Source of the DNA: Bacteroidetes bacterium GWA2_31_9
Lineage (GTDB): Bacteria; Bacteroidota; Bacteroidia; Bacteroidales; GWF2-33-38
Assembly (NCBI GenBank): GCA_001768975.1
Contig: MEND01000116.1
Location: forward strand, 1 to 33,595
Length of the DNA stretch: 33,595 nucleotides
Direction: 5' to 3'
The notes beneath the pieces are model-generated. The model worked only from the letters and a program-made list of their open reading frames with translations. It was not told where the DNA came from and did not search any database. The position numbers and the translations under genes were made by a program. This document shows, one piece after another, positions 1 to 33,595 of the stretch (position 1 is the stretch's first letter; each line of letters starts with the position of its first letter).

Positions 1-134
1 ACATTTAAAACGAAAAATCCTGTAAATTCACGAAATAAAATCGGGAATTAACAAGTTTAAAAAAAATCCTGTAAATCTTGTAAATCCTGTCAAAAGATTG
101 CATAATAATCAGCGTCTAATAAAAATACAAAAAC

Positions 135-1343
135 ATGAAAGGAAAAGACCAAAAACCGCACATTGGAATTTTTGGAAGAAGAAACAATGGAAAAAGTTCT
201 TTCATTAATACGTTAGTTAAACAAGAAATTGCAATAGTTTCATCAATTCCTGGAACTACAACTGATCCAGTAAAAAAATCCATAGAAATATTTGGAATTG
301 GTCCAGCTATTTTGATTGATACAGCTGGCATTGATGATTCTGGCGAATTAGGGGCTAAAAGAATTGAAAAAACACGAGAAGTAATAAAAACTGTCGATTT
401 AGCAATTATTCTTATAGCTAATAATATTTTCGATGAGTTTGAAATTAATCTTATTTCAGATTTCGATTATTATAAAATACCATTTGTGATTATTCATAAC
501 AAGTCTGATATTGAGAAATTTAATAACAATACTTTAGAAAAAATTCAAAAATTTTCAACAAACAAGGTATTAAATTTCAACGCCCTAAATCCTGAAAATC
601 TTGAAGAAGTAATTGAATTGTTAAAAAACACAATTCCAAAAACTTCATTTCAAAAGCCTTCATTATTAAAAGGAATAATATCAAAAAACGATATAGTATT
701 ATTAATAACCCCTGTTGACTCTGAAGCTCCTGACGGTAGAATGATACTTCCACAACAAATGGCTATTCGCGATGTGCTTGATAATGACTGCGTAAACATT
801 GTTTTAAAAGAAACAGAACTTGAAACATTTTTAAAAACAACAGGAATAAAACCAAAACTTACAATTACCGATAGTCAGGCATTTGGATTTGTAAGCAAAA
901 TAATTCCTGAAGATTTTCTACTCACCGGATTCAGTATTGTTTTTGCCCGATTAAAAGGAAATTTTGAAGAATATATAAAAGGAACAAAGCATTTATCAAA
1001 GCTGAAAGATGGAGATAAAGTTTTAATTCTCGAATCATGTACACATCAGGTTAGTTGCGATGATATAGGACGATTTAAAATTCCTAGATGGCTTGATAAG
1101 TTTAGCGGCAAAAAGCTTGAATACAAGGTGGTTGGCGGGCTTGATAATCTCCATGATAAAATTAAAGATTACGCAATAGTTATTCAATGTGGTGGATGTG
1201 TAACTACAAGAACACAAATAATTAACAGATTAAAACCCGCAATTGATGCCGGAATTCCTGTAACAAACTACGGAATGGCAATAGCCTATATGAACGGAAT
1301 TTTTGATAGAGCAATTACTCCATTTCAAAATCTTGAAAAATAA
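135..1343 (+). CDS. hydF: [FeFe]-hydrogenase H-cluster maturation GTPase HydF
   Basis: N-terminal Era/TrmE-like GTPase (GRRNNGKSS P-loop, PGTTTDP, DTAGIDD, NKSD) and C-terminal cysteine cluster (CTHQVSC ... QCGGC) typical of HydF. Confidence 0.95.
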   Translation: MKGKDQKPHIGIFGRRNNGKSSFINTLVKQEIAIVSSIPGTTTDPVKKSIEIFGIGPAILIDTAGIDDSGELGAKRIEKTREVIKTVDLAIILIANNIFDEFEINLISDFDYYKIPFVIIHNKSDIEKFNNNTLEKIQKFSTNKVLNFNALNPENLEEVIELLKNTIPKTSFQKPSLLKGIISKNDIVLLITPVDSEAPDGRMILPQQMAIRDVLDNDCVNIVLKETELETFLKTTGIKPKLTITDSQAFGFVSKIIPEDFLLTGFSIVFARLKGNFEEYIKGTKHLSKLKDGDKVLILESCTHQVSCDDIGRFKIPRWLDKFSGKKLEYKVVGGLDNLHDKIKDYAIVIQCGGCVTTRTQIINRLKPAIDAGIPVTNYGMAIAYMNGIFDRAITPFQNLEK

Positions 1344-1406
1344 TACCGATTGCACTTTCAATATAGTACAATTTCATTGTACTATTTTCATGTAGCATCG
1401 GTATTA
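1341..1406. repeat. Hairpin element between hydF and hydE with nested perfect stems
   Basis: Outer TAATACCGAT (1341-1350)/ATCGGTATTA (1397-1406) and inner TAGTACAAT-ttc-ATTGTACTA (1364-1384). Overlaps the hydF TAA stop. Related to 7131-7280 in inverted orientation. Confidence 0.8.
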
Positions 1407-1450
1407 TACCAAATATTAATTGGTCTTTTTTATAAATTCAAAAGTATAAG

Positions 1451-2527
1451 ATGATACAAAAAATTCTTTCACAAGAAAACTTTACAAAGGAAGATATTGT
1501 TCAATTATTAAATTGTTCAAAAGAGGAACAAATATTATTATTTGAAAAATCAGCAAAGGTTAAAGAAAAATATATCGGTAATTATGTCTATTTAAGAGGA
1601 TTAATTGAATTTTCGAATATTTGCATAAAAAACTGTTTCTATTGCGGAATAAGAAAAGACAATTCTAAAGTTTCACGATATAATATCTCTGACGAAGAAA
1701 TTTTAGAAGCAACTAAATTTGCTTATGAAAATAACTATGGCTCAATTGTTTTACAATCGGGTGAATTGCAAAATGACACTTTTAGCGATAGAATTGAAAA
1801 ATTAATTACCAAAATTAAATCAATATCAGACAATAAACTTGGAATTACATTGTCGTGTGGCGAACAAAGCGAAGAAACTTATAGTCGTTGGTTTAATGCT
1901 GGAGCACATAGATATTTATTAAGAATTGAAACATCTAACATTGATTTATATAAAAAAATACATCCTAACGATGATACTCACAATTGGAATAAAAGATTAG
2001 ATTGTTTAATATCGCTTAAAAAAATTGGATACCAGACCGGAACAGGAATTATGATCGGTTTGCCTTTTCAAACCATTGAAAATCTTGCTGATGATTTAAT
2101 TTTTATGCGCGATTTTGATATTGATATGTGCGGAATGGGACCATTCATAGAACATATCGAAACACCTCTTTATCAATATAAAAATAACTTATATACGCTT
2201 GAAAAACGTCTAAATTTGACATTTAGAATGATTGCAATTCTAAGAATTATAATGAAAGATATAAATATTGCTGCAACAACTGCACTACAAGCAATTGATG
2301 ATATTGGCAGAGAAAAAGCTATCAGAATAGGAGCAAATATTTTAATGCCTAATATCACTCCAAATGAATTTAGAGATAAATATATATTATACGAAAATAA
2401 ACCATGCACAAACGAAAGCTCGTCAGACTGTAAAAATTGTATTGATGTAAGAATGAAAATTGCTGGAAATACCATTGAATATGGAAAGTGGGGCGACTCG
2501 TTACATTTTCAGAAACAAAGTGAATAA
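1451..2527 (+). CDS. hydE: [FeFe]-hydrogenase H-cluster radical SAM maturase HydE
   Basis: Radical-SAM CX3CX2C (CIKNCFYC); IEFSNICIKNCFYCGIR context and length match HydE; adjacent to hydF. Confidence 0.93.
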   Translation: MIQKILSQENFTKEDIVQLLNCSKEEQILLFEKSAKVKEKYIGNYVYLRGLIEFSNICIKNCFYCGIRKDNSKVSRYNISDEEILEATKFAYENNYGSIVLQSGELQNDTFSDRIEKLITKIKSISDNKLGITLSCGEQSEETYSRWFNAGAHRYLLRIETSNIDLYKKIHPNDDTHNWNKRLDCLISLKKIGYQTGTGIMIGLPFQTIENLADDLIFMRDFDIDMCGMGPFIEHIETPLYQYKNNLYTLEKRLNLTFRMIAILRIIMKDINIAATTALQAIDDIGREKAIRIGANILMPNITPNEFRDKYILYENKPCTNESSSDCKNCIDVRMKIAGNTIEYGKWGDSLHFQKQSE

Positions 2528-2630
2528 AAGAATATTTTAATGAAATTTATCAATAATTAAATATTATTGAAAATTTTCTCCTAAATACTTTTTTTTTAAC
2601 TCAATTTTGAATTAATTAGAGTTCAAATTT

Positions 2631-5600
2631 ATGACAATGAATCAAGACACCTTATTTCCAGATTATCTTTTTGAAGTAAGCTGGGAAGTATGCAATAAAA
2701 TTGGAGGAATACACACAGTAGTTTCATCAAAAGCTCTCACCTTAAACAAAGCGTTAAAAGACAATTATATTTTAATTGGACCCGATGTTTGGAAAGAAAC
2801 AAGTCAAAATCCGGAATTTATTGAAGAAAGATTCCTTTTTAAAACTTGGCGCGAATATGCCGAAGGTCAAGGTTTAAAATTTCGGATCGGAAGATGGAAT
2901 ATTACCGGTAATCCTATAGTAATACTTGTCGATTTTACACCATATTTTGCACTAAAAGATACAATTTTTACAAAATTTTGGGAATCATATAAGCTTGATT
3001 CAATTTCTGGTCAGTGGGATTATACTGAACCGACAATGTTTGGTTATGCTGCAGCTAAAGTTATTGAAAGTTTTTATGAATTTAATATTACAGCTAAAGA
3101 CAAAATTATTGCCCAGTTTCATGAATGGATGACAGGTTCAGGAATTCTCTATTTAAAAGAAAATGTACCTCAAATTGCGACTGTTTTCACAACTCACTCC
3201 ACAGTTCTTGGAAAAAATATTGCAGCCAATAAAATGCCACTTTATGGAAATTTAGAAAATTATATTCCCGACGTAATTTCCCGAAATTTAAACGTTACAG
3301 CAAAGCAATCATTAGAAAAAATTGCTGCATTTCAGGCTGACGCATTTACAACAGTAAGTGATATTACAGCCCGAGAATGTAAACATTTTCTGGGCAAAGA
3401 TGTTGATATTGTTACTCCAAGTGGATTTGAAGAAGAAATTATTCCATCAGAAGAAGAATTTGAAAAAAAGAGACACAAAGCTAAAATTAAATTAAAAACC
3501 GTAGCTGAAGCTGTTTTGAATCAAAAAATTGATATTGATAATTCTGTTTTTGTTGCTAATTGTGGTCATTATGATTTTAAAAACAAAGGAATTGATATTT
3601 TTATTGACTCACTTGGTCAGTTAAATCAAAATTATGATTTAAAAAAAGACATTATAGCTTTTATTCTTGTGCCTGGAAGTAATGCCGGACCAAAAAGAGA
3701 TGTGCTTGAACGAATCCATAATAACGATTACTTAAATCCAATAACCGATGAATTTCTAACTCATTGGCTTCACGATCCTGAATTAGACCCGGTTATACGA
3801 ACTATAAAGAAAAATAATTTACGAAACTTAAAAGATGAAAAAGTAAAAATAATTTTTGCTCCAATTTATCTTAATGGAACAGATGGAATATTTAACATCC
3901 CATATTTTGATTTATTAATTGGATTTGATATAACTGTATTTCCTTCATATTATGAACCTTGGGGATATCCTCCAATGGAAAGCATAGCTTTCAAAATTCC
4001 TACAATTACAACTTCACTTACTGGCTTTGGACATTGGTTAATTACAAACTTTGGTAAGATGTCAGATTGTATAAATGTAATTGATCGCACCGATGACAAT
4101 GACTCAGAGGTTATTAAAGCCGTTTCTGATCATTTATACAAATGCAATATTGCCACAAAAGAAGAAAAGTTAAGTGCTAGAGAACAAGCATTCAAAATTT
4201 CAAAATCAGTATTATGGAATAAAATAATTACTCACTATTACGATGCGTTTAATATTGCACTTATTAAATCGAATCTACGTCAGGAGCATTACGTAAATAA
4301 GCAAATTCCAGAGTATGCTATTGAAATTAAAGATATTAAAAACAACAAACCTCAGTGGAAAAAAGTTCTAATAAAATCGTATGTACCCGAAAAACTTTTT
4401 CCTCTGATTAAATTATCAAAAAATTTATGGTGGAGTTGGAATCAGGATGCTATTGAATTATTTGAGAATATTGATCCTTCGTTATGGAAAAAATCGCAAC
4501 GCAATCCAATAATTTTAATAGAAGTTCTATCGTATGAAAAGCTATTATTGCTCGAAAAAGACACAGATTTTGTAAATAAACTAAATACGGTTTATGCCAA
4601 GTTCGAAGCATATATGAAAGTTGCAAAAGGACGCACCGACGAGCAAGTTGCATATTTCAGTATGGAATTTGGACTTCACGATACTGTTAAAATATTTTCA
4701 GGTGGTCTAGGAATTTTAGCTGGCGATTATTTAAAAGAAGCAAGCGATTCTAACCGTAATATTGTTGGTATTGGACTGTTATACCGTTATGGATACTTTA
4801 CTCAAACACTTTCACCATTAGGCGAACAAATTTCGGAATATATTCCTCAGAAATTTTCTAATATGCCTCTTTTACCTGTTCGTAATGAAAAAGGTGATTG
4901 GGTAACTGTTTCATTAGCTTTTCCCGGTCGGCAACTAACTGCCAAAGTTTGGAGAATTGATGTTGGAAGAGTTCCTTTGTTTTTACTTGATACTGATATA
5001 GATGAGAATACCGATTTAGACAAATCAATCACACATCAGTTATATGGTGGCGACCTAGAAAACCGTTTAAAACAAGAATTATTGCTTGGAGTTGGTGGAG
5101 CTAGAATTCTTGAAATAATGGGCTATAAGCCAGATGTTTATCATTGCAACGAGGGACATGCTGCATTTGTAACAATTGAAAGAATTAAGCGATTAATTGA
5201 ACAAAAGCATTTATCGTTTCAAGAGTCTTGTGAGGTTGTAAGAACATCTACATTATTTACAACACACACACCAGTTCCTGCAGGGCACGATGCTTTTAAC
5301 GAAGATTTATTAAGAATTTACATGCCTCATTTTCCAGAAAAATTAAATATTAGCTGGGATGATTTTATAAATCTTGGTAAAATTGTTGAAAACGACCCAA
5401 GTGAAAAATTTTCGATGAGTGTTCTTGCAGTAAAATTATCGCAGGAAGTTAATGGTGTTAGCCGTATTCATGGCGATGTTTCTCGTCGAATGTTCAATAA
5501 CATGTTTGAGGGTTATTTCCACAACGAACTTCATATCGGATATGTTACAAACGGCGTTCATGTTCCGACCTGGATTGCAAGAGATTGGTACAATTTGTAT

Positions 5601-6884
5601 CAAGAAGTTTTTGGTGAAAATTTTGTTTTTTCACAGCATAATCACGAAATGTGGAAAAAAATTCAGGACGTACCTGATTCCAAAATCTGGGGAATACGAA
5701 AAAAACTCAAAAAAGATCTATTTGATTATATCAAAACCAGACTGTTAGACAATTTATCATCTCGTCAGGAAAATCCTACACTTGTACTTGAAATGATAGA
5801 AGGATTTAACGAAAATGCTCTCACAATTGGATTTGCTCGTAGGTTTGCAACTTATAAACGTGCACATTTACTTTTCAAAAATCTTAAAAAACTATCGGAA
5901 CTTGTAAATAAAAAAGACCGACCAATTCAGTTTATTTTTGCAGGCAAAGCACACCCACACGATAAAGCAGGTCAGGATTTAATTAAAAATATTATAAACG
6001 TATCTCGAATGCCCGAATTTTTGGGCAAAATAGTGTTCATTGAAAACTATGATATGGAGCTTGCTCAAAAACTAGTTCAGGGAGTTGATGTTTGGCTAAA
6101 TACACCAACAAGACCTTTAGAAGCTTCAGGCACAAGTGGCGAAAAAGCAATTATGAATGGAGTTATGAATCTTAGCGTACTTGATGGATGGTGGGCAGAG
6201 GGCTATATTCCTGGTGCTGGTTGGGCTTTGCCAGAAGAACGAACTTATACAAATCAAGTTTTTCAGGACGAATTAGATGCTGAAACAATTTATAATTTGT
6301 TTGAAAATGAGCTTTCTGCAAAATATTATAAAACCAATCAAGAAAACGTTTCAGAAGATTGGATTTCGCATATTAAAAATACTATTTCAGATATTGCTCC
6401 TCGTTTTACCATGAGACGACAAGTCGATGACTATTACAGACAATATTATAACAAGCTTTTTGAACGATCAAAAGGTTTGATAAGTAATAATTATGAAAAT
6501 ATTAAAAATATATCGTCTTGGAAAAAGAAGATAATTAGAAGCTGGAAAAGCATTGAAATTGTTTCAGTTAACATTCCTGATTCAAATTCAAAAGTTTTGC
6601 TTTTAGGAGATATGTTTAATGCAGAAGTAATTTTAAATCTACACGAACTAAGCCCCGATGATATTGGAATAGAAATAGTTTTCGGACAAAAAGTTATGGA
6701 CGAAGTTCAAGAGGCGATGATTATAAACGAATTAAAAGTTGAAAAATTAAACAATGGGCATATCAGATACTATTGTGAACTTAAATCAAGTAACACAGGC
6801 GTTTATGATTATTCGTTCAGAATTTTCCCTAAAAATAAATTTTTACCACACAGACAAGATTTTAGTCTTGTGAGATGGATTTAA
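2631..6884 (+). CDS. Fused glycogen synthase (GT3-like N-terminus) / alpha-glucan phosphorylase (GT35 C-terminus)
   Basis: N-terminus LFEVSWEVCNKIGGIHTVVSSKA resembles GT3 glycogen synthase; C-terminal half carries alpha-glucan phosphorylase motifs (AYFSMEFGLHDTVKIFSGGLGILAGDYLKEASD, HCNEGHAAF, TTHTPVPAGHDAF, GTSGEKAIMNGVMNLSVLDGWWAEG). Confidence 0.93.
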   Translation: MTMNQDTLFPDYLFEVSWEVCNKIGGIHTVVSSKALTLNKALKDNYILIGPDVWKETSQNPEFIEERFLFKTWREYAEGQGLKFRIGRWNITGNPIVILVDFTPYFALKDTIFTKFWESYKLDSISGQWDYTEPTMFGYAAAKVIESFYEFNITAKDKIIAQFHEWMTGSGILYLKENVPQIATVFTTHSTVLGKNIAANKMPLYGNLENYIPDVISRNLNVTAKQSLEKIAAFQADAFTTVSDITARECKHFLGKDVDIVTPSGFEEEIIPSEEEFEKKRHKAKIKLKTVAEAVLNQKIDIDNSVFVANCGHYDFKNKGIDIFIDSLGQLNQNYDLKKDIIAFILVPGSNAGPKRDVLERIHNNDYLNPITDEFLTHWLHDPELDPVIRTIKKNNLRNLKDEKVKIIFAPIYLNGTDGIFNIPYFDLLIGFDITVFPSYYEPWGYPPMESIAFKIPTITTSLTGFGHWLITNFGKMSDCINVIDRTDDNDSEVIKAVSDHLYKCNIATKEEKLSAREQAFKISKSVLWNKIITHYYDAFNIALIKSNLRQEHYVNKQIPEYAIEIKDIKNNKPQWKKVLIKSYVPEKLFPLIKLSKNLWWSWNQDAIELFENIDPSLWKKSQRNPIILIEVLSYEKLLLLEKDTDFVNKLNTVYAKFEAYMKVAKGRTDEQVAYFSMEFGLHDTVKIFSGGLGILAGDYLKEASDSNRNIVGIGLLYRYGYFTQTLSPLGEQISEYIPQKFSNMPLLPVRNEKGDWVTVSLAFPGRQLTAKVWRIDVGRVPLFLLDTDIDENTDLDKSITHQLYGGDLENRLKQELLLGVGGARILEIMGYKPDVYHCNEGHAAFVTIERIKRLIEQKHLSFQESCEVVRTSTLFTTHTPVPAGHDAFNEDLLRIYMPHFPEKLNISWDDFINLGKIVENDPSEKFSMSVLAVKLSQEVNGVSRIHGDVSRRMFNNMFEGYFHNELHIGYVTNGVHVPTWIARDWYNLYQEVFGENFVFSQHNHEMWKKIQDVPDSKIWGIRKKLKKDLFDYIKTRLLDNLSSRQENPTLVLEMIEGFNENALTIGFARRFATYKRAHLLFKNLKKLSELVNKKDRPIQFIFAGKAHPHDKAGQDLIKNIINVSRMPEFLGKIVFIENYDMELAQKLVQGVDVWLNTPTRPLEASGTSGEKAIMNGVMNLSVLDGWWAEGYIPGAGWALPEERTYTNQVFQDELDAETIYNLFENELSAKYYKTNQENVSEDWISHIKNTISDIAPRFTMRRQVDDYYRQYYNKLFERSKGLISNNYENIKNISSWKKKIIRSWKSIEIVSVNIPDSNSKVLLLGDMFNAEVILNLHELSPDDIGIEIVFGQKVMDEVQEAMIINELKVEKLNNGHIRYYCELKSSNTGVYDYSFRIFPKNKFLPHRQDFSLVRWI

Positions 6885-6913
6885 TATTTAAATTTCTATG
6901 TTTCATCAATAAT

Positions 6914-6939
6914 TAGAGTTTGTCCATAATGTCCGATTT
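6914..6939. repeat. 26-bp repeat tagagtttgtccataatgtccgattt
   Basis: Perfect inverted copy at 26649-26674. Confidence 0.85.
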
Positions 6940-6960
6940 CATCGTTATTCTCGACCTTCA

Positions 6961-6992
6961 AATCAGTCATGTACTTTAGTACACTCCTGATT
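6961..6992. repeat. 32-bp imperfect palindrome
   Basis: AATCAGtcaTGTACTTTAGTACActcCTGATT. Confidence 0.6.
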
Positions 6993-7070
6993 TTCAGTTC
7001 ATCGAAACCTCGAACTCGAACATTCTGTCTAAAACTCTCGACTTTATAAACACACTCTAATTAGATAACA

Positions 7071-7370
7071 CATAGTTTATTTAGAAAACCTCAAGAGTGA
7101 GGCTTTCACAGTTTTGAAATTAAGGAGTTTATACCATTTTAATTTACAAAATAAATCAATTAATATTTGGTATAATGCCGATGCTTTACCGATTTTATCG
7201 GTACAGGCTATGAAAATAGTACAATGAAATTGGGCTATATTGAATTCCGAAAAATAGGGACAAGTTGTGCAATCGGTATTACGAATGTAAATGCAATGTG
7301 TTGAGCTTTGTCGAAACAACTGTTTTCAAAACCAGAGTAACGAAATTATTGGAGTTTTCTAAGAGACACT
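7071..7370. repeat. Repeat family B copy 1, carrying a nested 150-bp insertion
   Basis: Ends match the 124-bp element at 26697-26820 (agaaaacctcaagagtgaggctttcacagttttgaaat ... actgttttcaaaaccagagtaacgaaattattggagttttctaagagacact). Confidence 0.8.
7131..7280. mobile_element. 150-bp hairpin-rich element nested inside repeat family B; inverted relative of the hydF-hydE element
   Basis: Reverse complement reads AATACCGATTGCAC...CAATATAGCCCAATTTCATTGTACTATTTTCAT...GCATCGGCATTATACCAAATATTAATTG, matching 1342-1430. Absent from the otherwise homologous copy at 26697-26820. Confidence 0.75.
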
Positions 7371-7494
7371 TTATTCATCTACTAATATCCATAAAAGCCA
7401 ACTTTAATCACCTGAAAAGCTAGTTTCAACAACTTTTTTAATTTATTTGGCAAATAATTTATATTATTGTCATATTTTAAAACATAAATTGAAA

Positions 7495-8421
7495 ATGAAA
7501 GTTGCAAATAATATTTTAGAACTTATTGGAAAAACGCCTTTATTGAAGCTAAACCGAATATCATCAGGTCTTAATGCAGATATTTTAATTAAACTAGAAT
7601 CATTTAATCCGGGAGGTTCGGTTAAAGACCGGCTTGCTTTGGGCGTTATTGAAGATGCAGAAAACAAAAAACTTATCAATTCTGAAACAACTATTATTGA
7701 GCCATCTAGCGGTAATACTGGCGTTGGTTTGGCAATGGTTTGTGCTGTAAAAGGCTACAAATTAATTATTACCATGCCAGAAAGCATGAGTATAGAACGT
7801 AGAACTTTAATAAAGGCTTACGGAGGAAAAGTTGTTCTAACCCCTGCCGAAAAGGGCATGAAAGGGGCAATTGAGAAGGCTGAAGAAATAAAAAATAATC
7901 TGGCAAATAGTTTTATTCCTCAGCAATTTAATAATATGGCAAATGTTGAAATACATCGTAAAACAACAGCTATAGAAATATGGAATGATACAGATGGAAA
8001 AGTAGATATTTTTGTTTCAGGAGTTGGTACAGGAGGAACTATTACAGGTGTTTCTGAAATTTTAAAAGAAAAGAAAAATTCTATTTATTCCGTTGCGGTT
8101 GAACCATTTGATTCTCCTGTATTATCAGGAGGAACACCAGCTCCACACAAAATTCAAGGAATGGGAGCCGGTTTTATTCCATCTGTATTAAACACAAAGA
8201 TTTACGACGAAGTAATTAAAGTAAAAAACGAAGAAGCTTTTGATATGGCACGCCGATTAGCAAAAGAAGAAGGAGTTTTGTGTGGAATATCTTCAGGTTC
8301 AATAGTTCATGCGGCAGTAGAATTAGCAAAAAAACCAGAAAATACAGGAAAAACAATAGTTGCAATAATATGCGATACTGGCGAAAGATACCTAAGCACA
8401 CCATTATTTAATCAAGCATAA
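7495..8421 (+). CDS. cysK: Cysteine synthase A (O-acetylserine sulfhydrylase)
   Basis: PLP-Lys motif NPGGSVKDR, EPSSGNTG, GVGTGGTITG. The ORF track begins at a TTG at 7447; the ATG at 7495 (MKVANNILELIGKTPLLKL) fits the family start better. Confidence 0.95.
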   Translation: MKVANNILELIGKTPLLKLNRISSGLNADILIKLESFNPGGSVKDRLALGVIEDAENKKLINSETTIIEPSSGNTGVGLAMVCAVKGYKLIITMPESMSIERRTLIKAYGGKVVLTPAEKGMKGAIEKAEEIKNNLANSFIPQQFNNMANVEIHRKTTAIEIWNDTDGKVDIFVSGVGTGGTITGVSEILKEKKNSIYSVAVEPFDSPVLSGGTPAPHKIQGMGAGFIPSVLNTKIYDEVIKVKNEEAFDMARRLAKEEGVLCGISSGSIVHAAVELAKKPENTGKTIVAIICDTGERYLSTPLFNQA

Positions 8422-8426
8422 AATTT

Positions 8427-9335
8427 ATGCATAACGATATATTGAAACAAACACTGAGTCAACTTTGCGAAGTCGATTCATATAAAAAAGTTTTTCATTC
8501 GGCAAAACATGGAGAGCAAATGCCATCAGTCGAAAATACAAAAAAGATTATTGAATTACTCCGAGAAATTTTATTTCCGGGCTACTTCGGATATTCAGCC
8601 CTTAACTCAGGCAATATGAAATCGTATCTGGGTGTAAACTTAGATAAGCTTTACACAATACTTACTTTGCAAATAAAGAGAGGAATGTGCTTCGACTGTA
8701 ATACTGAAGATTGCAATAAATGTTCATCAGAATCATCTGATATTGCATTAAGATTTATTAAAAATATACCACACATCAGACAAATGCTTTCAACAGATGT
8801 TATTGCAGCATTTAATGGAGATCCAGCCGCAAAAAGTTATGGCGAAATTATTTTTTGTTATCCATGTATTAGAGCATTAACTAATTATAGAATTGCAAAC
8901 GAATTACTTAAACTTGGAGTTCCGTTAATTCCTAGAATTATTTCAGAATTAGCACATTCCGAAACTGGTATTGATATTCATCCCGGTGCACAAATTGATG
9001 AATATTTTGCAATAGATCATGGCACAGGAGTAGTAATAGGAGAAACTGCTGTAATTGGCAAAAATGTTAAGATTTATCAAGGAGTTACACTTGGAGCAAA
9101 AAGTTTCCCACTTGATGAAAATGGAAATCCAATAAAAGGAATTCCACGTCATCCAATTGTTGAAGATAATGTTGTAATTTATGCAGGAGCTACAATTCTT
9201 GGAAGAATTACTGTTGGAAAAAATTCTATGATTGGAGGGAACCTTTGGATAACCGATAATGTACCGCCAGACTCAAAAATGTCGCAAAAAATTTCAAAAA
9301 CAAATAATTATTTAACAATGGATTATCAAATATAA
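8427..9335 (+). CDS. Serine O-acetyltransferase
   Basis: Left-handed beta-helix hexapeptide repeats (DIHPGAQIDEYFAIDHGTGVVIGETAVIGKNVKIYQGVTLGAKS); 5 nt after cysK on the same strand. Confidence 0.92.
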   Translation: MHNDILKQTLSQLCEVDSYKKVFHSAKHGEQMPSVENTKKIIELLREILFPGYFGYSALNSGNMKSYLGVNLDKLYTILTLQIKRGMCFDCNTEDCNKCSSESSDIALRFIKNIPHIRQMLSTDVIAAFNGDPAAKSYGEIIFCYPCIRALTNYRIANELLKLGVPLIPRIISELAHSETGIDIHPGAQIDEYFAIDHGTGVVIGETAVIGKNVKIYQGVTLGAKSFPLDENGNPIKGIPRHPIVEDNVVIYAGATILGRITVGKNSMIGGNLWITDNVPPDSKMSQKISKTNNYLTMDYQI

Positions 9336-9405
9336 ATTTTTAAATTTCAAATTTTTATATTATTTTAGTTTCATAATTAGAACTCAAACATAGAAAAATA
9401 TATAC

Positions 9406-9990
9406 ATGAATTTATCTTTCAAGTTTATAAAGTCTGTTTCAAATATATATGATGAAATGACTAATAATGGTTTTTCGCTAGTTTATTTTGGAGAATTTAG
9501 CCACGATATTACTATGATGTTTACTTCAATGGCAGAAAACGACATGGATAAGCGATCAGAAGAGAAGGTAATTAAAAAGAAAGTTTTTCATGTGTTAGTT
9601 GAAATTTTACAAAATTTAAATCGTCATTCTGATGAAATGCACGATTCAAAAATTGGAAATGGACTTTTCATTATTGGAATGAAAGATGAAATTTATTATA
9701 TAATTTCATCAAATAAAGTAAGTGCAAAACACAAAGATTCTCTCGAAAAAGCTCTTATTCAGGTTAACGCTGCAAGTAAGCAGGATTTAAAAGAAATGTA
9801 CAAAAAGCAAATTAAAGAGGGCAAACTATCAGACAAAGGCGGTGCAGGATTAGGGCTTATTGATATAGCACGAAAATCTGGCGAACAGCTTAATTATCAG
9901 TTCTTACAAATTGACGAAAATTATTTTTTTTTCATTCTTGAAGTAGAAATCAATACAAAAAGGATTGAAAAAGATTGTATAGAAATTTAA
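9406..9990 (+). CDS. SiaB-like (DUF6272) protein, histidine-kinase-ATPase-like fold
   Basis: VLVEILQNLNRHSDE (N-box-like) and DKGGAGLGLIDIARKSG (G-box-like), as in SiaB-type proteins. Confidence 0.8.
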   Translation: MNLSFKFIKSVSNIYDEMTNNGFSLVYFGEFSHDITMMFTSMAENDMDKRSEEKVIKKKVFHVLVEILQNLNRHSDEMHDSKIGNGLFIIGMKDEIYYIISSNKVSAKHKDSLEKALIQVNAASKQDLKEMYKKQIKEGKLSDKGGAGLGLIDIARKSGEQLNYQFLQIDENYFFFILEVEINTKRIEKDCIEI

Positions 9991-10039
9991 TTTTCTAATC
10001 TTAATTAGTATAAAAAATCATTTTTAAATTTAATTTATA

Positions 10040-12646
10040 ATGTTCTTTGGTAGCGATAAAGACGAAATCAAGAATAAATATAAATTTCATTCTATAAAGT
10101 TCTATTCTTCAAAAGAATGGATGTTTAATTCAACTAAAAAATACAGAAATGTATTTGAAAAAAATGAAGTTTCATATTTATATTGTGAATTTTCATTCTT
10201 CAATAAATTATTTGACGAAGAAGTCTGGGATGCAAAAATCAATTTAAAAGCATTTTCAATAATTAATGGGAAGAAAAAGGAATTATGCAATGTTGAAAAC
10301 AAAAGCACAGTCAGTAAAGAAGACAATATTGTACATATAAGAGAAAGCTGGGGAAAGGATGCCTTAGGTTCGTTTTGGACAAAAGGAGAGTACGAATGGG
10401 AAGCATACATTGATGGAGATTTAGTTGGGTCTTCTAAATTTTATTTTGTCGATTCTGGTCAAGTTTCATCTGATAATAATCCGTATTTTGATGTTGTTTC
10501 ATTAAAATTATACGAAGGAGATTCGTCAGGATTTAATCAAACCGAAAAAAAATATTATTCCAAATTTAAAACAGAAACTACTCGATATGTTTGGGTTGAA
10601 CTAAAATTAAAAAATAAAATTCCTGATGAATGGTATTGTGAAATTTATTACAATTTTTATGATAATGCAGGAAATTTAAAAGGACAATGTACCAGCTTAG
10701 ACACAATGGAAAAGGACAAAGTTGGAACGAGCTATTTTTTTGAAAGAGGATGGGGAAGCAATACCCCAGGAACATGGATTGATGAATGTTATCGTTTGGA
10801 TATAGTTTATATGGATCACCTTATAGCTTCAACATTATTCAAAACTGGAGATGAATTTATTGAAGGCGATGTTGTTACATCAAACGCATCTGTAATTAAT
10901 TCTGAAACAATAGTTAATGAAACTGAGGAATCTTTAGAAGAATTACTTGCAAAACTTGAAAACCTAATAGGTCTTAATAATATTAAAACACAAATTAAAG
11001 ATCATATTGAATATATCAATTTTATAAAATTACGTAAAGAAAAAGGATTTGACGACAGCGAAAAAATAAGCCTTCATAGTGTATTTACAGGAAACCCCGG
11101 AACCGGAAAAACAACTGTTGTAAAAATGCTTGGAAAACTTTATAAAAAGCTTGGTTTATTGTCAAATGGCGAAGTACATGAAGTCGATAGAGCAGCATTA
11201 GTGGCTGAATATATTGGTCAAACTGCTCCAAAAGTAAAAGAAGCTATAAGTAAAGCAAGAGGCGGTATTTTATTTATCGACGAAGCCTATTCTCTTGCCA
11301 GAGAAGACGAAAGTGCAAAAGACTACGGAAAAGAAGTAATAGAAATTCTTTTAAAAGAAATGTCTGATGGAGAAGGAAATATAGCAATAATGGTTGCAGG
11401 ATATCCTCAAGAAATGAATGTTTTTTTAAGTTCAAATCCTGGATTAAAATCACGTTTTAACTACTATTTTCATTTCGACGATTATACACCCGATGAAATG
11501 ATTAAAATAGCCGAATTTGCTGCAAACAAAAGAAATATTACAATCTCCGACGAAGCAAATAGCGTTTTAAGCGAAATAATAATTTCTGCATACAGAGATA
11601 GAGATAGAACCTTTGGAAATGCAAGATATATTCACTCTTTAGTAGATGAAGCTAAGATGAATATGGGTCTGCGAATAATGAAACAAAAAGATTTCGAGAA
11701 GCTTGATAAAAAGTCATTGTCAACAATTTTGGTTGAAGATATCCAGAAACTAGTTCATTTAAAAAACAAAAAAACTCTGCAAATAAAAATTGACGAAATA
11801 TTACTCGAAGAGTCTCTTACAGAATTAAATAATTTAATTGGAATTCAAAACATTAAAACAGAGGTTTTTGAATTAGTTAAGCTAATCAAATATTACAACG
11901 AAACAGGAAAGGACGTAATGAATAAGTTTTCATTACATACTGTTTTTACAGGAAATCCTGGAACCGGAAAAACCACCGTAGCCCGAATAATTGGGAAAGT
12001 ATATAAAGCACTTGGATTATTAGAAAAAGGTCATGTTCTTGAGTGCGATAGAGAAGCTCTAGTTGCTGGATTTATTGGTCAAACAGCAATTAAAACAAAA
12101 GCAATTATTGATTCCACAATGAATGGAGTTCTGTTTATCGACGAAGCTTATTCTTTAACACAGGGCAATGGAAACGATTTTGGTCATGAGGCCATAGAGG
12201 TTATTCTTAAAAATATGGAAGACAAAAGAGGAAAATTTGCATTAATTGTAGCTGGTTATCCTCAAAATATGCAGCAGTTTTTGCAATCAAATCCGGGTTT
12301 AAAATCACGTTTCGACCGAACTATGCATTTTGCAGATTATCTTCCAGATGACCTATTCAGAATAGCATTAAGAATGTTCCAGAAAGAGGACGTTGAGCCA
12401 AATCAAGAAGCTTCAGAATGCTTACAACAATATTTAATAAACCTGTATAATACTAGAGATAGCTATTTTGGAAATGCACGATCTGTAAGAACTATTGTTG
12501 AGTCAATAATTAGAAAACAAAATATTAGAATGGCAGAATTGAGTTCTGAAATGCGAACAATGGAAATGACTAAAATAATTGCAATCGAAGATTTAAAATC
12601 ATTACCGGAACACACTAAACCTACAAGAAAAACAATTGGTTTTTAG
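10040..12646 (+). CDS. Double AAA+ ATPase (CbxX/CfqX-like) with two N-terminal beta-rich modules
   Basis: Two AAA+ domains, each with Walker A GNPGTGKTT and Walker B (GGILFIDEAYSLA; NGVLFIDEAYSLT). The N-terminal ~280 aa contains two similar units ending WG..x..GxW..(x)Y..x.Y.D..x.S..F. Confidence 0.9.
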   Translation: MFFGSDKDEIKNKYKFHSIKFYSSKEWMFNSTKKYRNVFEKNEVSYLYCEFSFFNKLFDEEVWDAKINLKAFSIINGKKKELCNVENKSTVSKEDNIVHIRESWGKDALGSFWTKGEYEWEAYIDGDLVGSSKFYFVDSGQVSSDNNPYFDVVSLKLYEGDSSGFNQTEKKYYSKFKTETTRYVWVELKLKNKIPDEWYCEIYYNFYDNAGNLKGQCTSLDTMEKDKVGTSYFFERGWGSNTPGTWIDECYRLDIVYMDHLIASTLFKTGDEFIEGDVVTSNASVINSETIVNETEESLEELLAKLENLIGLNNIKTQIKDHIEYINFIKLRKEKGFDDSEKISLHSVFTGNPGTGKTTVVKMLGKLYKKLGLLSNGEVHEVDRAALVAEYIGQTAPKVKEAISKARGGILFIDEAYSLAREDESAKDYGKEVIEILLKEMSDGEGNIAIMVAGYPQEMNVFLSSNPGLKSRFNYYFHFDDYTPDEMIKIAEFAANKRNITISDEANSVLSEIIISAYRDRDRTFGNARYIHSLVDEAKMNMGLRIMKQKDFEKLDKKSLSTILVEDIQKLVHLKNKKTLQIKIDEILLEESLTELNNLIGIQNIKTEVFELVKLIKYYNETGKDVMNKFSLHTVFTGNPGTGKTTVARIIGKVYKALGLLEKGHVLECDREALVAGFIGQTAIKTKAIIDSTMNGVLFIDEAYSLTQGNGNDFGHEAIEVILKNMEDKRGKFALIVAGYPQNMQQFLQSNPGLKSRFDRTMHFADYLPDDLFRIALRMFQKEDVEPNQEASECLQQYLINLYNTRDSYFGNARSVRTIVESIIRKQNIRMAELSSEMRTMEMTKIIAIEDLKSLPEHTKPTRKTIGF

Positions 12647-12735
12647 ATAAAAAAAATACAAATTGTTATAAAGTTTTGTTTAAAAATTTCAAATAAAAAA
12701 ATATCTTTACAGCAATAAAAAAACAATAAAAAATT

Positions 12736-13092
12736 ATGGAAATTTCTGGCAAAGTACTTAAAATTCTTGCTCTTCAAACTGGTGAAGGAAAAAATGGAAC
12801 TTGGAAAAAACAACAATTTATTCTTGACACTGGCGGTCAATTTGGTAATAAAGTGTGCTTTATGGTATGGGGCGACAAAATTGATGAGTTTCAAATTAAA
12901 GAAGGAGAACAATTGACAGTTGCTTTTGATGTCGAAAGTCGCGAATATAACGAACGTTGGTACACAGATGTAAAAGCATGGAAAGTGTCAAGAGCAAATC
13001 AAACACAACAAACAAGTGCACCTTCAAATACAGATTTTCCAAGTATCGAAGATATTCCTGCCGAAAATGCAGAAGAAGATTTGCCATTCTAG
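12736..13092 (+). CDS. DUF3127 family protein (OB-fold-like, Bacteroidetes)
   Basis: MEISGKVLKILALQTGEGKNGTWKKQQFILDT ... ERWYTDVKAWKV plus a low-complexity acidic tail (NAEEDLPF), reminiscent of SSB-like tails. Confidence 0.85.
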   Translation: MEISGKVLKILALQTGEGKNGTWKKQQFILDTGGQFGNKVCFMVWGDKIDEFQIKEGEQLTVAFDVESREYNERWYTDVKAWKVSRANQTQQTSAPSNTDFPSIEDIPAENAEEDLPF

Positions 13093-13151
13093 TATTTTGC
13101 AAGATTATACTAACGAATAAAGTTAAAAACACACATTCTAGACATCTTGGG

Positions 13152-13189
13152 GTCAGCTTTGCAATTTTTAGCAAAGTCTGGCTTTTTTT
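13152..13189 (+). terminator. Rho-independent terminator after the DUF3127 gene
   Basis: gtcagctttgc-aattttta-gcaaagtctggc stem followed by ttttttt. Confidence 0.65.
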
Positions 13190-13237
13190 GATTTACCCAA
13201 AATGAATTAATTCCAATTTGAACTTTTGTAATAAGAC

Positions 13238-15067
13238 CTACTTGTAAATTACAATGTTTTTATGAAATACTTTATTCCCATCTGAAATTTTTACCAAATA
13301 AACCCCACTCCCAAATTCCGAAATATCAATATTTTCAGCCAACACAACCGTATTTTCATAATTCTTAGAATAAATGATTTGACCTGTAATATCAAAAATT
13401 TGCAATTCATAGTTTTTGGATTCGAAATTTTCTAAATAAAGTAAGAATTTTCCGTTGTTGGGATTTGGGTAAATGTTTATAGAGTTATCAGTTATTAAGT
13501 AATTTATTGAAGTTGGTAAACTTTCATAAGCTCCAATATCTATTCTTCCATCCCTAATTCGGGGATTTCCGACAATATCAGTTGAAGGTAAATTAAGCCC
13601 TGTGGTATCTGTTGTTCCTGCATTTATACATGGCGAACCTGCTTGTAACGACCAATCGGCAGTAGTTCCATCATAAGAAGTTCCGCTTCCGGCTGTGGGA
13701 GCTACGAATAATGGATTGGTGTCGAGATTGTTTTGATAGGTTCCGGTGTAGAAAATGTCTCCATTAAGCCCAAAATCATTTGTACCTCCTTGAACATTGC
13801 AATAAAAAAAATCAGGATCTGAATCTTCTGAATTAAGAAAAACTTGTGAGCCAGAAGAATCAACAGTATTGTTCCAGATTATACAATTTTTTACTATAGA
13901 ATTTGAAACATAAAAATATATTCCACCACCTTTTGTTGAGTTATTATTAGCAATAGTTGTATTAATAATAGTTGTACTATCACATAAATAAATTCCACCA
14001 CCATAATTTGAAAAATTATTTGAAATAATATTATTTGATATCGAACCCCCACAGGAATATATACCCCCACCATTATTTACTGCTGAATTATTTATGAAGA
14101 AATTGTTATTTATTCCCCTTTCTCCATTAGACCCATAAATTCCTCCACCAGAATTTGATGCAGAGTTTTGAATAAAAGAATTGTTATCAATTATTGGGTA
14201 ACTACTATAAATGTGAATTCCTCCACCATCTAAAGTTGCCGAATTATTTGTAATTATATTATTAACAATTATTGGGATTGATCCGCCCCAGCAATATATT
14301 GCCCCACCGTGAATAGCTAAATTATTTGAAAAAGTATTATTGCTTATTATTGGACTACTATAAATAGTAGAAAAAACTCCACCACCATAAGTAGTTGAAT
14401 TATTTAAAAAGATATTGTTAGATATAATCGGACTACTATTTAGTATAGAAATTGCCCCACCATAACTAGATGATTTATTATTCGAAAAAGTATTATTGAT
14501 TATTACTGGATTGCTATAGTTACAATATATACCTCCAGCCCAACTAGCATAATTAAGTGCTGAATTGTCAATAAAAAGGCAATATGATATTACTGTTTTA
14601 GAATAATAGTTAAAATATATTCCACCACCATAATTTTCATCACCTGTCCCAGAAGCTTTGCCATTTTTAATAATACAATAATTTAATCTCGAACTATCAT
14701 TTGTCAACGGAGTATTATCAAACCTAATCCCTTTCCACCCAGTTGAAGTATCTACAGCAGTAAAAGTAATTGAATCCGTTTCAGTTCCAATTGCAAGTAT
14801 TTGTCCCTGAACATAAAGTTTATAATGCCCCTGAAAATCCACAGTAACCCCCGGCTCAATCGTTAATGTTTGCCCATTTGGGATTTGAATACTTCCGTTT
14901 ATTAAATAAGGTGAATCTGCAAGAGTCCACGTTCCGCTTACGTTACCTCCTGCTACGCTTGTTTGTGCAGAAACATTATTAAAACAGCTAAATATTGCTG
15001 CAAATAACAATAGAAAAGTGTAGAGATTATTCATAACAATGATTTGGTTTGTTTGTATGAAAACCAA
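13238..15067 (-). CDS. Secreted right-handed parallel beta-helix protein with T9SS type A C-terminal sorting domain
   Basis: Signal peptide (NLYTFLLLFAAIFSCFNNVSA); repeated NNxFxNNSAxxGGGIY coils; C-terminal IYPNPNNGKFLLYLE...GVYLVKISDGNKVFHKNIVIYK sorting domain. Confidence 0.9.
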   Translation of the reverse strand: MVFIQTNQIIVMNNLYTFLLLFAAIFSCFNNVSAQTSVAGGNVSGTWTLADSPYLINGSIQIPNGQTLTIEPGVTVDFQGHYKLYVQGQILAIGTETDSITFTAVDTSTGWKGIRFDNTPLTNDSSRLNYCIIKNGKASGTGDENYGGGIYFNYYSKTVISYCLFIDNSALNYASWAGGIYCNYSNPVIINNTFSNNKSSSYGGAISILNSSPIISNNIFLNNSTTYGGGVFSTIYSSPIISNNTFSNNLAIHGGAIYCWGGSIPIIVNNIITNNSATLDGGGIHIYSSYPIIDNNSFIQNSASNSGGGIYGSNGERGINNNFFINNSAVNNGGGIYSCGGSISNNIISNNFSNYGGGIYLCDSTTIINTTIANNNSTKGGGIYFYVSNSIVKNCIIWNNTVDSSGSQVFLNSEDSDPDFFYCNVQGGTNDFGLNGDIFYTGTYQNNLDTNPLFVAPTAGSGTSYDGTTADWSLQAGSPCINAGTTDTTGLNLPSTDIVGNPRIRDGRIDIGAYESLPTSINYLITDNSINIYPNPNNGKFLLYLENFESKNYELQIFDITGQIIYSKNYENTVVLAENIDISEFGSGVYLVKISDGNKVFHKNIVIYK

Positions 15068-15162
15068 AAGTAATAATTAAATTTAAAATTCAATTATTGT
15101 TTTGCTGAAAAAATCACTCTTATAAGAAAAGTAATATTGGTCTGTGGATGTGATTTTATTAA

Positions 15163-15195
15163 AGAGTTCCGAACTTTTAAAAAATTCGGAACTCT
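15163..15195 (-). terminator. Hairpin terminator downstream of mutB
   Basis: Perfect 11-bp inverted repeat AGAGTTCCGAA/TTCGGAACTCT immediately past the mutB stop, followed by a T-rich tract on the minus strand. Confidence 0.6.
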
Positions 15196-15200
15196 CGGGA

Positions 15201-17336
15201 TTATTTACTCGCCTCAATTAAAATTTCCAAAATCTTAATTGCCGCATAAGATATAGACGTTCCTGGGCCAAAAATACCGACAACACCATGCTTGTATAGA
15301 AAATCATAATCTTGTGGAGGAATAACTCCACCAACAATAATCATAATATCTTCTCGACCATGTTTTTTTAGCTCTTCTATAACTTGTGGAACCAAAGTTT
15401 TGTGTCCAGCTGCAAGGCTTGAAATTCCAAGTATGTGTACATCGTTTTCTACTGCTTGTTTGGCAGCTTCGGCAGGTGTTTGAAAAAGTGGTCCAATATC
15501 AACATCAAAGCCAATATCGGCATAACCTGTGGCTACAACTTTTGCTCCACGGTCGTGTCCGTCTTGTCCCATTTTTGCTATCATAATACGTGGTCGGCGA
15601 CCTGCTAGTTTTGCAAAGTTATCTGCAAGTTCACGAGCTTTTTTAAACTCATCATCGTGTGCCGATTCCGACGAGTATATTCCTGATATTGACCTAATCA
15701 CAGCTTTATATCTCCCTTTTACTTTTTCAATTGCGTAAGAAATTTCTCCCAAAGATGCACGTTTTCTGGCAGCTATCACAGAAAGTTCTAATAAATTTCC
15801 TTTGCCCGACTCTGTAGCGTTTGTTATTGCTTCAAGTGCTTTATTAACTTCTTCGCTGTTTCTTTCTTTTCGGAGTTTGTTTAATCGTTCTATTTGCGAA
15901 TCACGTACGGCGGTATTGTCAACTTCAAGAGTATCAATAGGGTCTTCTTTTTCGAGACGATATTTATTTACGCCAACGATTATATCTTTTCCGCTGTCGA
16001 TTCGGGCTTGTTTGAGTGCTGCGGCTTCTTCGATACGCATTTTTGGCAATCCTGTTTCAATTGCTTTCGACATTCCGCCAAGACTTTCAATTTCTTGTAT
16101 TAAATCCCAAGCTTTTCGGGCAAGTTCATCGGTAAGACTTTCGATATAATATGAGCCTCCCCAAGGGTCAACCGTGCGGCAAATATTGGTTTCTTCTTGT
16201 AAATAAATTTGTGTATTTCGAGCTATTCGGGCTGAAAAATCGGTTGGTAAAGCAATTGCCTCATCAAGTGCATTTGTATGTAAAGATTGTGTTCCACCAA
16301 GTGCTGCTGCAAGTGCTTCAACACAAGTACGAGCAACATTATTAAAAGGGTCTTGTAGTGTTAAACTCCAGCCCGAAGTCTGGCAATGTGTTCGCAATGC
16401 CATTGATTTTGGATTTTTTGGATTGAATTGTTTAATAATTCTTGCCCAAAGTAAACGTGCAGCACGAAGTTTGGCAATTTCCATAAAGTGATTCATTCCA
16501 ACGCCAAAAAAGAACGATAGGCGAGGAGCGAAACTATCAATATCCATTCCTGCATTTATTCCGGTGCGAATATATTCAAGTCCATCGGCAAGCGTGTATG
16601 CAAGTTCAATATCAGCTGTTGCTCCGGCTTCTTGAATATGATAACCCGAAATACTTATTGAGTTGAACTTGGGCATATTGCGAGAAGTAAATTCAAAAAT
16701 ATCGGCAATAATTCGCATCGAAGCTTCGGGTGGATAAATGTAAGTGTTACGAACCATAAATTCTTTCAGAATATCGTTCTGAATAGTTCCGCTTAGTTTT
16801 TCCATCGGAACTCCTTGTTCTTCGGCTGCAACTATATAAAAAGCCATGATTGGAAGCACTGCTCCGTTCATTGTCATCGAAACCGACATTTTATCGAGTG
16901 GAATATGGTCGAACAATATTTTCATATCAAGTATTGAATCTATTGCTACACCAGCTTTTCCAACATCGCCAACAACACGCTCGTGGTCAGAATCATATCC
17001 TCTGTGAGTTGCTAAATCGAAAGCTACCGAAAGCCCCATTTGTCCGGCTGCTAGATTTCTACGATAAAAAGCATTTGACTCTTCAGCTGTTGAAAATCCG
17101 GCATACTGACGTACAGTCCAAGGTTTTTGAACATACATTGTCGAATATGGCCCTCTTAAAAAAGGTGCAATTCCGGCTTTATAATTCAAATGTCCGACTT
17201 TTGCCAAATCATCTTTTGTGTAAAAGTTTTTTATTTTGATGTTTTCGGCAGTCAGCCAGTTTGACGTTTGTTTTTTATCGTCATTGCGAGGGACGAAGCA
17301 ATCTTTTATATTTATATTTTTAAAATCGGGTTTCAT
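15201..17336 (-). CDS. mutB: Methylmalonyl-CoA mutase, large (alpha) subunit
   Basis: Conserved [38 protein letters not shown] and C-terminal B12-binding domain with DGHDRG. Confidence 0.96.
17278..17304. repeat. Dispersed 27-bp repeat tcgtcattgcgagggacgaagcaatct inside the mutB coding sequence
   Basis: 26/27 identical and in the same orientation as 28068-28094, which is intergenic. Confidence 0.85.
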
Positions 17337-18343
17337 TTTTTCATTTTTTTAATTTCTTTATCGAAATCAGATTCAACTAATTTGTCCTGAATAATACGAT
17401 ATTTATCAAATTCCTTTTCGGCTAAAGCTAATGCAACTTCGTGAGAAACTTTTCCTTGATGTGTTAATATTTCTTCTTCGTTAAATTTTAAAAACGCATC
17501 TAATTTATCAATCCAGTTATTCATGTACATCACAACTCCCTTATTTGCCTGATTTTCGGCATAATCCAGATACATTGTTACAATTCTGTTAAGGCTGTCA
17601 AGTTCTTTTTCGTTCAAATAGTTTTTAGCTGTTCCAATATCAGTTTTTCGAATATTTCCTTTAGGAGCGTTTTTCCATGAAGTTAAACCCATGTTTTCTT
17701 TCAAACTATCTGCTCTATGTGCAATAATCTCAGCAGCAGTTTGTCCGGTAATAGCCCAGTGAAGTTTATTTTGAACCGTTGCAAAAAAATCTTTAGTCAT
17801 TTGAGTATTTAAATTGTAATCGGCACTGCATTGTGAATATATATCAGTAATTTTTTGATAAAATCGTCTTTCGCTCGAACGAATATCACGAATTCTAGCA
17901 AGCTGCTCTTCAAAATAATCTTTCCCAAAAATATTATTTGGATTTTTCAAGCGTTCATCATCCATTGTAAAGCCTTTTACAATATATTCTTTTAAACGTT
18001 CGGTTGCCCAAATTCTGAAATGTGTTGCCTGAGTGCTATTAACTCTATAACCTACTGAAATTATTGCATCAAGATTATAAAACTGTGTTTTGTAGGTTTT
18101 TCCGTCAGAAGCAGTATGTGCAATTTTTGCACTAACTGAGTTTTCTTCAAGCTCCCCAGTTTGAAAAATATTCTTCAAATGCTTTGTTGCAACAGTTCTG
18201 TCAACACCAAATAAATCAGCAATTTTTTGCTGCGTAAGCCAAATAGTTTCATTTTGTAAATAAATTTCAATCTTTACATTTCCATTTGGAGTTGTATAAA
18301 GCAAAATCTCGTTAAAACCTTCTTTTTTTGAAATATTTATCAT
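17333..18343 (-). CDS. RhuM family protein (virulence-associated RhuM-like)
   Basis: [39 protein letters not shown]... [36 protein letters not shown] is characteristic of RhuM. Its stop overlaps the mutB start by ATGA. Confidence 0.9.
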
Positions 18344-18384
18344 TGCTTACTCTAGTGTTTGAGATTCTAGCGTTTTTTGTTTTT

Positions 18385-18514
18385 TTGTTAAACTATTTTA
18401 GAAATAAAGGCTTCAAAAAGTTCAATATTTGTAAATCCTTTTGAAATCAAATCATTGTATAATTCCTTATCTCATGTTAATAATATTTGCATCAAGGTTA
18501 AATCCTTTTATCAC
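18385..18514 (-). pseudogene. Possible decayed toxin C-terminus (PIN-like), disrupted by a frameshift and an in-frame stop
   Basis: Minus-strand conceptual pieces IKGFNLDANII (one frame) and ILLT*DKELYNDLISKGFTNIELFEAFISKIV* (another frame) read as continuous protein-like sequence; located just downstream of an antitoxin-like ORF and a MITE-like element. Confidence 0.35.
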
Positions 18515-18747
18515 TAGACATCTTTCCAAAATAAATTTTAAACCTTATTCCTTAATTTTTTAACTTTAGTAGAAAAAATAGCATACGCAAAATTAACCTT
18601 ATTAGCTTATTGAGAGATTAAAATATGGTAATAAGGTTAAATTGTAACCATTTATTGATTTCTATTAAGGTTGATTGTAAAAAAATAAGGTTTTTATTCA
18701 TGATAGTAATTAAAAATGGCTATTAGATTAATTTTGAAAGATGTCTA
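18515..18747. mobile_element. MITE-like element, ~233 bp, with ~17-bp terminal inverted repeats
   Basis: TAGACATCTTTcCAAAAT (18515-18532) and ATTTTGAAAGATGTCTA (18731-18747) are inverted copies with one indel. TA at both outer ends. Interior has no ORF but several AACCTTAAT/ATTAAGGTT motifs in both orientations. Confidence 0.75.
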
Positions 18748-18969
18748 ATATTTTTTATTTTCTTTATACTGATTATAAGCTTCTTTTTTTGCTTTCTCAA
18801 ATTCATTGTTCCAGTCAACATCTTTAGCTTCGTTCATAGCTTTTTGAACATCAGTTTCCATTAATCGAAATCGCTGATATGCAAGTTCATCTTCTAGTAA
18901 TAATTTTATTTTTTCTATTCCTAAAAATCTGATTAAATCGTCTTGTATTGGAATTTGAATTGTTGTCAT
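18745..18969 (-). CDS. Antitoxin-like small protein (74 aa)
   Basis: MTTIQIPIQDDLIRFLGIEKIKLLLEDELAYQRFRLMETDVQKAMNEAKDVDWNNEFEKAKKEAYNQYKE: short, charged, resembles type II antitoxins; stop codon lies in the MITE terminus. Confidence 0.55.
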   Translation of the reverse strand: MTTIQIPIQDDLIRFLGIEKIKLLLEDELAYQRFRLMETDVQKAMNEAKDVDWNNEFEKAKKEAYNQYKENKKY

Positions 18970-19047
18970 AAAATATTTATAAATTATATATCAAATATGT
19001 TTATCAAAAATAGTTAATTATTGGTTTATCATCAAATATTTCAGCTT

Positions 19048-20877
19048 CTATATTCCTAGTTGATTCTGAATCTCTATTAACGTTTCCAAAATATTCGACT
19101 TCGCATGTATAAAGTTTTTCAGTCCAAGCTTTTGAAATTCCTCAACATGATTTTTTGGATAACCTGCCAAAATCAAAATAGTAGAATTGTTCAGTTTTTC
19201 AATTAGTTGAGGCACAATTTCGGGATATTCGTCATCGAAACTGCAAATAACTGTAATTTCTGCCTTGCTTGATTTAGCTTCTTTTATGCCCTCGTCAATT
19301 GTTTTGAATCCTATATTGTCAATTATTTTAAATCCTGCACAAGAGAAAAAACCTGAACTAAATGTTGCTCTTGCTTTTCGCATTGCTGGATTTCCATAAG
19401 TCAACAAAAATACTTCGGGAGTTTTTTTCAACTTTTCAGTTTTTAGCCTTAATTCTTCAAATGCTTCTGCTCCTCTGTAAAGTTTCAAAGGCTCAATAAT
19501 TTTCTTTTCATCCGAATGTGGGTAAATTTCAGGCTTTTCATCATTTTTTGAAATTGATTCTAAAATGTTAGGATATAGATTTGTACCAAGAATTTTTTCA
19601 TTTTTTAATGCTATTTCAAGCTCTCGTTTTGCTGATGTTTCTTTAATTATTTTCTGAACAATTCCCTTTTCAAACGATTTTAAATAACCACCTGTTTCTT
19701 CAATTTGAAGAAAAATTTTCCATGCTTGTTCGATAATCGAATTTGTCAGATTTTCAATATAATATGAGCCAGCAGCGACATCGGTAACTTTATCGAGCGA
19801 TGATTCGTGTCTTAACACATTCTGAATGTTTTTTGCAACTCTGTCGGAAAAATCGTTTTGTGATTTATATGTTATGTCAAAAGGCTTTATGGTTAAACTG
19901 TCTGTCCCACCAATTATAGCCGACATTGCTTCGGTTGTTGCTCTAAGCATATTTACGTGTGGGTCGTATTTTGTCATGTTCCAAACCGATGTTTCGGAAT
20001 GTATTTGCATTTTTGCAAATTCGTCATTTATGTTGTACGAAGATGCTATTTTAGCCCATAAAAACCTTGCTGCTCGTAGCTTTGCAATTTCAAAAAAATA
20101 ATTATTCCCGATCGAAAATGTAAATTTCATTGATTTGAAAATCTCTTCTGGCTTAAATCCCACATCGGTAAATTTATTAATGTATTCAACAGCCTTGCTT
20201 AAACTTAATCCAACTTCTTGAACAATAGTAGCACCCGAATTGTGAAATATGCTTCCATTAATATTTAAAATCTTTAAATCAAGATTAGCAGTATTTGATA
20301 GATTGTGTAATTTCTTGAAAGTTTGGCTATAATCTTTTTCGCTATTCAAGTAATTTCCTTTTGTAGATAAATAACCAAGAGGGTCAAAATTAATTGAGCC
20401 CTTAAGCTTTGCATTTTGTGAAAAAACCTCAGCAATAACAACTTCATGCGATGGTGCGGTAAAATATAAATCTGCATTAAAATCAAGATTTTTCAGCAAA
20501 TCCAAAACTTCATTTTTTGATATTTTGCTTTTTATAATAAAATGAATTGCATCAGCTCCCGATTTGATTGATTTTGAGGCAATTTTATTTGCTTCTTTTG
20601 GGTCTTTTACAACAATATCCTGACAAATTTTCCAATCATTTGTTGTTTTAGTTGCTCGTAGAAATGGAAAAATTGCGGGAGTTAATTCGTCGGGTTTGTA
20701 GTTTGTTAGCTTTGAATTATGATAACAAGGCAAAACTTTAAAACCTTCGGAAGTATTCCAAACAAGTTTTTTTTCAAAATCGCCACCTTTTAAATCCTCA
20801 TTCACAACTTTTTCCCAGTCATCAATACTAGAGGTCGGGAAGAGTTCAAACAGTTTATCGTAGTTATTATCAGTCAT
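19048..20877 (-). CDS. mutA: Methylmalonyl-CoA mutase, small (beta) subunit
   Basis: Homologous TIM-barrel mutase segment ([22 protein letters not shown] ... IHSETSVWNMTKYDPHVNMLRATTEAMSAIIGG) and a degenerate C-terminal B12-like domain lacking DxHxxG. Confidence 0.92.
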   Translation of the reverse strand: MTDNNYDKLFELFPTSSIDDWEKVVNEDLKGGDFEKKLVWNTSEGFKVLPCYHNSKLTNYKPDELTPAIFPFLRATKTTNDWKICQDIVVKDPKEANKIASKSIKSGADAIHFIIKSKISKNEVLDLLKNLDFNADLYFTAPSHEVVIAEVFSQNAKLKGSINFDPLGYLSTKGNYLNSEKDYSQTFKKLHNLSNTANLDLKILNINGSIFHNSGATIVQEVGLSLSKAVEYINKFTDVGFKPEEIFKSMKFTFSIGNNYFFEIAKLRAARFLWAKIASSYNINDEFAKMQIHSETSVWNMTKYDPHVNMLRATTEAMSAIIGGTDSLTIKPFDITYKSQNDFSDRVAKNIQNVLRHESSLDKVTDVAAGSYYIENLTNSIIEQAWKIFLQIEETGGYLKSFEKGIVQKIIKETSAKRELEIALKNEKILGTNLYPNILESISKNDEKPEIYPHSDEKKIIEPLKLYRGAEAFEELRLKTEKLKKTPEVFLLTYGNPAMRKARATFSSGFFSCAGFKIIDNIGFKTIDEGIKEAKSSKAEITVICSFDDEYPEIVPQLIEKLNNSTILILAGYPKNHVEEFQKLGLKNFIHAKSNILETLIEIQNQLGI

Positions 20878-21248
20878 TATTTTTAATTAAAATGATTGCA
20901 AAGTTAAAGATATAAAATTTATATTTTATGCTATTTATCATTGACCGAAAAGGAAGTAAGTGATTTGCTAATTATTTTACTCTTTTACATTAAGAATAAG
21001 CTGTTATAGTCTGATTTATTTTGATAAATACATGTGCATTAAGTAAATCTATAAAAGCTAAATATTTTTAATTTCAATTTTGTGTTTTTTGTAAAATAAT
21101 TTTTACATAATGTTTAAATTTGTTGAGGGCTTTGCCGTTCACAAAGATTTTATGATACCTTATAAATTTTAATCTAGCTAAAAGAGATATTTTATTAATT
21201 TTATACTTAAACTAAGATAAATTGTAGTATTTTTTTACCTATTGTTTT

Positions 21249-21323
21249 TAGTGCTGTAAGTACGGAATATTTGTAGAAAATTATTTCCACCCATTTTTAA
21301 AAAGTGCCGTTGGTACAACATAT
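21249..21323. repeat. Tandem pair of GTGCYGTWRGTAC-like intergenic repeats
   Basis: agtgctgtaagtacggaatattt and agtgccgttggtacaacatat separated by ~50 bp in a non-coding gap. Confidence 0.6.
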
Positions 21324-21513
21324 CTTTCAACCTTAACTGAACTTTTATAATGCTTTAATTTTTCATTTGTGCCTTATAATTGAAAAAAATATGTAAATTG
21401 CTAACTAAAAATAAATTTTATTTTTTTGTGTAAATATTTTGTAAATAGAGAATAATTTAAGACAAATTAAGTTTAACGATACATAAATTAAAAAGAGTTG
21501 GGATTCAAAAATT

Positions 21514-23601
21514 ATGTTTTATTCAAAACACATAAAAACAATACGTTTCGTTGCAATATTATTCATTTTGTTAACTCAAATATGCTTTGCCCAAAATTCA
21601 ACTACCGATTCATTAATTAACCTTTTAAACAGTTCAAATATTGACACCAACAAGGTTAATATAATTAACAATCTAGCAACTACATATTATGGAAATAATT
21701 CGGATAAGGCTTTAAAATATGCTAATCAGGCAATTGAATTGTCAATGACATTAAATTATGTAGGAGGATTAGTTCAGGCTTATCAAATTAAAGCAAATGT
21801 ATTTTATTCTCAAAGCAAATATAGTGAGGCTATTAGCAACTTTATGCTTTGTTTAAATTATTATAGTCGTTATAAAAATATTCTTTTAAAAAATAATGCT
21901 GATAAAAGCACATTAGCAGGCATTTATAATGTAATAGGAGTTATTCTTTATTATCAAGCTGATTACGACGAATCTTTAAGTTATTACTTGAAGAGCATTA
22001 GCGTTTATGAGGAAATTGGAAATAAAGGCGGTGTTTCAGATTGTTATAATAATATTGGAATTATATACCAAAATCAGAACGATAATTCAAAAGCATTATT
22101 TTATCATTTTAAAAGCCTATCTATTAAATATGAACTTAAAGACACACTAGGCGAGGCTACTTCATACAACAATATTGGTGAAATTTATCGTAGTCAAAAT
22201 CAGTTCGAAAAGGCACTTAATTATTATTATAAAGGATTAAATATTAAAGAAAACACCAACGATATTGGTGGAATTGCAACTGCTTGTAACAATATTGGCT
22301 ATATATATTTAGAAACAAATAGATTAGATAGTGCATTTACATTTATTAACCGATGTCTTAACTACTCCTTATCAACTGGCGAAAAATTCGATATTGCCGA
22401 GTCATACCTTAGCATGGGTGAGTACTATAAAAAAATTAAAAATTACACTCAAGCCGAAAATTATTTTCTAAAAGCTTACAATCTTTCAAAAGAACTTGGA
22501 ACACCCGAAATTATATTAAAGTCTTCTGAAAAATTAAGCGAAATAAGCTCAATGTCTGGCAATTACAAACAAGCTTTTTACTATTTTAAAGATTTCAAAG
22601 ACATAACCGATAAGCTTCATAATGAGGAAAAAATAAAAAAGATGACTCAGCTTGAGTTACAACACGAATTTGATCAAAAACAAAAAGAGTCGAAGTTTAA
22701 AGAACAGCAAATATCTCTGGTTCAGAAATCTAAGCTAAAACGTCAACGAATAATTTCTTATGCTTCTCTTGCTGGATTAGTACTTACTTTGCTTTTAGTA
22801 TTTGTTATTTACAGAAACTATAATAACAAAAAGCATTTAACAATTTCGTTAATGAATCAGAAAAAAGAGTTAGAAAAAGAAAAGAAAAAATCTGATAAAC
22901 TACTACTTAATATTTTACCATTTGAAATAGCCGAAGAACTTAAAAAATATGGAAAAGCTAGTGTAAAACAATACAATATGGTGTCGGTAATGTTTGCCGA
23001 TGTTAAAGGATTTACAATGCTTTGCGAAGAAATTACTCCTTTTGAGTTAATAAGTGAACTTGATAATTATTTTGAAAGAATTGATTTAATTATTGAACAA
23101 AACATAATTGAAAAAATTAAAACTGCCGGTGATTCTTATATGTGTGCAGGTGGTGTTCCGATTGCAAACAAAAGTAATCCAATTGATATGGTTTTAGCTT
23201 CACTTGCAATACAAAAATATATGAAGGAGGTAAATAAAGAAAAAATTATTCATAACAAACCTCTTTGGCAAATGAGAATTGGAATTCATACAGGTCCATT
23301 ACTGGCTGGTGTTATTGGAAAAAACAAATTTGCATACGACATTTGGGGCGATACAGTAAATGTGGCTGCAAGACTAGAATCAACTGCCGAAGCTGAAAAA
23401 GTTAATGTTTCAGGAGAAACCTATCAATTTATAAGAAACTATTTCGATTGTACTTTCAGAGGTAGAATTCCTGCCAAAAACAAAGGAGATATTGATATGT
23501 ATTTTGTAAATAGAATTAAACTTGAATACTCATCCGACGAAGAAGGATATTTGCCTAATAATCGTTTAATTGTTGAAATTAAGGAAATTAATAAGACATA
23601 A
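21514..23601 (+). CDS. TPR-repeat sensor with class III nucleotide (probably adenylate) cyclase domain
   Basis: Signal peptide, multiple TPRs (ATSYNNIGEIYRSQNQFEKALNYYYKGLNI), TM helix (IISYASLAGLVLTLLLVFVIY), cyclase motifs MFADVKGFT, KIKTAGDSYM, YDIWGDTVNVAARLES. Confidence 0.93.
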   Translation: MFYSKHIKTIRFVAILFILLTQICFAQNSTTDSLINLLNSSNIDTNKVNIINNLATTYYGNNSDKALKYANQAIELSMTLNYVGGLVQAYQIKANVFYSQSKYSEAISNFMLCLNYYSRYKNILLKNNADKSTLAGIYNVIGVILYYQADYDESLSYYLKSISVYEEIGNKGGVSDCYNNIGIIYQNQNDNSKALFYHFKSLSIKYELKDTLGEATSYNNIGEIYRSQNQFEKALNYYYKGLNIKENTNDIGGIATACNNIGYIYLETNRLDSAFTFINRCLNYSLSTGEKFDIAESYLSMGEYYKKIKNYTQAENYFLKAYNLSKELGTPEIILKSSEKLSEISSMSGNYKQAFYYFKDFKDITDKLHNEEKIKKMTQLELQHEFDQKQKESKFKEQQISLVQKSKLKRQRIISYASLAGLVLTLLLVFVIYRNYNNKKHLTISLMNQKKELEKEKKKSDKLLLNILPFEIAEELKKYGKASVKQYNMVSVMFADVKGFTMLCEEITPFELISELDNYFERIDLIIEQNIIEKIKTAGDSYMCAGGVPIANKSNPIDMVLASLAIQKYMKEVNKEKIIHNKPLWQMRIGIHTGPLLAGVIGKNKFAYDIWGDTVNVAARLESTAEAEKVNVSGETYQFIRNYFDCTFRGRIPAKNKGDIDMYFVNRIKLEYSSDEEGYLPNNRLIVEIKEINKT

Positions 23602-23621
23602 TTTTAGAAACTAAAGACATA

Positions 23622-26375
23622 ATGACCTTAAACAAATTTTTCATTTTTATCCTAATACTTTCTTTAAAGTCAACAACTATTTTCACTCAAATTACTACAC
23701 AAAAAAATACTATTTCCGGAAAAATAAAATCAGAAAGTGGAGAGCCAATTCCATTTTGCAGTTTATATTGCCCATTGCTTTCAGAAGGCTCAATGACCAA
23801 CATCAATGGTGAGTTTAATATAAAATTGCCTAGCGGGAAGCATCAAATAAATGTTCATTGTATGGGTTACGAAACTCAATCTATAACATTTGATGCAACA
23901 AAATCCAATTTTGACATGCTAATCATTTTAAAGCCATTAGTTTTTCAGCTTGGTGAAGTAACCGTTTTGTCAAAAACAGAAGATCCTGCCTATAATATTA
24001 TGCGTAAAGCCATTGTAATGGCTGAATATTACAAAAAACATGTTTTGGAGTTCAACTGTAATGTTTATATGCGTAGCTTCTTAGCATTTGATGATCTTCC
24101 CGGCTTTGTTGAAACAGCGATTAAAAAATCTGACGATAACAATACAGTATTAAAATCCACCAATGGTATCACTGAAACAATTTCTGAATATCATTACCAA
24201 GCACCTAATATTGTAAGAGAAAAAATTCTGTCTCAAAAAATCCACAATGATGCAATGGATTTAGGATCTGGATATTTTAAACTTGATTTCTATGATTTAA
24301 GCGATGCAGATATTATATCTCCGATTAGTAAAAATGCTTTCAAAGTTTACAAATTTCATTTAGAAAACTCATTTGCCGAGAACAAAAATATAGTCTATAA
24401 AATAAAAATAATTCCACGTCGAAAAGGCTCAGATCTTATGTCGGGATATATTTTTATTAGTAATGAAACATGGCATGTCCATAGCGTTGATGTACAATAT
24501 AAGCAAAGCATTGCTGACATTGAATACAAGCAATTATATTCAGAGGTTGAAAAAAATGTTTGGATGTCAATAAATCATAATATTGCTGTAAAAGCTTCTT
24601 TTCTTGGCTTCGGTGGTCGTTACAAATATATCGCAACACTTAGTAAGATTTCTGTAAAAACCGATACAGAAGTAAATGAAAAAATTATTTCTCTTATAAA
24701 AAAGCCTGAAACAAATATTGAGTTCGACACAAAGTCATATAACTCTCAAATAGATACCACAGAATCAAACGAAAAATCAACGAAAGCAGAAATCAAATTA
24801 ACCAAAAGTCAGGAAAAAATTTCAGAAGAAATTCAGAATCTTATGTCTCAGGATGACCTTAAAACCCGTCAAGCATTAAAATTAGTTCGATTGGTAAAAA
24901 AAGAAAGTAAAATTGCTGAAAAACAAGAAGAAATCTCTGAACCAAGACTTGAAGTTAAAGATGATTATAAAGTTGAATATGCCGATAGTACATTTACAAC
25001 AGACAATAAAATTTGGAACGAATTAAGAACAATCCCTTTAACCGAAGAAGAAAACAATCTGGTTGTTGTTCTCGATTCTATTGATAGAAACAAAGTTCCT
25101 GACACAGTGAGCCATACAAAAACAGATAATGGAAAGTTTAGTCTATTTCAATTATTGTTAAACAACGATACCGTAAAATGTAAAAACAAAAATTCAATAT
25201 TAAAAATATCTGGAATCATCAATAAATTGAGCCTTAATTTCAATACTGTTGATGGCTTTGTGCTTAAAAAACACTTATTTTCTTATGAGCGAAAGTACGA
25301 TAAAGGAACTTTTTATTCAATCATTCCAACCCTGAGCTATGGATTTGAAAGCAACGACCTTATGGGAGATATTAAATTTACATCGCAGTATAATGGAATG
25401 AAAAGAGCCGGTGTGTATTTTTCTGCTGGAAAAACTAACGAAGATTTCAATTCGGAAAAGCCAATGAGTTCATTCATGAATAGCATATCGAGCTTATTTC
25501 TGACCGAAAACATTAAAAAACTTTACAGAAAAATGTATATAAATATTGGACATGTGTTTGATTTGACAAATGGACTTTTGTTAAATACATCTTTTGAATA
25601 TGCACATCGTAACAAATTAACCAATCATTCTGATATTAAGATTATAAATCCTTTTAGGCAGGAATATACAAGCAATATACCTGTTTTGTCAAATAATTTA
25701 GACACTAGCATTTTCAACAGCAATATTGCCTCTATTTTTGAACTCGACATAAGCTACACACCATTTTATAAATATGAAATTGTAAACAATCAAAAAAAGA
25801 TGCTTTCATCAAAGTATCCAAGTTTTAATTTAAAATACAAACAAGCTATTAAAAATCTGTTTGATAGTGAATCTGATTTTAGTTATCTGGAACTTTCGAT
25901 GGGTCAATCAACAAAAGTGAATTTAATAGATAATGTTAGTTATTATTTGGGTGGTGCTATGTTTTTAAATAACAGCTCATTGTTTTTTTCCGACTATAAA
26001 AGCTTTAATACAAGTCCTTTCTATGTTAATGGAAAATCAGACATAAATTCATTCCAATTATTAGACTATTACTCGAATAACACATCTAACTATTTTTTCG
26101 AAGCTCATTTAGCGATTGAAGACAACGTTATTTTATTTAAACGATTGCCATTATTAAACAGAACAAATATTCGTGAAGAGTTCAGTATTAATTTTTTACA
26201 TACAGACCTAATTGACAATTACTATGAATTAGATTATTCGTTAAATAAAATCTTTATGATGTTTGATGTAGGAGTTTGTGCAAGTTTTCACAATACTGAA
26301 TTTCAGTCGGTGGGAGTTAAAGTCAGACTCAATTTTATTGGAAAATCTGGATATGGTTCATCCTTTCTAGAATAA
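23622..26375 (+). CDS. DUF5686 / carboxypeptidase-regulatory-like domain outer membrane protein
   Basis: Signal peptide, CarboxypepD_reg-like N-terminus (ISGKIKSESGEPIPFCSLYCPLLSEGSMTNINGEFNIKLPSGKHQINVHCMGYE), long C-terminal beta-rich region typical of DUF5686. Confidence 0.82.
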   Translation: MTLNKFFIFILILSLKSTTIFTQITTQKNTISGKIKSESGEPIPFCSLYCPLLSEGSMTNINGEFNIKLPSGKHQINVHCMGYETQSITFDATKSNFDMLIILKPLVFQLGEVTVLSKTEDPAYNIMRKAIVMAEYYKKHVLEFNCNVYMRSFLAFDDLPGFVETAIKKSDDNNTVLKSTNGITETISEYHYQAPNIVREKILSQKIHNDAMDLGSGYFKLDFYDLSDADIISPISKNAFKVYKFHLENSFAENKNIVYKIKIIPRRKGSDLMSGYIFISNETWHVHSVDVQYKQSIADIEYKQLYSEVEKNVWMSINHNIAVKASFLGFGGRYKYIATLSKISVKTDTEVNEKIISLIKKPETNIEFDTKSYNSQIDTTESNEKSTKAEIKLTKSQEKISEEIQNLMSQDDLKTRQALKLVRLVKKESKIAEKQEEISEPRLEVKDDYKVEYADSTFTTDNKIWNELRTIPLTEEENNLVVVLDSIDRNKVPDTVSHTKTDNGKFSLFQLLLNNDTVKCKNKNSILKISGIINKLSLNFNTVDGFVLKKHLFSYERKYDKGTFYSIIPTLSYGFESNDLMGDIKFTSQYNGMKRAGVYFSAGKTNEDFNSEKPMSSFMNSISSLFLTENIKKLYRKMYINIGHVFDLTNGLLLNTSFEYAHRNKLTNHSDIKIINPFRQEYTSNIPVLSNNLDTSIFNSNIASIFELDISYTPFYKYEIVNNQKKMLSSKYPSFNLKYKQAIKNLFDSESDFSYLELSMGQSTKVNLIDNVSYYLGGAMFLNNSSLFFSDYKSFNTSPFYVNGKSDINSFQLLDYYSNNTSNYFFEAHLAIEDNVILFKRLPLLNRTNIREEFSINFLHTDLIDNYYELDYSLNKIFMMFDVGVCASFHNTEFQSVGVKVRLNFIGKSGYGSSFLE

Positions 26376-26394
26376 TTCTTAAAAAGAATTTTTT
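26374..26394 (+). terminator. Putative terminator after the DUF5686 gene
   Basis: AATTCTTaaaAAGAATTttttt short hairpin plus T-run immediately after the stop. Confidence 0.4.
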
Positions 26395-26527
26395 ACATGC
26401 TACTTTCCAGTTTTTTTCTAAATTTCTTAATCTTATTTGTTATTGAAAAGGACAATAAACTTAACACGTAAATTAGTTTCAGACCTCACTAAAATACCCA
26501 AAATATTTCATTTTCAATCACAAATTC

Positions 26528-26590
26528 ACCCTGCTAGATAGCTATGTTTAAAATAAAAAATAAAAAAATGAAGGAATTATCTAACAGGGT
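26528..26590. repeat. Inverted repeat ACCCTGCTAGATA / TATCTAACAGGGT
   Basis: 12/13 complementary arms separated by a 37-bp A-rich spacer. Confidence 0.55.
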
Positions 26591-26648
26591 AAACGCCAAT
26601 GCGAATTTACTTCGGCAAATACCTTTGAAAATAAAATAATATATGAGT

Positions 26649-26674
26649 AAATCGGACATTATGGACAAACTCTA
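26649..26674. repeat. 26-bp repeat aaatcggacattatggacaaactcta
   Basis: Perfect reverse complement of 6914-6939. Confidence 0.85.
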
Positions 26675-26696
26675 TTTAGTGTCAATAAGAAAACAC

Positions 26697-26820
26697 AGTG
26701 TTTCTTCAGAAAACTTCAAGAATGAGGCTTTCGCAGTTTTGAAAATAAGGAGTTTACGAATGTAAATGACTGTTTTCAAAACCAGAGTAACGAAATTATT
26801 GGAGTTTTCTAAGAGACACT
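26697..26820. mobile_element. 124-bp MITE-like element with ~50-bp imperfect terminal inverted repeats (family B, uninterrupted copy)
   Basis: agtgtttcttcagaaaacttcaagaatgaggctttcgcagttttgaaaa vs reverse complement of the right end agtgtctcttagaaaactccaataatttcgttactctggttttgaaaac; no coding potential. Confidence 0.75.
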
Positions 26821-26925
26821 ATTTAAGTTAAACCTCTAGGAAAAAAATTTTGATAGTTCTTTTTACAATACTTTATCACCTACAGTAAATGATAGCAAGT
26901 TAAATAAAATGTTTAATTTTACCCA

Positions 26926-28044
26926 ATGCAAACATTAAATATCGGTTTTGATGCAAAGCGGGCTTTTTTTAATCGCAGTGGATTAGGCAATTACAGCCGT
27001 AATACTATTAATTTATTGCAGAAATATTTTCCCGAACATAATTATTATTTGTACTCGCCAAAATCGTCAAATGAACTTTTTAATTTTGAGGATAAAAAAT
27101 TTACAATTCGTACAAAAAATGACAAGTTTACACCATCATCGTATTGGCGAAGTTTTTCTTTAAGTAACATTATTAAATCCGATAATATTCAAATATTTCA
27201 TGGATTAAGCAATGAGCTTCCTTTTACAATTTCAAAATCAAAAGCAAAAAGCATTGTAACAATTCACGACCTGATTTTTTTACGTTATCCAGAACTTTAT
27301 AAAAATATTGACAGAAAAATTTATAATTATAAATTTCGAAAAAGTTGTGAAAATGCAACTAAAATAATCGCTATAAGTAATCAAACCAAAAGTGATATAA
27401 TAGAGTACTTTAAAATACCAGAAACAAAAATTGAAGTTGTTTATCAAACCTGTAATTCAAGTTTTTATAACAAGCAAAATTCAGCAGAATTAAAATCTGT
27501 TAGAGAAAAATACAACCTCCCTTCAAATTATATTTTATATGTTGGAACAATCGAAAAACGCAAAAACTTATTAAATATAATTAAAGCAATAAACAATTAT
27601 AATATTAATATTCCTCTAATTGCAGTTGGGCGAAAAACTAAATACTATAATGAAATAGAAAATTATATCAATAAAAACAACATTATAAATAAGTTACAGA
27701 TTTTGTCTGGAGTTGAAAACAGCGAATTACCTTCAATTTATCAAATGGCTGAAATGCTAGTATATCCATCAACATTTGAAGGTTTCGGACTTCCAATTAT
27801 TGAAGCTTTATTTTCAGGCATCCCTGTAATTACTTCAAAAGGAGGATGTTTTTCGGAAGCTGGTGGCGAAGGAGCAATTTATGTTGACCCAATAAATATT
27901 GATGAAATTGGAAATGCAATAAATTCAGTTTTAAACAATAAAGAACTAAAAGATTCGCTTATTGAGAACGGAAAATTGCAAATTAAAAACTTTGACGAAA
28001 AAATAGTAACTCAAAAACTTATGAGGGTTTATGAAGGGGTTTAA
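26926..28044 (+). CDS. GT4 family glycosyltransferase
   Basis: NFIGFDAKRAFFNRSGLGNYSR-type N-terminus, YVGTIEKRKNL, C-terminal YPSTFEGFGLPIIEALFSGIPVITSKGGCFSEAGG. Confidence 0.92.
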   Translation: MQTLNIGFDAKRAFFNRSGLGNYSRNTINLLQKYFPEHNYYLYSPKSSNELFNFEDKKFTIRTKNDKFTPSSYWRSFSLSNIIKSDNIQIFHGLSNELPFTISKSKAKSIVTIHDLIFLRYPELYKNIDRKIYNYKFRKSCENATKIIAISNQTKSDIIEYFKIPETKIEVVYQTCNSSFYNKQNSAELKSVREKYNLPSNYILYVGTIEKRKNLLNIIKAINNYNINIPLIAVGRKTKYYNEIENYINKNNIINKLQILSGVENSELPSIYQMAEMLVYPSTFEGFGLPIIEALFSGIPVITSKGGCFSEAGGEGAIYVDPINIDEIGNAINSVLNNKELKDSLIENGKLQIKNFDEKIVTQKLMRVYEGV

Positions 28045-28067
28045 AAATGTTTGCGGTTTGTTGTTTT

Positions 28068-28094
28068 TCGTCATTGCGAGGAACGAAGCAATCT
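28068..28094. repeat. Dispersed 27-bp repeat tcgtcattgcgaggaacgaagcaatct (intergenic copy)
   Basis: 26/27 identical to 17278-17304; lies 24 nt after the GT4 stop. Confidence 0.85.
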
Positions 28095-28134
28095 TTTTGA
28101 AGGAAATGGTTAAAATCTTAAACTGAATTAATAA

Positions 28135-28731
28135 ATGAAAAAGCATATTTGCTTATTTTTTCTTCTTAGTGTAATTTCTTTTTCTACATTCTCACAAGAA
28201 AAAGATGATTATTTTTTATACCGTGATAGTGTTTTTCATTTTCAATTTAAATATCCTAGAAATTATTCCTTAAAACATGTTTACAATCAATTCTTGCTTA
28301 TAAGCAAAATTTCAAATGATTCCATTTTTTGTGACATAGATATTCGTATCTCTGATTTTTTATTTCAGAATGATAAAAAGGAAACTTTTATGGACTTTGT
28401 TGAAAGGCATTCTTCAAGCATGTTTGATGCTGACGGCCCAGATGAATCATTTCATGGTGAATATATAGCCTCAATAAAATACTTAAAAAACAAATTAAAT
28501 ATTGATTTTATTGAAATTTATGAATTAGTATCATATATGAATTTAAAATTAAAAGGGAATATTAAAACCGTATCAACACATGGTCCAGTTTTTTATTTTG
28601 ACTTGTCATCTAAAAATCTTGATAAAGGGGTTGTTTTCAGATTGTTTTACAAAAATTGGAAAACCCCAAATAATGACAAAGATTCAGAATTGATTTTAAG
28701 GCAAATTATTGATAGTTTTGAATTTATTTAA
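28135..28731 (+). CDS. Hypothetical secreted protein
   Basis: Signal peptide MKKHICLFFLLSVISFSTFSQ and a 198-aa open frame between same-strand genes. Confidence 0.7.
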   Translation: MKKHICLFFLLSVISFSTFSQEKDDYFLYRDSVFHFQFKYPRNYSLKHVYNQFLLISKISNDSIFCDIDIRISDFLFQNDKKETFMDFVERHSSSMFDADGPDESFHGEYIASIKYLKNKLNIDFIEIYELVSYMNLKLKGNIKTVSTHGPVFYFDLSSKNLDKGVVFRLFYKNWKTPNNDKDSELILRQIIDSFEFI

Positions 28732-28797
28732 AATAAAATTGTTAATCAAATGCATTACCAAGTCCTAAATCGAAAATCCTAATTCCTAAATCGAAAA

Positions 28798-29559
28798 ATG
28801 GAAATAAAACTATCTGTTGTAATAATTACTCTAAACGAGGAAAAAAATCTGGAACGTTGCATTAAATCTGTCGCAGAAGTTGCAGACGAAATAGTCGTTT
28901 TGGATTCATTCTCAACAGATAAAACCGAAGAAATTTGCAATAAATACAATGTAAAATTCTTTCAGCATAAATTCGATGGTCATATTGAACAAAAAAACAG
29001 AGCATTAACCTATTCGTCAAACAATTATGTTCTTTCGATGGATGCCGATGAAGCTCTTTCGCCAATGCTGATAGAATCAATAAAACAAATCAAAAAAAAT
29101 TGCCTACACGATGGTTATTATTTCAACAGATTAAATAATTATTGTGGTACTTGGATTAGACATACTTCGTGGTCGCCTGATAGAAAACTTAGAATTTGGA
29201 ACATAACAAAAGGCAAGTGGGGTGGCGAAAATCCACACGACAAATTTATTTTAAACGAAAATTGTACTAAACAATATTTGAAAGGCGAATTGCTGCATTA
29301 TTCGTTTGCATCTATAGAAGAACACATTACACAGATTAATAAGTTTTCGACAATTGCTGCAAAAGCCAAATTTAACAAAGGGAAAAAAGCAAGTTTTATT
29401 GATTATATAATTGCACCTATTTGGGAGTTTAAACGAAGTTATTTTATAAAACTCGGTTTTTTAGACGGTTATTATGGTTTTGTGGTTTCAATAATGACCT
29501 CATATTCGGTGTTTTTGAAATATATTAAATTAAAACGATTGTGTGAAGAAAGAAGATAA
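28798..29559 (+). CDS. GT2 family glycosyltransferase (WaaE/KdtX-like)
   Basis: LSVVIITLNEEKNLERCIKSVAEVADEIVVLDSFSTDKTEEIC and LSMDADEAL (DxD), C-terminal YFIKLGFLDGYYGF. Confidence 0.92.
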   Translation: MEIKLSVVIITLNEEKNLERCIKSVAEVADEIVVLDSFSTDKTEEICNKYNVKFFQHKFDGHIEQKNRALTYSSNNYVLSMDADEALSPMLIESIKQIKKNCLHDGYYFNRLNNYCGTWIRHTSWSPDRKLRIWNITKGKWGGENPHDKFILNENCTKQYLKGELLHYSFASIEEHITQINKFSTIAAKAKFNKGKKASFIDYIIAPIWEFKRSYFIKLGFLDGYYGFVVSIMTSYSVFLKYIKLKRLCEERR

Positions 29560-29571
29560 TAGAACGCCGAT

Positions 29572-29820
29572 TTAACAGATGATTATGATATATTAAGATT
29601 AAATCCGTGAAAATCATAACTATCTGTGTCATCTGCGTTCTAAAACGATAACAAATAGGAAGCTGTTTTTGATTGATTATTTTTTCGATGAAAGCAAAAA
29701 TTTAGACAGGATTACAGGATTAACAAGAGTTAAACAATAAATCCTGTTTTTCCTGTTAATCCTGTCAAAAAAATAATAAACATAAGAAAATCATAAAAAA
29801 CCGTGTCATCTGCGTACTAT
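29572..29820. repeat. Cluster of intergenic repeats (TGTCATCTGCGT direct repeats; GACAGGATTA/TAATCCTGTC inverted repeat)
   Basis: CTGTGTCATCTGCGTTCTA (29624-29642) and CCGTGTCATCTGCGTACTA (29801-29819) directly repeated; gacaggattacaggattaac (29705-29724) inverted relative to cctgttaatcctgtc (29751-29765). Confidence 0.75.
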
Positions 29821-29831
29821 AAAATTTTATT

Positions 29832-30407
29832 ATGGACAAAAGCTATTTAGAAGAAATTAAAACAGTTGTAAAGTTACTAAAAGAGGGAAAAGTAATTCTC
29901 TACCCAACCGATACAATATGGGGAATTGGCTGCGATGCAACTAACTCAGAGGCAGTTAAGCGTGTTTATGAAATAAAAAAACGCATCGACAGCAAGGCAA
30001 TGATTGTATTATTAGACTTGCCCGAAAAAATTTCGCTTTACATAAAACAAGTTCCCGAAATTGCTTGGGATATAATAGATTGTGCCGACGAGCCTTTAAC
30101 AATAATTTATCCAGAAGCCATTAGAATTGCAAAAAATCTTATTGCCGAAGATGGTTCAGTTGGAATAAGAATTACAAAAGAACAATTCAGCAAAGACCTG
30201 ATTTATAGATTTAATAAACCAATAGTTTCGACCTCTGCAAATATTTCGGGCGAACCAAGTCCGGCATGCTTTGCCGACATTTCAGATGAAATAAAAAACT
30301 CGGTTGACTACATTGTAAAATACTCCCAAAACTTCAATCAAAAATCAAAACCTTCGGGAATTATTAAGGTTGGATTGAATGGGGAGGTTTGGGTGATTAG
30401 GAAATAA
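29832..30407 (+). CDS. L-threonylcarbamoyladenylate synthase (Sua5/YciO/YrdC family)
   Basis: GKVILYPTDTIWGIGCDATNSEAVKRVYEIKKR ... KPIVSTSANISGEPSP; ~190 aa single-domain form. Confidence 0.93.
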   Translation: MDKSYLEEIKTVVKLLKEGKVILYPTDTIWGIGCDATNSEAVKRVYEIKKRIDSKAMIVLLDLPEKISLYIKQVPEIAWDIIDCADEPLTIIYPEAIRIAKNLIAEDGSVGIRITKEQFSKDLIYRFNKPIVSTSANISGEPSPACFADISDEIKNSVDYIVKYSQNFNQKSKPSGIIKVGLNGEVWVIRK

Positions 30408-30462
30408 GTACAAATACTCTAACAATTCACATTCTTACAACAGAGTATAAATGAAAACATTT

Positions 30463-33258
30463 TTATAATTTTTTAGCTTCCAATAATTTTTCAAGTTGAT
30501 TAAAAAAATGCAAAATTAAACTTTCGGTATTTGTATATTTTGTTTGATAATGACCTAAAGACTTTAATTTTTCTTGAAATGCAAAAAGGCTATCGCTGTC
30601 TTTTTGGTTCATATCTCCTATATTTATTTGAGCATTTTTAAAATAAGTGTATATCAATGGTTTTCCTGTTTTCATAAATGTTCCGAAAGCATTTTCAAAT
30701 TCCTCAGCAGTATAAATCCCGACCTTTGTAAAAAACAACATTACAAATATATCAGATTCCTTTGCGGCGTTATTGTACTCATCTTGCAATCTGGTTTGCG
30801 ACATAGTATCAATAAAGTTTTCCCACATTACAGGTTGTAGATAAATCCCTTTATTAATCCAAATATCATTTTTCTGACGAATTGCAAGTTCAAATTCTTT
30901 TCTGTCGTTTTTTAATTCACTTGATGAAGCTATAAATATCCTTCTTGGTTTGTTGTGTTCCATTTCTCTTTTTTCTTTGGCAGGATTGTGTAAGCCTAAG
31001 TTAAACAATAGTTCTTCAACTAAAAATATTTTATCGCTTGCATTACACATTACTTTTGCTTTTTCATTTGACGAAATTTTATCAATAAGCATTTCATAGG
31101 AAAAAGTCTGCGGAATTTTATTATTAATGCACTTATCACAATTACAAGGAACAACAATTTGCGGTACTACTCCCTTATAGCCTTCGGTTATATTCTTTAA
31201 AGAATCCATTATCAGCATGTTTAAAGCACGAGAATCTGCTCCTTTTGCTTTAATACTAATTTTACGATTATAAAAATCTTCTTCAACCTGACTTTGAGCA
31301 GTATTACTCTCGAATTTGAAATTAACCGCATTATTCCATACCTCGTTATCGGTTGAAATATATCTGCTTAATTCGGCACTCAACTGATTTACCAAACCTC
31401 TTGGCATAAATTCATATTTATAATCAAGTCGCAGGTCGGCTTCTTTATCTTTCCATTTTTTTTCATCAGGCATAGAAAGCAATCTTGCAGGAATTATATA
31501 TTCATCATTATGCTTTTTATGAAAAGCTATACGGAATTCTTCAAGCATTTTTTTCAAAATATGGTGTTTATCTGTAAAACATCCATCGCTCCACAATCGA
31601 ATAAAATCTTTTGCCGTAATAATACCTTGATGTGTTTGTATTTCAGCATCGTCAATTAATTTATATACAGCATTCAAAGCCCATTCCGGTTTTAATATTA
31701 CGGTATTCCTTAATTCGTTACTATTGTAATACCATAAAACAACTCCTATTGAATGAAAAAATCTTGCACAATCTTCAATATCAACAGCTTTTTCAAATTG
31801 CTCAGGTCTTAATTCTCTGCAAATTTCGCCAAATTTTTCATAACTAATACAATCAGTATTTACTGCTAATTCAGCAAGTTTTTCTCTAACCGGAATCCAC
31901 GATTTTGGAACTCCTTTCCCATAATGAGGCAGTTTCAGAATTTGTCCAATAATAGTTTCTTTAATTGCATATAGACCTTCGTTATTGTTGAGCAAGTTAA
32001 GCTGATGATATGGAATTTGATTAATTCTAACAATGTTGAAATCGGTATTGCTCAAAAATGTTCCAATATCGTTCCACGCTACTTTATTTCCGTTATGACA
32101 TGTTTGACCCAAAATGATAGGACTTTTACCTCCAAATTGAAAGATGGTTGGTATCCAGTAATCAAAATTATGCTGAGTTATTCGTGTCGATGCAAGTAGC
32201 ACAAATACAGAATTTTCGGTTAAAAAGAACCTGTGAACTGGGTAATACACATCCTGCCCTCCAAAATCCCAAATATGTGCAATATGTTTTTTATCAGTCT
32301 CGTTTTTGAAATACCAGCCTTCGATTTTTATTCCTCGTGTTCGTTCATCTTCTTTTGGTAATACGGCTTTCTGATTAATTAAACGGAATTGTAACGATGT
32401 TTTACCTGAAGCACCTTCGCCCACCAAAGTCAATTTTGCTTCGTATATATAATCAAGCCCTTCTTTTTTAATTTTTCTAAAATGTCTTTTTATTGCCTCA
32501 TTCCCTTGCTCCACTATTTCAACTGGTGGACTTTTTAATGGATTATTATATAAAGTAATTAAACCAAAATCCGAAAAATCTTCGACCCATAAAATTTCCA
32601 TATTAAATTCGGTAATCCATTCTGGTAATTGTTCAATTGGATTAGAGTTTAAAATTAATTGTTTTAAACTTTTTAATTCTTTTAGCGGAGAAATATCGCT
32701 GATTTGATTTCCTGATAAATCTAACTTCATTAAAGTTAAATACTGTAGCGAAGAAATATCGCTGATTTGATTTCCAGATAAATATAAAGTATTTAAACTC
32801 TTAAAATCCTGCAACTGAGAAATATCATTGATTTGATTTCCTGATAAATCTAATTCATATAAACTCTTTAATTCTTTTAATGAAGGAATTTCACTGATTT
32901 GATTTTCTGATAAATCTATTTTTTTTAATTTTTTTAATTCTTTTAACTAAGAAATATCGCTGATTTGATTCTTAGATAAATATAATTCCGATAAATTATC
33001 AAAATCTATCAGTGGAAAAATATCGTTAATCTGGTTATTACTTAATTCTAACTGTTTTAAATTATTTAAGTCTTTCAAAAGAAAGCTAATATATAACAAT
33101 TTACGATTATCAATTTCGCAATCAAATAAGCCAATACTTATAACCTGATTGTTTTGGTTAAGGATATAATTACGTGATTTCCAAATAAATTGGTGTGTTT
33201 TCTCTAATTTAACATTAAGAACTTTTTCAATCTGTTTTATAATTTCGAGGTCGTTCAT
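30463..33258 (-). pseudogene. LRR-Roc-COR (Roco) GTPase with C-terminal TIR-like/DUF4062-type effector domain; reading frame interrupted by one TAG at 32947-32949
   Basis: ORFs 32947..33258 and 30463..32814 are in the same frame with continuous LRR units between them. Roc: GEGASGKTS, DFGGQDVYYPVHRFFLT. COR-like region, then VPCNCDKC motif. C-terminal PRRIFIASSSELKNDRKEFELAI ... SDIFVMLFFTKVGIYTAEEFENAF. May still express the 783-aa C-terminal part or be read through. Confidence 0.8.
32691..33060. repeat. DNA-level LRR-encoding repeat array, period mostly 66 bp (22 codons)
   Basis: aaatatcgctgatttgatttc-type units at about 32691, 32754, 32820, 32886 and 32952 (spacings 63, 66, 66, 66). Confidence 0.85.
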
Positions 33259-33470
33259 GTGGTTTAATTTTTATAAGTAATTGTTTTTTAGCTTATTTCT
33301 CCAAAAGAAAATCCAAAGGCGATAATATATGAATAACCCAGTTTGAATAATCTTTAACATTTCGTGTAACTTTAGAAAAAAACGGCTTGGGATAAAAATA
33401 AACCAATAATTATATTAAAACAAGTTTTTTATTTTTAAAAGTATTAATTTTGTAATAAATAAATTTTATA

Positions 33471-33595
33471 ATGAACCTACAATATATTTCTGATAATAAA
33501 GGAAAAACAACAGGTGTTTTTATTCCTATTCAAGAATGGGAAGGTCTTAAAAACATGTTTGTTGGATTAAAAGAAGTAGAGCTTGGAGAACAATC
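33471..33595 (+). CDS. Antitoxin-like protein, truncated by the window end
   Basis: MNLQYISDNKGKTTGVFIPIQEWEGLKNMFVGLKEVELGEQ... resembles small antitoxins of Bacteroidetes TA modules; TAATTTTG (33445-33452) upstream fits the Bacteroidetes -7 consensus TAnnTTTG. Confidence 0.55.
   Translation, partial: MNLQYISDNKGKTTGVFIPIQEWEGLKNMFVGLKEVELGEQ

Follow-up and report, generated by a model that had tools for sequence, protein, structure and literature searches.

In the 33,595-nt stretch of DNA analysed here (hereafter the window), a hairpin-forming element, A, is inserted in a copy of a MITE-like element, B, and the state before the insertion is kept at 26679-26819 within the same contig. The source genome (G000) comprises 4.96 Mb in 288 contigs. 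In our reading, to which we assign a probability of about 0.9, A and B, together with a further element, D, represent three unrelated MITE families, all non-autonomous and hairpin-forming, that spread through this Bacteroidales genome; the long form of A lies at a TTA near the hairpin apex of a B copy of the B147 variant, and the B copy at 26679-26819 represents the pre-insertion state. The features of the two sites are as follows.

7064..7131, + strand: left portion of the B copy that A interrupts (B147 variant, with a degenerate outer TIR), up to and including the target TTA at 7129-7131; from the match to 26690-26825 and the alignment.
7132..7278, + strand: element A, long form, TACC...GGTA, 147 bp, inserted in B; from the alignment, the genome search and the comparison of A copies.
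7279..7281, + strand: right TTA of the 3-bp target duplication; from the empty sites and the TWA duplications in other A copies.
7282..7369, + strand: right part of the interrupted B, ending ...GAGACAC; from the match to 26690-26825.
7294..7318, + strand: 25-bp segment, the length difference between the B147 and B122 variants; from the alignment and the comparison of B copies.
26679..26819, + strand: uninterrupted B (B122 variant), the empty site; from the genome comparison and the target duplication TATTTA.

Aligned locally, 7051-7400 and 26641-26860 shared B sequence to either side of two large gaps, which correspond to the A block (150 bp) and to 7294-7318 (25 bp). The two halves of B matched the copy at 26690-26825 with E-values of 1.1e-16 (7067-7131) and 1.6e-20 (7319-7370), so that a chance similarity is excluded. 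The earlier note had described the interruption of a MITE-like repeat by a block of exactly 150 bp with the ends ATACC...GGTATT. The alignment bears out the interruption, but not these boundaries. The insertion point slides by 3 bp, TTA being present at either side: the empty site reads GGAGTTTACG (26750-26760, and likewise in the other uninterrupted B copies) and the filled site GGAGTT-TA-TACC...GGTA-TTACG. The boundary was settled by comparing A copies from four genomes, which identified TWA as the target duplication. Since other A copies carry TTA/TTA or TAA/TAA flanks, element A is best taken as TACC...GGTA plus a 3-bp TWA duplication, here 147 bp plus TTA. The same note was right that the B copy it placed at 26697-26820 is an empty site: B is uninterrupted there and is flanked by a perfect 6-bp duplication, TATTTA, at 26673-26678 and 26820-26825. 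The limits of B, however, had to be moved to those listed above; the interrupted copy begins at 7064 and is longer than claimed. The second difference of about 25 bp proved to be real; it is a frequent length variant of B, distinct from the insertion of A. The block was also correctly assigned, in inverted orientation, to the family of the repeat that separates hydF from hydE, whose reverse complement aligns with it (genome-wide E = 2e-13).

Element A is multi-copy and has TIRs, with the ends TACC/GGTA, and target duplications, as expected of a MITE. An A model gave 16 matches in G000, 47 in G014 and 49 in G050, A-like elements thus reaching about 50 copies per genome in the latter two, which belong to other families of the order. 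The flanks in G014 and G050 were TTA/TTA in 23 of 35 copies and TAA/TAA in 5, a concordant TWA in 28 of 35; the five TAA/TAA copies are all from G050. Outside B, A was found at C220 and C131, between hydF and hydE, in a further MITE, C, at C33, and in G001. Three more features in the window concern A.

1344..1446, - strand: A, short form, between hydF and hydE; from the sequence, the genome search and the A model.
7187..7208, + strand: small extra hairpin of the long A, about TTTACCGATTTTATCGGTACAGG; from the comparison of A copies.
7245..7265, + strand: second small extra segment of the long A, TTCCGAAAAATAGGGACAAGTT, shared with the A copy at C220; from the comparison of A copies.

The hairpin at 7187-7208 is absent from the 106-bp form of A, and G014 copies have a hairpin of different sequence at the same place. 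The long form is not local; long copies also occur in G014, in another family. The copy between hydF (TIGR03918) and hydE (TIGR03956), both identified by profile matches, is flanked by TAA at 1341-1343 and 1447-1449. The left TAA is the stop codon of hydF and the right one ends 1 nt before the ATG of hydE. Without A the junction would read TAAGATG, that is, the hydF stop, 1 nt and the hydE start; the 103-bp hairpin element separates two nearly overlapping genes, with neither frame harmed. The z-score of DNA folding was -5.3 for this copy, -7.0 and -9.1 for A copies of G014 and G050, and -5.0 for B. The inserted block had been described as a hairpin element, but the copy at 7132-7278 itself folds only weakly (z = -1.3).

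It is conceivable that A is a single-strand (HUH) element, IS200/IS605-like or RAYT/REP-like, rather than a DDE-type MITE. It has two subterminal hairpins (z as low as -9), six of the seven genomes carry Y1 transposase genes, and all 16 G014 copies with matching flanks, as well as copies in G000 and G001, lie in the TTA orientation. A symmetric DDE cut alone does not explain why A in these three genomes is almost only in this orientation. IS200/IS605 elements, however, make no target duplication, and TTA on both sides of 23 copies and TAA on both sides of 5 constitute a true 3-bp duplication. Moreover, no A ends were found around the Y1 genes at 25 loci in six genomes, and no Y1 gene was detected in G050 despite about 49 A matches. 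We therefore regard the single-strand explanation as improbable. Three narrower forms of it were rejected. A REP/REPIN of a RAYT is contradicted by the lack, among these 25 loci, of any Y1_Tnp gene with A ends at its flanks and by G050 without a detected Y1 gene, and an IS200/IS605-derived (PATE-like) element by the TTA/TTA and TAA/TAA duplications, since such elements have a fixed 5' target and leave no duplication. A strict single-stranded DNA target, suggested by 12 TTA-only sites, is ruled out by the TAA/TAA copies in G050. A separate REP-like system is present in G000, in which Y1 (RAYT-like) genes (L262, L268, L273) are flanked by palindromes such as GGGCTAAAGCCCT and GCCCTACGGGC.

Element B likewise has features of a MITE. 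It is short (125-310 bp), with about 30 complete copies in G000 and no internal transposase ORF, and it ends in inverted repeats of the GTGTC..TAAGAAAAC type with a 6-bp duplication, mostly TAATTA/TATTTA. Its targets are A/T-rich 6-mers, usually TAWWTA. Identical 6-bp flanks were present at 70 of 164 distinct B-class inverted-end pairs, where shuffling would give 26.

The B copy at 26679-26819 might, in principle, be a deletion derivative of a B that originally contained A, and seven B copies in G000 do carry A at the same position (C116, C173, C78, C235, C14, C248, C218). The earlier note had named A in all other B copies as the finding that would point to such a deletion. Genome-wide, however, the site is uninterrupted in 25 G000 copies, 13 with a 122-type core, 10 with a 147-type core and 2 with another small insert. 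Many of these carry perfect B target duplications, and the TTA junction is precise. None of the B-like cores examined from other genomes has A at that site, and at sites unrelated to this one A is flanked by 3-bp duplications of its own. From 25 empty against 7 A-bearing copies we conclude that A is an insertion; the majority of clean empty sites refutes a deletion in practice. The 25-bp segment, absent from 13 complete B copies and present in 10 uninterrupted ones, varies independently of A, yet the A-bearing copies with a readable right half are mostly of the 147 type.

That A grew within B as a hairpin, by template switching in the B palindrome, recalls the small internal-loop hairpins that B-class elements often gain (L041, L053, L055, L142), but it is refuted by fixed ends, target duplications and homology of the inserted sequence to A outside B, in G000 and in other families. 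For the extra hairpins at 7187-7208 and 7245-7265 such growth is possible. Different small hairpins of 20-45 bp, for example GACATACTGCTGTTAGCAGTATG or GGGCAAACACTCGTGGAGTGTTTGAGCC, were seen at the same internal-loop positions of B and A copies (the four loci above, L369 and L373).

With A accepted as an insertion, the order of events proposed earlier stands: the B copy came first, and A entered it later. The proposed order of age of the two repeat families does not, because each is also present in other taxonomic families of the order. What the nest dates is a single insertion and not the families, since A apparently hit this B site more than once and the long A is not local. The A in B at C78 is of the 106-bp form; its closest counterpart is the copy within MITE C at C33 (4 differences in 107), and 11-14 differences separate it from the long-form copies within B. 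On these sequence comparisons, A appears to have entered the same B TTA, close to the hairpin apex, at least twice independently. Gene conversion is an alternative to two independent insertions.

A third level of nesting was observed at four loci (C235, C14, C248, C218), where the A inside B is split by element D. D is 241-252 bp long, with the ends GTAASTTCTCAATA and, from the empty-to-filled comparison, an 8-bp duplication, GAAAATAG, within A; the A copy at 7132-7278 is an empty site of D. D also occurs at more than 10 other places, with 8-bp duplications where the flanks were read; empty and filled sites of D were compared outside A as well. Since the target duplications differ (3-bp TWA for A, 6 bp, usually TAWWTA, for B, and 8 bp for D), we infer that the three elements were moved by three different transposases.

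The mechanism that fits best is mobilisation in trans, presumably by a separate cut-and-paste (DDE) transposase for each of A, B and D. B targets an A/T-rich 6-mer, usually TAWWTA, and duplicates 6 bp; A targets TWA (TTA or TAA), with 3 bp duplicated, and D leaves an 8-bp duplication. At 7064-7369, the long-form A entered the TTA near the hairpin apex of a pre-existing B147 copy. The composite of B and A, also when split by D, may then have been amplified by the transposase of B. The B+A composites in G000, however, lack clean matching duplications or reach contig ends; no match was found at 7064-7369 (TAATTA against TTTATT), nor at C173 and C78. That the composite moved as one piece is therefore conjectural, and recombination could have spread it instead.

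No autonomous element with a linked transposase was found for A, B or D, A having been checked against Y1 transposases only. All TIR pairs measured in G000 were 272 bp or less. Searches for an autonomous B by TIR pattern (in G000, in GTDB and viral contigs, and in 198 genomes of the order) and by IS-end sequences (up to 393 genomes plus plasmids) returned only MITE-size pairs or broken contig ends. At L129, L136, L147 and L150 (in G180, G115 and G052) the same TIR is followed by a different leader of 100-130 bp that stops at the contig end. These are probably the ends of unassembled autonomous IS. The TAATTA-GTGTCTGTCCATAAAGTCGG ends in these genomes stop at contig ends.

Both B copies in the window adjoin a further element of this class.

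6910..7063, - strand: B'-type MITE GAGTTTGTCCATAATGTCC...CACACTC (6916-7057) with its target duplications; from the sequence, G000 copies with the same core and the fold z-score.
26649..26672, + strand: truncated right end of a B'-type MITE, adjoining the empty B with TATTTA in common; from the sequence.

The first of these has TAATTA at 6910-6915 and 7058-7063, the second copy being common to the adjoining B. It is one of a family of copies in G000 that have the core ...ATCAGGAGTGTACT..., and its DNA fold z-score is -5.35. B-class MITEs often stand head to tail with one TAWWTA between two (6910-7369, 26649-26825, L003, L033, L111, L142), as if the next element had reused the duplicated target of the earlier one. 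Elsewhere in the window, 30463-33258 is a leucine-rich-repeat/Roc-like GTPase gene region with 66-bp repeats; the region is broken into two frames (30463-32814 and 32947-33258).

The core of B forms a two-helix structure. Among 35 distinct B-class cores, which for the most part came from separate families of the order, 93.9% of the pairs were standard, against 81.6% (sd 0.9) after shuffling, which ignores relatedness, and 37-53% when the arms were slid, a control that keeps relatedness. Cells changed on both sides numbered 63, against 18.8 (sd 3.1) expected on shuffling. Unpaired motifs are fixed across the cores (GAGGCTTGCGAA / AAGCATAACGAA and ATCAAGGAG / TGACTG). The core hairpin of B is thus kept by compensatory changes. 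Either selection for the fold or a replication-time repair in which one arm corrects the other may have caused the covariation. It is possible, though doubtful, that the core has been maintained over the long term as a folded nucleic acid, perhaps also as a small reading frame, and that the hairpin functions in the mobility cycle. If so, the B hairpin would be a single-stranded DNA/hairpin intermediate or an RNA in mobility, not a passive by-product of inverted repeats.

In many genomes the B-class core has an open frame, MFEFEACEVLKIKEFTFVNDCFQNERNEEIGHYGQTL (for example at L287, L288, L289 and L291). Its pN/pS was 0.41, against 1.2-1.4 in the other frames, among copies chosen by protein search. 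A peptide from the core was rejected and kept as a weak lead: several subfamilies are frame-shifted, and the long frames that were read lie antisense to neighbouring genes. Rfam gave no match above the gathering score within the window. A regulatory role of the elements was also rejected, promoter-like counts being near chance and no terminator being found at hydF-hydE or at the nest.

B-like elements were found by DNA search in 6 other genomes of 60, and the outer B TIR, GTGTCTGTCYATAAWGTC, in 20 of the 198 genomes sampled from the order (about 10%). Its 23-base form, TTAGTGTCTGTCCATAAAGTCGG, occurred in 73 GTDB stretches, many from Treponema MAGs, whose isolate names suggest termite-gut samples, and the rest mainly from Bacteroidales and other Bacteroidota. 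Inverted TIR pairs flanked by TAWWTA in these stretches spanned 37-310 bp. The elements of 37-39 bp, in Treponema/Spirochaetaceae MAGs (L172, L213, L214, L217, L231), consist of little else than two TIRs placed back to back; several retain an intact 6-bp duplication of the target, and they are possibly the smallest mobile form.

PIF/Harbinger and the IS5 superfamily (IS1031/ISL2 group) have T-W-A or T-N-A target duplications, and to our knowledge TACC...GGTA is no recognised TIR of these groups. The palindromic elements of Rickettsia and Wolbachia (RPE) also show nesting and open reading frames. A is like PIF/Harbinger and the IS5 superfamily in its 3-bp duplication (PMC2213677), but no transposase is linked to it. 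The elements also resemble the RPE (cited in PMC10969869) as short multi-copy palindromes, but A and B have clear target duplications, and the frames read gave no sign of in-frame gene insertion. MITECca01 of Cardinium, also in Bacteroidota (about 240 bp), is similarly multi-copy with TIRs and no transposase; its parent, an IS982 element, is known (PMC9769881), whereas none was found for A, B or D. The closest parallel is BrickBuilt_18 of Porphyromonas gingivalis with the nested MITE239_11, the empty site of which is documented in strain TDC60 (PMC4596501). There, too, one MITE of a Bacteroidales genome is interrupted by another, and the empty site can be seen. Its families and TIRs differ (IS5-type GAGACC..., ACGT...), its empty site is in another strain rather than in the same contig, and its target duplications are variable, whereas A, B and D follow three distinct rules (PMC4596501). 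Because of this case, nested MITEs are not new in kind.

The A-in-B nest is clear and dateable, but essentially ordinary selfish DNA nested in selfish DNA. Within a single genome it offers clean pairs of filled and empty sites for three MITE families that appear to be unnamed and that differ in their target rules, from which the order of insertion can be read without an outgroup. The apparent repeated entry of A at one B site suggests that MITE hairpins attract insertions. B represents a very widespread, covarying class of MITEs in Bacteroidales, the TIR of which recurs in Treponema MAGs.
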